From the NCBI GenBank assembly GCA_035700025.1, contig DASSOY010000012.1:111191-175190 (forward strand): 64,000 nt of DNA, read 5' to 3'. The position numbers were made by a program, and so were the translations under genes. Under the pieces are notes generated by a model. It was not told the DNA's origin. It saw only the letters and a program-made list of their open reading frames with translations, and made no database searches. Origin of the DNA: Bacillales bacterium. Its GTDB lineage: Bacteria > Bacillota > Bacilli > Bacillales > DASSOY01. Below, piece by piece: positions 1 through 64,000 of this stretch. Position 1 is the first letter of the stretch. Each line of letters starts with the position of its first letter.

Positions 1-797
1 TAAGTTTGTGCAAATTGAACGGCAAACGCTTTCGCCGCCTCGCCGACGCCTAAGTAAGCCGCAGGAATGTGAAGCAGCCAACCCATCGGCGATCGTTTTC
101 CGGAATCTGCTTCCATTGTTTCCACTCTCGCATCGAGAGGAAGCGCAACATTCGACATCACGAGATCGTCACTTCTAGTCCCCTTCATCCCAAGTGTATC
201 CCAAGTAGGTTCAATCTCAACCCCTTTGGCATCAAGCGGCACAAGGAAACCGCCGACTTCGTCGCTTCCTCCAACCGATGCGGTCACGATAGCATAATCG
301 AGTCCCGGAGCCATCGTCGTAAACGTCTTTCTTCCGTTCAAGACCCAAGTTTCCCCACGCTTCTCGGCAGTCGTCGTCGGTTTCCCGCCGCGCGTTGGAC
401 TTCCTGTTGCCGGTTCGGTAGCCGCTCGGTTGATTAATGCATGATTCTCAACAACTTCCCGGCACAGCCGCTCAAACTGTAATTTTTCCCACTCTCTGCG
501 CAATGCCAGATCCATGAGAATGCCGAGATGCCAGCCGAGCGACAGCGCGGTCGACGCGTCGCCTTTTCCTAAAGTCTCGAGAACAAGCAGCATCTCATAT
601 AAGGTGATTTCTTCTCCGCCGCAGCGTTTCGGCACGGTTAACTTTAAAAATCCGGCATCTTTCAAATCATCGAAATTTTTAAAGGGGAACTTGGCTTCCC
701 GATCGATTTCCGCTGAACGGTCGGAGAACCGCTTGGCCAAAACCTCGGCGCGTTTCACGAGGTCCTTTTGGCGTTCTGTCACCGCAAAACGATTCAT
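1..797 (-). CDS. acyl-CoA dehydrogenase family protein (C-terminus cut by window edge)
   Basis: The reading frame is open from the start codon at 797 to the window edge, giving about 265 residues of the N-terminal and middle domains of a flavin-dependent acyl-CoA dehydrogenase. The start is ATG at 797 because GGAGG lies 8 nt upstream; two earlier in-frame ATGs lack this. Visible features are a helical N-terminus, a GKGDAST segment, and the middle beta domain with NGRKTFTT and GMKGTRSDD, which are typical of the FAD and substrate binding region. It resembles the YdbM-type acyl-CoA dehydrogenases of Bacillus. The C-terminal helical domain with the catalytic Glu lies outside, so substrate and activity cannot be judged. 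Confidence 0.85.
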   Translation of the reverse strand, partial: MNRFAVTERQKDLVKRAEVLAKRFSDRSAEIDREAKFPFKNFDDLKDAGFLKLTVPKRCGGEEITLYEMLLVLETLGKGDASTALSLGWHLGILMDLALRREWEKLQFERLCREVVENHALINRAATEPATGSPTRGGKPTTTAEKRGETWVLNGRKTFTTMAPGLDYAIVTASVGGSDEVGGFLVPLDAKGVEIEPTWDTLGMKGTRSDDLVMSNVALPLDARVETMEADSGKRSPMGWLLHIPAAYLGVGEAAKAFAVQFAQT

Positions 798-870
798 TTC
801 TAATGCCTCCATCCGGTTGTTCAATTCCATAGTCCGATTCGTCCTGAGAAAGTCATGCTTCCGATATGGA

Positions 871-902
871 AAACACTCTCATCCCACGGCGATGAGAGTG
901 TG
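871..902 (-). terminator. intrinsic terminator after trhO
   Basis: A perfect 11-bp stem (ACACTCTCATC with its complement, 874-884 and 892-902) has a 7-nt loop. Read on the minus strand it is followed by GTGTTTTCC. It lies just past the trhO stop and before the acyl-CoA dehydrogenase start. Confidence 0.75.
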
Positions 903-909
903 TCGTTTG

Positions 910-1818
910 TCATGCTTCGAGCGGATAGCGGTTGCGTTCATGTTCCCGGCAAGCTTTCGAACACGATCTTTTATACTTATGCTCACAATCTTCACAGCAA
1001 ATATATTGTAAATTGCATTCTGGATTTGCACAGTTGACATAACGGTCTTCCGTCTTTCCGCAATGATAACATTCACCGATCACCACATCCTCTTCCGTAC
1101 GGTTGACCGGAACCATCCTTCGTTCATCGAACACATAGCATTTCCCGTCGTACAGACGGCCTTGGACTTTCTCGTTTTTTCCGTACTTGACGATTCCGCC
1201 GTGAAGCTGGGCCACATTTTCAAAGCCTTGCGCCTTCAAATACCCTGTCAGTTTTTCACAACGAATGCCGCCGGTGCAGTACGTTAAAATTCTCTTGTCC
1301 TTCTTGTCTTTCAAGTTCTTTTCGATCCATTCCGGCAACTCACGGAAAGCTTCGATGTTCGGATTGATCGCATTGCGAAAATGCCCGATGCGGTATTCGT
1401 AGTCATTACGAGCATCAATGACTAGGACATCTTCTTTTTGCAGTTCTTCATAAAATTCTTCCGGTGATAAATACTGTCCGGTGAGTTCATTCGGATTGAT
1501 ATCGTCCTTTAGTCGAAACGAAACGATTTCGTCGCGCGGACGGACAAAGATTTTCTTAAAGGCATGTCCCTCCGCTTCGTCAATTTTAAACTCCATATCC
1601 GAAAAACGCGGATCATTGTGCATTTTATTCATATAGGCGTCCGTTTGCTCAACGGTGCCGGACAACGTCCCGTTAATCCCTTCTTCAGCAACGAGAATTC
1701 TGCCCTTCACACCGAGCTGCTTGCAATACTCAAGATGTTCTTCGGCAAACGCCTCATGATTTTCGATCGTCACGTATTTATAATAAAGCAATACACGATA
1801 AGGTTTTTCCTTCTTCAT
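910..1818 (-). CDS. trhO: tRNA uridine(34) hydroxylase, rhodanese family (TrhO/YbfQ)
   Basis: This 302-residue protein matches the UPF0176/TrhO family, which makes 5-hydroxyuridine at the wobble position of certain tRNAs. An N-terminal acylphosphatase-like domain (about 1-100) precedes a rhodanese domain with the active loop CTGGIRC (Cys181 to Cys187). The C-terminal tail is rich in Cys (CYHCG, CANPEC, CCEDC, CSKAC) and probably binds zinc. Length is usual for the Gram-positive version. It is transcribed alone and ends at a hairpin terminator. Function is from family knowledge; the catalytic loop is seen directly. Confidence 0.93.
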
Positions 1819-1886
1819 TCATGTCACCCGTCCGTTCTCAATGTTAGATTTCCTCCATAAGCATAACAAATCGCGCTTAGACGGGC

Positions 1887-1912
1887 AAAAAAAGAGGCCG
1901 CGCAAGGCGGCG
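1887..1912 (-). terminator. intrinsic terminator after the YjcZ-type gene
   Basis: Read on the minus strand, a short GC-rich stem (GCCGC pairing with GCGGC, loop CTTGC) is followed by CTC and seven T. It sits just beyond the small sporulation peptide gene. Confidence 0.6.
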
Positions 1913-1924
1913 CATTTCCGCTGT

Positions 1925-2026
1925 TCAACACACAACCGGAAAAGAAAGAATTCCAGCGATGACCAATAACATAAATAAGACGACGACGAGCACAAAACCG
2001 TCGCCAATTCCGGCGGCACCGCTCAT
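1925..2026 (-). CDS. YjcZ family sporulation peptide (33 aa)
   Basis: This 33-residue ORF begins MSGAAGIGDGF and continues as one hydrophobic helix ending FPVVC. It has a very strong ribosome binding site (GGGGAGGTGATCGTGA) before the ATG and a terminator after the stop. The opening MSG, the glycine-rich start followed by FVLVVVLFMLLVIAG and the terminal Cys match the YjcZ/YczM family of tiny sporulation-associated membrane peptides in Bacillaceae. Their exact role is unknown. The other frames overlapping this region are spurious. Confidence 0.8.
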   Translation of the reverse strand: MSGAAGIGDGFVLVVVLFMLLVIAGILSFPVVC

Positions 2027-2086
2027 TCACGATCACCTCCCCAGGCTATTTGACCATGATATGAGCGCATGCTTGCGTGCGTACCT

Positions 2087-2494
2087 TTACGAATCAGCGA
2101 TTTTTTTGTAAACCACGGATTGTGCGATTTCGCGAGGAAAAATGTCAAGCAGCAAAAGTTGCTGAAAGCCGACCCATGTCGGTCGGTAAGAACCTCGACC
2201 ATTGCCGACGTCGTATTCTACACCGTTGCCCGTGCCGAAGGTGCCTGAAAGGATCTTTGCCGGAAAATAAAACTCCACAGAACCATCCGTTCGCTTCGTG
2301 ATTGCGGGTTTTGCGATGATTTGCACGTCAACGCCGAGCTCTTCTTTCGCCTCTCTAACGGCCGCTGTTTCTGCTGTTTCATGCGGCTCGATGCCGCCGC
2401 CTGGAAAAACAAAATAACATTTGCCCTCTCGAATGCGTTCGATTACTGCGATTTTTCCGGATTCGATGATAAGGACCGCTGCTCTGTTTCTCAT
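2087..2494 (-). CDS. NUDIX hydrolase
   Basis: The 135-residue protein carries a full NUDIX box: GGGIEPHETAETAAV continuing into REAKEELGV fits G-x5-E-x7-REUXEEXGU. Such enzymes cleave a nucleoside diphosphate linked to another group, using Mg bound by the Glu residues; the substrate cannot be read from the sequence. The start lies 17 nt after the aroA stop on the same strand, so the two are probably co-transcribed. The ribosome binding site is only moderate (AAAAGGGG). It could act in nucleotide-pool cleaning or processing of a nucleotide-linked metabolite. Confidence 0.9.
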   Translation of the reverse strand: MRNRAAVLIIESGKIAVIERIREGKCYFVFPGGGIEPHETAETAAVREAKEELGVDVQIIAKPAITKRTDGSVEFYFPAKILSGTFGTGNGVEYDVGNGRGSYRPTWVGFQQLLLLDIFPREIAQSVVYKKIADS

Positions 2495-2511
2495 TTAATC
2501 AGGCGCCCCTT

Positions 2512-3861
2512 TTACGAAAAGTGTACGTTCACACCAAGCTCTTCAAGCAGTTGGAAGTAATTTGGACACGTTTTCGATACACAGCCGGGATCATCAATGC
2601 GGATGCCCTCGGTACGTAAACCGATCAGCGACAAAGACATCGCGACGCGATGATCGTCATAAGAAGGTAACTCCGCCGCTTTTGGCGCGCCGGGATAAAC
2701 GGTCAAACCGTCACGAAATTCTTCACACCGAATGCCTAACCTTTCAAACGATTCGCAGATGGCGTGAATGCGATCCGATTCATGATGCCGAATATGTTCA
2801 ACGTCCGTGATGGTGACGGGATCGTCAGCAAAAACCGATACCGCAGCCAAGGTTAACGCTTGATCTGACATTTCTTTCATGCTGAACGTTTTATTGCCTT
2901 TCAACACGGCTGTATTTGGTCCCTCGAGTTCTACATAATCTTTCCCTTTCGTCACACGGCATCCCATTTCTTCTAAAACATCAGTCAAGAGAATATCCGG
3001 TTGCCGTGTGCCAGCGGATAAATTCGTAATGCGAATTTTACCGCCAGTAATTGCTGCAGCAGCGAGAAAGTAACACGAAGTCGAGGCATCAGCTTCTAAT
3101 TGTAAGGGTCGACCAACATATTTACCGGGCTGTACGACCATTTTCGTTAAGTCATCGTCCGCTTCGACATGGATTCCAAACTGTTTCATCAAATCAAGTG
3201 TAATGTTCACGTAAGCATGCTGAACGATATGATCGACGATTCGAATCGTTACGGGCTTACGCGCATATGGAGCAGCCATTAACAACCCGCTGATGAACTG
3301 ACTGGAGACTTTTCCGGATATCCGAACCTCTCCGCCGTTAAGTCCTGTACCTTCTACCTCGAGAGGGTAAAATCCTTTTTCACCTAAGTAAGTGACATTC
3401 GCGCCTAGTGCCGAAAGACCTTCAATTAACGGTTCTACCGGACGCTGGCTCATGCGCTCACTCGCCTCGAGTTTCCACTTTCCAGCAGGTGATGCGGCAA
3501 GGGCACCAGGTAAAAAACGGCCGACTGTACCGGATGCACCGATGTATAAATCCCCTGTTTGATTCGGCCAATCCCCGCCGCTGCCTTCAATTTCGACCGT
3601 GTCGTCATCGTTCATTTTTACATCGACCCCAATACGCTTGAGCGCATCGATGCACCAATAAGAATCATCACTTTTGAGTAATCCGGAAAGCTTCGTCACC
3701 CCTGCAGCCATCGCAGCTAAGATTAACGCTCGATTTGTAAAACTTTTGCTGCCGGGCACGGCAATTTCTCCTGTAATCGGCTGAGTAGCCGGTGAAATTT
3801 CAACTTGATGAACGTCATTTAGTGCTGCCCAAGGAGAACGAGCATTTAAATCGGCTTTCAT
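2512..3861 (-). CDS. aroA: 3-phosphoshikimate 1-carboxyvinyltransferase (EPSP synthase), diverged
   Basis: The 449-residue protein has the two-domain EPSP synthase fold signatures: PGSKSFTNRA (Lys/Ser/Arg for shikimate-3-phosphate), RMSQRP, SSQFISGLL, SDQALT, DDHRVAMSLSL and KTCPNYF. It would join shikimate 3-phosphate and PEP in aromatic amino acid synthesis. The PEP loop is unusual: the position of the usual LGNAGTAMRPL reads IGASGTVGRFL (about 107-117), so the Asn and the Pro equivalent to E. coli Pro101 are replaced, while Gly, Thr and Arg are kept. It has no other aro genes beside it, only a NUDIX gene. A related carboxyvinyltransferase role is a less likely alternative. Confidence 0.85.
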   Translation of the reverse strand: MKADLNARSPWAALNDVHQVEISPATQPITGEIAVPGSKSFTNRALILAAMAAGVTKLSGLLKSDDSYWCIDALKRIGVDVKMNDDDTVEIEGSGGDWPNQTGDLYIGASGTVGRFLPGALAASPAGKWKLEASERMSQRPVEPLIEGLSALGANVTYLGEKGFYPLEVEGTGLNGGEVRISGKVSSQFISGLLMAAPYARKPVTIRIVDHIVQHAYVNITLDLMKQFGIHVEADDDLTKMVVQPGKYVGRPLQLEADASTSCYFLAAAAITGGKIRITNLSAGTRQPDILLTDVLEEMGCRVTKGKDYVELEGPNTAVLKGNKTFSMKEMSDQALTLAAVSVFADDPVTITDVEHIRHHESDRIHAICESFERLGIRCEEFRDGLTVYPGAPKAAELPSYDDHRVAMSLSLIGLRTEGIRIDDPGCVSKTCPNYFQLLEELGVNVHFS

Positions 3862-3926
3862 GTCGCCGTCTCCACTCCTTTATCTGATTTTTCTCTCCAT
3901 GTTACCATAATTCGCGAACGAATCGA

Positions 3927-6900
3927 TCAAAATTTAAGATTTCCGAGCGATTTCAGCGATTGCGCCGGCATTTGCTCTTCTGTCATCAGGAAAAAGACAG
4001 GCTTTGTGAAAAAGCTTTTTCCATCCTCAGCATCGATGACTTGACTCATATCCATTACGTTCACTTCTTTGTTCGTGTAAATCGTCGATGTAAACAAATC
4101 AAAGTCTGCAGCCACTTGCAATTTTTCTCTCCGATTCCGCTTTTCGTAAACGAGAGCGGATTCCACAAACGACTCAAATTCTCCTTGGAACGACTTCAAA
4201 TGCATCCAATGGCCGTCTTGATTTTGCATTTTCACAACATCCGATGCAATACAAAGATCGTAGATCCAGTTGTTTGCTTTTAAATAACGATTCGTCTGTT
4301 GATGAATTTCCGTCGTATGACAAACGACCGGAACACCCGGGATCATAAGGTAATATTGCGTATAGCTTAATCCTTTTAGTTTTTCATGGTTCGTCACTTC
4401 CGTCGTTACGGCAATGCCGGACCATTCATTCCCCTTATGATCACGAAGGGTTGAAAACGCCGCATGATGTTTTTCCTTATCAATTGAATTTAAATTCATA
4501 TCTTCATGACGATTCAGCATGCCGCCCGGCCACGGATTCCACCATGATTTCGGCACTGCTTGCGGAAATGAGTGATGCAGCCAATTATGACCTTCATATT
4601 CAAGTGCGTACATCACCGGAAAAAATTCAGGCGCTGCTTTGATTGTCAAAATGCCGTTGGATGCTTCATAACTTTGCTTTCCTTCACGCTCGATGATCGT
4701 TGTTTCTACTTTTTCATTCGACGGTCGCAAAACGGCGGTTGAAATCGCATGGTTGCGTGTCTTCCAGTCACCAATTCCGTTGATCAAATGGATGCCGCTA
4801 TCATCTGATAGCTCAACATTTACCGCCAAAGCGTTTTGTTTCTCGTCTGGCTTTACGTTTTTTTGAGCGAGTTTCGTTCCATTTTCCGAAATGGTGAGGA
4901 CACCATCTAGAAACGTCGATTTGAAATCGGTCCATTCAACGGCTGCCGAATCACTCGTGATGACCGGATTATCATCGTTAACGGTTAACTTCACATCCAA
5001 AGTTGGGTTTATATCTTGTTCAACTGTGGAACTTGATTGCTCTGCAAAAGCTTTAAAATCTCTCCAGTCGTGAAAAGCCCCGATAGAAACCAACGTCGGA
5101 CGTGTTTCATATTTTTCACCGGGAGCAAGTGTATTAATTGGATGTTCAAAATAAACATACCAATCTTCAAAATGAACTTTGTCTTCCTTTGCCCACGAGA
5201 GCCCGTGACCCTTTCCTTCACTATGTCTCGAAAACAACCAGTTTCCCGTCACTTTCGACCCATCCCAATACTCATGGAAATAATCAGCCGGGTCTTCCAC
5301 GGTAAGAATTTCATGATTATAAGCCATCACCGGCCGCTTCAATTCATAATAAATCGGATCATGCAGCCATAACGCTTCAACCGAATCATGTTCGGATAAA
5401 TTTGTAATCGTAAAATTTCTTTCAACAACACCTTCAGCAAAAAGTTTGGCAACCACCGTTAGTCCAACATTTTTAAAAGCTTCTGAACGATAGAAGGCTT
5501 CCATGACGATCGCCTGATCCGTTTCGTGAAAGTTTACCGATTCCGGACGAACTCTCGAAAGTTCATCAGAAAAAGGTTTTCCAAGCTTCGGGAAAAACCA
5601 AGCCGTTTTATCCTCTGATTCATGCTTTTGCCCCGGGAGCATGCCATTTCCGTTTTTCTCGAGCAGCAAATGATAAGATCCGTTGTAAATCTGCCAATAG
5701 TCTTCACTTTCGCCGCTGAATTTGGCACCAAGACCTTTAAAAGCCGCAGTTATCTTCTTTTTAAACGTCCATCCCTCACCGTTTTCTGGTGTTACCTGAA
5801 ACGCAACCTGTGGATCATAAAAACCAAACTGCTTGAGACGGTAAGGAACCGGAATCGATTTCTTTTCGCCTTCGTTCAAGCTGACTTCAACCACGGGCTT
5901 TTCAAACTGAAGCATGCCTTGCTCCGGCAAGGAAAACGAAAACGTTGCCCGCTCTTTCATGTTGTTTTCCATCTCAAGATAAAATAACTTTTCAACCCCG
6001 ATGAATGCTTGCGTTCCAGGCAACGTGATGGCAGTGTTCGCAGGGAATTTCGACAAAACGGCGGTCTTAAAGCGAGCTTGTTTTCCGTTTATCGTGATGT
6101 CGGTCACGACTGCTGGATGGGTTTTCTTCGGCGATTGTTCCTCGTCTAACCGGCCAACCTCGAATTCGCCTTTGACGATTTCCCGATTAACGACATTCAG
6201 CGATTTTGCAAATGAACGGAACATAATATTTTTATCGTCAACACCTTGCAAGGATACTTCCAACGGTTTGCCTGTTTTGTTGACGATCTCATACAAGACG
6301 GTATGACGTTTGCCGATAATTCTTTTTAAATGCTCAGTTGATGCTGAAATGAAGAAATCTTCCGTCTCAATCAATCGCATGCCGCGGCTTTTTCTTTCGA
6401 ATTCGACCCGCAGTTTTTCTCCATCTTTCGATTCCCAAGAATACCCGAAAAAGTCAAAGCCGTTTTCTTTCCGGCCGTCCGGCTTCACTTCAATTTCCCG
6501 GGTCGAATCGCTGTACCAATCGGCTTTGTTGAAATAATCTTGAATGAGCTCGGTGTTGAGAACCGTCGGTATGTAGTTCATGAGATGTGTTGAGCGGTCG
6601 TCTTCTTCCCAAAAAAAGCCGCATTTCTTATAAAGCGGTACAGCTTTCGTATTCCCCGGCCACGTATACAAATCCAACCGCGGCCATCCTAATTGAATCG
6701 TTCGTTCAACAGCTTTCAACACAAGTTTTTTTCCGATTTTCTTTCCGTGATAATCACTTCTCACGTTCAACAAGGGAATGTACAGTGCACCCTCGTCGCC
6801 TTTATACTCGCTTAAACCGCAGTACCCGACCACTTCATCACCGTCAACAGCCAAATATAAATGGAGGTTGCTGGAGTTCGCTTCTTGCTGCAGTACTTGC

Positions 6901-7013
6901 TCTTCCGTTCTCACGGCACTCCCGCCGCCCCAGTTATCCTGACTTTTGTTCCACATATCGGCCACGGCTTTCGCCCATTTCGTCTCATATTCTACAATGC
7001 GAATGTCTGCCAT
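3927..7013 (-). CDS. giant protein: N-terminal GNAT acetyltransferase fused to an ~870-residue beta-rich region
   Basis: The start is ATG at 7013 because GGGAGG lies 6 nt upstream; this gives 1028 residues. Residues about 1-150 form a GNAT domain, with LYIPLLNV, the acetyl-CoA loop YHGKKIGKKL and VPLYKKCGFFWEEDD visible. The rest (about 155-1028) has many Tyr/Trp/Phe and beta-strand-like stretches, including segments such as EYEGHNWLHHSFPQ and WWNPWPGGMLN. These are reminiscent of carbohydrate-active or mutarotase-like beta sandwiches, but I do not recognise the family. No signal peptide or membrane helix is seen, so it is probably cytosolic. The upstream leader ORF and terminator suggest regulated expression. 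Product and substrate are unknown. Confidence 0.7.
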   Translation of the reverse strand: MADIRIVEYETKWAKAVADMWNKSQDNWGGGSAVRTEEQVLQQEANSSNLHLYLAVDGDEVVGYCGLSEYKGDEGALYIPLLNVRSDYHGKKIGKKLVLKAVERTIQLGWPRLDLYTWPGNTKAVPLYKKCGFFWEEDDRSTHLMNYIPTVLNTELIQDYFNKADWYSDSTREIEVKPDGRKENGFDFFGYSWESKDGEKLRVEFERKSRGMRLIETEDFFISASTEHLKRIIGKRHTVLYEIVNKTGKPLEVSLQGVDDKNIMFRSFAKSLNVVNREIVKGEFEVGRLDEEQSPKKTHPAVVTDITINGKQARFKTAVLSKFPANTAITLPGTQAFIGVEKLFYLEMENNMKERATFSFSLPEQGMLQFEKPVVEVSLNEGEKKSIPVPYRLKQFGFYDPQVAFQVTPENGEGWTFKKKITAAFKGLGAKFSGESEDYWQIYNGSYHLLLEKNGNGMLPGQKHESEDKTAWFFPKLGKPFSDELSRVRPESVNFHETDQAIVMEAFYRSEAFKNVGLTVVAKLFAEGVVERNFTITNLSEHDSVEALWLHDPIYYELKRPVMAYNHEILTVEDPADYFHEYWDGSKVTGNWLFSRHSEGKGHGLSWAKEDKVHFEDWYVYFEHPINTLAPGEKYETRPTLVSIGAFHDWRDFKAFAEQSSSTVEQDINPTLDVKLTVNDDNPVITSDSAAVEWTDFKSTFLDGVLTISENGTKLAQKNVKPDEKQNALAVNVELSDDSGIHLINGIGDWKTRNHAISTAVLRPSNEKVETTIIEREGKQSYEASNGILTIKAAPEFFPVMYALEYEGHNWLHHSFPQAVPKSWWNPWPGGMLNRHEDMNLNSIDKEKHHAAFSTLRDHKGNEWSGIAVTTEVTNHEKLKGLSYTQYYLMIPGVPVVCHTTEIHQQTNRYLKANNWIYDLCIASDVVKMQNQDGHWMHLKSFQGEFESFVESALVYEKRNRREKLQVAADFDLFTSTIYTNKEVNVMDMSQVIDAEDGKSFFTKPVFFLMTEEQMPAQSLKSLGNLKF

Positions 7014-7052
7014 GTCTGACCTCCCAAATTCATTAATGTTTCCGCGAAAAGA

Positions 7053-7087
7053 CAAAAAGAACCACAGGTGTACACACCTGTGGTTCT
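7053..7087 (-). terminator. leader terminator in front of the GNAT-fusion gene
   Basis: A perfect 14-bp stem (AGAACCACAGGTGT, arms 7058-7071 and 7074-7087) is followed on the minus strand by TTTTGTCTTTTC. It lies only about 40 nt before the GNAT-fusion start codon and after a leader ORF. It can end transcription from ilvD and from the promoter at 7239-7267, so the downstream gene seems to depend on readthrough. Confidence 0.85.
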
Positions 7088-7133
7088 CATTTCAAATGAC
7101 CATGCATTGAAATTCGCGAAAAATAGAAAGAAC

Positions 7134-7208
7134 CTATAAAGCTTGGCGTGTGTGTATGAAAAATCTTATTGCACTTGATTGAGTAACCTTCATACGTACG
7201 ATCATCAT
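7134..7208 (-). CDS. 24-codon leader peptide upstream of the GNAT-fusion gene
   Basis: A short ORF with two consecutive ATG codons (MMIVRMKVTQ at the start) follows GAAAGAGGTGTGT, a usable ribosome binding site, about 24 nt from the predicted transcription start. Its stop (7134) is 47 nt before the terminator stem. The start region (7206-7214) is perfectly complementary over 9 nt to a segment within its own 3' half (7150-7158), and that same segment can pair with the loop-proximal GTGTGTA of the terminator. This layout is typical of leader-peptide attenuation. No homology is claimed. Confidence 0.45.
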   Translation of the reverse strand: MMIVRMKVTQSSAIRFFIHTRQAL

Positions 7209-7238
7209 ACACACCTCTTTCCATTGGATCTATTTTTG

Positions 7239-7267
7239 ATTGTACAGCATTTTCGAAATATTGTAAA
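7239..7267 (-). promoter_or_regulatory. sigma-A promoter for leader ORF and GNAT-fusion gene
   Basis: TTTACA (7262-7267), a 17-nt spacer and TACAAT (7239-7244) form a near-consensus promoter beginning 22 nt after the ilvD stop codon. The expected transcript starts near 7232. Confidence 0.75.
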
Positions 7268-7288
7268 GGGGATCCAAATCATCCATTT

Positions 7289-8971
7289 TTAATCGGTCAC
7301 TGCCCCTTTAGATGCCGTTGAAACGAGTTTCGCATATTTTGCAAGCACACCTCTCGATGCTTTAACAGGCGGTGCCTGCCATCCTTGCTTGCGCTGCTCC
7401 AATTCTTCATCACTAACATCAAAAGACAGCTCATGCTTTTCACTGTCGATGGTGACCATGTCGCCCTCCTGCAAGAACGCCATCGGACCGCCGACTTGTG
7501 CTTCCGGCGCGGCGTGTCCAACGACCAACCCGTGAGTCCCTCCCGAAAATCGGCCGTCTGTTAATAAGCCTACCGTTTCACCGAGTCCTTTTCCGACAAG
7601 AATTGAAGAAACGGACAGCATCTCTGGCATGCCCGGTCCGCCTTTCGGACCAACATATCGAATGACGAGCACGTCACCAGCTTTGATCTGATTATTTAAG
7701 ATCGCTTCAGTCGCTTCCTCTTCCGTGTCAAAAACACGTGCAGGACCCGTAATTTTCGTCACTTTCAAACCGGAAATTTTCGCAACGGCGCCTTCCGGTG
7801 CCAGATTGCCTTTTAAAATGACAAGCGGACCTGTCGGATGTTTCGGTTGATCGAAATGTATCACCTTTTGTCCTTCTTGCAACCCCGGGAATGCTTCAAG
7901 ATTTTCGGCAATCGTTTTACCTGTAACCGTGATGCAATCGCCATGCAGCAAGCCTTTTTCAAGTAAAAGCTTCATCACGCCAGGAACGCCTCCGACATTG
8001 TTCAAGTCTTGCATCACATACCGTCCGCTTGGACGAAGATCTGCAATGTGAGGCACACGCTGACGAATCCGCTCAAAATCTTCATAATCAAGATCTACGC
8101 CGACAGCATGTGCGATGGCAGGCAAATGAAGCACGGCATTCGTCGATCCGCCGAGCGCCATCACAACCGTTATCGCATTTTCAAACGCTTTTTTCGTCAT
8201 AATATCCTTCGGACGAAGATCGTTTTCGAGCAATTGCAATAAGGCTTGTCCGGCTTTATGGCAGTCTTCACCTTTAGCAGCAGATTCCGCAGGATTTGAA
8301 GAACTGCCAGGCAAGCTCATACCCATCGCCTCAATCGCCGAAGCCATCGTATTTGCGGTAAACATGCCGCCGCAAGAACCGGCACCTGGGCAAGCATGAC
8401 ATTCCACTTGATGCAGTTCCGCTTGATCAATGGAACCATTGTTATATTGACCAACAGCCTCAAAAGCGGAGACGATATCAATATCTTTTCCTTTATGTTT
8501 ACCCGGCTGAATCGTACCGCCGTAAACGAAAACAGACGGCAAATTCAAACGGCCGATCGCCATCATGCAGGCAGGCATGTTTTTATCACAGCCGCCGATT
8601 GCGACAAATCCATCGAGACTCTCTCCGCCGACAACCGTTTCAATGGAATCGGCGATGATTTCACGACTTGGAAGCGAATATCTCATCCCGTCTGTACCCA
8701 TGGAGATGCCGTCAGATACTGTAATGGTATTAAAAATCATCGGCGAACCGCCGGCTTCTCTTGCGCCGGCTTTTGCTTGTCTCGCCAATTCGTCAATGTG
8801 TACGTTACAAGGCGTAACCTCACTCCACGTGCTCGCAATGCCTACCATTGGTTTCTTGAAATCGTCATCCGAAAATCCTAACGCTCTCAAGTAAGCACGG
8901 TTCGGGGCACGATTTTCCCCTTCACTGATCACTTTACTCTTGATGCGCAAATCCTTTTTCTCTCTCTCCAT
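7289..8971 (-). CDS. ilvD: dihydroxy-acid dehydratase
   Basis: The 560-residue protein is a full-length IlvD. It dehydrates 2,3-dihydroxy-isovalerate and 2,3-dihydroxy-3-methylvalerate to the 2-keto acids in valine and isoleucine synthesis. Cluster ligands are visible in [11 protein letters not shown] and [17 protein letters not shown], and a [12 protein letters not shown] signature follows. The ATG at 8971 is preceded by GGAGG with a 5-nt gap. It follows the cvfC-bacilliredoxin genes on the same strand but is separated from them by a strong terminator, so it is probably its own transcription unit. A CodY-like site lies just upstream. Confidence 0.97.
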
Positions 8972-8994
8972 TTTTGCCTCCTACATATTGCATT

Positions 8995-9009
8995 AATTTT
9001 AAGAATAAT
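8995..9009 (-). promoter_or_regulatory. possible CodY box upstream of ilvD
   Basis: On the minus strand ATTATTCTTAAAATT matches 12 of 15 positions of the CodY consensus AATTTTCWGAAAATT and lies 24-38 nt before the ilvD start. CodY control of branched-chain synthesis genes is well known in Bacillus. The region is AT-rich, so chance similarity is possible. Confidence 0.35.
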
Positions 9010-9060
9010 AAAATTAAGATAACATACAATTCTCGTTTCAACAATGACCCGGCCCTAAAT

Positions 9061-9088
9061 AAAAAAAAGTCCCGAAAACATTCGGGAC
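9061..9088 (-). terminator. intrinsic terminator after the bacilliredoxin gene
   Basis: A perfect 8-bp stem (GTCCCGAA, loop TGTT) is followed on the minus strand by eight T. It ends the operon 9096-11809 before ilvD. Confidence 0.92.
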
Positions 9089-9095
9089 AGAACGG

Positions 9096-9530
9096 TTAGC
9101 GGCAATATTGATCGTATGCGTTTACGAGGTTCGCTACAACTTCTTCAGGCTCATGATATTCAATTTCCTCACGCGGGATAAAATGTACGACTTCTTTTCC
9201 CTTTAACAAAGCCATCGATGGCGAAGAAGGTTCGTAACCGGTAAAATACGATCGCATTTGCTCAGTCGCTTCCTTATCTTGTCCGGCAAAAACCGTGACG
9301 AGCCGATCCGGCTTCACTTCATGATTCAACGATTCTCTTGCGGCTGGACGTGCCAGTCCCGCGGCACAACCACATACAGAATTGACGAAAACAAGCGTTG
9401 TGCCTCCAGCGTTTTCCATAAAGCGGTCAACGTCTTCCGGCGTCAGCAATTCTTCAAACCCGGCGTCGGTCAATTCTTTTCTCATCGGTGTTACAACAGC
9501 TTTCATGTATTCCTCATAAGCATTTACCAT
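9096..9530 (-). CDS. bacilliredoxin, BrxA/BrxB (YphP/YqiW) family
   Basis: This 144-residue thioredoxin-like protein has the hallmark CGC active site (Cys53-Gly-Cys55, within SVCGCAAGLARPA). Bacilliredoxins remove bacillithiol from oxidised protein cysteines. The start has GGAGGG upstream. It follows the CvfC gene by 18 nt and is the last gene of the operon, ended by a strong terminator. In B. subtilis the related yphP also lies near ilvD and ypgR, so the neighbourhood is conserved. Whether it is BrxA or BrxB cannot be decided by eye. Confidence 0.92.
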   Translation of the reverse strand: MVNAYEEYMKAVVTPMRKELTDAGFEELLTPEDVDRFMENAGGTTLVFVNSVCGCAAGLARPAARESLNHEVKPDRLVTVFAGQDKEATEQMRSYFTGYEPSSPSMALLKGKEVVHFIPREEIEYHEPEEVVANLVNAYDQYCR

Positions 9531-9548
9531 CGTTCGTTCCCTCCACGA

Positions 9549-10688
9549 TTATTTCAGATTATCGGTCATTTGTTTCCAAACCGAGCCCATCGCTTGTTTT
9601 CCTTTTTCGATCCGTTCAATGGCCATCCGCACTTGCATTTGCACTTCAAACTGCGGATCATCTGCCGCCGTCTTCAGCGCCGGCAACGCCGACTCGTCTC
9701 CGACTTCGTACAAAAACATGGCTGCGCGCCAGCGCACGATACGGCTTGAATCCTTCAATGCCTCACACATGACGCCGATGGCATCAGGATCACCAATATC
9801 GGATAAACAATCGCCAGCGGTTCTGCGAACCGTGACCGAACGATCTTTCATTGCATCATACAACAACGGCAGTGCCTCGCTTCCGATCATGCCTAGGTAT
9901 ACGACAGCCAAACGGCGAATCGACATTTTTTCATCTTTCAACGCTTTTTTCAATGCCGGCAAATCTTCCGCTTCAGGATCGATGCGTTCCAAAGCCGCGT
10001 AACGATTTTTCCAATTCGGGTCGTCAAGCAGTTCGACGCTTAACCGTTCAAACCGGTTCGTCTTTTCCGGTTTCATTTCATGCTCGCCCGCTAACGCTCG
10101 CTTCACTAATTCAGCTAAACGCACTTTATCGTAGGCGGCATCGATTTCTTCTCGCACCGCTTCACCAATTTCATCCATTTGCCCGTAGCGAGCACCTTGC
10201 TCAACCCACTGCCGCTCGAAAATAAAGCTGTCAGTCACTTCGCTTACTTTCATGACAGCTTCTGAAAAACGTTCAGGCAGAGCGACTCTTTTTTCCTCAT
10301 CGCCGTCAGAAAGCTTAATTTGCATCGGAATGCCGCGAAACATTTGTATCCATACGTTAACAGCACCAAATGCTTTCGTAGGAACACGTTCATCATGGTT
10401 TGCTTGCGACGGTGCTTCATTCCCAGAGCTGTCGTCGGAGAACAATTGTCTCACCTTCGGTAATATTTCCGGCCAATCCACTTTGCCGTTTCGCTCCAGT
10501 GCTATGAAATCCGCGACATGATATAAGCCTTTTACGCCGTTGATGGCCAGCAATTGTTTCGCATATTCAGGTGCGTCAGCAGCGTTATTCTCATTGAAAT
10601 TCCGTGTCTCGCGATCAGGCAGAGTTTCATTGAGAATCAGCTTCATCGAGTTCGGACTCGGTGTCGGTTCAATCGAGATGATTTTCAT
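9549..10688 (-). CDS. CvfC/YpgR family protein (Nfu-like N-terminus and HEAT repeats)
   Basis: The start is set at ATG 10688 (MKIISIEPTPSPNS), 8 nt after GGGAGGA, giving 379 residues; an ATG two codons earlier touches the ribosome binding site. Residues 1-90 resemble the Nfu N-terminal domain found at the front of conserved virulence factor C proteins. The C-terminal third shows HEAT-like repeats (RYAALERIDPEAEDL, RRLAVVYLGMIGSEA, VRRTAGDCLSDIGDP, VRWRAAMFLYEVGDE). Family members affect virulence or stress in staphylococci, but the molecular function is unknown. The start overlaps the stop of the upstream GNAT gene (ATGA), implying translational coupling. Confidence 0.85.
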   Translation of the reverse strand: MKIISIEPTPSPNSMKLILNETLPDRETRNFNENNAADAPEYAKQLLAINGVKGLYHVADFIALERNGKVDWPEILPKVRQLFSDDSSGNEAPSQANHDERVPTKAFGAVNVWIQMFRGIPMQIKLSDGDEEKRVALPERFSEAVMKVSEVTDSFIFERQWVEQGARYGQMDEIGEAVREEIDAAYDKVRLAELVKRALAGEHEMKPEKTNRFERLSVELLDDPNWKNRYAALERIDPEAEDLPALKKALKDEKMSIRRLAVVYLGMIGSEALPLLYDAMKDRSVTVRRTAGDCLSDIGDPDAIGVMCEALKDSSRIVRWRAAMFLYEVGDESALPALKTAADDPQFEVQMQVRMAIERIEKGKQAMGSVWKQMTDNLK

Positions 10689-11482
10689 GAACATTCCTCC
10701 CTCGTTAACAATTGATAAGTTCCGTATTCGCGAAAGCCTATCGCTTTGAGAACAGTGTCCGACATACCAACTCTCGCTTGGGTAACAGCGAATCGGCATC
10801 CTTTTGCTTTTGCCAACAGCAAACGAGATTCGACAAGCTTCCGATAAATCCCTTGTCTTCTGTACGTTTGTAAAACGCCGGATCCGTTCAAATAAATCGC
10901 TTCGCCGTCACCGCTGAAGCGATAATTTGCAAAACCAACCGGTTTGCCTTCGACGCTTGCAAGCGTAAAACCGCCGCGACGCTCTGGCAATTGCAAAATG
11001 GCTTTTTTATCTCTCGCAACAGCCGCTGTTGTCTCTTCATCGTATCCCCAAACAGCAGTACCAACCTCAACGAGATCACGGAGTTCTTCATCCGTTGAAA
11101 CGTCAACAATTTCAGCGCAACTCCCGCCTTCATCCCTCTCGTCAATAGTGCGAAGATCATATGCCAGACCAACATACTCATCGATCACACGAAACTCTTT
11201 CTCCTTTAGACGCGAAGCCAAATCAATTGGGCGATCACGCGGACCCGCCCACCAACCAAACGGTAATCTGTCAAAAAAATCGACAACTTCTTGATAACGG
11301 CTTTCAAAATCTCCTTTAGAAAAATTCGTATGAACAACGCGATTGGAATGGATGCTGCGTGACTCGGGATTTTTTATCATGATCAATCCGTCTTCATGAA
11401 CGAATGCAATGTGTGCGGGTATCCGGCTCGGTTCATAATCCCAATGCTGTGCCTCAATCATTTTTAATATTTTATCCAACAC
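10685..11482 (-). CDS. GNAT family N-acetyltransferase
   Basis: The 265-residue protein has a GNAT domain in its second half (about 125-262): FTLASVEGKPVGFANYRF, then the acetyl-CoA loop TYRRQGIYRKLVESRL and VLKAIGFREYGTYQLL. The N-terminal 120 residues are a less conserved extension, with WWAGPRDRP. The substrate is unknown. It overlaps cvfC by 4 nt and lies 21 nt after a small hypothetical gene, so the four genes from 11809 to 9096 form one operon. Confidence 0.85.
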   Translation of the reverse strand: MLDKILKMIEAQHWDYEPSRIPAHIAFVHEDGLIMIKNPESRSIHSNRVVHTNFSKGDFESRYQEVVDFFDRLPFGWWAGPRDRPIDLASRLKEKEFRVIDEYVGLAYDLRTIDERDEGGSCAEIVDVSTDEELRDLVEVGTAVWGYDEETTAAVARDKKAILQLPERRGGFTLASVEGKPVGFANYRFSGDGEAIYLNGSGVLQTYRRQGIYRKLVESRLLLAKAKGCRFAVTQARVGMSDTVLKAIGFREYGTYQLLTREECS

Positions 11483-11503
11483 GATCAGTCCTTAGAAAAA
11501 CCA

Positions 11504-11809
11504 TTAATCTCGTTCAAACAACGGCTCCATTTGCACCTCATAATGTTTTTTCACTTCGTCGAGCGGAACGATCTTTAAAGTCGTTTTTTTACGCTCAGCA
11601 CGTTCTATGACACTTTTTATAATGTTCATCGCATGCGTGCCGACGTATTCCCCTTTATGTTCCTCTATATATAGATCATCGAGCTTGCGTCGATAACAAA
11701 GCTCCATAAACGCATTAGCCAAAGTGATTTGATGCCCGTCAATCGCCACGACATGATAATAATTGCCGTATTCATCGGTAATTAAGTCCCCAAAACGTTT
11801 TAACTTCAT
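11504..11809 (-). CDS. hypothetical protein (101 aa), first gene of the cvfC-bacilliredoxin operon
   Basis: The ORF starts with ATG after GAGGTGG and encodes a soluble 101-residue protein with a small beta-rich N-terminus (FGDLITDEYGNYYHVVAIDG) and a charged helical C-terminus ending EPLFERD. I do not recognise the family. Good ribosome binding site, tight spacing to the next gene and normal codon use make it a real gene. No signal peptide or membrane helix is visible. Confidence 0.75.
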   Translation of the reverse strand: MKLKRFGDLITDEYGNYYHVVAIDGHQITLANAFMELCYRRKLDDLYIEEHKGEYVGTHAMNIIKSVIERAERKKTTLKIVPLDEVKKHYEVQMEPLFERD

Positions 11810-11929
11810 AGCGCCACCTCGATGTTAGTTTACCATTTCTTTCGCCTGCTCCCAAATGCGCCGTTTCGCAGCAGCGTAGACTTGCCCGGCTCGGCCATTT
11901 AACGGAACTGTAATCTCCCGTACATCATT

Positions 11930-11957
11930 TTGTCATGATCTAGAAAATAGCTATCAA
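11930..11957 (+). promoter_or_regulatory. possible promoter of the NlpC/P60 gene
   Basis: TTGTCA (11930-11935) and TATCAA (11952-11957) are separated by 16 nt, about 30 nt before the start codon. The -10 element is weak, so the assignment is tentative. Confidence 0.35.
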
Positions 11958-11985
11958 CTGAAAGCTCATTTAGGAGGGATTCGTA

Positions 11986-12963
11986 ATGCAATCCATGAAT
12001 CGCGTCAGCATGAAAGGAATACTCTCTTTGGCCGTTATTTTACTGCTATTAACTATCCTTTCCGATAAATCCGCAAAAGCAGCATATGCCGCGCCGATTT
12101 ACAATAAGCTTGTCAGCTCCGAAATCATGCCGAAGTTAATGAGCGCCCGTATTCGTGCCCTTTCTGAGCAATCGGCAATGGTTTCTGCCATGATGGTGCG
12201 GTCGCAAAACGATACGCAGGTTAAAAAAGAAATCGAGGATGACAACTCGGCGGTGAGCGCACGGCGTTCGCCGCTCGACGATGGAAAACTTTCGCTCGGT
12301 GACCGCGGCAGCATAGTATCAAGTATGCAGGAACGATTAAAAGCCTTAAATTATTATCCGTTCCAAGTCGATGGCATTTACGGGAGCCGGACGAAAGAAG
12401 CAGTGAAAAGATTTCAAGCTGTCAATGGCCTGTCAGTCGACGGCATCATTGGTGGTAAAACACGGACCGCATTGTTGAGCGACGATGCGCAATCAGCGGC
12501 TGTTGGGGTTCAGCACGAAACGGCGGCATCGGTTTCCGGCGATAATAAATCGAAAACGCAAACGGTTAAACAAACAGATGAAAACAAACATGCCGAATCC
12601 TCGAGTTTATCCGCTCTAGTCGATTATGCGAAAAATTTCCTCGGAAGCCCTTATGCATGGGGAGGAACGAGTCCCGGCGGATTCGATTGCAGCGGCTATG
12701 TGCAATACGTATTTGCCCATTTTGGGTATGATTTGCCGCGGACGACGGCAAGGCTATGGGCCGCAGGAAGCGCAGTGGATTCGCTCGCACCCGGGGACCT
12801 CGTGTTTTATGAAACGTACCAATCCGGACCTTCCCATGTCGGCATTTACATCGGCGGTGCATCGTTCATTCATGCGAGTTCTTCACACGGCGTAGAAATC
12901 ACAAACATGTCACAAGCCTATTGGAGCAGCCGTTATCTCGGAGCGAAAAGCGTTTTTCAATGA
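11986..12963 (+). CDS. secreted peptidoglycan endopeptidase (PG-binding + NlpC/P60)
   Basis: The start follows AGGAGGG by 7 nt. The 325-residue protein has a signal peptide (hydrophobic 11-25, probable cleavage after about residue 36), a peptidoglycan-binding type 1 domain (about 103-165, VDGIYGSRTKEAVKRFQ and VDGIIGGKT), a polar linker, and an NlpC/P60 domain (about 205-325). Catalytic residues are visible as Cys235 in GGFDCSGYVQ, His284 in SHVGIYIG and His296 in FIHASS. Such enzymes cut the D-Glu to diaminopimelate bond in the cell wall. It is divergent from the operon at 11809 and likely acts in wall turnover, growth or germination. Confidence 0.93.
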   Translation: MQSMNRVSMKGILSLAVILLLLTILSDKSAKAAYAAPIYNKLVSSEIMPKLMSARIRALSEQSAMVSAMMVRSQNDTQVKKEIEDDNSAVSARRSPLDDGKLSLGDRGSIVSSMQERLKALNYYPFQVDGIYGSRTKEAVKRFQAVNGLSVDGIIGGKTRTALLSDDAQSAAVGVQHETAASVSGDNKSKTQTVKQTDENKHAESSSLSALVDYAKNFLGSPYAWGGTSPGGFDCSGYVQYVFAHFGYDLPRTTARLWAAGSAVDSLAPGDLVFYETYQSGPSHVGIYIGGASFIHASSSHGVEITNMSQAYWSSRYLGAKSVFQ

Positions 12964-13057
12964 TCCGTTTCAGCGTCCTCGAAGAGGATCGCACTTTCTT
13001 GCCTTGCCAAAAAGCCCGATGCAGGAGAATTCCACTCGCGGATGGGCAATAGAAAAT

Positions 13058-13086
13058 CCGCCGATGTCATCGGCGGCATGTTTTTC
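13058..13086 (+). terminator. terminator between the convergent NlpC/P60 and zinc-ribbon genes
   Basis: The perfect 8-bp stem CCGCCGAT (loop GTC) is followed on the plus strand by CATGTTTTTCTTTTT. On the minus strand it is followed by a short TTTT, so it may work in both directions. Confidence 0.75.
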
Positions 13087-13089
13087 TTT

Positions 13090-13356
13090 TTATAAACTTT
13101 TCTGTGATCTCGGATGGCGTCGCGCATTTTTCAAAAACCGTTGCTCCTCTGCGATCAATCCGCAAACGCCGCATTGGATCAAAAACTCCGGACCTTGATA
13201 CGGAAAATGGTAAGGCAACATGTCAGAACGGTTTTCGTATTCCTCAATTGTTTCGCCCGTTTCCGGATCGAGCTTCATGGATACGGCCACTTGCTGAATG
13301 TGATTGTACAAAGCCCGGTTGGATCCGCAGGACGGACATAAATACGGTCCTTGCAT
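13090..13356 (-). CDS. small zinc-ribbon-like hypothetical protein (88 aa)
   Basis: The start is ATG 13356 (MQGPYLCPSCGS) after AGGAGGTGTTTCT. Two CxxC pairs are seen (CPSCG near the N-terminus and CGVCG near residue 70), which would form a zinc ribbon. The middle is acidic (DPETGETIEEYENRSD). I do not recognise a named family. It follows the IDEAL-domain gene by 52 nt on the same strand and may be co-transcribed with it. Confidence 0.7.
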   Translation of the reverse strand: MQGPYLCPSCGSNRALYNHIQQVAVSMKLDPETGETIEEYENRSDMLPYHFPYQGPEFLIQCGVCGLIAEEQRFLKNARRHPRSQKSL

Positions 13357-13408
13357 AGAAACACCTCCTGAGAAGTAGGGTTCCCAATGCAAGATTTGTT
13401 ATCACAGG

Positions 13409-13642
13409 CTACCAGGAACGCATTAATTCCTTATACTCAAGGGACAATTTCATAAACGATTCTCGGTTTCTTTCGGACAGGGTGCGATCGATCTCTTTCT
13501 CTAGTTGTTCTTTTCTAAGGAGGAACCAGGACTCGTCAAGTACCATTTGGGAATAAACATCGGCGATCGAAACTTTTTGTATATTCTGTTTTCTCTCGGC
13601 GGAATTCTTCATGTTTTCGTTATACGACATGCGTTTTCCCAT
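13409..13642 (-). CDS. IDEAL-domain small protein (77 aa)
   Basis: The start is ATG 13642 (MGKRMSYNEN) behind AAAGGGG. The C-terminal half, with LRKEQLEKEIDRTL followed by ERNRESFMKLSLEYKEL, matches the IDEAL domain. This is a ~37-residue helical module found in small Bacillaceae proteins such as the YpiB C-terminus. It probably mediates protein-protein contact; the cellular role is unknown. The N-terminus is polar and likely disordered. Confidence 0.75.
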   Translation of the reverse strand: MGKRMSYNENMKNSAERKQNIQKVSIADVYSQMVLDESWFLLRKEQLEKEIDRTLSERNRESFMKLSLEYKELMRSW

Positions 13643-13714
13643 TGTAATTGCCCCTTTCTGCCTTTTTACTATTATAATGCGATTTCTCAAAATTTTCAAC
13701 CATTATTCGCGCAC

Positions 13715-13745
13715 AAAAAAAACCACGACCGTTCAGTCATGGTTT
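13715..13745 (-). terminator. intrinsic terminator after cshA
   Basis: On the minus strand AACCATGAC pairs with GTCGTGGTT (one G-U pair) and is followed by a run of T. It lies 7 nt past the cshA stop codon. Confidence 0.88.
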
Positions 13746-13751
13746 TCAAGC

Positions 13752-15206
13752 TTATTTGTAGTTTCGTGGTTTGCGATTTCGATTACCGTTATTCCCTTGC
13801 GGTTTCCGCCCTTTTCGGTAGAAGCCCCCGGTTGCGCGATAATTATTCCTTTTATTGCCGTGGCGGTTTTTTGATTTCTTCGCCCGCAGCGGCGATTCCG
13901 GCGTTAATCGGACCGGAGTCGTATCCGGCTCTTTTGTCATGATTTTCAAGGCAGCCGCGAGCAGTGATTCCGCATCGCTTCGTTCGAGCAATTGCTGCGC
14001 CGTTTGCCGGTAATCGTCGATGTTCTTTTGGCCGAGTGCCGCCACGAGTTTCTCCATGGCCGCTTGCTGTTGGCCGACCAACGCTTCCGAATACGTCGGC
14101 CGCGGTTTAGGCGTCATTTTTTTCTTCGTAATCGCTTCGATTTTCCGCAAATGTTCTTTTTCCCACGGCGTTACAAACGTCGTCGCTACCCCGCCTTTTC
14201 CGGCCCTTCCAGTCCGGCCGATTCGGTGAACATAGCTTTCCGGATCTTGCGGAATGTCGAAATTGTATACGTGCGTCACTCCGCTGATATCCAGCCCTCT
14301 AGCGGCAACATCAGTCGCGATCAGCACATCAATGCGGGCATCTTTAAATTTGCCCATAACACGGTCGCGTTTTTGTTGGCTTAAATCACCGTGCAAGCCT
14401 TCAGCCGAATACCCTCGCTTGATCAAGGCGTTCGCCAATTCGTCGACTCTTCGTTTTGTTCTTCCGAACACGATCGCCAACTCCGGAGATTCCATATCGA
14501 GCAGCCGGCATAAAACATCGAATTTCTCTCGCTCATCCACTTCGACGTAATCTTGCTTAATGTTGGAGACCGTCATCCCTTTCGCCTGAATCCGAACGGT
14601 TTCCGGATCTTTCATGAACTTGTAAGCCAGCTTTTGAATCGGCGCCGGCATTGTCGCGGAGAACAACAACGTTTGCCGTTCGTCCGGGACACTTTCCAAA
14701 ATCTTCTCGATGTCTTCAATGAAACCCATGTTCAGCATTTCATCCGCTTCGTCAAGAACGATCGTTTTGATATCGGCGAGACGAATCGTTTTTCTGCGGA
14801 TATGATCGAGCAGCCGTCCAGGCGTTCCGACAATGATGCTCGGCTTTTGCTTTAAGGACCGAATCTGTTTTCCGATCTCTTGGCCGCCGTATACGGCCAA
14901 CGAACGGACCTTCTTGAATCTTCCGAGGGCATTCAGTTCTTCAGCCACTTGCATTGCCAATTCGCGTGTCGGCGTGATAACGAGACCTTGTATGCTTCGA
15001 TCTTCCAATTCAGCGTTTTCAATCATCGGAATGCCGAAAGCCGCGGTTTTTCCGGTTCCGGTTTGCGCTTGCCCGATCAAATCTTTCCCTTTGATCGCCA
15101 TCGGAATCGTCCGCGCCTGAATCGGCGTCGTTTGTTGAAATCCCATTCGATCAATGGCTTGGTTCATGGAACTGCTGAGATCTAAATCTAAAAATGTTGT
15201 TGTCAA
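13752..15206 (-). CDS. cshA: DEAD-box ATP-dependent RNA helicase CshA
   Basis: The start codon is TTG at 15206, with AGGAG 9 nt upstream; no better ATG exists. The 484-residue protein has all helicase motifs: the Q motif region [20 protein letters not shown] (Walker A), [27 protein letters not shown] and [10 protein letters not shown]. The C-terminus is basic and Gly/Asn/Arg-rich ([14 protein letters not shown]), as in CshA of Bacillus, where it aids RNA binding. It is expected to remodel mRNA and ribosomal RNA, associate with the RNA degradosome and support growth in the cold. A hairpin in its leader suggests transcript-level control. Confidence 0.95.
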
Positions 15207-15226
15207 TGATCTTTACTCCTTTTCAA

Positions 15227-15258
15227 TAAAAACAGCATTTCCCGATTCGGAAAATGCT
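15227..15258 (-). promoter_or_regulatory. terminator-like hairpin in the cshA 5' leader
   Basis: On the minus strand AGCATTTTCC pairs with GGGAAATGCT (one mismatch, loop GAATC) and is followed by GTTTTTATTG, ending about 20 nt before the start codon. A promoter lies upstream, so this hairpin is inside the leader. It could be an attenuator or an mRNA-stability element. Confidence 0.55.
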
Positions 15259-15286
15259 TTCTCCCAAAAACTTTCATCGCGAACCG

Positions 15287-15315
15287 AATTTAACGATAAC
15301 ACGTGAACGAGTCAA
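15287..15315 (-). promoter_or_regulatory. sigma-A promoter of cshA
   Basis: TTGACT (15310-15315) and TAAATT (15287-15292) are separated by 17 nt. The predicted start, near 15280, gives a leader of about 75 nt that contains the hairpin at 15227-15258. Confidence 0.6.
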
Positions 15316-15365
15316 TTGCAACAGAACCGCCTGAAACGATAGGTGCATCAAGGGGTTGTAGGCGT

Positions 15366-15404
15366 TTGAAGTTACAAAAAGGCAGATTGTACATAAACTG
15401 TAAC
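15366..15404 (+). promoter_or_regulatory. possible promoter and operator of the HpaB-type gene
   Basis: TTGAAG (15366-15371), an 18-nt spacer and TACATA (15390-15395) precede the gene by about 25 nt. GTTACA (15371-15376) and TGTAAC (15399-15404) form an inverted repeat bracketing the -10 element, a plausible repressor site. Confidence 0.4.
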
Positions 15405-15420
15405 GAAATGAGGTGATTGT

Positions 15421-16863
15421 ATGCCTGCGAAAACGGGACGTGAATATGTCGAACGAATTGACGAGGCAGCCGCCAACGTTTGGATTGACGGACAACAAGT
15501 CAAAAACAAATTTTCCAAGCATCCGGCATTCAAAAACATGATGGAAACGCAAGCGCACTTGTACGACATGCAATATGACGACGACCATCAACAAACACTC
15601 ACTTACGAATCACCGTTGAGCGGAGATCCAGTCGGGGTTTCTTACAAAATTCCGCGAACGAAAGAAGATTTGCTGCAGCGCGGTGAAACGTTCAAACGAT
15701 GGGCGGACGAAACCGGAGGTATGCTCGGTCGGTCACCCGACTACATGAACACGGCGATCATGACGTTCGGCTCCGCTGCCGAACTGTTCGGCGACAAAGC
15801 CGACCATGTAAAACAATATTATCAATTTTGCCGGGAGAACGACATAACGTTAACCCACACGTTCATTAAGCCTCAAGTTGATCGATCTTCGACGTATTCG
15901 GAAGAAACGAACGAACAACCAATAACGGCACAAATCGTCGATCAAGATGAAAACGGAATCGTCGTGCATGGTGCGCGGCTGCTCGCAACACAAGGGGCGA
16001 CATCCGACGAAATTCTCGTCTTTCCATCCGGAACGATGGTCCAACCGTTGACCGGCAACCCCCATGCGATGGCGTTTGCCATCCCGACCGCCACACCCGG
16101 ACTCCGTTTTATATGTCGAGAAAGTTATGAAGGGGATCGTTCTTCGTTTGACCGACCGCTTTCTGCAAAATTTGATGAAATCGACACGCTCGTTGTTTTC
16201 GATCAAGTGAAAGTGCCTTGGGAACGTGTCTTCATTGCCGGGGAAGCCTACCTGGCCAACCGTGTGTTTTCAGACACTTCTTTCACGGAGCATGCCGCTC
16301 ATCAAGCCGCGTACAGGCAAATCGCCAAAACGGAATTCTTGCTCGGACTTCTTCAAATGGTGATCGACACAATCAATGTTTCTGAATTTGGGCACATTCA
16401 GGAAAAAACGGCCGAAGTGATCGTCGCCCTTGAAGCGATGAAGGGTTTGCTGTTGGCTGAGGAAACAAACGCACGGCCAAATGAATGGGGCGTCGTCACC
16501 CCAGACAAACGCCCATTGTTGGCGTTAATGAATTATTATCCGCGCATCTATCCGCGCATCAGTGAAATTTTGCAAACCATCGGCGCCAGCGGTTTAATCA
16601 TGCTGCCGACCGAAGCTGACTTTCAATCGGATCGGCGCAATGATCTCGAACAATACATGCAAGCGGCCAACGCAACGGCCGTCGATCGCGTGAAAACGTT
16701 TCGTCTCGCCTGGGATGCGTGCATGTCTTCGTTCGGAACGAGACAAACCCAATACGAGAAATACTTTTTCGGCGATCCCGTGCGTTTAGCAGGAAGGTTA
16801 TACAATGAATATGATCGGAAAACGTTGACGGATCACGTGTTAAAATTTCTGAACACCCATTAG
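15421..16863 (+). CDS. 4-hydroxyphenylacetate 3-monooxygenase oxygenase component family (HpaB-like)
   Basis: The 480-residue protein has the acyl-CoA-dehydrogenase-like fold of HpaB/HpaH FADH2-dependent phenol hydroxylases, as seen in NVWIDGQQV, THTFIKPQVDRSS, GIVVHGARLLATQGATSDEILVF (in pieces) and FDQVKVPWERVFI. The start has GAGGTGATTGT upstream. The family hydroxylates phenolic acids using FADH2 from a separate reductase. No reductase (HpaC) or ring-cleavage genes lie nearby, so substrate and partner are unknown; B. subtilis YoaI is a similar orphan. It is transcribed alone and ends at a perfect hairpin. Confidence 0.88.
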   Translation: MPAKTGREYVERIDEAAANVWIDGQQVKNKFSKHPAFKNMMETQAHLYDMQYDDDHQQTLTYESPLSGDPVGVSYKIPRTKEDLLQRGETFKRWADETGGMLGRSPDYMNTAIMTFGSAAELFGDKADHVKQYYQFCRENDITLTHTFIKPQVDRSSTYSEETNEQPITAQIVDQDENGIVVHGARLLATQGATSDEILVFPSGTMVQPLTGNPHAMAFAIPTATPGLRFICRESYEGDRSSFDRPLSAKFDEIDTLVVFDQVKVPWERVFIAGEAYLANRVFSDTSFTEHAAHQAAYRQIAKTEFLLGLLQMVIDTINVSEFGHIQEKTAEVIVALEAMKGLLLAEETNARPNEWGVVTPDKRPLLALMNYYPRIYPRISEILQTIGASGLIMLPTEADFQSDRRNDLEQYMQAANATAVDRVKTFRLAWDACMSSFGTRQTQYEKYFFGDPVRLAGRLYNEYDRKTLTDHVLKFLNTH

Positions 16864-16893
16864 CACAATGTCGGCAAGCAGCCGACATTGTGC
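16863..16893. terminator. perfect 13-bp hairpin between convergent genes
   Basis: GCACAATGTCGGC and its exact complement (16863-16875, 16881-16893) flank a 5-nt loop. The first arm begins at the last base of the HpaB-type stop codon. Neither side has a T run, so it may act as an mRNA 3'-end stabiliser or weak bidirectional terminator. Confidence 0.55.
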
Positions 16894-16895
16894 GC

Positions 16896-17063
16896 TCAAT
16901 CGTTGGATAGATTTACGACCTTCGTGTATTCTCCCTTTTTTCGTTCCTCTTTCGTTGCCTTCCTGTCGTTAGCGATTTCGCTCCCGACTTGCGAAGAGAC
17001 TTTTATTCCCGGAGCCACTTTTTCCGTCGTCGGCTGATCTGCCTGTTCTCGACTTTTCCTCAC
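16896..17063 (-). CDS. small hydrophilic hypothetical protein (55 aa, GTG start)
   Basis: GTG at 17063 is preceded by GAGGAGG with 8-nt spacing, so it is preferred over the upstream ATG at 17114, which lacks a ribosome binding site. The 55-residue product is very charged (RKSREQADQPTTEK, KATKEERKKGEYTKVV) with no hydrophobic stretch. I do not recognise it. It lies 58 nt after the SWIM gene on the same strand and may be the last gene of the MFS-SNF2-SWIM operon. Confidence 0.6.
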   Translation of the reverse strand: MRKSREQADQPTTEKVAPGIKVSSQVGSEIANDRKATKEERKKGEYTKVVNLSND

Positions 17064-17121
17064 TTGTAGAACCTCCTCATTCCGGGGCAGCTTTATTATT
17101 CCCACTGCGTTCACCGCTTAT

Positions 17122-17616
17122 TCAGTGGTCGGAGCGAGATGTTCTTAAATGCCGGAGCAGCACGCGATGCATTTCGTCAAAGGATTTTCGTTCATTCAAA
17201 AAAGGAGGAGCACCAAGCTCGGGAAGCGAAACCATCGGTTGCCGCATCGCCCATTGTATACGATGTTTTGCCTGTTCTACCTCGGGAAAGTTCTTGTTCG
17301 GCGACGAAACGGGAGCATGCCCGTATTCAGAGAAAAAGTGAATCGCGCATATCGAGTGTTTGCAAAATTCCACCCAATCGGGACAATCACATTGAACCCT
17401 TAATTGTTCAATATCGGGCATCTCGCCGTCGATTTGCGGAAACGTTGCTTGCACATGATAAATGCGATCTCCGGATCCCCGTACGGCCGCAGAAAACCCT
17501 GTCCGATCACTGTTCATCGTAAAATGCTGCACATGATTGCTTTCGTACAATCGTTTGCCCCGTTTCATTCGATCATAATCAATAATTTGGCAAAAGTCGT
17601 CCAACCAATTGCTCAT
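17122..17616 (-). CDS. SWIM zinc finger protein (YwqB-like)
   Basis: The 164-residue protein has a SWIM motif CxCx(n)CxH: CDCPDWVEFCKHSICA at about residues 81-96. SWIM domains bind zinc and support DNA or protein contact. Its ATG overlaps the TAA of the SNF2 helicase (TAATG), implying translational coupling. The SNF2 plus SWIM pair is the same arrangement as ywqA-ywqB of B. subtilis, so the two probably form one complex. Confidence 0.88.
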   Translation of the reverse strand: MSNWLDDFCQIIDYDRMKRGKRLYESNHVQHFTMNSDRTGFSAAVRGSGDRIYHVQATFPQIDGEMPDIEQLRVQCDCPDWVEFCKHSICAIHFFSEYGHAPVSSPNKNFPEVEQAKHRIQWAMRQPMVSLPELGAPPFLNERKSFDEMHRVLLRHLRTSRSDH

Positions 17617-20600
17617 TAAATCACCTGTTTTCTCAACTGGATCAAGTTCATGACTTCCTCATCATCCATTTCGGTAATCCAACTTTCACCCGCCCCGATC
17701 ACTTGGTCGGTCAATGCTTGTTTCCGTTCGATCATTTCGTCAATTTTTTCTTCCAACGTTCCGATACTGATCAATTTATGCACATGAACATTGCGGCGTT
17801 GGCCGATCCGGTGCGCCCGGTCCGTCGCTTGGTTTTCTACCGCTGGATTCCACCAACGGTCGAAATGAATGACATCGCTCGCTTCCGTCAAGTTGAGCCC
17901 AACCCCTCCTGTGCGAAGAGACAATATAAAGACGGCGTTTTCTGCCTCGTTTCGATAGTTGTCAAGAAGCGCTTCCCTCTTGTCGGAAGACAATCCGCCA
18001 TGCATGAAATACACTTTTCGGTCGCTGTACGTATCTTTGATCTTTTCTTGCAACAAACGACCCATTTTGACGTATTGTGTAAAAATTAACGGACTACGCT
18101 GATCGGCGAATAAGCGATCGAGCAGCCGGAAACATTCCGTCAGCTTGCCAGATTGTTTGACGAAAGCTTGATTTCGTAAAATTAACTGCGGATGATCGCA
18201 CAGTTGCTTCAACCTTGTCAAGGAAGCTAAAATCAATCCTTTTCTTTCGATGCCGCGGGCGTTTTGCATTTTTTCCGTCAAATCGTTGACGATCGATTGA
18301 TAAAGCGATGCTTGTTCCTCGGACAAATAACAATATTGTTTATGTTCGATTTTGTCCGGCAAGTCGCGGATGACGGAACGGTCGCTTTTTTCCCGCCTAA
18401 GCATGAACGGCTGCACCAATTGACGAATTTTATTGGTGTTTTCCTTTTGCATACGCGGATTGACAAATTGTTGCCGAAAGGCTCGAAGCGAACCCAAATA
18501 GCCGGGATTTAAAAAATCCATGATCGACCACAGTTCTTCGAGACGATTTTCCATTGGCGTACCGGTTAATGCTACGCGGTGGTCGGCTCTCAACGTCCGT
18601 ATCGCACGGCTTTGTTTCGTTGCCGGATTTTTGATCGCCTGCGCTTCGTCTAAGATTATATGCGGCCATTCGTATTTGTGAAGAAAATGCGTGTCTCGCG
18701 CGGCCAAGTTATAGCTTGTGATCATCACTTCGAACGACCGTTTTTTTCTTCTGAATTCATGATCTTTCAAACGCTTGCTGCCGTGGTGTAAATAGACCGT
18801 AAGGTTCGGGGCGAATCGGTTCAATTCCCGGCGCCAATTCTCAATAAGCGACGTCGGACAAATGATCAATGACGGAACGCTCATCTTATCATCACGTGTT
18901 GCCAGCAAGAAAGCAATCGTTTGGATTGTTTTTCCCAGCCCCATGTCATCGGCCAAACAAACCCCGACCCCTTTATGATTTCTCTCGGCGAGCCAGCGGA
19001 ACCCTTGCTCTTGATAAGGTCTTAACGATCCGCGAAAACCTTCCGGAACAGGGCCGACATTTCGGACATCCGGCCGCAGCAACCGTTGTAAATAATCATC
19101 CGCCCCTTTTCCAGTACGAATAGAAAGATAAGCGTGATCATCCGTTTCATCCGCGATTTTCATTCGTAACAGGTCAGACAACGTTCCTTTTCTTCCCAAC
19201 AGCTGATCGACCCGGCTCCATTCCTCGTAAGCGGCGCGCAATTTTTCAAATGGTAGTTCAATCCAGTTGCCGCGATGCCGCATAAATCGTTGTTGCGATT
19301 CAATCAAAGATTCAAACTCCTTCATCGATAGTGATAAATCACCAACCGATACTTGCCAATCAAAATTAACCAAAGTTTCGAGCGAAAAACGATGTTCGTC
19401 TGCAGCATCCTTTGTTTCGGCTTGCAAAACGACTTCAGGCTTTTCATTTGCATGATTTCGAACGCTCAAGCCGGCAGGCAGCTCGAAACGCACCTTGTCG
19501 CTTTTCATACGTGAATATACGGGAGTCCATTCTTTTGTCATAGAGCGAAAAACGTACTCATCGTCATACAATTGACTTCTCCATTTACGGAAAAGAGGCT
19601 CATCTTTAGCCAACTTGCCGAACAATTCTTGGAGCCATTGTCGGATCGTCAAATGGCGTCTGCAGGCGTCTTCCCCGTTCAGCCATTCCACCCCTGTTTG
19701 TCTTCGTACGGCAATCCTCATTCGAATCGACCAAGTTTCCTCAGCAAGGAACGCATTCGTTTCATCGTCTGGCATTGGATGTAAAACAACGGAAATCGGT
19801 TCCTGGTCGAGTCCGATGCTTTTGTAAAGAAAAGACCGAAGCGTATCGACCGGATTCGGCCGCAACGTTCCAATCATTGCCTGATGCCAGCTGCGGCAAT
19901 CTGACACAAGCGACTCGATTTCTCTTGCTTTCTCAAAATCCGAAGTTGAAAGAAAACTAACATTGCGCGGTTGTTTAAGATCATTCACCCACTTCGCCGC
20001 TACGCTGGAGACGGATCCGTTGTGTTTGCGCCACGGAAGCGATGTTGACAACGTATGGCGAACGATTCTGTCCGTCCATATGTCAAGCAGCAAGCTTAAC
20101 CATTGCCTGACGCCGATCGATGCCAATTCAAACGCAGAAAGCGCTTCAACCGGAATCATTCGAATCCATTCGTTAAACAGACCGTCAGCGGATAACGCTT
20201 GACGGCTAAGCATCCAATGGGAAAAAGCAAAATGCTTGTCGCCCTTCCTTACCTTCAACAGTGTCGGATAATAATGACCTTCTTCGAGCAAAACGGACAG
20301 TGAACCTGCCATACGCATCCAAAAGGAGAACGTAGCGCCGGGGCGAATTTGTTCGTCCAATGCGACTTCGCTCGTCAAAAAGCGAAACATTTCCGCAAGC
20401 GGAAGTAAACAACCGGTCACCGTTTTCCGACTTCCGTTTTCTTCTTCAAATTCCACTCGTTCAGCACGAAGGTTGAATCTGAAAAATTTTTGCCTGTTTT
20501 TCGCCCTTGTTAATCGATTGATCGTATCGACACTTGTGAACGCTCCTGGTTCATCAGTTAACCAGACGAACAAGCTGTCTTCGTTCAAGGTCGGAATGTA

Positions 20601-20627
20601 TGTCATTTCCATGAAAGCTACTGCCAT
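17616..20627 (-). CDS. SNF2-family DEAD/DEAH helicase (YwqA-like)
   Basis: A large SNF2-type ATPase of about 1003 residues from ATG 20627, which has AGGACGG upstream. A GTG at 20666, overlapping the MFS stop, would add 13 residues but has no ribosome binding site. The N-terminal half is the bacterial SNF2-associated region; the C-terminal half has LADDMGLGKTIQTIAFL, LDEAQAIKN, ALTGTPMENR, FTQYVKMG, LSLRTGGVGLNLTEAS and TDRAHRIGQ. Such proteins move along DNA or displace proteins from it. It is followed directly by the SWIM partner. The role may be in repair or transcription; this is inferred. Confidence 0.93.
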   Translation of the reverse strand: MAVAFMEMTYIPTLNEDSLFVWLTDEPGAFTSVDTINRLTRAKNRQKFFRFNLRAERVEFEEENGSRKTVTGCLLPLAEMFRFLTSEVALDEQIRPGATFSFWMRMAGSLSVLLEEGHYYPTLLKVRKGDKHFAFSHWMLSRQALSADGLFNEWIRMIPVEALSAFELASIGVRQWLSLLLDIWTDRIVRHTLSTSLPWRKHNGSVSSVAAKWVNDLKQPRNVSFLSTSDFEKAREIESLVSDCRSWHQAMIGTLRPNPVDTLRSFLYKSIGLDQEPISVVLHPMPDDETNAFLAEETWSIRMRIAVRRQTGVEWLNGEDACRRHLTIRQWLQELFGKLAKDEPLFRKWRSQLYDDEYVFRSMTKEWTPVYSRMKSDKVRFELPAGLSVRNHANEKPEVVLQAETKDAADEHRFSLETLVNFDWQVSVGDLSLSMKEFESLIESQQRFMRHRGNWIELPFEKLRAAYEEWSRVDQLLGRKGTLSDLLRMKIADETDDHAYLSIRTGKGADDYLQRLLRPDVRNVGPVPEGFRGSLRPYQEQGFRWLAERNHKGVGVCLADDMGLGKTIQTIAFLLATRDDKMSVPSLIICPTSLIENWRRELNRFAPNLTVYLHHGSKRLKDHEFRRKKRSFEVMITSYNLAARDTHFLHKYEWPHIILDEAQAIKNPATKQSRAIRTLRADHRVALTGTPMENRLEELWSIMDFLNPGYLGSLRAFRQQFVNPRMQKENTNKIRQLVQPFMLRREKSDRSVIRDLPDKIEHKQYCYLSEEQASLYQSIVNDLTEKMQNARGIERKGLILASLTRLKQLCDHPQLILRNQAFVKQSGKLTECFRLLDRLFADQRSPLIFTQYVKMGRLLQEKIKDTYSDRKVYFMHGGLSSDKREALLDNYRNEAENAVFILSLRTGGVGLNLTEASDVIHFDRWWNPAVENQATDRAHRIGQRRNVHVHKLISIGTLEEKIDEMIERKQALTDQVIGAGESWITEMDDEEVMNLIQLRKQVI

Positions 20628-20662
20628 CGTAAACCCGTCCTGTCTAAAGAAACCGTACTTGA

Positions 20663-21895
20663 TCACTTGTTATGAATCGGTTTTTTATTTCGATGTTTTT
20701 CGTGTTTTTCGGATGGACGAATCAAGAAGATCGTCAAAACAACGGCCAATAAGCATACGATGGTAAGGGTCAAATATAATGTCCGGTGTGAATAACGCAT
20801 TAATAATGCAAATACCGGCGGGCCAACCGCAACACCGATGAACCGCATGCTGCTGTAAATGGAACTGACCGTTCCGCGTTGCTTTTCCTTGATCCCTTCA
20901 GTGATGAACGCGTCCAAACAAGGAAGCATTAAGCCGATGCCAATTCCTCCGATTACGAAAAACGACAAAAAAAGAACAACGTTTTCGTAGAAGCTTCCGG
21001 TGAAAATCGCCGCCGACAGCAGGATGCCGCCAACCAACGTAAGAACTTTCATCAAGCCTTTGTTGTTTCCGATTTTCCTTCCCGTTATGAAAGACGTTGT
21101 CGACAGCGCAAGCAAGGGACCCGCTAAAATTAAGCCTTTCATGAGGCCGTCGGTTTGATAACGGTCTTCCAGGATGGTTGAAAGAAAAAACAAGACGCCG
21201 AACAAGACGAACATCGCAATGCAACCAATGAAAAAAACCGCATACAGCCATTTTCCGTCGAGGGCAAAAATCTTTTTCACCGATGTGATAAATTGATGAA
21301 AAGACTCCGGGTCCTCTTGTTCCTTCGGCGTTTTAACAAGGAATAATACGAGTACAAGCGAAACGAGACAAAAAACCGGAATCGCCAAAAAAGGCAAATA
21401 CCAGATGACCGATGCCAGCAAAGCACCAACAACCGGACTTAATACTTTGCCGGCTGTATTTGACGTCTCAATCAATCCCAGCCCGCTGCTCACTTTCCGC
21501 TTATTATGAAACATATCCCCGATGAGCGGCATGACGACGGGAAATGCCCCGGCAGCTCCGATTCCTTGCACGAAGCGGCCAGCGAGAATTAACCCAAACG
21601 GATGCACTGTCAGCCACGACGCCAGCCCGCACAGCAAACCGCCCGCTCCAGTCAAAATCAAGCTCGGAACGATTACCTTTTTTCGTCCGATCCTGTCCGA
21701 CAAATAACCGGCGATCGGAATGAGTAAGATTGCAATCAAAGAATAAACGGTAATGATCAAACTCGACTGAAACGACGAAATGTGCAGCTTCTTTTCCATC
21801 GTCGGCAATACGGGAATAAGCATCGAATTTCCGAGCGTCATCACGACGGGAATCGTCGCGATCGACATGAGGTCCAATGTTTTCTTGTCTTTCAT
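20663..21895 (-). CDS. MFS drug/metabolite efflux transporter
   Basis: The 410-residue polytopic protein shows about 12 hydrophobic helices and MFS motif A, GYLSDRIGRKKV, after helix 2, plus GRFVQGIGAAGAFPV near helix 4, as in Bmr/Blt-type multidrug exporters. The start has GAGGAAGAGGCAGGG upstream. It is the first gene before the SNF2-SWIM pair and its stop touches the possible GTG of the helicase. The substrate is unknown. Confidence 0.88.
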   Translation of the reverse strand: MKDKKTLDLMSIATIPVVMTLGNSMLIPVLPTMEKKLHISSFQSSLIITVYSLIAILLIPIAGYLSDRIGRKKVIVPSLILTGAGGLLCGLASWLTVHPFGLILAGRFVQGIGAAGAFPVVMPLIGDMFHNKRKVSSGLGLIETSNTAGKVLSPVVGALLASVIWYLPFLAIPVFCLVSLVLVLFLVKTPKEQEDPESFHQFITSVKKIFALDGKWLYAVFFIGCIAMFVLFGVLFFLSTILEDRYQTDGLMKGLILAGPLLALSTTSFITGRKIGNNKGLMKVLTLVGGILLSAAIFTGSFYENVVLFLSFFVIGGIGIGLMLPCLDAFITEGIKEKQRGTVSSIYSSMRFIGVAVGPPVFALLMRYSHRTLYLTLTIVCLLAVVLTIFLIRPSEKHEKHRNKKPIHNK

Positions 21896-21984
21896 CCCTG
21901 CCTCTTCCTCTCATCTGAATCCATCCCAATTAGTATTCAAACGAGGAGAGACAATTATTCAGCAAGCCTCAAAACCAAAAGTCG

Positions 21985-22011
21985 AAAAAGCGACCCGACG
22001 GCCGCTTTTTT
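21985..22011. terminator. bidirectional terminator between cyclophilin and MFS genes
   Basis: AAAGCGACCC and GGCCGCTTT pair around a short loop with one G-U pair. T runs follow on both strands. It begins at the cyclophilin stop codon. Confidence 0.7.
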
Positions 22012-22449
22012 TCATGCTTCGTCCCAAACCTTAACTTCCTTCATCACGTCACCATTCTTCATGTTCAACGCCGCCTCGATTCCATCGGTCACTTTCCCGA
22101 ATACAGTATGAACACCATTTAAATGTGGCTGCGGTTCGTGTACGATGAAAAACTGACAACTTCCCGTATCTTTGCCGGCGTGCGCCATGGAAAGACTGCC
22201 TCTTTCGTGTTTGTGCGGATTTCCTTCGGTTTCACACGGGATCGTGTATCCTGCGTCGCCTGTTCCTGTTCCGTGCGGACACCCGCCTTGGGATACAAAC
22301 CCCGGGATGACACGGTGAAAAGTCAACCCGTCGTAAAATCCTTCCTTTGCCAGCTTTTCAAAATTCGCGACCGTTTTCGGTGCCGCCTCTGGAAAGAATT
22401 CCAGTTCCAGCTTTTCACCGCCGGCCATTGTGATTAACCCTTTTTTCAT
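22012..22449 (-). CDS. peptidyl-prolyl cis-trans isomerase, cyclophilin type
   Basis: The start is ATG 22449 ([11 protein letters not shown]), 9 nt after GGGAG; an earlier ATG lacks a suitable site. The 145-residue cytosolic cyclophilin has [13 protein letters not shown] (catalytic Arg), [19 protein letters not shown] and [12 protein letters not shown], the full active site of the family. It speeds up proline isomerisation during protein folding. It is a single-gene unit ending in a terminator. It is the short PpiB type without a signal peptide. Confidence 0.94.
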
Positions 22450-22526
22450 ATTCTTAAACTCCCATCTCATTGCGATTACGCGCTTTATTGTACCTTAAAA
22501 GACGGCAAGCAACAACAAGCGCACCT

Positions 22527-23705
22527 TTAGGCGTCTCCGAGATAACGCAGTGTGGCTGCCGCCAACGTCTTAGCCGCGATCAACATCGACTGTTCATCAA
22601 TATTGAATTTCGGATGATGGTGAGGGTAGACCGCCGCCAATTCGTGATTCCGCGCCCCGGTAAAGAAAAATGTCCCCGGCACATGATGCAAATAATAGGC
22701 AAAATCTTCTCCGCCCATGACCGGATCCACTTCGACAACTTCTTTGGCGCCGACCACTTGTTTTGCCGCTTCGACAAGAACTTCCGTCTCCTCCGGATGA
22801 TTAACGACTGCTGGATAGCCTCGTTCATATAAAACCCGGCATTCGGCTCCTGCGGCTTTGCATATATGTTCCGCAATTTCCTTGATTCGCGATTCAATCT
22901 TCGTGCGCGTTTCCTCGTCGAACGTTCTTACCGTACCGGTGACTGTTGCTCTCTCGGCAATGACATTGAACGCGTTTCCGGCATGAAACGAACCGACGGT
23001 TACGACCGCCGATTTTAACGGATCGACTTGACGGCTGACGATTTGCTGCAAATCGGAAACGAGGCGGCTTGCCGCGACGATGGCATCGACTGTTTCATGC
23101 GGCATACCGCCGTGCCCGCCTTTGCCGATGACTTCGATTTCGAATTTATCGGCGTTCGCCATGAAATTTCCCGTTCGATAACCGATCGTCCCGGTTTCGA
23201 GCGGGGACCATAAATGCGTGCCGAAAATCGCATCTACGCCGTCAAGACATCCGTCTTCGATCATCGGTTTCGCTCCGCCCGGCGTTAACTCCTCAGCAAA
23301 TTGATGTATAAAAACGATTGTTCCCGTAAGTTCCTTTTGCTTCGCGCAGAGAATCTTCGCAAGGACTAGCAGCTCTGCCGTATGGCCATCATGGCCGCAC
23401 GCATGCATTACGCCTTCCGTTTCCGACTGATAGGCGGCGCCTGTTTCTTCCTTGATGGGCAATGCATCGAAATCCGCGCGCAACGCGACCGTTTTTCCGG
23501 GGCGGCCGCCTTTAAGCGTCGCAACGACCCCTCTTCCGCCTACGCCCGTTCTTACATTCAATCCGAGGTTGCGGTGGTATTCGGCAATGATTTCAGGTGT
23601 TCGGACTTCTTGAAAAGACAATTCCGGATGACGGTGGAAGTCTCTTCTCAGTTCAACCATTTCATCGTATGATGTCTCCAATGATTCCCAAATTTCCTCG
23701 AGCAT
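22527..23705 (-). CDS. M20 family metallopeptidase / N-acyl-amino acid amidohydrolase
   Basis: The start is ATG 23705 (MLEEIWESLE) after GGTAGGG, giving 392 residues. Motifs of the M20D/hippurate hydrolase group are clear: RRDFHRHPELSFQE, MHACGHDGHTAELL, FAEELTPGGAKPM and MGGEDFAYYL, which supply the metal ligands and catalytic Glu. It would remove an acyl group from an N-acyl amino acid or similar amide. It lies 64 nt after glgA on the same strand, in the position where B. subtilis has glgP, but is probably unrelated to glycogen. Confidence 0.9.
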   Translation of the reverse strand: MLEEIWESLETSYDEMVELRRDFHRHPELSFQEVRTPEIIAEYHRNLGLNVRTGVGGRGVVATLKGGRPGKTVALRADFDALPIKEETGAAYQSETEGVMHACGHDGHTAELLVLAKILCAKQKELTGTIVFIHQFAEELTPGGAKPMIEDGCLDGVDAIFGTHLWSPLETGTIGYRTGNFMANADKFEIEVIGKGGHGGMPHETVDAIVAASRLVSDLQQIVSRQVDPLKSAVVTVGSFHAGNAFNVIAERATVTGTVRTFDEETRTKIESRIKEIAEHICKAAGAECRVLYERGYPAVVNHPEETEVLVEAAKQVVGAKEVVEVDPVMGGEDFAYYLHHVPGTFFFTGARNHELAAVYPHHHPKFNIDEQSMLIAAKTLAAATLRYLGDA

Positions 23706-23769
23706 TCGCACCCTACCTTTCATCGTTATGACGATCGTACGAAACAATGACGTTTCGTCTATTATCGTA

Positions 23770-25194
23770 TCACACGATGCTTTCGTAAAGTTGTTTGTAA
23801 TGTTCTGAAGACCGAATCCAGCTGAAATCCTGGTTCATCGCGCGATCGACGAGCTTGTGCCACGTCTTTGGTTGATAGCGATAATAACCGACCGCTCTTT
23901 CCACCGTGTATAACATGTCGTGAGCATTGTAATGGCTGAAGCTGAATCCATAACCTTCATCAGTAACATCATTGTAAGGAATGACGGTATCGCGCAACCC
24001 CCCGGTCTCTCTTACGATCGGAAGGCTCCCGTACCGGAGGGCAAGAAGCTGGCCGATGCCGCACGGTTCAAACAGAGAAGGCATGAGAAACAAGTCGGAT
24101 GCGCCGTAGATTTTACGTGCCAGCGATTCATCAAAATAAAGAAAAGCACGCACCTGGTCACGATTTTCGCGTTCAAGCGAACGAAAAGCATCTTCGTAAG
24201 CAGATTCTCCTGTTCCGAGCAAGACGAATTGCACGCGCAAGGAAAGCATTTCCTGAAAAACGCGCAAAACAAGGTCGATCCCTTTTTGGTCCGTCAATCT
24301 CGTCACCATTCCAATTAGCGGAACGCTTGAATCAGCCGGCCATTCACACCATGCTTGCAAGTTCTCTTTATTGAGGCGTTTTCCCGAAAAATCGTTAAAC
24401 CGGGCAGGCAAATGAGAATCGGTTTCGGGGTTGTAAAGTTCCGTATCGATTCCGTTTAAGATGCCGTGAAGATCGTTCGAGCGCTTGCGAAGGAAACCGT
24501 CCAGTTGTTCGCCGAAATAACCCGTTTTGATTTCCTCCGCATACGTCGGACTGACGGTAGTCAACACGTCTGAGTATGCAAGTCCAGCTTTTAAATAACT
24601 GACGTTTCCGTAAAATTCCAATCCGTCCGGGTGGAAATACAATTCGCTCAAATCGAGTAAATCCGAAAGCACAGCTTTCGGATAAATGCCTTGATAGCGG
24701 AGATTATGAATCGTAAATACCGTTTTCAAAGAAGCATAAAAAGGACGATTTTGGAAATGCGCCTGTAACAATACACTGACGGGTCCCGTCTGCCAATCGT
24801 TGCAATGGAGCACATCCGGTTTTTCGTGCAAATGAGGCAGGCTTTCCAATACCGCCCTCGAGAAAAATGCAAACCGTTCCCCATCGTCATCATATCCATA
24901 GCTGCCGTTTCTTTTGAAGTAGTATTCATTGTCAAGGAAATAAAAGCGAATGCCTTCATGCTTCAGCGTTTCGATACCGCAATATTGATTGCGCCATCCG
25001 ACAGGAACGTTTACTTTCGCAATCAGTTCCATCTTTGCTTTATGTTTTGCGGAAATGTCTTGATATTTCGGCAAGATAACCGCGGTATTCACGCCAATTC
25101 GATTCAAAGCGGCCGGCAGCGCTCCAATGACATCGGCCAGACCGCCCGTTTTCACGAACGGCACGCATTCGGTCGCAGCAAACAATACATTCAT
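23770..25194 (-). CDS. glgA: glycogen synthase (ADP-glucose type)
   Basis: The start is ATG 25194 (MNVLFAATE) with GGAGG upstream. The 474-residue GT5 enzyme has the N-terminal KTGGLADVIGALP (the KxGGL ADP-glucose motif), HCNDWQTG, TIHNLRYQG, MVTRLTDQKG and PSLFEPCGIGQLLALRYG with the catalytic Glu. It extends the glycogen chain from ADP-glucose. It is the last of the glgB-C-D-A series. No glycogen phosphorylase gene follows. Confidence 0.96.
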   Translation of the reverse strand: MNVLFAATECVPFVKTGGLADVIGALPAALNRIGVNTAVILPKYQDISAKHKAKMELIAKVNVPVGWRNQYCGIETLKHEGIRFYFLDNEYYFKRNGSYGYDDDGERFAFFSRAVLESLPHLHEKPDVLHCNDWQTGPVSVLLQAHFQNRPFYASLKTVFTIHNLRYQGIYPKAVLSDLLDLSELYFHPDGLEFYGNVSYLKAGLAYSDVLTTVSPTYAEEIKTGYFGEQLDGFLRKRSNDLHGILNGIDTELYNPETDSHLPARFNDFSGKRLNKENLQAWCEWPADSSVPLIGMVTRLTDQKGIDLVLRVFQEMLSLRVQFVLLGTGESAYEDAFRSLERENRDQVRAFLYFDESLARKIYGASDLFLMPSLFEPCGIGQLLALRYGSLPIVRETGGLRDTVIPYNDVTDEGYGFSFSHYNAHDMLYTVERAVGYYRYQPKTWHKLVDRAMNQDFSWIRSSEHYKQLYESIV

Positions 25195-25210
25195 GACAGG
25201 AGAACCTCCG

Positions 25211-26317
25211 TTATAATTTCGTCGACTTGCGGATGATTCTCGGCCTCGCCGAACCCGCAATCATTTTTCCAGATGTGATCGTCACTTGCTTGTCGGCGAT
25301 AACATTTTCCAAATGAACCCCTTCTTCAATCATCCCTTTTTGCATAATGATCGAGTTTTTCACAACAGCTCCTTCTTTCACCTTAACCCCTCGAAAAAGA
25401 ATGCTGTTTTCCACATGACCGGAAATTTCGCACCCGTTGGCGATGAGCGAGCGGCTCACATCGGCGTGTTTTCCGTACTTCGCCGGCGCTTCGTGCTTCA
25501 CCTTCGTGTATATATCCCCCGTGCCGAAATAAAATTTGTGATGAATCTCCGGCTCAAGAAACGATAAATTACCGGCGTAAAAAGTGTCGATGGAGTGAAT
25601 GAACGGCAAATAACCGTCGAAACGATACGCTTTCACCTTCAACCTCGGCAAATTCGCTTTGACGACGTCTTTTAAAAAGTCGTTTTCTTCGTTTTCGACG
25701 CAGCGCTCAACAAGATCAATTAATACATCCTTGTTAATAAAGTACGTTTCCAAACAAATTGCGTCGCCTTGCGCCGGAAATGCGAACAAATTAATATCTG
25801 CGATGCTGTCGTCATCGTCAACCAAACATTTATGGTACACGGGTTTCCGGACATTTTCGCCGTCGTAACGCTTGTACACAACGGTAATATCCGCCTCATG
25901 TTGTTGGTGAAACTTGTACACGTCATCAAGGTCGATCTTACAAACGTGATGTCCGGGAGAAAGGACGACCGTTTGTTCTTGCGACCTTTTAAAAAATTCC
26001 AAATGCGAATGAAACGAATCCAAGTCACCTTCGATCGGTTCTCCAGACTCATCTGGCGGCAAGATATACAATCCGCCGTTGTGGCGATCAAGATCCCATT
26101 CCCTTCCCGAGCCGACGTGATCCATTAATGAACGGTATTTTTCCTTTGAAAAAATGCCGACTTTCGTAATGCCGTTGCGCACAAAATTCGACAGCGTAAA
26201 ATCAATGAGCCGATAGCGGCCGCCGAACGGTACTGATGCATAACAACGGTGCCGTGTCAAGTCCTTTAAAAACTGAGGTTCATTGATCAAGTTAATAACG
26301 CCGAGAACATTATTCAT
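25211..26317 (-). CDS. glgD: glucose-1-phosphate adenylyltransferase, GlgD subunit
   Basis: The 368-residue protein is the GlgD paralogue of GlgC. It has a nucleotidyltransferase-like N-terminal domain (INLINEPQFLKDLTRHR, FGGRYRLIDFTLSNF) and a C-terminal left-handed beta-helix (NGCEISGHVENSILFRG). The GxGxRL substrate-binding loop of catalytic subunits is missing (GVINLINE instead), consistent with a modulatory subunit. It forms the ADP-glucose pyrophosphorylase with GlgC. It lies 32 nt after glgC and 16 nt before glgA. Confidence 0.94.
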   Translation of the reverse strand: MNNVLGVINLINEPQFLKDLTRHRCYASVPFGGRYRLIDFTLSNFVRNGITKVGIFSKEKYRSLMDHVGSGREWDLDRHNGGLYILPPDESGEPIEGDLDSFHSHLEFFKRSQEQTVVLSPGHHVCKIDLDDVYKFHQQHEADITVVYKRYDGENVRKPVYHKCLVDDDDSIADINLFAFPAQGDAICLETYFINKDVLIDLVERCVENEENDFLKDVVKANLPRLKVKAYRFDGYLPFIHSIDTFYAGNLSFLEPEIHHKFYFGTGDIYTKVKHEAPAKYGKHADVSRSLIANGCEISGHVENSILFRGVKVKEGAVVKNSIIMQKGMIEEGVHLENVIADKQVTITSGKMIAGSARPRIIRKSTKL

Positions 26318-26349
26318 CCGAAGCCCCCCGGAATAAAAAATTCATGTGA

Positions 26350-27510
26350 TCAATAAATAAAATCGTGTTCGCGCGACCATTGCTCATGTGTTCCGCCTAC
26401 TAAAGCCACGGGGACCGACGGATCCGGTGAACCGATGACTTCTCCGTCTTCGATTACCGTATGGCTTTGAACAATCGATCGATGAATACGGACGTTTTCT
26501 CCGATTCTGACATCGGGCATGATGACCGAATCTTTTATTTCGGACCCTTTTCCGACTTTCACGTTATACGATACAACGGAATGCGTAACGTTGCCGCAGA
26601 TGATGCATCCTTCGTTGACGAGAGATCGTTCGATCTTTGCTCCCGCGGAAACAAAATGAGGCGGTTGATTCGCGTGAACCGTATAAATTTTCCAATTCGG
26701 GTCGTTCAAATCAAGCGCCGGTTCCTCTTCAAGCAAATCCATGTTGGCTTCCCACAAGCTGGAAACCGTACCAACGTCTTTCCAATATCCCGAAAACTCG
26801 TATGCGTACATGTCTTCTTTTTCTTGCAACATTTGCGGAATGATGTCTTTTCCGAAATCGTTCGAAGAGTCGGGATTCCGTTCATCTTCAATCAAATAGT
26901 TTCGCAGGCGTTCCCAATTAAAAACATACGTTCCCATCGACGCGAGATTATTTTTCGGATGTTTCGGTTTTTCTTCGAACGCTGTGATCTTTCCGTCTGC
27001 ATCGGTGTTCATAATGCCGAAGCGTCCGGCTTCCTCCCATGCAACGGGAATGACTCCGATTGTTGCAAACGCCCCTGTTTTCGCATGTTGGTCAATCATT
27101 CGGTTGTAATCCATCTTGTAAATGTGGTCACCGGAAAGAACGAGCACCCATTCCGGATTGTATTCGTCCAGGAATCGAATGTTTTGATAGATCGCATTTG
27201 CCGTACCTTTATACCATTCCCCGCCTTTAAACCCTTTGTACGGAGGAAGAACGGATACCCCGCCGATATTTCGGTCCAAGTCCCACGCCCTTCCGTTGCC
27301 AACATAAGCGTTCAACAAATGCGGTTGATATTGCGTTAACACACCGACTGTTTCAATATGCGAATTCGTACAGTTGCTCAAAGCAAAATCGATGATGCGA
27401 TACTTCCCGCCGAACGGAACCGCCGGCTTCGCCAGTTTTTTCGTCAATGGTCCGAGCCGCGACCCTTGTCCTCCCGCAAGCAGCATCGCGACACATTTCA
27501 ATCTCTTCAT
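26350..27510 (-). CDS. glgC: glucose-1-phosphate adenylyltransferase, catalytic subunit
   Basis: The 386-residue enzyme has the intact nucleotide loop [55 protein letters not shown] and a C-terminal beta-helix ([17 protein letters not shown]). It makes ADP-glucose from glucose-1-phosphate and ATP, the committed step of glycogen synthesis. The ribosome binding site GAAGGAGGTAGC overlaps the 3' end of glgB, with 6 nt between the genes. Confidence 0.97.
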
Positions 27511-27516
27511 GAAATG

Positions 27517-29448
27517 CTACCTCCTTCGGCGATTTTTCGTTTGCTTCATGAAAACCGCAGCTGCCAGCGGAGGTACTGTGATTTCCATGCTGTAGCGCTG
27601 ATTGTGATAAGGCAACTTTTCGGCTTGCAAGACGCCGTCATTCGTTTGCCCGGAACCGCCAAAAGCCGTTGCGTCGCTGTTGGCTGCCTCGTAATACTTG
27701 CCGTAAGTCGGTACCCCAATTCGGTAACCGTGATACACTTCGGTTGAAAAGTTACAAACAACGATGCAATAGTCGCCTCGATGTTTCCCTTTTCTCATAA
27801 AAATTATGATGCTTTGCGAGTGATTATGCGGATCGATCCATTCGAACCCTTCCGGTTCGTGATCAAGCCGCCACAACGCGCGGGTATCACGGTACCACCG
27901 ATTCCATTCGCCGGAGAAGCGGTGGAAATTTCGGTGCGTATCAAATTGTAACAGTTGCCAATCGAGCTGCGTTTCATCTTTCCATTCGTCAAACTGAGCC
28001 AATTCCCCGCCCATGAACATCAGTTTCTTCCCGGGATGCGTCAGCCAGTAGCTGTACAACAATCGCAAATTAGCAAACTTTTGCCAATCATCTCCCGGCA
28101 TTTTATGCAGCAAAGACCGTTTCCCATAAACGACTTCGTCATGGGAAAACGGCAGGACGAAGTTTTCCGAAAAAGCGTAAAACATCGAAAACGTAATCAA
28201 TTGATGGTGGGCGTGACGTTCGGACACATCCAACCGCATGTATCGCAAAATGTCGTGAACCCATCCCATATTCCATTTGTAGTTAAATCCTAATCCGCCG
28301 TCCGATACCGGAGCACTCACGAGCGGCCAATCTGTTGCTTCTTCCGCCATCATCAATGCGTTCGGGTAGTGACGAAACAAAGCAGAATTCAATGTTTTCA
28401 AAAATTCGACCGCCTGCAAATTTTCCTCTCCGCCGTATTCATTATGCAATGTTTCACCGGCGGGACGGTCATGGTTCAAGTAGATCATCGACGATACGGC
28501 ATCGAGACGAAATCCGTCGACATGGTACTTGTCCATCCAAAAAAACGCGTTCGAAACTAAGAAACTATGAATCTCCGGTTTTGCAAAGTCAAAATTAAGG
28601 GTCCCCCAATTTCCTCTTTCGGCATACCGGGAATCTTCAGGCTCGTACAAACAGGTTCCGTCAAACCTTGCGAGTCCATGGGCATCCTTGCAAAAATGGA
28701 CAGGCACCCAGTCGAGAATGACACCAATCCCTTTCTGATGGCAACAGTCGACGAAGTACATAAGGTCTTCCGGTTTGCCGAACCGGCTTGTTGCGGAATA
28801 GTACCCGGTTACTTGATAACCCCACGAACGATCGTACGGATGTTCCATAATCGGCATCAATTCGATATGGGTATAGCCGAGATCCGCAACATAGTCGATC
28901 AGTTCGTCTGCCAATTGACGGTACGAATAAAAAGAGCCGTCATCGTGTTTCTTCCATGAACCTGCATGGATTTCGTAAACAAGCATGGGTTGATGAAAAT
29001 GATCGTCGGCACCTTTTCTCGTCATCCACGACGAATCGCGCCAGTCATAATCATCCAATGAGTACACAACGGAAGCGGTGTTCGGACGTTTTTCGGATAA
29101 AAACGCAAAAGGGTCCGCTTTTAAGAAGCTTCTTCCTTCACGATCGGTGATCTCGTATTTATACAAAGCACCGCTCTCAAGCCCGGGGACGAAACAAACC
29201 CAGATTCCTGAATCGGGGACTTTCGACATCCGGTGTCCATCGCCGTTCCACTCGTTAAAGTCACCGACAACGGAAACCGCCTCTGCCTGTGGTGCCCAAA
29301 CGGTAAAACGGACACCTTTGACGCCGTTCAACACGTCGAAATGCGAACCGAACGTGCTATAACTCCGAAACAACTTTCCTTCATGAAACAAAAATTGCTC
29401 ATATTCGCTCGGCTTTATGCGATCGTCAATCGAAGGAAGGGAATTCAT
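27517..29448 (-). CDS. glgB: 1,4-alpha-glucan branching enzyme
   Basis: The 643-residue GH13 enzyme has a CBM48 domain (about 30-130, VRFTVWAPQAEAVSVVGDFN) and the catalytic barrel with YEIHAGSW, DGFRLDAVSSMIY (nucleophile Asp), MMAEEATDWP (acid/base Glu) and FSHDEVVYGK. It introduces alpha-1,6 branches into glycogen. The start follows GAGGTGATTT. It is the first gene of glgB-C-D-A and lies directly downstream of a terminator and a GH15 gene. Confidence 0.97.
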   Translation of the reverse strand: MNSLPSIDDRIKPSEYEQFLFHEGKLFRSYSTFGSHFDVLNGVKGVRFTVWAPQAEAVSVVGDFNEWNGDGHRMSKVPDSGIWVCFVPGLESGALYKYEITDREGRSFLKADPFAFLSEKRPNTASVVYSLDDYDWRDSSWMTRKGADDHFHQPMLVYEIHAGSWKKHDDGSFYSYRQLADELIDYVADLGYTHIELMPIMEHPYDRSWGYQVTGYYSATSRFGKPEDLMYFVDCCHQKGIGVILDWVPVHFCKDAHGLARFDGTCLYEPEDSRYAERGNWGTLNFDFAKPEIHSFLVSNAFFWMDKYHVDGFRLDAVSSMIYLNHDRPAGETLHNEYGGEENLQAVEFLKTLNSALFRHYPNALMMAEEATDWPLVSAPVSDGGLGFNYKWNMGWVHDILRYMRLDVSERHAHHQLITFSMFYAFSENFVLPFSHDEVVYGKRSLLHKMPGDDWQKFANLRLLYSYWLTHPGKKLMFMGGELAQFDEWKDETQLDWQLLQFDTHRNFHRFSGEWNRWYRDTRALWRLDHEPEGFEWIDPHNHSQSIIIFMRKGKHRGDYCIVVCNFSTEVYHGYRIGVPTYGKYYEAANSDATAFGGSGQTNDGVLQAEKLPYHNQRYSMEITVPPLAAAVFMKQTKNRRRR

Positions 29449-29488
29449 AAATCACCTCAACATGCAGATTTTGTCAGTTTATGCGTAG

Positions 29489-29522
29489 AAAAAAATCTCC
29501 GTTTAAGTCAGCCTTAAACGGA
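29489..29522 (-). terminator. strong intrinsic terminator between the GH15 gene and glgB
   Basis: A perfect 10-bp stem (TCCGTTTAAG, loop GCTGA on the minus strand) is followed by GATTTTTTT. The stem overlaps the stop codon of the GH15 gene and leaves only about 40 nt before the glgB start. Confidence 0.92.
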
Positions 29523-30539
29523 AACATGTGACGAACGGTTGACACATATGGTCTCGTATCGAGTAATGAACAAATAGGCCATGGATACCGCCCAGGCAAG
29601 CGGCGTGTTGACGTTTGGAACATTCGTTCCGCCCACATACAACTCAGGAATTTCCCAGTTTTCAGGAATAATGGCTTTTGTTTTATTATAGTATTCCATA
29701 GCTTTGTCGTAAATACCTAATTCCAAATAACATAAGCCGATCCACGGAAACCCGAAACACCATTCAGCCTCGCTGCCTTCATTGTAATACTGGTCATTTT
29801 TGTACCGGATGCATCCGTACGTCCGCTCAAGCTTTTCAGTGACGTTGTTTAAGATTTTCAATGCGGTCGGACGGTTGACGACGTGATACGGATAGATCAA
29901 TGAAAGTAAGGCAAGGTCGACGTCTTTCGTCTCGCTTTCCCGCGGCAGCAAAAAGCGAAGCGTTTCTTCCCCTTTCCGAATCAACGCATCTTCCACGTGA
30001 ACGAGCATCTTCACGGAATGAAGCCCAGCTACACATGCACCGACACTCGATGCGTGAACTTCCATGTTTTCTTCCCACATGCCGTTATCTTCCGTATTCC
30101 AATATTCAACGCATTCGAGATAATCAACGAGCTTTTGAACTATCGCCAAATCCTGTTCATTTCGGATCATGTGATGACCGAAGCGCACCCCTTCACCGAT
30201 TCCCCATAAAAAAGCTCCGATTGCATCGTTCTGCGCGTGACCCCATTCGACCGGAATTTCTTTTAAATCTCTGGAATAACGTGCATGGATATATTCAAAC
30301 AAAAATTGCGGTTTCTTTTTCGTGTGGATATCGATCTTCCATTCGTAAGCGAGGAACAGATCCAGCAAGGCATGGTAAGATTCGACAAATCGTTCAGACT
30401 CCGTACCGAGAAATGGCAATACCGTATAGCAAACATCTCGAATCCAAACGTAATCGTAATCGTCAGAGACGCTTGCTGTATACGTCCCGTTCGGCAATTT
30501 CATGCGATCCAATACTTCCATTGCTTTATCGGTTTCCAT
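29514..30539 (-). CDS. GH15 glucoamylase-like glycoside hydrolase (intracellular)
   Basis: ATG 30539 is chosen because AGGAGGG lies 10 nt upstream; a TTG two codons earlier is too close. The 341-residue protein has an (alpha/alpha)6 barrel pattern with DYDYVWIRDVCY (the substrate-binding WIRD of GH15), EWGHAQNDAIGAFLWGI, NGMWEENMEVHASSVGA (likely acid Glu) and EGSEAEWCFGFPWIGL (likely base Glu). GH15 enzymes release glucose from alpha-glucans. There is no signal peptide, so glycogen is the obvious substrate given the glg genes downstream; this is inferred from context. It is shorter than typical glucoamylases. Confidence 0.75.
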   Translation of the reverse strand: METDKAMEVLDRMKLPNGTYTASVSDDYDYVWIRDVCYTVLPFLGTESERFVESYHALLDLFLAYEWKIDIHTKKKPQFLFEYIHARYSRDLKEIPVEWGHAQNDAIGAFLWGIGEGVRFGHHMIRNEQDLAIVQKLVDYLECVEYWNTEDNGMWEENMEVHASSVGACVAGLHSVKMLVHVEDALIRKGEETLRFLLPRESETKDVDLALLSLIYPYHVVNRPTALKILNNVTEKLERTYGCIRYKNDQYYNEGSEAEWCFGFPWIGLCYLELGIYDKAMEYYNKTKAIIPENWEIPELYVGGTNVPNVNTPLAWAVSMAYLFITRYETICVNRSSHVSV

Positions 30540-30663
30540 TTCCAAACACCCTCCTTATGATTTGTTTTCCCTTCCTCCATGATAAACAAACTTGCTTTGG
30601 ACCATACTGTAATCGCTTACTTATTGTATGATGATGGGACAAATTCGTGCTTGTCCGCAAAGG

Positions 30664-30695
30664 CAAAAACAGACACCGCCACCGTGACGATGTCT
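30664..30695 (-). terminator. intrinsic terminator after the catabolic operon
   Basis: AGACATCG pairs with CGGTGTCT (one G-U) on the minus strand and is followed by GTTTTTGCC. It lies about 30 nt past the second aminotransferase stop codon. Confidence 0.75.
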
Positions 30696-30702
30696 CTTTT
30701 AT

Positions 30703-30716
30703 TGTAACCGTTTTCA
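30703..30716 (-). promoter_or_regulatory. cre site (CcpA) at the 3' end of the catabolic operon, upstream of the GH15 gene
   Basis: TGAAAACGGTTACA on the minus strand matches every fixed position of the cre consensus TGWAANCGNTNWCA. It lies 10 nt after the aminotransferase stop and about 165 nt before the GH15 start, with a terminator between, so its target is uncertain. Confidence 0.5.
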
Positions 30717-30725
30717 TTTCTTTGT

Positions 30726-32087
30726 TCAACCGGTTGGACGATTCGCGAGCACTCCTTCTTTCGCCAACTCTCCGTTCACTTCCGAAACTACCTCTTCCAG
30801 CAAGGTGAGCAGCAAATCGATCTCTTCTGTCTGTATCACAAGCGGAGGCGTGATCAAAACGGCATCGCCGCCTTTTCCGTTCAACGCCCCGGCTGCATTA
30901 TACAAGATGATCCCTTTTTCGTAACCTTTCAAAATGATCCGGTTCGTTACTTGCGAATTTAATTCGAAAGGTGTTCTTGTGTCCTTTTCCGCGACAAACT
31001 CAATGCCCCACATCAACCCTTTGCCGCGCACGTTGCCGATCATCTCGTATTTCCGTTCAAGCGCTTCCAAGCCTTTTCCTAACAACTGACCTTGTTTGGC
31101 TGCATTTTCCGGCAATCGCCTTGTTTTTACGTAATTCAACGCAGCAAGACCCGTCGCCGTCGACAACGGATTTGCGCTCAATGTATGTCCGGCCAGCATC
31201 ATTTTCGAACCGTTTTCGATCGTGCGAATAACACGATCAGAAACAAGCGCAGCTCCGAGCGGAGTCGAACCTCCGCCAAGCCCTTTTCCAAGCGCCATCA
31301 AGTCCGGTTGGACGCCCCAATGTTGCATCGCGAACATTTTCCCGGTCCTGCCGATCCCCGTCACCACCTCGTCAGCAATAGTTAAAATTTCATACTTGTC
31401 GCAAATCGCTTTCACTCGCTCAAAATAACCGTCCGGGGGGACCACCGCTCCGCCGGAGGCACCAACGATCGGCTCAAAAATAAACGCGGCGATCTTATCC
31501 GGCCCGATTCGTTGAATCGCAGCCTCAAGATCGCTTGCACAGGCAAGCGCGCAAGACGGATGTTGCAAGTTGAACGGACAACGGTAGCAATAGGACGGCA
31601 CGACTCCGGGAAAATCGTGCAGCACCGCATCAAAACGCTGACGGCGAATGAGATTTCCGGACATCGACAACGCGCCGAGCGTGACGCCGTGATAACTCAT
31701 CCAGCGTGACAAAATACGGTTTTTTTCCGGTCTCCCTTGTTCTTGCCAATATTGGACAGCAATTTTCAAAGCGATTTCGGTTGCTTCCGAACCGCTGTTG
31801 ACGAAAAAAGCCCAATTCAAATCCCCTGGCGCTTCTTCGGCCAACCTTCTGGCCAACGTCTCCGCAGGCTCGCTCGTAAATTGACCGCGAAACACGTAAG
31901 AAATTTTTTTCGCTTGTTCGTACATGGCATCGGCGACTTCTTTCACGCCGTGTCCGATTACGGCGGTCATGGCTCCGGAAGAAGCATCCAAATACTGTTT
32001 CCCGTTTTTATCGTAAACGTACACACCTTCCCCGTGGCTGATTTCCGGATATTGCGTGCCGAGGATCGGCTTGATTAAATGCGTCAT
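30726..32087 (-). CDS. class III PLP aminotransferase (YodT-like)
   Basis: The 453-residue enzyme has class III features: GSEATEIALKIA, SYHGVTLGALSMSG, DEVVTGIGRTGKMF (Asp to the PLP ring), ALGKGLGGG (Schiff-base Lys) and GHTLSANPLS. Family members move amino groups from omega- or beta-amino acids to a keto acid. The start and first 60 residues resemble YodT, encoded in the B. subtilis yodTSRQP-kamA operon for beta-lysine breakdown. It lies 58 nt after the GntR gene and is the last gene of the operon. The amino donor is unknown. Confidence 0.88.
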   Translation of the reverse strand: MTHLIKPILGTQYPEISHGEGVYVYDKNGKQYLDASSGAMTAVIGHGVKEVADAMYEQAKKISYVFRGQFTSEPAETLARRLAEEAPGDLNWAFFVNSGSEATEIALKIAVQYWQEQGRPEKNRILSRWMSYHGVTLGALSMSGNLIRRQRFDAVLHDFPGVVPSYCYRCPFNLQHPSCALACASDLEAAIQRIGPDKIAAFIFEPIVGASGGAVVPPDGYFERVKAICDKYEILTIADEVVTGIGRTGKMFAMQHWGVQPDLMALGKGLGGGSTPLGAALVSDRVIRTIENGSKMMLAGHTLSANPLSTATGLAALNYVKTRRLPENAAKQGQLLGKGLEALERKYEMIGNVRGKGLMWGIEFVAEKDTRTPFELNSQVTNRIILKGYEKGIILYNAAGALNGKGGDAVLITPPLVIQTEEIDLLLTLLEEVVSEVNGELAKEGVLANRPTG

Positions 32088-32145
32088 GACTACACCCCCT
32101 AAAACTATCGTATTCAGCCGAATTCATTCATGCGATTTGAATCGA

Positions 32146-32847
32146 TCACGACGGATGGGTTTCGTGCCGTTTGACGAGCATCTCAACTTCGTTTCGCAAC
32201 ATAGCTATGTGCGCATCAATTGTTTGAACCGCCCGTTCGACGTCTTTTGACCGAATCGCATCGATCAACTGCCAATGGTGAATTTGCGCATCGCCGACAC
32301 TGTATGGCGTAAATCGGGTGATCGAAAATGTCGTTCCTTCGGTTAATTCGTGCAAAGAACGGTTCAACAAAACGAATAGTTTGTTTTGCGTCGACTCCGC
32401 CAATGTCATGTGAAAACGAGCATCTTCCTTAACGAATCGATTGACATCCTGTTTGCAGCGCTCCATTTGTTCATAAATCGCCGTCAAGCGATTCAAGTGT
32501 TTGTCGGTTGCATGGTCGACGGCACGCCGGATGATCGCTTTTTCAAGCACTTCGCGAACTTCCAAAATGTCGGCCGCCGTCGTCAAGTCCCCGCGCAAGA
32601 TTTGTTTCAACGTATCGGTGATCATGCCGTCTTCATCTCGATTGACATAAGCCCCTTTCCCCGGCTTTACGACGACGAGACCTTTTTGGCGAAGCGCACC
32701 GATCGCTTCACGCACGACGTTTCGGCTGACTTGATGATGCGCAGCCAACTCTCGTTCCGACGGGAGTTTTTCCCCTTCTTTCAAAGCGCCGTTATAAATT
32801 TCTTCTTCAAGATGTTCCACAATTTGTTCGTACAACAGTTGACTCAT
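32146..32847 (-). CDS. GntR-family regulator, FadR/FCD subfamily
   Basis: The start is ATG 32847 (MSQLLYEQIV), 9 nt after GGGAG. The 233-residue protein has an N-terminal winged helix (KLPSERELAAHHQVSRNVVREAIGAL in two parts, about 28-53) and an all-helical FCD domain (about 90-225). The FCD domain carries metal/ligand positions such as EDARFHMTLAESTQN and IHHWQLIDAIRSKD. Such regulators release DNA on binding an acid metabolite. It lies within the operon it probably controls, and a matching palindrome sits at the operon promoter (41939-41955). Confidence 0.9.
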   Translation of the reverse strand: MSQLLYEQIVEHLEEEIYNGALKEGEKLPSERELAAHHQVSRNVVREAIGALRQKGLVVVKPGKGAYVNRDEDGMITDTLKQILRGDLTTAADILEVREVLEKAIIRRAVDHATDKHLNRLTAIYEQMERCKQDVNRFVKEDARFHMTLAESTQNKLFVLLNRSLHELTEGTTFSITRFTPYSVGDAQIHHWQLIDAIRSKDVERAVQTIDAHIAMLRNEVEMLVKRHETHPS

Positions 32848-32866
32848 CGCTTCATTCTCCCGCTCC

Positions 32867-34066
32867 TCATCGTTTCCAACGCTCCACGACGGTTGCGATG
32901 CCCTGTCCACCGCCTACGCAAAGCGTAACGAGACCGTAACGACATTCGCGCCGGTTCATTTCATGCATCAGTTTCGTCATCAATATCGCACCCGTCGCTC
33001 CGATCGGATGGCCGAGTGCAATGGCTCCTCCGTTCGGATTCAATTTCCGCAAATCCAGCTGCCATTCACGCGTCACCGCAATCGCCTGTGCGGCAAACGC
33101 TTCATTTAATTCAATGACATCGATTTCTTCCAGCCTCCGTCCGGCCAACCGCAGCGCCCGCTGTGTCGCCGGCACCGGTCCGATCCCCATGTACCGCGGA
33201 TCGACGCCTGCAGCGGCTTGCGCTGTCACTCGCAGTATCGGTTTCAACCCCCTGCGTACCGCCTCCTCCTCAGCCATCAACACGAGCGCCGCCGCTCCGT
33301 CGTTCCGCCCGCTCGCATTCCCCGGCGTCACCGTTCCGCCTTCTTTGAACACCGCCGGCAGTTTCGCCAATTTCTCAAGCGTGGTGTCCCGCGGATGTTC
33401 ATCGGTGTCCACCGTGACCGTTTGACGATTCCTTTTCACTTCCATCGGAACGATTTCCGCTTTAAACCGGCCGGCTGCGATCGCCGACTTCGCTTTCCTC
33501 TGACTCTCCAGTGCGAATTCATCTTGCTCTTGCCGGCTGATCCCATACTTTTCCACCAAGTTTTCCGCCGTTACCCCCATCGTCAACGGTCCGTAAATCT
33601 CCATCGGCTGCGCCCGCGGCTGGCTTTCTGTATTCGGATCGACAATCTCGCCGTTTCCCGCTTTCAACCCGTAACGCACATTTCTAATATAATACGGCGC
33701 TGTGCTCATGCTTTCCCCGCCGCCAGCCAAAACGACGTCGGCGTAACCGCACATGATTTGCTGCGCCGCATTATGGATCGCTTGCAAACCGGAACCGCAT
33801 TGACGATGCACCGTGTACGCCGGCACATGATCGGGAATACCCGCCTTTAATGCCGCAACTCGAGCTAAATTGGCGGTATCGGAACTTTGCTTCGCCTGTC
33901 CCCATACAACTTCATCGATATCACCGGCCGCAATACCGCTGCGGACGATCACCTCATTCATAACGCGGGCGGACAAACGGTCCACTTCGACGTCGGCGAA
34001 AATACCGCCCATGCGTCCAACAGCCGTTCTCACAGCATCAACGATAACTACGTTTCGCATTGGCAT
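32867..34066 (-). CDS. acetyl-CoA acyltransferase (thiolase)
   Basis: The start is uncertain between ATG 34066 and ATG 34060, both behind GAAGGTGAAGGG; an upstream ATG overlapping the acyl-CoA dehydrogenase is unlikely. The ~399-residue enzyme has the thiolase nucleophile HRQCGSGLQA, NEAFAAQA, GGAIALGHPIGATGA and CVGGGQG (second Cys). It cleaves a 3-ketoacyl-CoA with CoA to acetyl-CoA and a shorter acyl-CoA. With the CoA-transferase and acyl-CoA dehydrogenase upstream it forms the lower part of a beta-oxidation-like path. Hydratase and hydroxyacyl-CoA dehydrogenase genes are absent here. Confidence 0.93.
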   Translation of the reverse strand: MPMRNVVIVDAVRTAVGRMGGIFADVEVDRLSARVMNEVIVRSGIAAGDIDEVVWGQAKQSSDTANLARVAALKAGIPDHVPAYTVHRQCGSGLQAIHNAAQQIMCGYADVVLAGGGESMSTAPYYIRNVRYGLKAGNGEIVDPNTESQPRAQPMEIYGPLTMGVTAENLVEKYGISRQEQDEFALESQRKAKSAIAAGRFKAEIVPMEVKRNRQTVTVDTDEHPRDTTLEKLAKLPAVFKEGGTVTPGNASGRNDGAAALVLMAEEEAVRRGLKPILRVTAQAAAGVDPRYMGIGPVPATQRALRLAGRRLEEIDVIELNEAFAAQAIAVTREWQLDLRKLNPNGGAIALGHPIGATGAILMTKLMHEMNRRECRYGLVTLCVGGGQGIATVVERWKR

Positions 34067-34070
34067 CCCT

Positions 34071-35225
34071 TCACCTTCCGTCATAAGCGCGTCTCATTTC
34101 CGAAGCAATAATGTTTTTCTGAATTTCGCTTGTGCCTTCGTAAATTTTCGTTATGCGCGCATCCCGGTAAAACCGTTCGATCGGATAATCTTTCATATAC
34201 CCGATACCTCCGTGGATCTGCACGGCAAGATCCGCCACCCGGTTGTAAATTTCCGACCCCGTCAACTTGGCGATTGCCGCTTCCATGACGACTCGATCTC
34301 CGCGGTCAGCCATCCACGCCGAGCGATAAGTGATGCCTCGCAGCAATTCGATGTCCGCCGCCATATCGGCGAGCATGTGCTGCACCGCTTGCTGCTCAAA
34401 GATCGGCTTTCCGAACTGTTCCCTCGTCATCGCGTGCTCCAGCGACAACTCAAGCAATTTTTCACAAGATCCGAGATTTCTTGCGGCAAGACCGGCACGT
34501 CCATTTGCCAAAATCTTTAAAGCGTTGACATACCCGCGGTTCACTTCACCGAGAACATTTTCCGCCGGCACCTCGCAGTCTTCAAAAAACAGTTCCGCTG
34601 AATGCGAGCCGCGAAGCCCCATTTTATCCTCGACCTTGCCGACAATAAACCCGGGGAAACTTTTTTCTACGATAAAAGACGTGATTCCTTTCGCACCTTT
34701 CTCTGGGTCTGTCACCGCCATAACCGTAAACACATGTCCATCGACGGCATTCGTAATATAATGTTTCGAGCCGTTCAACACGTAGCGGTCGCCTTGTTTC
34801 ACAGCCCGTGTTTTCAAGTTCGCCGCATTCGATCCGGCGCTCGGCTCAGTCAACGCAAACGCTCCGATCCATTCGCCGCTTGCCATCTTCGGCAAATAGC
34901 GCTTCTTTTGTTCATCCGTTCCGAGCTCAACGATCCCAACAGTGCCGATCCCGGTATGAGCCCCAATCAACGTCGTATAGCCGTTGTGCGTTTTCCCGAG
35001 TTCCTCGTAAATTGCACATTTGCCGACCATATCCAACCCGAGGCCGCCGTAGGACTCGGGAATACTCAACCCGAACAACCCCATGTCTTTCGACATTTCG
35101 ACGATCGACTTCGGAATTTCATTGTTGCGCTCAATATCCATCGCCGCTGACTCGACTTCTTCTTGAACGAATTTGCGTACGCCTTTCCGCAAAAGTTCGA
35201 TATCTTCAGTGAATGAAAAATCCAT
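34071..35225 (-). CDS. acyl-CoA dehydrogenase
   Basis: The 384-residue flavoprotein is full length. GAFALTEPSAGSNAANLKT (FAD contact), KMGLRGSHSAELFFEDC, VQIHGGIGYMKDYPIER and IYEGTSEIQKNII with the catalytic Glu of short-chain acyl-CoA dehydrogenases are visible. Start ATG follows AAGGAG. It lies 4 nt after the CoA-transferase B gene. It would add a double bond to a CoA ester made by the CoA-transferase. Chain length cannot be decided by eye. Confidence 0.94.
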   Translation of the reverse strand: MDFSFTEDIELLRKGVRKFVQEEVESAAMDIERNNEIPKSIVEMSKDMGLFGLSIPESYGGLGLDMVGKCAIYEELGKTHNGYTTLIGAHTGIGTVGIVELGTDEQKKRYLPKMASGEWIGAFALTEPSAGSNAANLKTRAVKQGDRYVLNGSKHYITNAVDGHVFTVMAVTDPEKGAKGITSFIVEKSFPGFIVGKVEDKMGLRGSHSAELFFEDCEVPAENVLGEVNRGYVNALKILANGRAGLAARNLGSCEKLLELSLEHAMTREQFGKPIFEQQAVQHMLADMAADIELLRGITYRSAWMADRGDRVVMEAAIAKLTGSEIYNRVADLAVQIHGGIGYMKDYPIERFYRDARITKIYEGTSEIQKNIIASEMRRAYDGR

Positions 35226-35229
35226 CCGC

Positions 35230-35904
35230 TTACTCCTTCCTGTCCATCGTTTTCAAGCGGGAGGCGGTTTCAAAACGTGCCGACGTCGTTCGCCTGATCT
35301 CCTCCACGCTCGTATCCGACGCCACTTCCGTCAAAGTCATGATGCCGTCATCAAACGTAAATACCCCCTTTTCCGTAACGACCATTTGCGCTTTGCGCAC
35401 CCCGCTCGACGGATAAGTCAACGCCTCTACTAATTTCGGCTCGCCGGATTTCGATGTGTGCATGACCGCAATGATCAACCGTTTTGCGCCGGCCACCAAA
35501 TCCATCGCCCCGCCGACGCCAAGAATCGTCTTTCCCGGGATCGCCCAATTGGCGATCTCTCCAGTTTCGCTCACTTGCAGAGCTCCCAACACGGCGACAT
35601 CCACATGGCCGCCGCGAATCATCGCAAACGAATCGGCGCTGTGAAAAAGCGAGGCACCGACATCGTAGGTGATCGGCTTTTTGCTTGCACTGATTAAATC
35701 CATGTCAATTTCGTCGTCCGCCGGCGTCGGTCCGATTCCGAGCAATCCGTTTTCCGATTGCAAATACAATCGTTTTCCAGTCTCTACGTAATCCGGAATG
35801 AGCGTCGGGATTCCAACGCCAAGATTGATGACGTCCCCGGATTCGAGTTCTTCGGCAATCCGGCAGGCAATTCGTTCCCTAAGCGGATGTTTCTTTTGCA
35901 ACAT
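35230..35904 (-). CDS. CoA-transferase subunit B
   Basis: The 224-residue protein is a family I CoA-transferase beta subunit, with LGVGIPTLIPDYV, the catalytic Glu in LQSENGLLGIGP, and GGAMDLVAGAKR. It overlaps the subunit A gene by 26 nt. Together they would activate a carboxylic acid at the expense of another acyl-CoA (ScoAB/AtoDA/YodRS group). The gene order A-B is standard. Confidence 0.93.
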   Translation of the reverse strand: MLQKKHPLRERIACRIAEELESGDVINLGVGIPTLIPDYVETGKRLYLQSENGLLGIGPTPADDEIDMDLISASKKPITYDVGASLFHSADSFAMIRGGHVDVAVLGALQVSETGEIANWAIPGKTILGVGGAMDLVAGAKRLIIAVMHTSKSGEPKLVEALTYPSSGVRKAQMVVTEKGVFTFDDGIMTLTEVASDTSVEEIRRTTSARFETASRLKTMDRKE

Positions 35905-36580
35905 AAACCCCTCCGCGCTTCTCGTATCGCGTATTTCTCACGACAACGTCGACATAATTGTGCGGTGTCGTAATTTCCGCCGGATTCAGTTCGCCGGCCT
36001 CGACGATTTCATCGACTTCGGCCATGACGATATCGGCTGCCGTCGCCATCAACGGATTAAAATTCCGGGCCGTCGCCGCATAGACGAGGTTTCCCATCGT
36101 GTCCGCTTTCCACGCTTTAATCAACGCCACCCTCGCCCGTATCGCCTCAATTAACAAATAGCGTTCCCCGCGAAAATATCGCTCTTCTTTTCCTTCCGCC
36201 AATTTCGTACCGACGGCTGTTTTCGTATAAAAACCGGCAATGCCTGCACCACCCGCACGTATCGCTTCCGCAAGCGTCCCTTGCGGGATGAGTTCGATTT
36301 CCAATTCGCCTTTTTGCCACGCCGAAACGGCCTCCCGGTTCGACGTAAAATACGAACCGACCGCTTTTTTCAAATGTCCCGAACGCAGCCATTTCCCAAG
36401 CCCTCGTCCCGCTTCACCAAGATTGTTGCTGATTACGGTGAGCCGCCGCACCGAATCTTGTTCGCTTACGACGTCAATTAACGTCAGCGGCGTTCCGCAT
36501 AATCCGAATCCTCCGACGAGCACCGTATCCCCATCACGCATCAGCCTTACCGCTTCTTCGGCGCGCATCAGCTTACGCAT
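35879..36580 (-). CDS. CoA-transferase subunit A
   Basis: The 233-residue alpha subunit shows VLVGGFGLCGTPLTLID (CoA-binding GGFG), GSYFTSNREAV, ELIPQGTLAEAIRAGG and GFYTKTAVGT. It pairs with the B subunit encoded just downstream. Its start overlaps the aminotransferase stop by 8 nt, so coupling is likely. The carboxylic acid substrate is unknown. Confidence 0.94.
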   Translation of the reverse strand: MRKLMRAEEAVRLMRDGDTVLVGGFGLCGTPLTLIDVVSEQDSVRRLTVISNNLGEAGRGLGKWLRSGHLKKAVGSYFTSNREAVSAWQKGELEIELIPQGTLAEAIRAGGAGIAGFYTKTAVGTKLAEGKEERYFRGERYLLIEAIRARVALIKAWKADTMGNLVYAATARNFNPLMATAADIVMAEVDEIVEAGELNPAEITTPHNYVDVVVRNTRYEKRGGVYVAKETSA

Positions 36581-37913
36581 CGACGAGCTCCTTTCGAACA
36601 GCTTTCACTGCATCGGTCAGTTTCGCGACAAGCTCCTCCACTTGCCTTTCCGTAATGATCAACGGCGGCGCCAGCGTCACGATCGCCGTTCCGTCATACG
36701 TAACCGGCCGGCAAATGACACCCCGTTCATACAACGCTTCGATGATCCGCGGCGCTGCTTTCTTTTCCGCCGCAAAGCGTTCGTACGAGCCGCGATCCTT
36801 TACGACTTCAAAGGCCGCAAGCAAACCGATCGCGCGTACGTCCCCGACGATGTCGATTTCATCACGCATCGCCTTCAAACCGTGCAGCAAACGCTCGCCC
36901 ATGCGCCGGGAATGCTCGACAAGCTTTTCTTTTTCAATGATTTCAATGTTTTTCAATCCTACTGCGGCCGCAGCGGGATGACCGCTGTAGGTGAATCCAT
37001 GAAACAAAGTCGTCGTCGAACGCTCTTTCAACACGCGAACGATTTTTTCGGAGACGGCAACGCCGCCGAGCGGAATATAGCCGCTCGAGACGCCTTTCGC
37101 AAACATCATCAAGTCCGGGACGACGTTCCAATGTTCCATCGCGAACATTTTTCCGGTTCGTCCGAATCCGGTAATCACTTCATCGGCAATGAACAAAATA
37201 CCGTATTCGTCGCAAAGCCGACGGATTTCGCGAAAATAATCCTCCGGAGGAATGATTACGCCGCCCGCCCCTTGCACCGGTTCGGCGATGAATGCTGCAA
37301 CCGTATGTGCGCCGACGGATTCGATCTGTTCGCGAACGGACGCGATCGCTTCCGCCGTGCCAATCTCAAACGGAGCTTCTGCATGAATGAAATGATCAGA
37401 CAGCTTTCCGGCCATGTCCCAAAACTCCGGAATGCCTGTCGCGCTTGTCGCCGCCGCGGCCACTCCATGATACGCCTTTTTGCGGGAAATGATTTTGACA
37501 CGCTTTGCCTCCCCGCGCAAACGCCAGTAATGGCGGGCAAGCTTCACCGCCGTATCCGTCGATTCCGATCCGCCGGATGTAAGGAAAACCGCATTCAAAT
37601 CCCCGGGAGCAAGACTCACCAGCTTTGCACAAAGACGGATTGCCGGTTCGTGGCTGAACGTCGAAAAGGCAGAGCTGAATGCAAGCTTTTTCATTTGTTC
37701 GAACGCCGCTTCCGCCAATTCCAAGCGACCATGACCGACGTTTACATTCCAGAGCGAAGACATCGCATCGATGTAAGTCCTTCCTTCCACATCACGCAAA
37801 TAAATGCCGTCGCCTTCCTCAAAAATGAACTTTGCCCCTTCTTCTTGCTGTTGTTTAATCGATGACGTCGGGTGAAGAAAATGGTTTTTGTCGAGTTCGT
37901 GCAATTCGCCCAT
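36573..37913 (-). CDS. class III omega-aminotransferase
   Basis: The start is ATG 37913 (MGELHELDKNHF) behind GGAGAGG; the first 10 codons of the longer frame are upstream sequence. The 446-residue enzyme has LTSGGSESTDTAVKLA, KKAYHGVAAAAT, ADEVITGFGRTGKMFAM, FAKGVSSGYIPLGG (Schiff-base Lys) and TYSGHPAAAA. It resembles taurine/beta-alanine/omega-amino acid:pyruvate aminotransferases. Combined with the SSADH-like aldehyde dehydrogenase it would turn an omega-amino acid into a dicarboxylate. It overlaps neither neighbour greatly and is tightly packed in the operon. Confidence 0.9.
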   Translation of the reverse strand: MGELHELDKNHFLHPTSSIKQQQEEGAKFIFEEGDGIYLRDVEGRTYIDAMSSLWNVNVGHGRLELAEAAFEQMKKLAFSSAFSTFSHEPAIRLCAKLVSLAPGDLNAVFLTSGGSESTDTAVKLARHYWRLRGEAKRVKIISRKKAYHGVAAAATSATGIPEFWDMAGKLSDHFIHAEAPFEIGTAEAIASVREQIESVGAHTVAAFIAEPVQGAGGVIIPPEDYFREIRRLCDEYGILFIADEVITGFGRTGKMFAMEHWNVVPDLMMFAKGVSSGYIPLGGVAVSEKIVRVLKERSTTTLFHGFTYSGHPAAAAVGLKNIEIIEKEKLVEHSRRMGERLLHGLKAMRDEIDIVGDVRAIGLLAAFEVVKDRGSYERFAAEKKAAPRIIEALYERGVICRPVTYDGTAIVTLAPPLIITERQVEELVAKLTDAVKAVRKELVDA

Positions 37914-37914
37914 G

Positions 37915-39492
37915 CTATTCCTCTCCTTTTCGATAAACGACAATGCCGCCGATGATCGTCATTTCCACCTCCGCCGTCTTGAGCTGTTCCTCGTCGAAAG
38001 ACATGAACCCCGGAGAGACAACGGTAAAATCCGCAAGCTTTCCGATCTCGAGCGTGCCTTTCAAATCTTCATCAAAGGATGCCCGCGCCGCATTTCGCGT
38101 GTACATGCAAAGAGCTTCGCGCAACGATAGTTTTTGTTCCGGCAAAATCGTGTTTCCGAGCGCCGTACGTCTTGTAACCGCTGTGTATACGCCGAGAAGC
38201 GGATCGCAAGGTGTGATTGGCGAATCCGAACTTCCTGCGGGAAGTAATCCAGCTTCAACAAATGAGTGAAGCGCGAACACTCCTTTGGATAACGGTTCCG
38301 GGACATGATCCATGTGCACTTCACCCGCAAAATGAACGAGTCCCGGCTGTGGTACGGGAATCACTCCGAGTTTTTGCATGCGGTCACGCAACGCGGGAGT
38401 AATAATGCTTGCATGTTCGATGCGATGTCGGCAATCGCCTCTCGGAAAGGCTCTGATCGCTTTTTCATAAGCCGTCAACACTTGGGAAACCGCGGCATCG
38501 CCGATCGCATGTACCGCCACTTGAACCCCGGCACGATGAGCCCGCATGATCTTTCGCTCAATCTCACCAACACCATGCATGAACTCTCCGGTTCCTCCGT
38601 CTGCATAAGGCATTGACAAGGCAGCCGTTTTCCCGCTGACCGTGCCGTCAGCAAACATTTTTACCGCTCCCGTTTTGAACCGCTCATTTCGAAATCCGAG
38701 CAGAAGATCCCCCTCTTGATAAAAATCGTCCAAAATCATGCCGTATACGCGCACATCCCGGCTGCCGTTCTCCGAGGTTTCTTGAAACGCACGCATTTCA
38801 TCAAAGTTTCCCGTATAAAAACCGATGCCGGCTTCGTGCACAGATGTGACCCCATGCCGAACGTAAAAAGCGTTCGCCGCCGCAATCGCTTCTTTCATCT
38901 CGGAAACCGTGAAGCGCATTTGCTTTTTGATGAGTTCAAGCGCATCTTCGCTGAGCCTGCCAGTCAACCGGCCGCGGCCGTCTTTTTCTACCTCACCGTG
39001 CGCCACCGTCGTCTCCGGCGTGATGCCGGCCTTTTTTAACGCCAGCTCATTGGCGACCGCGCTGTGCAGCGAATAATGCGTCACAAACACCGGCCGACTT
39101 ACATCCTTGAAATCAGCTGCCGTCGGATGGCGCCCCTCGGCGAATCGGGATTCGTCATACCCCCATCCGATGACCCAATCGTCCGCATCGACAGCCTCTG
39201 CCCTGCGTTTTATTTTGGCAACGAGCTCAGCGATCGATGACACGCGGCAGTCCACATTGCGCAAATGGAATCCGGTCGAAATCATATGCTGATGGCTGTC
39301 GATAAAACCGGGCAACACCGTGTTTCCTTCTAGATCAAAGCGCTTCGTATTTATTCCGGCCGTCCTCTCGATCGCTTCGTCTGAACCGAGGGCGACAATT
39401 TTTCCGTCTCGTACCGCTGCAGCCCCGTATACGCGATCTTTGTCGTCCAATGACACAAACGTTCCATTCGTGAAAATGCGGTCGGCGATCAT
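37915..39492 (-). CDS. YtcJ-like amidohydrolase (metal-dependent)
   Basis: The 525-residue protein belongs to the amidohydrolase 3/YtcJ group. Seen are the N-terminal sandwich (MIADRIFTNGTFVSLDDKD), VLPGFIDSHQHM (metal HxH), VHAIGDAAVSQVL, HRIEHASII (metal His) and AGSSDSPITPCDP (metal/catalytic Asp). Such enzymes hydrolyse N-acyl, formyl or cyclic amides. In this operon it could open or deacylate the starting compound to give the free amino acid for the aminotransferase. The substrate is not known. Its ATG follows the stop of the dehydrogenase gene directly. Confidence 0.88.
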   Translation of the reverse strand: MIADRIFTNGTFVSLDDKDRVYGAAAVRDGKIVALGSDEAIERTAGINTKRFDLEGNTVLPGFIDSHQHMISTGFHLRNVDCRVSSIAELVAKIKRRAEAVDADDWVIGWGYDESRFAEGRHPTAADFKDVSRPVFVTHYSLHSAVANELALKKAGITPETTVAHGEVEKDGRGRLTGRLSEDALELIKKQMRFTVSEMKEAIAAANAFYVRHGVTSVHEAGIGFYTGNFDEMRAFQETSENGSRDVRVYGMILDDFYQEGDLLLGFRNERFKTGAVKMFADGTVSGKTAALSMPYADGGTGEFMHGVGEIERKIMRAHRAGVQVAVHAIGDAAVSQVLTAYEKAIRAFPRGDCRHRIEHASIITPALRDRMQKLGVIPVPQPGLVHFAGEVHMDHVPEPLSKGVFALHSFVEAGLLPAGSSDSPITPCDPLLGVYTAVTRRTALGNTILPEQKLSLREALCMYTRNAARASFDEDLKGTLEIGKLADFTVVSPGFMSFDEEQLKTAEVEMTIIGGIVVYRKGEE

Positions 39493-40440
39493 TCAATATC
39501 CCTTCTTTTCGTCGACTTGATTCAGCAATGGCTCACCGTTCCGATAACGATCCACATTGACGGCGAATTTTTCCAAACAACGATCGAGATAGTTCACCGT
39601 TTTTGCTGCCAAATGCGGTGTCAAAAATACGTCGTCAAATGTCCAGAGCGGATGCTCCGGCGGCAGCGGATCGTCTTCGAAAACGTCAAGTGCGGCCCCT
39701 CTGATCGTTCGGTTTCGCAATGCGTCCACCAACGCTTCCGTATCGACAAGCGCCCCTCTCCCAATATTCAATAAGCAAGCCTCCCGGTTCATTGAGCGCA
39801 ATTCGTCAGCGCCGATGCAATGAAATGTTTCCTCCGTTACCGGCAAGAGCATGACTATAAAATCGCCGCGTGAGAGCACTTGAAGTTTTTCATCCAGCTT
39901 CACCATCTCGTCGAACGGCTCGCGCCGCTCGCCGCTTGTGTTCACACCAATGACACGCATCCCGAACGCTTTCGCTTTTTTCGCGACTTCCATCCCAATC
40001 GTTCCCGCCCCGAAAATGACCATCGTCTTCCCCTTTACCTCGCCAACGAGATCGCTTCGGTTCCACAGACGCTTCTGCTTATCACGTTCAAACCGTTTCA
40101 TGTCCCGGGTTACGTACAACACGTAACTCATCACGTATTCGGCCATTGGCACGCCGTGGATGCCTTTTACATTTGTCAACAAAATTCCGCGTTCGGCAAG
40201 CGCTGCAACCGGTACATGCTCAATTCCCGACTGAAACACTTGCACCCATTTTAACGCAGGCAGGCGCCGTAAATTTTCTTCCGTCACGTCGAATCCGTAC
40301 GTCACAAGAATTTCCGTACGATCCAGCGCCAACCGGCTGTTCGTCAAGTCCGGCTCAAGATGCACTTGACTGCCGGGTACCGCTGCTTTCAATTGCTCCC
40401 ATTGTCGTTCGCTGTATTCGTCGATCGTTGTCACGAGCAT
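39493..40440 (-). CDS. D-2-hydroxyacid dehydrogenase (NAD-dependent)
   Basis: The 315-residue protein has the Rossmann loop VIFGAGTIGMEVAKKAKAFG, NIGRGALVDTEAL with the catalytic Arg, DVFEDDPLPPEHPLW with the Glu, and FLTPHLAA with the His. It would reduce a 2-keto acid or oxidise a D-2-hydroxy acid. Its role in the operon is not evident; it may supply or remove a keto acid linked to transamination. The start follows GAGGGCG and the gene lies 10 nt after the aldehyde dehydrogenase. Confidence 0.9.
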   Translation of the reverse strand: MLVTTIDEYSERQWEQLKAAVPGSQVHLEPDLTNSRLALDRTEILVTYGFDVTEENLRRLPALKWVQVFQSGIEHVPVAALAERGILLTNVKGIHGVPMAEYVMSYVLYVTRDMKRFERDKQKRLWNRSDLVGEVKGKTMVIFGAGTIGMEVAKKAKAFGMRVIGVNTSGERREPFDEMVKLDEKLQVLSRGDFIVMLLPVTEETFHCIGADELRSMNREACLLNIGRGALVDTEALVDALRNRTIRGAALDVFEDDPLPPEHPLWTFDDVFLTPHLAAKTVNYLDRCLEKFAVNVDRYRNGEPLLNQVDEKKGY

Positions 40441-40450
40441 CGCATCGCCC

Positions 40451-41875
40451 TCATTTCTCGTAACGGATCGAAACGAGTTTTTTCTCTAAGTACTCGTCGA
40501 TGCCGTGCCGGCTCCCTTCACGTCCGATCCCGCTTTCCTTGATACCGCCGAACGGACCTTGGACGACGAACGGAAGCGGATCGTTGATGCCAACCATGCC
40601 GTACTCAAGATGTTCCATCATCCGAATCGTCCGCGACATGCTTTCCGTATAGCAATAGGCGGCCAAGCCGTATCGGGGATGATTGACTTCACGCAACAAC
40701 GCTTCTTCCGTTTCAAAGCGAAGAATTGGCGCGACCGGTCCAAACGTTTCCTCTTCGGTCAGCTTCATTTCATTTGTCACGTCTGTCAGTACCGTCGGAG
40801 CGAAGAAATAACCGCTCGACAAATCACCTCCGGTCAAACGATGTCCTCCCGTGACCACTTTGGCGCCTCGTTCGACGGCGTCCTTCACGTGTCGTTCGAC
40901 CTTCTCTAATCCAGCCGCATTCACGAGCGGACCGACCACCGTATCTTCGCTCAATCCGTTGCCGACCTTCAGCTTCTTTACTTTCTCCGTCAGCTTCTCC
41001 GTAAACAGATCGGCAACGGATTGCTGTACATAAATTCGATTCGTCGCCGTGCACATTTCTCCAGAACAGCGAAATTTCGTTGCCAGCAAATCATGGACAG
41101 CCAAGTCGAGATCCGCATCTTCAAAGACGATGTACGGCGCATGCCCGCCGAGTTCCATGGACAAGCGTTTCACCGTGTTCGCCGCGCCGGCATACAATTT
41201 CTTGCCGACTTCGGTTGAACCAGTAAACGTAATCTTGCGAACATCCGAATCTTGCATGAATACGTCCGAAACGACTTCGGCCGGGGCAATAACCAGATTC
41301 ACCACGCCAGCCGGCACTTGCGCGCGCTCAAGCAGCTTCATCAGTTCGATCGCAGATTGCGGCGTCTCCGGTGCCGGTTTCACAACCGCAGTACACCCGG
41401 CGGCGAGGGCAGGCGCCAGCTTGCGCGCGATCATGCCGATCGGAAAATTCCACGGCGTAATCGCACCGACGACGCCAATCGGCTGGCGAATGACAAGCAG
41501 ACGCTTGTCACTGGCACTGTGCGGCACCGTCTCTCCATAGACGCGCCTCGCTTCCTCGGCGTACCAACGAAAATAGTCGATCGCCATTTGAATTTCGCCG
41601 CGCGCATCACGAATGGATTTGCCCATTTCCATCGTAATGACGCGCGCCAACGAATCTTTTGCTTCCTGCAGCAACCTCGAAACGTTCAGCAGCACATCCG
41701 CCCGTTGTTTCGCCGGAATTTCTGCCCATCCCGAGAACGCTCTTTTTGCAGCGTCCACCGCTTGCAACGCCTCATCTCGGCCGCCGAAATCCACTTCAAA
41801 GACCATCTCACCTGTCGCGGGATTCGTTACTTGTAATTTTCCTGTTGAATGAACCCATTCCCCGTCAATGAACAT
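40451..41875 (-). CDS. NAD(P)-dependent aldehyde dehydrogenase, succinate-semialdehyde type
   Basis: The 474-residue enzyme is the first gene of the operon, with GGAGGTATTTGC before its ATG. Motifs are TPWNFPIGM, FTGSTEVGKKL, MELGGHAPYIVFEDAD (catalytic Glu), FRCSGEMCTATNR (catalytic Cys), EEETFGPVAP and the C-terminal GGIKESGIGREGSRHG. The last is characteristic of GabD-like succinate/glutarate semialdehyde dehydrogenases. It would oxidise the semialdehyde formed by the omega-aminotransferase. The exact chain length is not decided. Confidence 0.93.
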   Translation of the reverse strand: MFIDGEWVHSTGKLQVTNPATGEMVFEVDFGGRDEALQAVDAAKRAFSGWAEIPAKQRADVLLNVSRLLQEAKDSLARVITMEMGKSIRDARGEIQMAIDYFRWYAEEARRVYGETVPHSASDKRLLVIRQPIGVVGAITPWNFPIGMIARKLAPALAAGCTAVVKPAPETPQSAIELMKLLERAQVPAGVVNLVIAPAEVVSDVFMQDSDVRKITFTGSTEVGKKLYAGAANTVKRLSMELGGHAPYIVFEDADLDLAVHDLLATKFRCSGEMCTATNRIYVQQSVADLFTEKLTEKVKKLKVGNGLSEDTVVGPLVNAAGLEKVERHVKDAVERGAKVVTGGHRLTGGDLSSGYFFAPTVLTDVTNEMKLTEEETFGPVAPILRFETEEALLREVNHPRYGLAAYCYTESMSRTIRMMEHLEYGMVGINDPLPFVVQGPFGGIKESGIGREGSRHGIDEYLEKKLVSIRYEK

Positions 41876-41905
41876 GCAAATACCTCCTTCAACCAGTGTA
41901 TGTCG

Positions 41906-41919
41906 TGACAGCGCTTACA
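41906..41919 (-). promoter_or_regulatory. cre site (CcpA) in the catabolic operon leader
   Basis: TGTAAGCGCTGTCA on the minus strand matches every fixed position of the cre consensus TGWAANCGNTNWCA. It lies about 38-51 nt after the predicted transcription start and before the aldehyde dehydrogenase, so CcpA bound here would block elongation when preferred sugars are present. Confidence 0.8.
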
Positions 41920-41938
41920 AAGAACCTGTATCTTGTAT

Positions 41939-41955
41939 AACCGGTAGGACCAGTT
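41939..41955 (-). promoter_or_regulatory. GntR/FCD-type operator of the catabolic operon
   Basis: AACTGGTCCTACCGGTT is a 17-bp near-perfect palindrome with the TGGT-N3-ACC core used by FadR-subfamily regulators (for example, E. coli LldR binds AATTGGCCCTACCAATT). It covers about +2 to +18 of the promoter at 41964-41992. The GntR regulator encoded within the operon is the natural candidate. Confidence 0.75.
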
Positions 41956-41963
41956 GTGCATTC

Positions 41964-41992
41964 ATTATAATCCGAATTTACACAATTTACAA
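41964..41992 (-). promoter_or_regulatory. sigma-A promoter of the catabolic operon
   Basis: TTGTAA (41987-41992), a 17-nt spacer and a consensus TATAAT (41964-41969) precede the aldehyde dehydrogenase. It is the only strong promoter seen for the ten genes down to 30726. Confidence 0.85.
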
Positions 41993-42118
41993 TAACATGC
42001 AAATCATTCGAAATTAGAAGTGACTCTCGTTAAAAAAAATAAAGCTATCGCTGCAGCATTACAGTCATTTGACCACCGAAAATTCATAGGACGCCAATAT
42101 CGATCCTGTTGTCAATAG

Positions 42119-42152
42119 AAAAAAAGCCCGAACCTGAAAGATTCAGGTTCGG
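42119..42152 (-). terminator. intrinsic terminator after the acyl-CoA synthetase
   Basis: A perfect 11-bp stem (CCGAACCTGAA, 3-nt loop) is followed on the minus strand by GCTTTTTTT. The stem ends 12 nt from the synthetase stop codon. Confidence 0.93.
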
Positions 42153-42163
42153 ACATTCGGTTC

Positions 42164-43843
42164 CTAGCGTTGCGTTTTCAAGCCTACCGCTTTTTCGCGC
42201 AACGCATACCGCTGGAATTTGCCGGTGCTTGTCATCGGAAAATGATCGATCATTTGTACCGCTTCCGGCCAATGCGTCTTGGCTACACCTTTTTCGGAGA
42301 GAAAGCGGGTTACTTCTTCGAGCTTGAAAACGTCTCCAGGTTGTTTCGGTACGATGAATGCAGCCGCGCGCTGGCCAAGTCTTTCGTCGGGAAACGCGAC
42401 GACGGCTGCCTGCGCGATGCGCGGATGCGTATAGAGCACTTCCTCGATTTCCCGAGGGTCAATTTTATAACCGCCGCGGTTGATTAAGTCGTCTTTTCGC
42501 GAGACGAACGTGCAATAACCTTCCTCATCTTTGCGAACGATGTCGGACGAATAGAACCAACCGTTCCCATCAAACGCACGCTTTGTTTTCTCAGGCTGCC
42601 GATAATAGCCCGGAATAAATCCAGCGCCGCGAACGACCATTTCACCTTGACACGGCGGTTCAAGATTATCGCCGTCCTCGCCAACGAGCTTTTCTTCCAA
42701 TCCGTCGACAATACGCCCGAAGCTGATGCTCGTCGTTTCGACGCTGTCCCCGGGTTGTGTGCAATGGGTTACGCCCGCTTCGGTATAACCGTAAAAAGCG
42801 ATGATGTTGCAGTTCATTTTGCGAATTAACTGATCAAGAATCTCCTTCGGGCAAGTGGCACCAGCATATGCCATCGTGCGAATCGATTCGACATGGCGTG
42901 CTTCCAAGTTCTCGTATCTCGCAAAATCGATCAGCATCGGCGGAGCTCCGAGAAAGTATGACGGTTTGTCGCGTTCGATGACTTCCACCGCTTTTTCGAC
43001 ATCCCACGATTTCAGCAAGACCACAGGGGCTCCACGGTAAAAAGCGCCGAGCGCGCCGACCCCGAGCCCGGTTAAATGAGCCAACGGTGTGACAAGCAGC
43101 CATTTCGCGTTTTGTGCAAAACCGCAAACGTCATTGAAGCGATTGACCCAGTACGTATTGTTGCAATGCAAATGAAGTTCAGCTTTCGGTTTTCCCGTCG
43201 TTCCGGAAGTAAACATAAGGAAAAACGGATCTGTCCCAACCGGCCGATGTTCCGCCAAGCGAGCCGCCGTCGCTTCGGAAACATCCTCATCCAACGCCGA
43301 AAACGCATGCGTATTTTCATACGATCGTTCCGACAGCACGACGATCTGCTCCAGTTGTTCATGCGATTGTTTCAATTTTCTTGCCATCTCCACATAATTG
43401 CGCGATTTTACCTGATCCGGAATGAACAATGCACGTGCGCCGGTCAATTCAAGAATGTAGTTCATGTCGTTTTCCGTGTAAGGCATGTGGCACAGTACAG
43501 GCAAAATACGGATTTTCGCTGCCGCAATGAGCGTAATCAAAAATTCGCTCACATTCGGCAATTGAATGGCGATTGTGTCTCCGGGTTCGAGCCCGAGCCG
43601 CAACATGCCAGCCGCCAATCGGTTCGACCTCTCGTGGAATTGTCCATATGTAGTAGTGGTTCCGTCTTCGTCAATCATTGCCGGTGCGTTCGGATCCCGC
43701 CGGGCATGATTTTCAATAAAATCAACGAAGCTGTTTTCTTGCCACTTGCCTGTTGCGAAAAACTCCTCGACCGTTTCCCTCGTTACCCACACGTCATCTC
43801 TATTCAACAATTCGTCGATGCTCTCTTGCAATCTGCTGTTCAC
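42164..43843 (-). CDS. AMP-dependent acyl-CoA synthetase / ligase
   Basis: The start is GTG 43843, behind AGGAGGTGGAACG. The 559-residue ANL-superfamily enzyme has LMFTSGTTGKPKAELH (phosphate loop), FYGYTEAGVT, YSSDIVRKDEEGYCTFVSRK in two parts, and DDLINRGGYKIDPREIEEVL plus the C-terminal TSTGKFQRYALR (catalytic Lys). It activates a carboxylic acid through an acyl-adenylate, similar to aryl- or cyclohexanecarboxylate-CoA ligases. It has its own promoter and terminator. The acid is unknown; it may feed the neighbouring catabolic operon. Confidence 0.92.
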   Translation of the reverse strand: MNSRLQESIDELLNRDDVWVTRETVEEFFATGKWQENSFVDFIENHARRDPNAPAMIDEDGTTTTYGQFHERSNRLAAGMLRLGLEPGDTIAIQLPNVSEFLITLIAAAKIRILPVLCHMPYTENDMNYILELTGARALFIPDQVKSRNYVEMARKLKQSHEQLEQIVVLSERSYENTHAFSALDEDVSEATAARLAEHRPVGTDPFFLMFTSGTTGKPKAELHLHCNNTYWVNRFNDVCGFAQNAKWLLVTPLAHLTGLGVGALGAFYRGAPVVLLKSWDVEKAVEVIERDKPSYFLGAPPMLIDFARYENLEARHVESIRTMAYAGATCPKEILDQLIRKMNCNIIAFYGYTEAGVTHCTQPGDSVETTSISFGRIVDGLEEKLVGEDGDNLEPPCQGEMVVRGAGFIPGYYRQPEKTKRAFDGNGWFYSSDIVRKDEEGYCTFVSRKDDLINRGGYKIDPREIEEVLYTHPRIAQAAVVAFPDERLGQRAAAFIVPKQPGDVFKLEEVTRFLSEKGVAKTHWPEAVQMIDHFPMTSTGKFQRYALREKAVGLKTQR

Positions 43844-43878
43844 CGTTCCACCTCCTGGAAGTTTGCCGTCCTATTGCC

Positions 43879-43907
43879 ATCATATTTTCAGTATTTACAA
43901 AAGTCAA
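43879..43907 (-). promoter_or_regulatory. sigma-A promoter of the acyl-CoA synthetase
   Basis: TTGACT (43902-43907), a 17-nt spacer and TATGAT (43879-43884) lie 36 nt before the GTG start and after the ureohydrolase stop codon. Confidence 0.8.
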
Positions 43908-43945
43908 AGAATTTTCACGAGACGGGGAGTACTTGACTTCCCGCT

Positions 43946-44902
43946 TCACTCGCTTTGCATCGAGCGAATATGTCCAGCCAGTGCGTAAAGCACGAGCGTG
44001 CTCGCGAAATGGGAGGAAAAATCGTTTCCGTCCTGGCGCGGATAAACTTCAACGAACTCGACTCCGGCAATGCCGCGTTTCGCCGTTTCATACACGAGCG
44101 TCAACAATTCATGCGAAGTTAACCCGTTTGCATCCGGCGGTCCTCCCGGATTATAGGCATAATCGAGTACATCGCTGCAAATTGTCAAATACACTTTTTC
44201 TGTTCCTTGGCTGGCAATCCGATAAGCGCGGTCAACGGATGCTTTCAACCCCGTATCGCGAACTTCGTTCAACGTAATTGTCGTTGCGCCGGCCGCTTCA
44301 GCCATTCTGCCGCTTTCCGCCGTATTTCGCGGGCCGTGAATGCCCATGTGAACCATGCTCTCGGTACGAACGCCATCATCTTCGTATAATCGTTTAAACG
44401 GCGAACATCGCGCATATTCATCTCCGTTGTGATCATTTTTATTATCATAATGGGCATCCAGATGAATGACACCGACTTTCCCTTTCGTCCTTTCACCAAG
44501 AGCGCTAATGATCGGGTAGGCGATCCCATGGTCACCGCCGAGCGCGACTGAAAATTTCCCCGTATCCCATACTTTCCCGGCAAACCGTTTGATTCGATTC
44601 ATCGTCTCCGTTACGTTCGCCGGAATCACGTCGACATCACCAAGATCGCCGATTTTCAAATGCTCGAACACATCGAGATGATCCAATTCCGGCAAATATC
44701 CGGAATAGCGGGCCGAGCAAAGCCGCATGACTTTCGGTCCCATTTCGCAACCCGTATAGTCTCCCCATGTAACCGCTCCTTCCCACGGCACTCCGTACAC
44801 GATGACATCGACGTCCTTCATCTTCTCCGGTTGATCGAGCAAATGCACACCGTTCAAAAAACACGGCGTATTCCCATAAATTGTATCGTCCATTGCTCTC
44901 AT
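43946..44902 (-). CDS. ureohydrolase (agmatinase/arginase family) with altered metal site
   Basis: The 318-residue protein has the family metal motifs GGDHG (His125) and DAHYD (Asp149, His151, Asp153). The usual SxDxDxxDP motif reads TICSDVLDYAYNPGG: the first Asp of the DxD pair is Cys242 while the second (Asp244) is kept. Family members release urea from guanidino compounds (agmatine, guanidinobutyrate, guanidine). The substrate here cannot be read. The start may be ATG 44902 or the ATG three codons later, since AAAGGAG is very close to the first. It lies upstream of the acyl-CoA synthetase and divergent from a small membrane protein gene. Confidence 0.85.
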   Translation of the reverse strand: MRAMDDTIYGNTPCFLNGVHLLDQPEKMKDVDVIVYGVPWEGAVTWGDYTGCEMGPKVMRLCSARYSGYLPELDHLDVFEHLKIGDLGDVDVIPANVTETMNRIKRFAGKVWDTGKFSVALGGDHGIAYPIISALGERTKGKVGVIHLDAHYDNKNDHNGDEYARCSPFKRLYEDDGVRTESMVHMGIHGPRNTAESGRMAEAAGATTITLNEVRDTGLKASVDRAYRIASQGTEKVYLTICSDVLDYAYNPGGPPDANGLTSHELLTLVYETAKRGIAGVEFVEVYPRQDGNDFSSHFASTLVLYALAGHIRSMQSE

Positions 44903-45051
44903 AGCTCCTTTCTGTCCAATCTTCCTTTCTTATTTCACAACCGTATCCATTTTAAACATTCGGGGATCGAACCCGATTTTCCTCCCTGTCCCTCGCCAAT
45001 TTCCCCATCATGTCTGAGAATCAATCTTTTACAAGTTTTCCAATGTTTTAG

Positions 45052-45080
45052 TTGCTTTACTTAAATTTTAAGAATATAAT
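45052..45080 (+). promoter_or_regulatory. sigma-A promoter of the small membrane protein genes
   Basis: TTGCTT (45052-45057), a 17-nt spacer and consensus TATAAT (45075-45080) lie 46 nt before the 113-residue membrane protein. The rest of the 44903-45126 gap holds no gene that I can see. Confidence 0.8.
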
Positions 45081-45126
45081 GAACTCATTACCACATCCGC
45101 TTTTTAAATGAAAGGGAGGAATCATT

Positions 45127-45468
45127 ATGTTAATCGCTTCACTCATTTTATTTGCCGCAGCTGCAGTTGGAGGGTTGATACTGGCTGTGCGGCATTTCAA
45201 GCAAAAAGAACTTCCCATGCCGCTTGCGGTCATTCACGGGCTGGCGGCAGCCATAGCACTCGTATTGCTCATCTTCGTCGTCTTCGCCGGTTCCGGCAAC
45301 GGATTTACCGTTGTTGCGTTGGTGCTGTTTATCGTGGCAGCCGTGTTCGGATTTTTGTTGTTCAGCTTGCATTTGCGGAAACAGAAACTGAAAACCGGTT
45401 TACTGTCTTCCCATGCGATTGTCGCGGTCGCGGCGTTCTTGCTGTTGTTGATCGGCATCGTCATGTAG
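45127..45468 (+). CDS. small four-helix membrane protein (113 aa)
   Basis: Start ATG follows GGGAGGAAT. The 113-residue protein is almost entirely hydrophobic, with four likely transmembrane helices (about 3-20, 33-54, 59-81 and 94-112) separated by short loops (RHFKQKELPMP, LRKQKLKTG). I do not recognise a named family. It is the first gene of a three-gene unit with a DUF2231-like protein and a SufR-like regulator. Confidence 0.8.
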   Translation: MLIASLILFAAAAVGGLILAVRHFKQKELPMPLAVIHGLAAAIALVLLIFVVFAGSGNGFTVVALVLFIVAAVFGFLLFSLHLRKQKLKTGLLSSHAIVAVAAFLLLLIGIVM

Positions 45469-45490
45469 CATGCAGACCGGAGGGATGATC

Positions 45491-45940
45491 ATGTTTGAAA
45501 CGAAAAACGGGGTGCGCTTGTTCGGGCACCCCCTTCATGCTTTGTTGATTCATTTTCCGATGGGGTTGTTGCCGATATCGTTGCTCTGGGACCTTATCGC
45601 CGTCTGGACAGACGACTCCATCTGGTGGGAACTTGGCTTCTGGTGCGCGGCAGCCGGTGTCGCTTTCGCATTCTTTGCCGCCGTCCCAGGATTTATTGAT
45701 TACATTTTTATTTCCGACAAGCCAGCTGCGGAGAAAGCCGCACTTTTCCACATGGTGATCATGCTCACGGCGGTTGCATTTGTAGCCGTTAGTGTACTGT
45801 TGCGCATCCATGACCATTCTCCCGAAGGCGTGAAAATATTTTTATCGCTATGTTTCTCGTTGTTCGGGGTCGCGGGACTTGTGATCGGCGGTTGGTTCGG
45901 CGGCGAACTCGTCTATCGTCATCAAATCGGGAGAAAGTAA
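45491..45940 (+). CDS. DUF2231-type membrane protein
   Basis: ATG 45491 (MFETKNGVRLFG) is chosen because GGAGGG lies 6 nt upstream; nearer ATGs touch the site. The 149-residue protein has four transmembrane helices and the family's opening GHPLHALLIHFPMGLLP, with conserved His residues. DUF2231 proteins are often found beside haem or respiratory genes, and the His may bind haem or metal, but the function is unknown. It lies 22 nt after the previous membrane protein gene. Confidence 0.8.
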   Translation: MFETKNGVRLFGHPLHALLIHFPMGLLPISLLWDLIAVWTDDSIWWELGFWCAAAGVAFAFFAAVPGFIDYIFISDKPAAEKAALFHMVIMLTAVAFVAVSVLLRIHDHSPEGVKIFLSLCFSLFGVAGLVIGGWFGGELVYRHQIGRK

Positions 45941-45980
45941 GACTCCATTGATTTATAATGAGCGTAAGGAGGCGGCAGCA

Positions 45981-46661
45981 TTGAAAATAAACGGGATTTC
46001 CGAAACGAAACGAGAAATATTGAAAACGTTGAAAGAAGCTGGCTCTGCCTCCATCGCCAAACTTCAGTCCGAGTTGAACATGACCGGCGAGGCGCTGAGG
46101 CAGCAGCTTCTCCAATTGAAACACGAAGGATTCGTCGAAAGAAAAAGCAAGAAAAGAAAAGATCCGTCCGGCGGCCGGCCGGCAAAACAGTATTTCCTGA
46201 CTCCCGAAGGAGAACATCTTTTTCCGAAAAATTATGATGCGCTCACGAAGGAAATCATTGATACGATCAGCGACGAACTCGGCCCGGACGCGTTGACAAA
46301 GCTGTTGGAGACGATGACCGAAAATCGCGTAAACCGATGGGAACCGCAATTGCGCCATTTGCCCTTCAAAGAACGCGTAGAAGCGTTAAAAGGACTTTAC
46401 ATGCAGAATGACGCCTTTATGGAAGCGGAGTATTCGGAGGATGCGGTCTATTTAATGGAACACAACTGTCCCTTTCTGAACGTCGCTTCCGAAAGACCGG
46501 CGTTATGCAGCGTTACGACTTCGACGCTTTCGAAGTTGCTAGGCTATCGCGTGGAACGAACGAAACGATTCCAGAACGGGGACGGCCGCTGTGTGTTTAA
46601 GATCGATTTGTCCAAACCTGTCGGTGAAAACGATCCTGTTTTCGAATACGAAAAAGAATAA
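45981..46661 (+). CDS. SufR-like winged-helix regulator with C-terminal cysteines
   Basis: The start is TTG 45981, 8 nt after AAGGAGG; the frame opens upstream without a better start. The 226-residue protein has an N-terminal helix-turn-helix (REILKTLKEAGSASIAKLQ, MTGEALRQQLLQLKHEGFV) and GGRPAKQYFLTPEGE as wing. The C-terminus carries HNCPF, ALCSV and GRCVFKI, the Cys arrangement seen in SufR-type iron-sulfur regulators, though one of the usual Cys is missing. It may sense Fe-S or redox status and control the two membrane protein genes in front of it. The target is inferred from position only. Confidence 0.78.
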   Translation: MKINGISETKREILKTLKEAGSASIAKLQSELNMTGEALRQQLLQLKHEGFVERKSKKRKDPSGGRPAKQYFLTPEGEHLFPKNYDALTKEIIDTISDELGPDALTKLLETMTENRVNRWEPQLRHLPFKERVEALKGLYMQNDAFMEAEYSEDAVYLMEHNCPFLNVASERPALCSVTTSTLSKLLGYRVERTKRFQNGDGRCVFKIDLSKPVGENDPVFEYEKE

Positions 46662-46663
46662 TC

Positions 46664-46694
46664 AAGGAGAGGGGCTGAACGGCCTCTCTCCTTT
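46664..46694. terminator. terminator between the regulator gene and the symporter gene
   Basis: AAGGAGAGG pairs imperfectly with CCTCTCTCCTT around a 10-nt loop, between two convergent genes. T content on the plus side is modest. Confidence 0.5.
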
Positions 46695-46700
46695 CGTATG

Positions 46701-48209
46701 TCAATCACGCAAAGCTTGCGCATATTCGGCTTCCACGTCCGGGTGCGGCTCACCTAACAGGCTGACGAGCCATATGACGAGGCAGGCAAGACCGAAGCCG
46801 GGCACGAGCGAATACAAGCCGGCCAATCCGAACAGCGCGGAAATACCCGGAATGCTTTCCCACAAAATAACCGTCAAACCGCCGATGATCATGCCGCATA
46901 GTACGCCAAGCCATGTCGTTCTTTTCCACCAAAGTGAAAACACGACAGGCGGTCCGAATACCGCGCCAAAACCGGCCCAAGCATAAGCGACGATGCCAAG
47001 TACACTTTTACTTCCGGAAGCAGCGATCCATAACGCGATTAAGGCGACGAGCAGCGTTGCAAATCGGCCGATCCACTCCAACTCTTTCCCTGAAGCCGTT
47101 TTGCGGAACAACGATTTGTAAAAATCTTCGGCTAGCGCACTGCTGGCGACGACAAGCTGCGAGTCCATCGTACTCATGATCGCGGCCAAAACGGCGGCAA
47201 GCAAGAAACCGGCGACCCAAGGATTGAACAATTGCGGAATAATGAGCAAGAATACTTTTTCAGGGTCGGCAAGCGGTTCGTTGAAATAGACAATGCCGCA
47301 CAAGGCGATAAAGATCGAACCCCACAGGGAGAAACCGATCCAAACGATCGCGATCAAGCGGGCAGTGGCAACGTCTTTCGCTTTACGAATCGCCATGAAT
47401 CGAGCGATAATGTGCGGCTGACCGGGATAACCGAGGCCCCAGGCAAGCAAGGAAACGATTCCGATTATTCCTGCCGTTCCGGCACTCTCCCAAAAGATGC
47501 CTTTATCAACATCGTAGGTCACGGTATGGGTTGCATACAATAAATCCGGATTTATGTTCGCCAATTCATGCCAGAGCGAGTCGAGTCCGCCTAAATAGGC
47601 AAAAATGATGTACGAAGGCGCGATGACAAGGGCGAGAAACATTAAACAGCCTTGAATGAAATCGGTATAGCTTGCCGCCAGAAATCCGCCCAAAAACGTG
47701 TAAGCAATGACAACGATTGCGCCGAGCCATAACCCGGTAAAATAGTCGATGCCGAACACAGAAGCAAACAATTTTCCGCTCGCGACGAGGCCCGAGGCCA
47801 CGTAGATCATGTAGAAGATGAGGCTGAATAGTGCTGAAATGACGCGAAGCGAATGTGTTCGGTCGCGAAACCGGTTCTCGAAAAATTCCGGCAGTGTCAC
47901 AGAATCCCCAGACACTTGCGTATAGCGGCGAAGCCGCTTAGCGATGAATTGCCAGTTCAAATACGCGCCAACGGCCAACCCAACGCCGATCCACATGCCG
48001 TTTAAGCCGGAGGCGTAGACGGCACCCGGCAACCCGAGCAACAACCATCCGCTGTAATCGCTCGCTTGTGCGGACATCGCAGCTACCCACGGATTCAGGC
48101 TTCTTCCGCCGAGAATGTAATCCGACAGTGAATTCGTTCGGAAATACGTCCATAATCCAATGATTAACATACCGACACTGTAAATCAAAAAGGCGATAAT
48201 CGCTTCCAT
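46701..48209 (-). CDS. putP: sodium/proline symporter (PutP/OpuE)
   Basis: The 502-residue SSS-family protein has about 13 transmembrane helices. SDYILGGRSLNPWVAAMSAQASDYSGW (in parts) includes the Na and proline binding residues of PutP, and GGFLAASYTDFIQG and MSTMDSQLVVASSALAEDFY follow. It imports proline with sodium for osmoprotection or nutrition. There are no proline-degrading genes nearby, and the upstream sigma-B-like promoter fits the osmoprotective role of OpuE. It follows its small accessory peptide directly (TAA then ATG). Confidence 0.94.
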   Translation of the reverse strand: MEAIIAFLIYSVGMLIIGLWTYFRTNSLSDYILGGRSLNPWVAAMSAQASDYSGWLLLGLPGAVYASGLNGMWIGVGLAVGAYLNWQFIAKRLRRYTQVSGDSVTLPEFFENRFRDRTHSLRVISALFSLIFYMIYVASGLVASGKLFASVFGIDYFTGLWLGAIVVIAYTFLGGFLAASYTDFIQGCLMFLALVIAPSYIIFAYLGGLDSLWHELANINPDLLYATHTVTYDVDKGIFWESAGTAGIIGIVSLLAWGLGYPGQPHIIARFMAIRKAKDVATARLIAIVWIGFSLWGSIFIALCGIVYFNEPLADPEKVFLLIIPQLFNPWVAGFLLAAVLAAIMSTMDSQLVVASSALAEDFYKSLFRKTASGKELEWIGRFATLLVALIALWIAASGSKSVLGIVAYAWAGFGAVFGPPVVFSLWWKRTTWLGVLCGMIIGGLTVILWESIPGISALFGLAGLYSLVPGFGLACLVIWLVSLLGEPHPDVEAEYAQALRD

Positions 48210-48317
48210 TTACGAATCATTCCTCCTTTCTGTGAAAAAAGTGATGATACCCACAAGCATGAGTACGATGAACGGAACGTACAGCCAAAAAGCCGACACT
48301 GCAGGCAACGAGTCCAT
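48210..48317 (-). CDS. symporter small accessory peptide (35 aa)
   Basis: ATG 48317 follows GGAGGTGAATGC. The 35-residue peptide is one transmembrane helix (about 8-28, AFWLYVPFIVLMLVGIITFF) with a charged tail (TERRNDS). Its stop codon is immediately followed by the PutP start codon, so they are translationally coupled, and the PutP ribosome binding site lies inside this ORF. Short peptides of this kind are known next to SSS-family symporters as small accessory proteins. A partner role with the symporter is inferred from the position. Confidence 0.75.
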   Translation of the reverse strand: MDSLPAVSAFWLYVPFIVLMLVGIITFFTERRNDS

Positions 48318-48352
48318 GCATTCACCTCCTTCTCCGAACAGATATGGAAACT

Positions 48353-48378
48353 ATACCCTTTCTCATATGTTAACAAAC
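48353..48378 (-). promoter_or_regulatory. possible sigma-B promoter of the proline symporter unit
   Basis: GTTTGT (48373-48378), a 14-nt spacer and GGGTAT (48353-48358) fit the general-stress sigma-B pattern GTTT-N12/15-GGGTAT. The predicted start is about 30 nt before the accessory peptide. B. subtilis opuE also has a sigma-B promoter. The remaining intergenic DNA to 48534 shows no gene. Confidence 0.5.
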
Positions 48379-48534
48379 AATTTTCGACATTCAAAGTTAT
48401 CGCTTTGTTTTGAACATTATGAATCAGTGTGTAGAATATGCTTTCAATCGCTGTTTTTGGTGCATAGTCGGACAACTTCTCCAATAGGATGGTATGGGGT
48501 TTTGCAAGAGTCGCTATCATTGAGGAGAATGTGC

Positions 48535-49575
48535 ATGAAAAAGAAATCAACCATCCTGCAAATCGCCGCTGCCTACATCGGTACGGTCATCGGCGCGGGG
48601 TTTGCCACCGGGAAAGAAATCGTCGAATTTTTTCTCGAGTACGGACACGCAGGCTTATTGGGCATCGCGTTGTGCGGCATTTTTTTTACCGCGGCAGGGA
48701 CGAAGATCATGCTGATTTCGCATCGAAACCACTTTCGTTCTTACGAACAATTAAATCGTTTTTTGTTTGGCAACAAAATCGGAAAAGTCGTCAACGTCAT
48801 CTTTCTCATTGTCCTTCTTGGTACTTCTTCTGTCATGGTTTCCGGCACCGGATCCATTTTTCACGAACAACTCGGCTGGTCTTCGCTCCTCGGCGTTTTC
48901 GTCTTATTGACGCTTTGTTTTTTAACGATTTCGAAAGGAATTTCGGGTATTTTTGCCGTAAACATGGTTGTCGTTCCTATCATGCTGTCCTTTAGTTTCC
49001 TCGCGGCTCTGTTCATTTTCTTCGCCGGGCCGCATGCAAGTTTTTCCAGTTCAGTATCTCATTCCTTTTCCCACGGATGGTGGTTTAGCGCCGTTCTTTA
49101 TGCGTCGTTTAATCTTGCGACCGCTCAAGCCGTTCTCGTGCCTCTCGGGGGTGAAATTGAAGATGAATCCGCCTTAAAAGCCGGCGGCTGGTTAGGCGGT
49201 ATCGGACTGACGATCATTTTACTCACTTCGTTTTTTGTTCTCTCCCGTCTGCCCGAAGTGTTTCAATACGACATTCCGATGGCAGAGGTTGTCCGTGTCC
49301 TCGGCCCGTTGCTCCACGCTCTTTATGTTGTTGTCATTTTCGGAGAAATTTTCACGACTGTCATTGGCAATGTGTTCGGACTTACGAGGCAAATCGACGG
49401 TTGGACGCGGCTTCCGAATTCGGTTGTTGTTCTTGCCGTGCTGACTGTCTGCTTTTTCGTCAGTCTTGTCGACTTCAGCGTATTATTATCGAATTTATAC
49501 CGTCTTTTTGGCGCGATCGGCATTGTCGTACTTGCGGCTCTCGTTTTCCGGCGTCTTCCCAGGTATACGAAATGA
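48535..49575 (+). CDS. YkvI-like APC-superfamily membrane transporter
   Basis: ATG 48535 follows GAGGAGAATGTGC; the longer frame upstream overlaps the putP regulatory region and is not used. The 346-residue protein has about 10 transmembrane helices and opens KKKSTILQIAAAYIGTVIGAGFATGKE, the glycine-rich first helix of YkvI/LeuT-fold carriers. It is a secondary transporter of unknown substrate. It is separated from uppP by about 100 nt. Confidence 0.82.
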   Translation: MKKKSTILQIAAAYIGTVIGAGFATGKEIVEFFLEYGHAGLLGIALCGIFFTAAGTKIMLISHRNHFRSYEQLNRFLFGNKIGKVVNVIFLIVLLGTSSVMVSGTGSIFHEQLGWSSLLGVFVLLTLCFLTISKGISGIFAVNMVVVPIMLSFSFLAALFIFFAGPHASFSSSVSHSFSHGWWFSAVLYASFNLATAQAVLVPLGGEIEDESALKAGGWLGGIGLTIILLTSFFVLSRLPEVFQYDIPMAEVVRVLGPLLHALYVVVIFGEIFTTVIGNVFGLTRQIDGWTRLPNSVVVLAVLTVCFFVSLVDFSVLLSNLYRLFGAIGIVVLAALVFRRLPRYTK

Positions 49576-49680
49576 CTTTCGCTGTTTGAAGATGGGTTTC
49601 GAATGCATCGGTTCCCGAATAAACGATCTTATGCTACAGTTAAACATGGAATCTGTCGAATTGTGAAAGAAGGTATGGAT

Positions 49681-50472
49681 ATGGAACTCATTGTAGCTGT
49701 CATCCTCGGAATCGTTGAAGGGCTTACCGAATTTTTGCCGGTATCGTCCACGGGGCATTTAATCTTGACGGCCAGTCTGTTGCATTACACGGGGGACGAA
49801 GCGAAAACGTTTGAAATCGTCATTCAGCTCGGCTCCATTCTCGCCGTTGTCGTCGTGTTTTGGCGGAGACTGCTCGGCCTCATTGGGCTCGATAAACAAA
49901 GCCGCCCAGAAAACCATTTGAATTTGCTGCACATCATCCTGGCGATGATTCCAGCCGTCATTGCGGGATTATTGTTTCACGATGCCATCAAGGAAAAACT
50001 GTTCAATCCGTTCACCGTCGTCATTGGCCTCATCGCAGGAAGCGTATTGATGCTTTTGGGCGACAAACTCCGAACGAAAACCATAAGTCCGACACTCGAC
50101 CAAATCAGCTATAAACAAGCTTTCACGATCGGCTTGTTTCAATGTTTGGCACTATGGCCCGGGTTTTCCCGTTCAGGTGCAACCATCTCAGGCGGGTTGC
50201 TGACCGGGGCGAACCATAAAACAGCTGCCGAATTCTCCTTTATCGTCGCCGTACCCATTATGTTTGCGGCGAGCGGCTATGACATGCTCAAAAGCTGGCA
50301 GTCCCTATCGATGAGCGACATTCCGTTCTTTGTTGCGGGATTTGTTACGGCGTTTGCAGTAGCGATGCTCGCCATCGTGTTTTTTCTAAAATTGATCGAG
50401 AAAATCAAGCTTACACCTTTCGTTGTTTACCGCGTGCTGCTTGCGGCCGTGTTTTGGATGTATCTTCAATAA
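49681..50472 (+). CDS. uppP: undecaprenyl-diphosphatase
   Basis: ATG 49681 ([18 protein letters not shown]) is used, as AGAAGGT has better spacing than for the ATG two codons before. The 263-residue polytopic protein has both BacA/UppP signatures: [17 protein letters not shown] (catalytic Glu/Ser/His) and [13 protein letters not shown] (Arg/Ser). It recycles the undecaprenyl-PP carrier to undecaprenyl-P for cell-wall synthesis and gives bacitracin tolerance when abundant. It precedes kynU by 26 nt on the same strand. Confidence 0.96.
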
Positions 50473-50498
50473 AAACAAGTCCGGGAGGTTAATAGGCT

Positions 50499-51770
50499 GT
50501 GGATACGTCGTTAAAGCGCGCGGAACAGCTGGATCGAACGGATCCGCTGGCGCCTTACAAAAAAGAATTTTACGTTCCGGAAAATACGATTTATATGGAT
50601 GGAAACTCGCTCGGTTTATTATCTGTACGTGCCGAGCGGGCAGTTGCGGAAGCGATGGAAAGCTGGAAATCACATGCCATCGACGGTTGGTTGAAGGGAG
50701 ATCACCCATGGTTTCATTTCTCGGAAACCGTTGCCGAACGGACCGCCCCGCTCATCGGAGCTGAATCCGGTGAAGTCATCGTCGCCAGTTCCACGACAGT
50801 TAATTTGCATCAACTGGTAGCGACTTTTTTCCGTCCTCAAGGCAAACGAACGAAGATCCTCGCCGATGCGTTAAATTTTCCGTCCGACATTTATGCGCTG
50901 CAAAGTCAGCTCGAATTGAACGGACTGGCTCCGGAAGAACATCTCCTTCGTGTAAAAAGCCGTGACGGCCGCTTCATTCATGAAGAAGATATCATTGCGG
51001 AGATGAACGAAGAGGTCGCTCTCGTCGTCCTCCCTTCCGTTTTATACAGAAGCGGACAATTGTTGGACATTCCGCGTCTGACGGCAGCCGCTCATGAACG
51101 AAACATCTTGATCGGCATCGACGCCTGCCATTCTATCGGAGCCGTTCCCCACCATTTTCACGATGACGAGGTCGATTTCGCCGTCTGGTGCAACTACAAA
51201 TATTTAAACAGCGGCCCTGGCGGTACAGCAGGATTGTTCGTGCACGAAAAACATCATGATCGCCGCCCCGCTCTCACCGGATGGTTCGGTTCGGACAAAG
51301 AAAAACAATTCGACATGGAGCATACGTTTACGCCTGCCCCTGGTGCCGGCGCCTATCAGCTCGGTACGCCGCATATCTTGAGTACCGCTCCGCTGCTCGG
51401 TTCGCTGGAGATGTTCCATGAGGCGGGAATTGACGCGGTACGAAAAAAATCGCTCGCCTTGACCCGATACATGATGGACCTCTTCGAAACGGAGATCGAG
51501 GATGAATCGTTTGCCATCGGCAATCCGCGGATCGACGAACGACGCGGCGGGCACGTCTGCCTCGAACATCCGGAAGCGGCCAGCATCTGCAAAGCGTTGA
51601 AAGCGAACGGCATCGTCCCCGATTTTCGCGCCCCGGACGTCATTCGCCTTGCGCCGGCCGCATTGTACACGTCGTTTGTGGACGTATGGCAAACGATTCG
51701 AACGTTGAAAAAGATCATGCGCAACAGCGAGCAGCGATCGTTCGCGAATGTACGAGATCCAATTGCCTGA
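50499..51770 (+). CDS. kynU: kynureninase
   Basis: The start is GTG 50499 with GGGAGG 10 nt upstream. The 423-residue PLP enzyme has [49 protein letters not shown] and [15 protein letters not shown] (Schiff-base Lys), all typical of KynU. It cleaves kynurenine to anthranilate and alanine. It is followed by kynB 17 nt later. A tryptophan 2,3-dioxygenase gene (kynA) is not in the window. Confidence 0.95.
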
Positions 51771-51787
51771 AGAAAGGAGCAAGCGAA

Positions 51788-52414
51788 ATGGCTGAAATCC
51801 TTGATATTTCACAGCCGTTGGACAGCGGCATTCCGGTTTGGCAGGGAGACGAACCGTTTTCTTACCAATTGCGATGGTCGTTTGAATCCACCGGTTCCGT
51901 GAATGTAGGAACCATCGTGATGAGCGCTCATACCGGTACGCATATTGACGCACCCTTTCATTTCGACAATAACGGCAAACGGGTCATTGACCTTGACCCG
52001 TCCGTTTTCGTCGGCAAAGCAAGAGTGATCGCCATCGAACATCCGGAAAGCATCGGTGTCGATGAACTGAAAGTGCACGATTTATCCGGAATTTCCCGGT
52101 TGTTGATCAAAACGAGCGCATGGACGCAGCGCGATCTCTTTCCCGCGGCAATCCCTCATATTCAACCGGAAGCGGCAGCTTATTTGAACAAGCAAGGGAT
52201 TCGTCTCCTCGGCCTTGACCTTCCTTCGGTGGATCCGCTCGACAGCAAATCGTTGGACGCTCATCATCGATTGACTGAGCATGACATTTGCATTCTCGAA
52301 GGAGCCGTGCTCGACCACGTCATGCCGGGGGATTACGAATTGATTGCCTTGCCTCTCGCCTTAAAAGATGCCGACGGAAGTCCGGTACGTGCCGTATTAC
52401 GAACGTATGAATAA
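51788..52414 (+). CDS. kynB: kynurenine formamidase (cyclase-type, KynB)
   Basis: ATG 51788 has AAAGGAG upstream. The 208-residue protein has the family metal motif HTGTHIDAPFHF and the typical beginning DISQPLDSGIPVWQGD. It hydrolyses N-formylkynurenine to kynurenine, the step before KynU. Together with kynU it forms an operon for anthranilate production from tryptophan breakdown, needing a TDO encoded elsewhere or external formylkynurenine. Confidence 0.93.
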   Translation: MAEILDISQPLDSGIPVWQGDEPFSYQLRWSFESTGSVNVGTIVMSAHTGTHIDAPFHFDNNGKRVIDLDPSVFVGKARVIAIEHPESIGVDELKVHDLSGISRLLIKTSAWTQRDLFPAAIPHIQPEAAAYLNKQGIRLLGLDLPSVDPLDSKSLDAHHRLTEHDICILEGAVLDHVMPGDYELIALPLALKDADGSPVRAVLRTYE

Positions 52415-52492
52415 ACCTTTCCCAGGAATGGAATGGTAATGGATGATGGAGCGTCGCCTCCATTAACCTATTCTACGGAGGGGTGTTTTTCG

Positions 52493-52750
52493 ATGGCACA
52501 ACAAAATCAACAAGTGCAACAACTGCAACAGCAACTCAGCCAGGCGCAACAAGCGGTCCAACAAGCGCAGCAAGGTGACCCTCAGCAGTTGCAAGAGGCG
52601 CAGCAACAGTTGCAGCAATGCCAACAGCAGTTGCAGCAAGCGCAGCAGCAAGTAGGAACGCAGCAACAAGAAAATCAGCAACTGCAACAAGTCGAGCAAC
52701 AGTTGCAGCAAGCGCAGCAACAACTGCAACAAGCACAAGCTAAATCTTAA
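52493..52750 (+). CDS. glutamine-rich low-complexity protein (85 aa)
   Basis: ATG 52493 follows GGAGGGGTG. The 85-residue product contains 49 Gln (58 percent) in repeated units like QQLQQAQ and QQQLQQ, with one Cys, no aromatic residue and few charges. The pattern is an internally repeated coiled-coil or amyloid-prone helix. The strong ribosome binding site and terminator pair after it support a real gene. It does not match gamma-type SASP, which has a different repeat. Function is unknown; a structural or spore-related role is a guess. Confidence 0.7.
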   Translation: MAQQNQQVQQLQQQLSQAQQAVQQAQQGDPQQLQEAQQQLQQCQQQLQQAQQQVGTQQQENQQLQQVEQQLQQAQQQLQQAQAKS

Positions 52751-52768
52751 TCGCTCGATCCGGAAAGC

Positions 52769-52833
52769 GTGGAGAAACGAAAGAATCTCCACACCTTGAC
52801 CGCGCCGGTATGGCGCGGTTTTCATTTTCTTTT
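52769..52833 (+). terminator. two hairpins after the Gln-rich gene, second a clear terminator
   Basis: GTGGAGA pairs with TCTCCAC (52769-52775, 52786-52792). Then ACCGCGCC pairs with GGCGCGGT (52799-52806, 52812-52819), followed by TTTCATTTTCTTTT. Confidence 0.85.
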
Positions 52834-52947
52834 AAAGGAGAACCCTCGCCTCGAAAGCTTGAATCCGGGATGTTCGGATGGTGAGCAAGTTTTTTCCGAC
52901 ACTCGCATATACATTAGACAACCTGTGATTGGGAGTCTGATGGTTTT

Positions 52948-53523
52948 ATGCCCTGGGTCAAAAAATTTCTCGTCATTTTATTCGCCAGCATGCTGATCGG
53001 CATTGGGATTAACGGGTTCATTGTGCCTTTCCATTTGATCGACGGCGGCGTGATCGGTCTCAGCTTGCTTGTCAAATATATTTGGCACGTGAAAGTCGGC
53101 CTCACCATTCTCGTCGTCAGTTTGCCGATTTACGTGATGGCCTGGATTTATTTCCGTAAATATTTTTATAACAGCGTTCACGGATTGCTCGTCTCTTCGA
53201 TCATCATCGATTTGTGCGCCCCATTGCGCACGGTGATTCGCGCGCCTGAATGGGTGAGCGCGCTCGTCGGCGGCTTACTCGTCGGCTCCGGGATCGGCAT
53301 CATGCTCCGCAACAAGACGCCGACAGGAGGAGCCGATTTGCTTGCCCAGTTCATCTCTTTTAAAACGTCGATCAACGTTGGGTTGATCATCTTCCTCTTT
53401 GACGGAATCGTCATCTTGCTTGCGAGCTTAGTCATTCCGCCGGAAGCACTTATGTATTCTGCCCTGACCATATGCGCCATCGGCTTTACTACTTACATTT
53501 GGACATATCGGATGAACCATTGA
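52948..53523 (+). CDS. YitT-family membrane protein, short form
   Basis: The 191-residue protein has about five transmembrane helices and the YitT signatures GINGFIVPFHLIDGGVIGLSLL, FYNSVHGLLVSSII and GNKTPTGG-like RNKTPTGGADLLAQF. Usual YitT proteins are about 280 residues with a cytosolic DUF2179 domain; that domain is missing here and the ORF ends after the last helix. The ATG lies 12 nt after GGGAG, a long spacing. Function of the family is not established. Confidence 0.85.
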   Translation: MPWVKKFLVILFASMLIGIGINGFIVPFHLIDGGVIGLSLLVKYIWHVKVGLTILVVSLPIYVMAWIYFRKYFYNSVHGLLVSSIIIDLCAPLRTVIRAPEWVSALVGGLLVGSGIGIMLRNKTPTGGADLLAQFISFKTSINVGLIIFLFDGIVILLASLVIPPEALMYSALTICAIGFTTYIWTYRMNH

Positions 53524-53524
53524 T

Positions 53525-54517
53525 TCATAAAATCCGCGCGGCCAACTCTTGCAGCGAGCGCCGGACACGGCCGTCACGGCCGACGGTCGTTTCCGCTGCG
53601 GCGAGCGAGTTCAAAATCGCTTCTTCCGTCGCTTCCGCGGCCGCGCGAAACAACCCATCAAGCTCCGTTTCGTTTACTCCTGTTTCCGTGCGTTTCGTGG
53701 AAAAACCAATGGCAATTTCACCGCTGCCATGGCCGACAAACGAGCCCGTTCGGGCAATGCCGACTGCCGTTCTTTTGATCACGCGTTTGAGCTGACGCGA
53801 AGTCAGCCCCGCTTCTGATGCCACAACGACGATGATCGAGCCTTGATCAGGCTCTTCGCAAGCACCATCGGCCCATTCGCGGCCGATCGGGCGGCCGTCG
53901 ATGAGCAAGTCCTCTATTTTTCCGAAATTCGTTAAAACAAGGACGCCGAGCATTCCGTGGTCGGTCAGGCGGGATGCCGTGCCGATGCCGCCTTTCAAAC
54001 CGAAACACGACATCCCTGTCCCTGCTCCTACCGCCCCTTCATCGACATGCGTTTCCGCCTGTTCCAGCGCCTGAAGCACATGTTCCTTCTTCACGTGCTG
54101 TCCGCGTATGTCATTCAAATAACCGTCATTGCACTCGAACACGAGCGGATTGACCGTTGACGCCGTATCACCGATCTCCGGATGCCTGTCAAGCATGTAC
54201 GAAATCAATGCGTCTGTTGCCGTACCGACGCTCAACGTATTCGTCAATACGATCGGCGTTTCCAGCTCGCCGAGCTCCTCGACCTGCACCGTTCCGACTG
54301 GTTTGGCAAACCCGTTCATGACGTGCACCGCTGCCGGCAATTTTTCACGAAAAAGACTACCGGGATGGGGGATGACCGCGGTCACCCCCGTTTTCACCGC
54401 ACCTTCATTAAGCGTCAAGTGGCCGACCCGCACGCCTTCGACGTCGGTGATCGCATTTTCCTCTCCCGGCGGCAATGTTCCTATTTTAATCCCGTAATCG
54501 CTAATTCGTCTGCGCAT
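53525..54517 (-). CDS. P1-family peptidase (DmpA/L-aminopeptidase type)
   Basis: The 330-residue protein has the autoprocessing N-terminal nucleophile fold of DmpA/BapA: ITDVEGVRVGHLTL near the start, GAVGAGTGMSCFGLKGGIGTAS, and GSFVGHGSGEIAIGFST, where the Gly-Ser bond would be cut to free the catalytic Ser. Such enzymes remove N-terminal amino acids, including beta-amino acids, from small peptides. Its start overlaps the dat 3' end by 17 nt, so the two are co-expressed; the ribosome binding site is weak, suggesting coupling. Confidence 0.9.
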   Translation of the reverse strand: MRRRISDYGIKIGTLPPGEENAITDVEGVRVGHLTLNEGAVKTGVTAVIPHPGSLFREKLPAAVHVMNGFAKPVGTVQVEELGELETPIVLTNTLSVGTATDALISYMLDRHPEIGDTASTVNPLVFECNDGYLNDIRGQHVKKEHVLQALEQAETHVDEGAVGAGTGMSCFGLKGGIGTASRLTDHGMLGVLVLTNFGKIEDLLIDGRPIGREWADGACEEPDQGSIIVVVASEAGLTSRQLKRVIKRTAVGIARTGSFVGHGSGEIAIGFSTKRTETGVNETELDGLFRAAAEATEEAILNSLAAAETTVGRDGRVRRSLQELAARIL

Positions 54518-55352
54518 AGCTTTCTTTTTCGATCGCGGCAGTGAACGCCTGTTGCAATTTTATCGTGACGGGACCCGGTTTTCCTTCGCCGACCGTCGTA
54601 TCGTCAATTTGCACGACCGGTGTAATTTCGGCCGTCGTGCTCGTTATAAACACCTCGTCCGCTTCCAGCAGCTCCTCGACTGTAAAGGAGGCTTCTTTTA
54701 CAGAAATGCCGTTTTCGCGTGCCAATTCAAACACCTTATTCTTCGTAATGCCGTTTAAGATCAGATTGTTGGCCGGGTGCGTTTGCAACACATCGTCTTT
54801 GATGATCGACACGTTGCTTGAGCTGCCTTCCGTTACCGTTTCACCGCGATGAAATATCGCTTCGGTCGCGCCTTGTTCTTTCGCTTCTTGCTTCGCCAGC
54901 ACATTTCCGAGCAAATTGAGGCTCTTAATATCGCAGCGCAACCAGCGCATATCTTCAGTCAAAACCGTGCGAACGCCGTCGTTCATTTGCTTTACCGGCC
55001 GTGCCATCTCGCGCGTATACGCCGTCAACACCGCTTCGGATTGCTCCGGGAAATGATGGGTGCGCACCGCAACGCCGCGCGTGAGTTGCAAATAAACGAA
55101 TCCGTCTTCGAGCCCGTTCACTTTAACCAATTCGCGCAATTTCCTCTCCAATTCGGCCGTAGGCATCGGCATTTTGATTTTCACTTCAGCGGTGCTTCTT
55201 TCGAGCCGATTCATGTGCGCTTTCAGGAGAAAAAAATGCCCGTTGTACACACGGATCACCTCATAAACACCGTCGCCAAACTGGTAGCCGCGGTCTTCGA
55301 TGTCGACGACCGCCTCGTCTCTCTCGATCAAACGATTTTCAAACAAAATCAT
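54501..55352 (-). CDS. dat: D-amino-acid transaminase
   Basis: The start is ATG 55352 (MILFENRLIERD), 6 nt after a GGAG; a GTG four codons earlier is less likely. The 283-residue fold-type IV PLP enzyme has EDRGYQFGDGVYEVIRVY, LQLTRGVAVRTHHFP, CDIKSLNLLGNVLA (catalytic Lys143) and VTEGSSSNVSII, all Dat features. It interconverts D-alanine and D-glutamate for cell-wall precursors. Length equals B. subtilis Dat. Confidence 0.95.
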   Translation of the reverse strand: MILFENRLIERDEAVVDIEDRGYQFGDGVYEVIRVYNGHFFLLKAHMNRLERSTAEVKIKMPMPTAELERKLRELVKVNGLEDGFVYLQLTRGVAVRTHHFPEQSEAVLTAYTREMARPVKQMNDGVRTVLTEDMRWLRCDIKSLNLLGNVLAKQEAKEQGATEAIFHRGETVTEGSSSNVSIIKDDVLQTHPANNLILNGITKNKVFELARENGISVKEASFTVEELLEADEVFITSTTAEITPVVQIDDTTVGEGKPGPVTIKLQQAFTAAIEKESYAQTN

Positions 55353-55416
55353 GCTAGTCTCCACTCCCCATGCGATTGATTTCTTAATTATACAAAAAAT
55401 GATTTCTCCTGGCGAC

Positions 55417-56187
55417 CTAAAATCCGTAAATGGTCATCCCGCCGTCGACGAACAATGTTTGCCCGGTCACGTAAGCTGACGCATCCGAAGCAAGAAACAC
55501 GACGGGTCCGACGAGATCCTGCAGATCGCCGACGCGTTTCATCGGCGTTCTCGCCAAAATTTCATTCAAGTACGTTTCATCGGCCAGCAATTGCTCGGTA
55601 AGCGGTGTTTTAAAATACCACGGGCCGACTGCATTGACGCGAATGCCGTACGCCGCCCATTCCAAGGCGAGCGTTTTCGTCATTTGAATGAGCCCTGCTT
55701 TTGTCGCCGCATAAACGACGCCTGTGCGAAGGGCAACATGCCCGGCGACTGATGAGATATTGATGATACGACCGCCGCCGTTTTCTTTCATCCAACGTGC
55801 TGCCCCTTGCGACATCATGAACGCGCTATGTAAGTTCGTGTCGACAATCTTCCGCCATTCTTCATCGGTCACATCGACCGCCGGCGTGCGAATGTTCATC
55901 CCCGCGTTGTTCACGAGAATATTGAGCTGGCCAATTTCCTTCTTTACTGTCGTCATCACACGATCGACATCCGCGCGTTTCGTTAAATCCGCCGGTATCG
56001 GATAAGCCTTGCGACCGATCGATTCAATCGCTGCGGCAACCTCGTCGAGATCCGCCTTTGTGCGCGCCAGCAAGACAACATCAGCACCCGCTTCGGCAAG
56101 CCCGATCGCAAACGCCCGCCCAATTCCCCGGCCGGCACCCGTGACCACCGCCGTCTTGTTGTTCAATTGAAACGATGGCAAATACAA
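55417..56187 (-). CDS. SDR-family oxidoreductase
   Basis: The start is TTG 56187 (reads MYLPSFQLNN), 7 nt after a G-rich AGGGGGG site; the upstream frame overlaps the divergent SDR. The 256-residue Rossmann protein has TGAGRGIGRAFA, NNAGMNIR, the catalytic Ser in NISSVAG and YAATKAG (Tyr-x3-Lys), and a C-terminal YVTGQTLFVDGGM. It is a classical NAD(P)-dependent short-chain dehydrogenase similar to gluconate 5-dehydrogenases. The substrate is unknown. Confidence 0.9.
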   Translation of the reverse strand: MYLPSFQLNNKTAVVTGAGRGIGRAFAIGLAEAGADVVLLARTKADLDEVAAAIESIGRKAYPIPADLTKRADVDRVMTTVKKEIGQLNILVNNAGMNIRTPAVDVTDEEWRKIVDTNLHSAFMMSQGAARWMKENGGGRIINISSVAGHVALRTGVVYAATKAGLIQMTKTLALEWAAYGIRVNAVGPWYFKTPLTEQLLADETYLNEILARTPMKRVGDLQDLVGPVVFLASDASAYVTGQTLFVDGGMTIYGF

Positions 56188-56298
56188 CTCGCATCCCCCC
56201 TCATCAGTCGTTTTAATTATCATTATCCCACATGCGTCAACAGCCGGAAACATGTTACGATGAATAAAAATGGAGCGTTGCGGAAAGGAGCGGATCAC

Positions 56299-57102
56299 TT
56301 GGCTGTATTTGCAAAGGATGCTTTAGCTGGAGAACACGCATTGATCACTGGAGCCACCGGAGGCATCGGCAAAGAAACGGCGAAAGCCGTTGCCGCGATG
56401 GGAGCTTCTGTCACGATAACGGGACGGCGCGAGGAAGCTTTACACGAGGTGAAAAAGGAAATTGAAAACGACACCCGCGGGATTTCCGTGTATGCGCATG
56501 TGTGCGATTTGACGGATGCCGACGACCGCGAGCGGCTCGTTGCCAGCGCTGAACGCGCGAATGGCTTTATCTCTTTGCTCGTCAATGCGGCCGGCATTTC
56601 CGGAGGCACGACGGTTGATGAGCTGACGCAGGAAGAAATGGAACGCATCATGCACCTGAACTACACCTCGACCGTGCTTCTCACGCAGCGGGTTTATCGA
56701 AAAATGAAGAAAAAAAAGAAAGGCGGCGCCGTCGTCAATGTTTCTTCATTGTCCGGATTACGCGGAACGTACGGCAACACCGCGTATGCTGCTTCGAAGT
56801 TCGCGTTGATCGGGTTCACGCATGCGATGGCGGTGGAAGCGATTCGCGACGGTGTCCGGGTAAACGCCGTTTGCCCGGGGTACGTCGATACGGAAATGGG
56901 GCGAGCCGCCATCGCCCGCCGCGCGGAGCGCGAAGGGCGCACGTATGCGGAGCAGCTCGCGACGGTAAATGAAAATTTACCGTCGGGGCGGGTGACGCAG
57001 CCGGAAGAGGTCGCGAACGCGATTGCGTTTTTGTTGACCGACGCCGCCGAAAACATCGTCGGCGAGTCGGTAAAGATTTCCGCAGGCAGCGTGCTGCGAT
57101 AA
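56299..57102 (+). CDS. SDR-family oxidoreductase (3-ketoacyl reductase-like)
   Basis: The start is TTG 56299, 8 nt after AAAGGAG. The 267-residue enzyme has TGATGGIGKETA, VNAAGISGG, the catalytic VVNVSSLSGL, YAASKFALIGFTH and VCPGYVDTEMG, with SGRVTQPEEVANAIAFL at the end. It is divergent from another SDR with about 110 nt between the starts. The GC content is higher than that of the glg region. The substrate is unknown. Confidence 0.9.
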   Translation: MAVFAKDALAGEHALITGATGGIGKETAKAVAAMGASVTITGRREEALHEVKKEIENDTRGISVYAHVCDLTDADDRERLVASAERANGFISLLVNAAGISGGTTVDELTQEEMERIMHLNYTSTVLLTQRVYRKMKKKKKGGAVVNVSSLSGLRGTYGNTAYAASKFALIGFTHAMAVEAIRDGVRVNAVCPGYVDTEMGRAAIARRAEREGRTYAEQLATVNENLPSGRVTQPEEVANAIAFLLTDAAENIVGESVKISAGSVLR

Positions 57103-57117
57103 GAAGATGCGGCCAAC

Positions 57118-57317
57118 GGAATCGCTCATGACAGACGCTATTTTGATAAAATCAGCAGCTTTTTTCAGAAATCGCTCACTGAGTACGCTATTTCTCGGAA
57201 ACAGTGAAAATCACAATGAAATTTCATGTGATTTTAGGAAATAACGCTCCTCATGAGCGATTCCATTTAAAAACGGGGGTTTCAAAGGGAATAAGGCTTC
57301 TGGTGAGCGATAATTTT
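57118..57317. repeat. intergenic palindromic repeat (four copies of an AATCGCTCA/CGCTATTT unit)
   Basis: Direct copies at 57118-57144 and 57168-57193 and inverted copies at 57239-57264 and 57302-57317 share AATCGCTCA and CGCTATTT blocks. The second and third copies, with an inner inverted repeat (AAAATCACA and TGAAATTT), form an imperfect palindrome of about 97 bp (57168-57264). It resembles a miniature mobile or structural repeat. The stretch 57103-57483 holds no gene that I can support. Confidence 0.7.
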
Positions 57318-57442
57318 CAATCTCCCCAAAAATCTCGGATCAATCAAGAACTATGCCCGTTAGAGATGACCGATCTGTCAACCCGGAGGAAAAGGATGGA
57401 ATAGCCGATGACGCCGCTTAAGAATGAGGGGCAAGGAAAGGT

Positions 57443-57474
57443 ATAAAAATAATCCCCCTTCGCGCGAGGGGATT
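57443..57474 (-). terminator. terminator after the SGNH lipase gene
   Basis: AATCCCC and GGGGATT pair around a 10-nt loop on the minus strand, followed by ATTTTTATAC. It lies 10 nt after the stop codon. Confidence 0.8.
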
Positions 57475-57483
57475 TGCGGATGG

Positions 57484-58236
57484 TTAAGTTTCGCCGAGCG
57501 TGATGTGCTGCATGACTCGTTCGCCGATCAGGTCGTAGCCGGCGTGGTTCGGGTGGAAATTGTCCTTGTAAATGAGCTTCTTTGACATGCCTTTGAATAG
57601 GTCGTAAATTTGCACATACTCCGCATTTTTGTATTGCGAAGTGGTTTGTTTCGCGGTATTGCTCCAGATTTTTATAATTTCATCATCAATCGTCGCTTTC
57701 GGAAAATAAGCAGAAAACGGGTTGTACATGCCGACGTAAATGATTTTCGCCTTGGCGTTATGCTCGCGCAAGATCGTAAACGTTTGTTCAAGATTGCTTT
57801 TGTAGTGCGCCCGCTTGTTTTCGAACATTTCGCGCGTCATGCCGAGGAAATGTTTCTCGACGACGCTCATCAGATCATTGCCGCCGATCGTAAACAAAAT
57901 CAAATCCGCATTCCGCACCCGGTTCAGCACGTCTTCGCTTTTCAATTTCTTCAGTAAACCGTCCGAAGTGTCGCCAATGACCGCATAATTGTAAACCTTA
58001 ACGTCGTCGATTCGCTCTTTCTGCTCCAAATGATTTTGGACATACCCGACGTAGCCGCCTCTTTTGAAATCGCCTTCGCCCTTCGTTAACGAATCGCCGA
58101 GCGCGACGATCGTCACGTCTTTTTTCGGTTCAGGCATTTCAAAGACGGGTTCGGTGATCCACCTTGGTTCATATAAAAAAATGACGGTGATTCCTGCAAG
58201 AAGACTTGCGATTAACCAGGCTGCGCTTTTTTTCAT
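57484..58236 (-). CDS. SGNH/GDSL lipase-esterase (YpmR-like), membrane-anchored or secreted
   Basis: The 250-residue protein has an N-terminal hydrophobic segment (about 5-21, signal or anchor). The SGNH blocks follow: ALGDSLTKGEGD (catalytic Ser), YNYAVIGDTSDGLL (Gly), FTIGGNDLM (Asn) and YKDNFHPNHAGYDLI (Asp/His). It would hydrolyse esters outside the cell membrane. The ribosome binding site is modest. It is the last of a close set with the GrpB gene 7 nt upstream. Confidence 0.9.
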   Translation of the reverse strand: MKKSAAWLIASLLAGITVIFLYEPRWITEPVFEMPEPKKDVTIVALGDSLTKGEGDFKRGGYVGYVQNHLEQKERIDDVKVYNYAVIGDTSDGLLKKLKSEDVLNRVRNADLILFTIGGNDLMSVVEKHFLGMTREMFENKRAHYKSNLEQTFTILREHNAKAKIIYVGMYNPFSAYFPKATIDDEIIKIWSNTAKQTTSQYKNAEYVQIYDLFKGMSKKLIYKDNFHPNHAGYDLIGERVMQHITLGET

Positions 58237-58243
58237 GATCGTC

Positions 58244-58762
58244 TCACCGGTCCTTTATCCATTGCAGCGCTTTCCGCTCCGTTTGTTTCACAAACTCCTG
58301 TTTGCCCGCAATATATTTTTCGATGTCGGCCGGAAACCGTTCCGCCAATCGCTTCTTCAGCTGTCCGTACGCCCTTACGACCTCCGGGCAGGCGCACAAA
58401 TAATCGCGAAACGCAAGATGCCGCAAAACGTTGGCATCCCCACATCGAAACAGATGCAAATGATGGCTGCGCGCATCCCCGCCTTTTTGAAAAAACCGCC
58501 TTCCGGGAATGCCGTTCTCCCCCCTCGCCTCGTAACCGAGCGCGGCCAACCTCTCTTCCGCAGCATCTATCCCTTCAAGCGATTCCGCCTCCCCGAGCAA
58601 ATCGAGGATCGGCTTTGCCGCGAGCCCCGGCACCGACGTGCTTCCGATATGATGCAAGCGCAGCGAAACGATACCGGCACACGCTTGCCGGATCGCTTCC
58701 GCTTCCTCCCGAAACTGCTCCGGCCAGCTCGGGTCATACGGCACGACTTCAACTTTTCTCAT
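58244..58762 (-). CDS. GrpB family protein (UPF0157, nucleotidyltransferase-like)
   Basis: The 172-residue protein begins VEVVPYDPSWPEQFREEA and has HHIGSTSVPGLAAKPILDLL and LRHLAFRDYLCA, the GrpB signatures. The fold is related to nucleotidyltransferases, and the Lys-Pro-x-x-Asp motif suggests a metal site. The physiological role is not established. It overlaps the YneQ-like gene by 14 nt. Confidence 0.92.
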   Translation of the reverse strand: MRKVEVVPYDPSWPEQFREEAEAIRQACAGIVSLRLHHIGSTSVPGLAAKPILDLLGEAESLEGIDAAEERLAALGYEARGENGIPGRRFFQKGGDARSHHLHLFRCGDANVLRHLAFRDYLCACPEVVRAYGQLKKRLAERFPADIEKYIAGKQEFVKQTERKALQWIKDR

Positions 58763-59072
58763 CGCGCTCCGCCTTCAATCCGAATCGCTCCAGCTGCTCG
58801 GTCAAGCCTTCCTGCTTCAAGATTTCCCGCTGGCGCTCGCCGATCAAGTCGAAATGCGGGTAATCTTCGCGATGGTCGATCCATGCCGGCTCAAGCCCAT
58901 ACTTGCGGCCCCACGCCATCAAACGCTCGACATCGGCGCAGCCGGCCTTTGTCACCGTCTTGCATTCCGGAAAACGCGGATGTATCCAATAATGCGTCAA
59001 AAACGCGATTTCCCCGCGCGCCGCTTGCCGCTTCCATTCTTGCAATTCCTCGCGCTTGATGCCAAATGCCAT
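58749..59072 (-). CDS. small conserved protein (YneQ-like, 107 aa)
   Basis: The start is ATG 59072 (MAFGIKREELQEWK), with the weak site GAGCGGAAG upstream. The 107-residue soluble protein has FLTHYWIHPRFPECKTVTKAGC and GLEPAWIDHREDYPHFDLIG, which recall the Bacillus YneQ family. Function is unknown. It overlaps the GrpB gene, so the two are coupled. Confidence 0.7.
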   Translation of the reverse strand: MAFGIKREELQEWKRQAARGEIAFLTHYWIHPRFPECKTVTKAGCADVERLMAWGRKYGLEPAWIDHREDYPHFDLIGERQREILKQEGLTEQLERFGLKAERDEKS

Positions 59073-59106
59073 CTTCCGCTCACACCTTTTCGTCCTTACC
59101 CCCAGT

Positions 59107-59457
59107 TTAACACAAATCGACGTCGACGAGCTGGTCCAACCGCACTCGCTCGCGCTCGCCTCCGGCTCGCTCAATCTCAATCTCCCCGCCGTGCGGATCG
59201 TGCCTCCGCACCTTCCCGCTCACCCACACATCCTCGTACGCATCGAACAGCTTCAACCGCACCGCCCGCCTCCCGGCGGCCGCCTCCGCCAGCAGCCGCC
59301 CGATCCGCTCCCGCTCCTGCTCGTCGAGCACCGGCGGCTCCCGCCGCCGCAGCTCTTTCTGGTGCCGCTGCAGCATGCGCACGTGCTCCGGCAGCATCAT
59401 CCGGCTCCCTTCCCACATCAAATTCGATCCCGGCGTCAGCTTGTTTTCTTTCGCCAC
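59107..59457 (-). CDS. YolD-like protein
   Basis: The 116-residue protein has the YolD family pattern: NLMWEGSRMMLPEHVRML followed by a helical, Glu/Arg-rich middle and a C-terminal EIEIERAGGERERVRLDQLVDVDL. YolD proteins are regularly encoded after Y-family polymerases in Firmicutes and may work as their UmuD-like partner. It lies 14 nt after the polymerase gene. The GC content of this gene is markedly higher than that of the surroundings. Confidence 0.87.
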   Translation of the reverse strand: MAKENKLTPGSNLMWEGSRMMLPEHVRMLQRHQKELRRREPPVLDEQERERIGRLLAEAAAGRRAVRLKLFDAYEDVWVSGKVRRHDPHGGEIEIERAGGERERVRLDQLVDVDLC

Positions 59458-59471
59458 CGCCGCTCCCTCCT

Positions 59472-60707
59472 TTATTTATAATGTCCGCCGATCTTCTGCG
59501 CCCGCTCGCGCGCCTGCCCCGCCTCCGTCACCGACACCGCGCGCATCACCGCCGTCGGCCCGTATTTCGCGCACAGCGCGTCCATCGCTTCGCTCAGCCG
59601 CTGTTTCCGCGCGAAATCATCGAAGAAGCTCTCCTGATGCGGCAGCGCCGGTTCGAGCTGCGACAGCGCCACGCCGACACTTCGTATCGGCTGCCGGTCC
59701 CAATGCCGCTCGAACAGCCGGCACGCGGCCGCATACAGGTCGCTGCCGAACTGCGTCGGCCCCGGCAGCTTCGCCTGCCGGTGAAACCCCGTCGGCCGGT
59801 CGAAATCCGCGCCGCGAACGCCGACGGAAATCGTCCGGCCGACGCAGCGCTTCGCGCGCACGCGCCGCGCCACTTCCTCGCACAGCTCGAGCAGCACGAC
59901 GCGAATCTCCTTCGCGGTCTCATAATCGCGCGGCAGCGTCATATGATGGCCGACCGCCTTTTGCGTCTCGTGCGTTTTCGGGCGCACGGGCGAGGGGTCG
60001 ATGCCGTTGGCGATCAGCCAAAGCAGCTCACCGTTGATGCCCCAGCGCTTCTTCAGCACTGAGAGCGGAAATTGCGCGAGATGGCCGATCGTGCGAACGC
60101 CCATGCGGCGCAGATGACGCTCCATCCGGCTGCCGACGCCGAACATGGCGCCGACCGGAAGCGGCCACATTTTCTGCTTCATGTTACCTGCATTCAGTTC
60201 TGCGCGGCCGTCTGGATGATTTTTTTTCGCAAAATTATCGCAGGCGATTTTCGCCAGCACCTTGTTCGGCCCGATGCCGACCCGCGCCGGCACGCCTGTA
60301 TCTTCCATGATCGCTTTCTGCACTTCGCGCGCGACCGTCCAAGCATCCGTGAACCGCTTGCGGCACGGCGTTAAATCCATGAATTGTTCATCGACCGAAT
60401 ACACCTCGACAAGATCGGTGAACCGCTCCAAAATGGTTGTAATTTTATAGGAAACTTCGAGATACCGTTGCATACGCGGCCGGACAATCACCGCCTGCGG
60501 GCACTTTTGCTGCGCTTCCCAGAGCCGCCACGCGTTTTGCACACCGAATTTTTTCGCAAGCGGACAAGCCGCCAACACGACCCCGCTGCGCCGTTCCGGA
60601 TCCCCGGAGACGATCACCGGACGATCTTTCAACTCCGGGCGATCCGCCTTCTCCACCGAAGCGTAAAACGATTGCATATCCACGAGAAAAATGATTCGCT
60701 CGGCCAT
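59472..60707 (-). CDS. Y-family DNA polymerase (UvrX/UmuC-like)
   Basis: ATG 60707 (MAERIIFLVDMQSFYAS) has GGGAGG 7 nt upstream; the long upstream frame is spurious. The 411-residue protein has the polymerase IV/V signatures LVDMQSFYASVEKAD (metal Asp), YSVDEQFMDLTP (catalytic Asp-Glu, with the usual SIDE as SVDE) and VPARVGIGPNKVLAKIACD. It copies damaged DNA in SOS mutagenesis. The promoter carries LexA-like boxes and YolD follows. The first third has normal GC and the rest is GC-rich. Confidence 0.94.
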   Translation of the reverse strand: MAERIIFLVDMQSFYASVEKADRPELKDRPVIVSGDPERRSGVVLAACPLAKKFGVQNAWRLWEAQQKCPQAVIVRPRMQRYLEVSYKITTILERFTDLVEVYSVDEQFMDLTPCRKRFTDAWTVAREVQKAIMEDTGVPARVGIGPNKVLAKIACDNFAKKNHPDGRAELNAGNMKQKMWPLPVGAMFGVGSRMERHLRRMGVRTIGHLAQFPLSVLKKRWGINGELLWLIANGIDPSPVRPKTHETQKAVGHHMTLPRDYETAKEIRVVLLELCEEVARRVRAKRCVGRTISVGVRGADFDRPTGFHRQAKLPGPTQFGSDLYAAACRLFERHWDRQPIRSVGVALSQLEPALPHQESFFDDFARKQRLSEAMDALCAKYGPTAVMRAVSVTEAGQARERAQKIGGHYK

Positions 60708-60755
60708 TTCCTTTCCTCCCATAAATTCATCCCATCGAACGCACGTCTTCAGATG

Positions 60756-60806
60756 GGAACATTTATTCGTATTCTTATTATATGCGAATATATGTTCGTT
60801 ATTCAA
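60756..60806 (-). promoter_or_regulatory. SOS promoter with two LexA-like boxes for the Y-polymerase operon
   Basis: TTGAAT (60801-60806), an 18-nt spacer and TATAAT (60777-60782) form the promoter. CGAACATATATTCG (60785-60798) lies in the spacer and CGAATAAATGTTCC (60756-60769) just downstream of the -10. The second matches the Bacillus LexA consensus CGAACRNRYGTTYC with one mismatch, the first with two. Confidence 0.75.
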
Positions 60807-61102
60807 TGGAAAATTTTCACCGTCGAAGTGTGAGAGCAACCAATCCCGGCAGAGGGAGAAGATTCCGAATAACGGCGAATCGAAAAAAAATCGGACAAGA
60901 TCACCGCCGCGGATGGCCATGCTTTCGTGAACGTATGCTAAAATAAAGACAGCGATTTTCGTTGCTCTCCTTCCCCGCACTTTCCGAAACACCGGCTTGC
61001 GCACAAATGCTGAACTTCCAGAAGAAAAGACTTGAAAATTTTCCTGAAAAAGCCGATGGATGAAAGGAAAGGGACGATAAAAAAAGGCAGCAGGAAGAAG
61101 GG
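60807..61102. other. intergenic region between the polymerase and L,D-transpeptidase genes
   Basis: Apart from the SOS promoter, this stretch has no gene or RNA that I recognise. A TAAAAT element near 60938 could be the -10 for the downstream gene but lacks a clear -35. Confidence 0.3.
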
Positions 61103-62326
61103 TTGAAAATTTTAAAAAACGACAAGCCGAAGGTGTTCGGAGTATGGATCGTTGTGATGGCAGCAGCATGCATTGCGGCATTCGAATGGTCAAATGAACC
61201 GCCCGCACCGCAACAAAAGGAAAGTGAAGAACGAACAATGGATGAAACCTATGTGAAAGACGCATTCGTGAAAGAATCCGCTCATCGAAGGATTGAAGAG
61301 CAAAAAGCGGTTCTCCGCGCAAGCAGGGATAGCAACAAGGCAGAAAAACAGACGAAAAGGACGACAGAAACGGAAACGAGCAATGAAACAGAGAAGGAAT
61401 CGAAGCCGCCTGCCGTTACACCCGTAAAACCAACCACGAAATATGTGACGGCCAGTGCGCTGAATGTCCGAAAGGGGCCGGGTACATCTCATTCCGTCCT
61501 CATGGTTGTCCGCCAAGGAAGCGCTGTTGTCGTGAACGGGTTAAGCGGATCCTGGAGCAAAGTGAAAGTGAACGAAGACACCGGTTGGGTTTCCAGCCGC
61601 TACTTGGCAAACACAAAGCCAGAGATCGAGAAAGCAGTTGGAAAAATTAACCCTGCACCCGCTTCAGATGAAAAATCAGCACCAGCCACGGCACCAGCCG
61701 CTCCTGCAAAAAAACAAACCGCGAACCGCAATGCGGCCGATCGATTGCATTCGGTGGACGGCAACCGCCAGCTCATTTTAGTTACGACGAACGGATCCCA
61801 TACAAGTCAGGCGAAAATCCGAACGTTTGAAAAAGATGCAAAAGGCAAATGGCACATCGTCTTGAACACGTCCGGTTACATCGGGAAATACGGATTTACC
61901 GGCCATAAGAGAGAAGGCGACAAAAAGTCGCCGATCGGAAAGTTTGCGATCGGAACCGCTTTCGGCCGAAGCGGAAATCCGGGAACGAAGCTGCCTTTCA
62001 GAAACATCACAAGCGATGATGTTTGGGTAGACGATTCGAAATCCCCGTTGTATAACACTTGGCAATCGAAAAGCAAAACGAAAGGACAATGGGACAGCGC
62101 TGAAAACATGAACATTCCTGAATACACGTATGGGTTTGTGATCCGGTACAACACGAGCAGAGTCCCCTACAAAGGGAGCGCCATTTTCTTCCACATAAAC
62201 AACAGCTACACGCTCGGATGCACCGCAACCTCTCGATCCAACGTCGTGAAAATTTTGCGATGGCTGGATCCGGCCCAACATCCCGTGATCATCCAAACGC
62301 CTGTCCAAGCATTAGACCAGTTCTAA
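61103..62326 (+). CDS. SH3b-containing L,D-transpeptidase (YkuD family)
   Basis: The start is TTG 61103 behind AGGAAGAAGG. The 407-residue protein has an N-terminal membrane anchor (about 11-28), a charged linker, an SH3b domain (about 112-170, ALNVRKGPGTSHSVLMVV and TGWVSSRYLA), an Ala/Pro linker, and a C-terminal YkuD domain with EGDKKSPIGKFAIGTAFG, IFFHINNS and the catalytic Cys373 in TLGCTATS. It would form or exchange peptidoglycan cross-links. It is followed by a sulfotransferase-like gene. Confidence 0.87.
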   Translation: MKILKNDKPKVFGVWIVVMAAACIAAFEWSNEPPAPQQKESEERTMDETYVKDAFVKESAHRRIEEQKAVLRASRDSNKAEKQTKRTTETETSNETEKESKPPAVTPVKPTTKYVTASALNVRKGPGTSHSVLMVVRQGSAVVVNGLSGSWSKVKVNEDTGWVSSRYLANTKPEIEKAVGKINPAPASDEKSAPATAPAAPAKKQTANRNAADRLHSVDGNRQLILVTTNGSHTSQAKIRTFEKDAKGKWHIVLNTSGYIGKYGFTGHKREGDKKSPIGKFAIGTAFGRSGNPGTKLPFRNITSDDVWVDDSKSPLYNTWQSKSKTKGQWDSAENMNIPEYTYGFVIRYNTSRVPYKGSAIFFHINNSYTLGCTATSRSNVVKILRWLDPAQHPVIIQTPVQALDQF

Positions 62327-62408
62327 ACGAACAGCGCACGACCAGTCCCACGGGATCGCTCTTCCGTGCAGCTGTTGACGGCGGAACAACGAAAGACGGG
62401 GGAATCAC

Positions 62409-63317
62409 ATGAAACGCATTTTCTTGCACGTCGGCTTTCATAAGACAGCGACCACCTTTTTGCAAAACTCGATTTATCCGAACATGACCCGTGTACGATA
62501 CGTCCCAAAAGACGACATTCGCGAAGATTTCCGGAAAGTACGCCTGAAACGATTGACCGACGACGAAATCGGTAAAATTCGCAGGCGTATTCTCAGTTAC
62601 GATGACGGCCGGCCGTTGTTGATCTCTTTCGAAGGCCTTTCGGGAAGCCCGTTCGCCCCGAAAAAAACAAAAAAGCAGCAAGCCATTCTCGAAGACTTGC
62701 GGCGGCTGTTTCCAGCAGCGGCTTACGACGTAAGCCTCATCGTCGGCATTCGCGAACAAGTCGACCTGCTCACGTCGCTCTACATTCAACACATCCACCA
62801 AGGCGGCGTTTACAGCGGACCTGAATATATCAACTATTGCGAACGGAACGGTTCGCTCAGCAACTATCAGTTTGACCGCTACTTGGACAAAGTGCGCACC
62901 GTGTTCGGCGATCAATTTTATGTAATGATTTACGAACGGTTCAAGCGGGAGTTCTCCAGCGAGCTGCAGCAATTGCTCGATTTTCTCGGAGAACCGGAAA
63001 TCCCGACCTACAAAGACGAAGCCAAATGGCGCAACAAGAGCCTCGGTGCGGCACAAGCCGCCATCGTTCGCCGCCTGAACCGCCTCGTGCGCACACCGAT
63101 TCATCCAAACGGCCCGCTGCCGGTCATCGAGGTTCCGGGGATCGGTCCGCTGCTGCCGCGACGATTGTTCCAAAATCGGCTCAGTTTCGCCTTGCACTAC
63201 AAGAAATACCGTTTCCCCGAAGACTGGCAAGCCCTGCTAAAGCAACAATACGCCGCCAGCAATCGACGCCTTCAGGACGAATACGGGATGGACCTTCCGG
63301 ACGTCTATAGCCGATAA
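62409..63317 (+). CDS. sulfotransferase-like protein
   Basis: The 302-residue protein begins with RIFLHVGFHKTATTFLQN, a P-loop-like 5'-phosphosulfate-binding motif (GxxKTATT) of sulfotransferases, and has IVGIREQVDLLTSLYIQH (the 3'-phosphate Arg/Ser region). It is probably a PAPS-dependent sulfotransferase acting on a cell-surface or small-molecule acceptor; the acceptor is unknown. It lies about 80 nt after the L,D-transpeptidase gene on the same strand. This family is unusual next to Bacillus wall genes. Confidence 0.75.
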   Translation: MKRIFLHVGFHKTATTFLQNSIYPNMTRVRYVPKDDIREDFRKVRLKRLTDDEIGKIRRRILSYDDGRPLLISFEGLSGSPFAPKKTKKQQAILEDLRRLFPAAAYDVSLIVGIREQVDLLTSLYIQHIHQGGVYSGPEYINYCERNGSLSNYQFDRYLDKVRTVFGDQFYVMIYERFKREFSSELQQLLDFLGEPEIPTYKDEAKWRNKSLGAAQAAIVRRLNRLVRTPIHPNGPLPVIEVPGIGPLLPRRLFQNRLSFALHYKKYRFPEDWQALLKQQYAASNRRLQDEYGMDLPDVYSR

Positions 63318-63325
63318 CAAAAGCA

Positions 63326-63352
63326 AGAGCCTCCCTTTTCGGTCGAGGCTCT
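63326..63352. terminator. terminator between convergent genes
   Basis: AGAGCCTC pairs with GAGGCTCT around an 11-nt loop. On the minus strand it is followed by TGCTTTTG, so it mainly serves the HPr-like gene. Confidence 0.65.
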
Positions 63353-63360
63353 CGTACGAA

Positions 63361-63603
63361 TTAAAATTCAATCATGGATAACTCTTGATCAGCCCTCTCC
63401 CCTTCAGCCACGATCGAGAACCGATCCCCCTCTTTCAACTTGAGGAAAAAAGGAACGATGCTGGACAAGTCCGCCACCGGCGTCGGAACATCCTCTTTGC
63501 ATAAAGCAATTTTCGATTCGCACCGCTTCACTTTGTCAAAGAAATTGCAAATCTTCTCCAACTTAATCGGCTCAAGATACGTAACATCCTTCGACAACCT
63601 CAT
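63361..63603 (-). CDS. HPr-like small protein lacking the phospho-histidine (80 aa)
   Basis: ATG 63603 follows GGAGAGATGAGAAA. The 80-residue protein contains no histidine. Its second half (VADLSSIVPFFLKLKEGDRF then SIVAEGERADQELSMI) matches the layout of the HPr Ser46 helix and the last strand and helix of the HPr fold. It may be a degenerate HPr-type regulator similar in concept to Crh, but the similarity is by eye only. It is a single gene with its own terminator. Confidence 0.5.
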   Translation of the reverse strand: MRLSKDVTYLEPIKLEKICNFFDKVKRCESKIALCKEDVPTPVADLSSIVPFFLKLKEGDRFSIVAEGERADQELSMIEF

Positions 63604-64000
63604 TTTCTCATCTCTCCTTTAATCTGAACTCGTTGCTTCCTCTATTCCCCGCCGAAAAACCCGCATAAACCTCTTTTTGTCCAATTCAACACTTTGTATC
63701 ATTTGTAAACCATTTGTTATAAAAAAGGAGGTTTCTGGATTGGAAAAGATAGGAATAAGCGGAGAGTATTGCGGACGATGAGGCCCGCAAGTGCGGATCT
63801 GGGAGCCACTCCTTTGCACGCCTATAGAAAAATCAATCGAAAAGAACACACCACGAGCATTATTTAAAGGTGCTGCGCTCCCGGTTGTAAATCCTTATCG
63901 GTGAGATGAAAATATATAACTGTTTAGTTATATGTTAGTTTCTCATTGGTAAGATAAAAACCTGATACCGGAGACGCATCCGTGATATGGGACGACGAGT
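63604..64000. other. window edge: no gene; possible structured RNA at 63894-63953
   Basis: No convincing ORF is present. Near the end, CTTATCGGTGAGA (63894-63906) pairs with TCTCATTGGTAAG (63941-63953) over 13 bp, including three G-U pairs in plus-strand RNA. An inner helix ATATAACT/AGTTATAT (63914-63921, 63926-63933) sits between them. This could be the leader of a gene beyond the window; I do not recognise a known riboswitch. Confidence 0.35.

Follow-up and report, generated by a model that had tools for sequence, protein, structure and literature searches.

In Bacillus subtilis vmlR, an upstream open reading frame (uORF) lies inside an anti-antiterminator hairpin, and a ribosome stalled on the uORF frees an antiterminator that has a small hairpin, SL-2, at its apex; an intrinsic terminator precedes the gene (PMC9226507). 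The Listeria hflXr (lmo0762)/rli80 system has an ORF of 14 amino acids with the macrolide motif RLR, and hflXr is an example of the previously unsuspected resistance factors to which ribosome-mediated attenuators have led (PMC6310831). The translated leader of B. subtilis bmrB-bmrCD contains a terminator, an antiterminator and an anti-antiterminator, and is induced by 50S antibiotics (PMC4191407).

The locus considered here lies on the minus strand of a 64,000-nt stretch of DNA from a Bacillales bacterium (the window), between the end of ilvD at 7289 and the ATG of a giant gene at 7013. A leader-peptide attenuator had been predicted there from the letters of the DNA, and all of its elements are present. 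The near-consensus promoter, the 24-codon leader ORF with a ribosome binding site (RBS) and the perfect 14-bp intrinsic terminator are where they were expected. The distance to the next start codon, put at about 40 nt and said to leave no room for another promoter, is 44 nt from the terminator end at 7057, and a promoter scan of 7057-7013 found no promoter-like site, including any candidate for the separate promoter between 7050 and 7013 that had been raised as a counter-possibility. A BLAST search of the leader against its own genome found no second copy. The features, all on the minus strand, are as follows.

7267 to 7239, minus strand: promoter TTTACA-17-TACAAT, from the promoter scan, with 10 of 12 matches
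7218 to 7214, minus strand: leader Shine-Dalgarno (SD) sequence AGAGG, from the sequence
7208 to 7134, minus strand: leader ORF of 24 codons, with ATG at 7208-7206 and TAG stop at 7136-7134, encoding the peptide MMIVRMKVTQSSAIRFFIHTRQAL
7214 to 7205, minus strand: segment 1, the leader RBS and start, GTGTGTATGA, putative partner of segment 2 in the anti-antiterminator, from folding and shuffles (p=0.004)
7159 to 7145, minus strand: segment 2, the anti-RBS, TCATACACACACGCC, predicted to pair with segment 1 or the terminator 5' arm, from duplex prediction and shuffles
7134 to 7128, minus strand: GGTTCTT, second part of the predicted antiterminator, pairing with GAGAACC at 7088-7082, from duplex prediction and constrained folding
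7113 to 7089, minus strand: small hairpin that separates the leader from the terminator and sits at the apex of the predicted antiterminator, from folding
7088 to 7057, minus strand: intrinsic terminator hairpin, perfect over 14 bp with a 4-nt loop, followed by a T-rich tail
3927 to 7013, minus strand: controlled gene, 1028 amino acids, with an N-terminal GNAT domain, a beta-sandwich middle and a C-terminal galactose-mutarotase-like domain (766-1028)

The leader from 7233 to 7050 folds at -56.1 kcal/mol, versus -38.8 (sd 3.7) for dinucleotide shuffles (z=-4.7; 0 of 200). The predicted 9-bp pairing of 7150-7158 with the leader start at 7206-7214 is real, GTGTGTATG (7214-7206) matching CATACACAC (7158-7150), and grows to 10 bp when segment 1 (7214-7205) is set against TCATACACAC (7159-7150). 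This 1:2 pairing is prolonged by an outer helix of about 10 bp, AATGGAAAGA (about 7225-7216) with TCTTTCTATT (about 7131-7122), which also occupies part of GGTTCTT. The terminator 5' arm contains AGGTGTGTA, a copy of the leader RBS, and segment 2 can pair with this arm, as had been proposed; however, the 7-bp antiterminator of the original prediction is not the best one, and RNAduplex prefers a larger structure in two 7-bp parts, ACACGCC (7151-7145) with GGTGTGT (7078-7072) and GGTTCTT with GAGAACC, at -16.3 kcal/mol, which encloses the small hairpin. The anti-antiterminator and antiterminator pairings are mutually exclusive, and both are conserved. Relative to dinucleotide shuffles of segment 2, the 1:2 pairing in the window has p=0.004, and the 2:3 pairing, taken alone, only p=0.035.

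It was further proposed that segment 2 becomes free when a ribosome occupies the leader near its start, and constrained folding reproduces this. A P site imposed at codons 3-5 makes the partial transcript adopt the antiterminator, with 13 pairs in the terminator 5' arm; the anti-antiterminator results when the P site is placed at codons 7-12 or the ribosome is left out. Codons 1-2 give another, 7-pair alternative fold, and some positions at codons 13-15 also permit the 13-pair antiterminator. In the full transcript at equilibrium the terminator is always favoured, and the switch must therefore be kinetic. In the proposed switch, transcription would begin just after 7239, and by default segment 2 would pair with the leader RBS, or be covered by ribosomes translating through it, so that the terminator would form and transcription would end near 7050. 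A ribosome stalled on the first few leader codons would release segment 2 and GGTTCTT, which would pair with the terminator 5' arm, a mimic of the leader RBS; with the terminator thus blocked, the giant GNAT gene would be transcribed.

As in the three described systems, a leader ORF with an RBS follows the promoter, and a terminator stands between promoter and gene. The likeness to vmlR extends to the uORF within an anti-antiterminator, the small apical hairpin (7113-7089 here, as SL-2 there) and the terminator before the gene; however, the vmlR uORF has three codons (MIN) and controls an ABC-F factor, whereas here there are 24 codons before a GNAT/beta-sandwich giant, with no clear sequestration of the downstream SD. 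With hflXr/rli80 the locus shares a predicted ribosome dependence and a short ORF overlapping the anti-antiterminator, followed by antiterminator and terminator, but RLR is absent and the gene is not the same. In bmrB-bmrCD a leader ORF is likewise combined with terminator, antiterminator and anti-antiterminator, but the terminator is inside the leader coding region and an ABC transporter is controlled. By analogy, the window element most likely works like vmlR, hflXr and bmrB (PMC9226507, PMC6310831, PMC4191407). Two other known types of attenuator were considered and rejected: the erm/cat translation attenuator, in that the downstream SD shows no clear sequestration and the fold of 7060-6985 is no more stable than that of shuffles (z=0.67), and the trp/his-type amino-acid attenuator, in that the peptide has no run of a regulating codon.

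The gene family was collected from 84 of 397 genomes of the order, together with the best 80 of hundreds of stretches in a species-level genome collection, and ranges over Bacillaceae, Brevibacillus, Paenibacillus and Clostridia. The upstream regions of the orthologues fall into three groups: class A, with leader and terminator; class B, with a leader without terminator; and those in which neither was found. Class A comprises the window, Fictibacillus, Ornithinibacillus/Paucisalibacillus/Lederbergia and several clostridial genomes (L071, L096, L098, L102, L103). The leader ORF, RBS:anti-RBS pairing, antiterminator pairing and terminator recur, with sequences that differ, before orthologues from at least five further lineages. 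In Fictibacillus and Ornithinibacillus-type loci the leaders are likewise preceded by TTTACA or TTTACT -35 boxes. In 6 of 6 lineages tested, the 1:2, 2:3 and 3:4 pairings can form in the same order between the leader RBS, a late-leader anti-RBS and a terminator arm that resembles the RBS, and the pairing letters differ: GTGTGTA in the window, AAGGAGG..GTTGGAC with AGGATGTGTAT in Fictibacillus, and AGGTTGTA with ATAGGATGTAT in Ornithinibacillus. When dinucleotide shuffles of segment 2 from one representative per lineage were combined by Fisher's method, the six lineages gave p=3e-8 for 1:2 and p=2e-7 for 2:3; the five lineages other than the window gave about 6e-7 for each.

The original prediction called for two checks, whether the leader ORF is conserved and whether its pairings covary; both conservation and covariation were found in other lineages and support the reading as ribosome-mediated attenuation. 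The class-A alignment shows changes on both sides of 1:2 and 2:3 in the Ornithinibacillus group, with compensatory changes in 1:2 and, in 2:3, one double change that replaces T-A by C-G in the L048 antiterminator. Of 13 Fictibacillus-type loci, 8 have the segment CCAATACACAACC in one reading frame and 5 in another, which argues that selection there is on the RNA pairing rather than the peptide. On the sequence side, this comparative evidence is decisive for assigning the element as a putative attenuator. Most Fictibacillus leaders have two tandem terminators (upstream regions L002, L036, L038, L043, L044 and L069); several also carry another small ORF (MIQFRKSR...) adjoining the gene, and the RBS of this ORF resembles the complement of the 5' arm of the second terminator.

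The structured leader (z=-4.7) would also suit a ligand riboswitch or protein-bound attenuator that is independent of translation and in which the ORF is incidental. This is very improbable: the leader RBS is itself one partner in the conserved pairing, a leader ORF with SD is found in every class-A lineage, and an Rfam scan of the window gave no gathering-level match, to T-box or any other curated riboswitch. In the Rfam scan of six relatives the sole match was a lysine riboswitch (RF00168, L042 10106-10282) on an Ornithinibacillus contig, unrelated to the leader.

The hairpin might instead be the plain terminator of upstream ilvD, with promoter and leader ORF there by chance, and indeed no other terminator was found between the ilvD end at 7289 and 7088. 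That explanation is nonetheless very improbable, given that no promoter candidate in 7057-7013 could start the downstream gene and that other genera show the order leader, terminator, gene again, with unrelated genes in front of it. The specificity of the arrangement bears on the same point. Among 156 strong terminators in 2.35 Mb of collected loci, both strands, 58 lie within 700 nt upstream of the gene family; by fixed criteria a leader ORF is present at 42 of these 58, and both pairings as well at 26, many of the 26 being close relatives or repeat records, so that 26 is not a count of independent events. Of terminators elsewhere in the collected loci, 0 of 98 have even such a leader.

What the leader senses can be considered from the same alignments. 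Sensing of an amino acid or of a specific nascent peptide, by stalling at particular leader codons or through an arrest peptide, would accord with the MI(K/Q/V/N) beginning of the leader peptides in most class-A loci and with the conserved C-terminus of the class B leaders in relatives. It is nevertheless improbable here, for no codon is repeated in a run in the window leader, the RLR arrest motif is absent, and the conserved class-A RNA segment is read in different frames, the peptide there not being kept. Since relatives read segment 2 in different frames, the surrounding peptide is not sensed; the sensed quantity is ribosome position near the leader start. This frame-free conservation makes induction by a translation inhibitor the natural reading, and the trigger would be an inhibitor of early elongation, most likely an antibiotic that targets the ribosome. 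Taken together, we consider the element to be a ribosome-mediated transcription attenuator with a probability of about 80%, and infer that termination and read-through occur at it in vivo.

Many Bacillaceae orthologues have instead the class B leader (L003, L005, L008-L010, L014, L039, L100-L109, L126, L149-L163, L169-L179), which is unrelated to class A and lies without a terminator upstream of the orthologous gene. It consists of a 5' hairpin with varying but complementary stems, a very strong SD and about 17-23 codons, and the peptide C-terminus is fixed directly before the stop: among 52 distinct leaders, 37 end in Thr, with all four Thr codons in use, and 45 have UAG as the stop. Judged from these sequences, the leader looks like a termination-arrest peptide, and those ending in Thr-UAG may arrest at RF1-dependent termination. 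No description of this leader type was found in the open-access literature searched.

In a protein tree of 95 rows, class A is limited to one half (window, Ornithinibacillus type, Fictibacillus and Clostridia) and class B occurs in the other Bacillaceae; leader class changes 11 times in all, versus a shuffled mean of 41.5. The window row sits on a long branch, and where exactly it belongs in the tree is uncertain. Its closest proteins are those of Pseudalkalibacillus (44-46% identity), which are nested beside Fictibacillus and upstream of which no such leader was found; it was lost or never present, and the control is thus dispensable in some hosts.

The controlled protein is a giant GNAT fusion, as predicted: Pfam places Acetyltransf_1 at residues 39-133 (E=2.5e-15) of the 1028, with no further domain above cut-off outside the GNAT region. 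Gly90 and Gly94 are invariant in 12 relatives, and their region looks like the acetyl-CoA loop of the GNAT domain. The AlphaFold model (mean pLDDT 82, pTM 0.61) has all-beta domains after the GNAT domain, and residues 766-1028 match galactose-mutarotase-like folds, e.g., 3mwx (Z 18.7, rmsd 3.1 over 233 residues); the comparison, made with the full 1028-residue model, tested mainly residues 681-1026. In the model this likeness is one of shared fold and shows no function. The best whole-chain Foldseek matches, beta-galactosidases and complement proteins, were not treated as homologues, with TM-scores below 0.2. NCBIfam gave just weak generic GNAT matches under cut-off, and PADLOC no defence family. 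The next gene encodes an Amidohydro_2 (PF04909) metal-dependent hydrolase in 72 of 116 loci examined, near-copies included; it is directly downstream in about 70 loci besides L002, in many cases abutting the GNAT gene, and is absent from the window's own genome.

A search of the open-access literature found no paper on such a leader before a GNAT fusion, an absence that is weak evidence; as far as that literature shows, the controlled gene, with its GNAT, beta-sandwich and mutarotase-like parts, is undescribed and has not been linked to such control. The same switch plan, in different letters, at the same gene in distant Gram-positive bacteria suggests, at the level of sequence, an unrecognised antibiotic-response gene. 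A bolder and rather doubtful possibility is that the giant GNAT/mutarotase-like protein, often beside Amidohydro_2, constitutes an unrecognised, widespread Gram-positive system for ribosome-inhibitor resistance or detoxification that came under translation-sensing leaders at least twice (class A and class B). An attenuator at the same uncharacterised giant enzyme in Bacillales and Clostridia would give that enzyme a testable role, in the response to a translation inhibitor, and the attenuator itself would be a ready reporter for finding the inhibitor that induces it.
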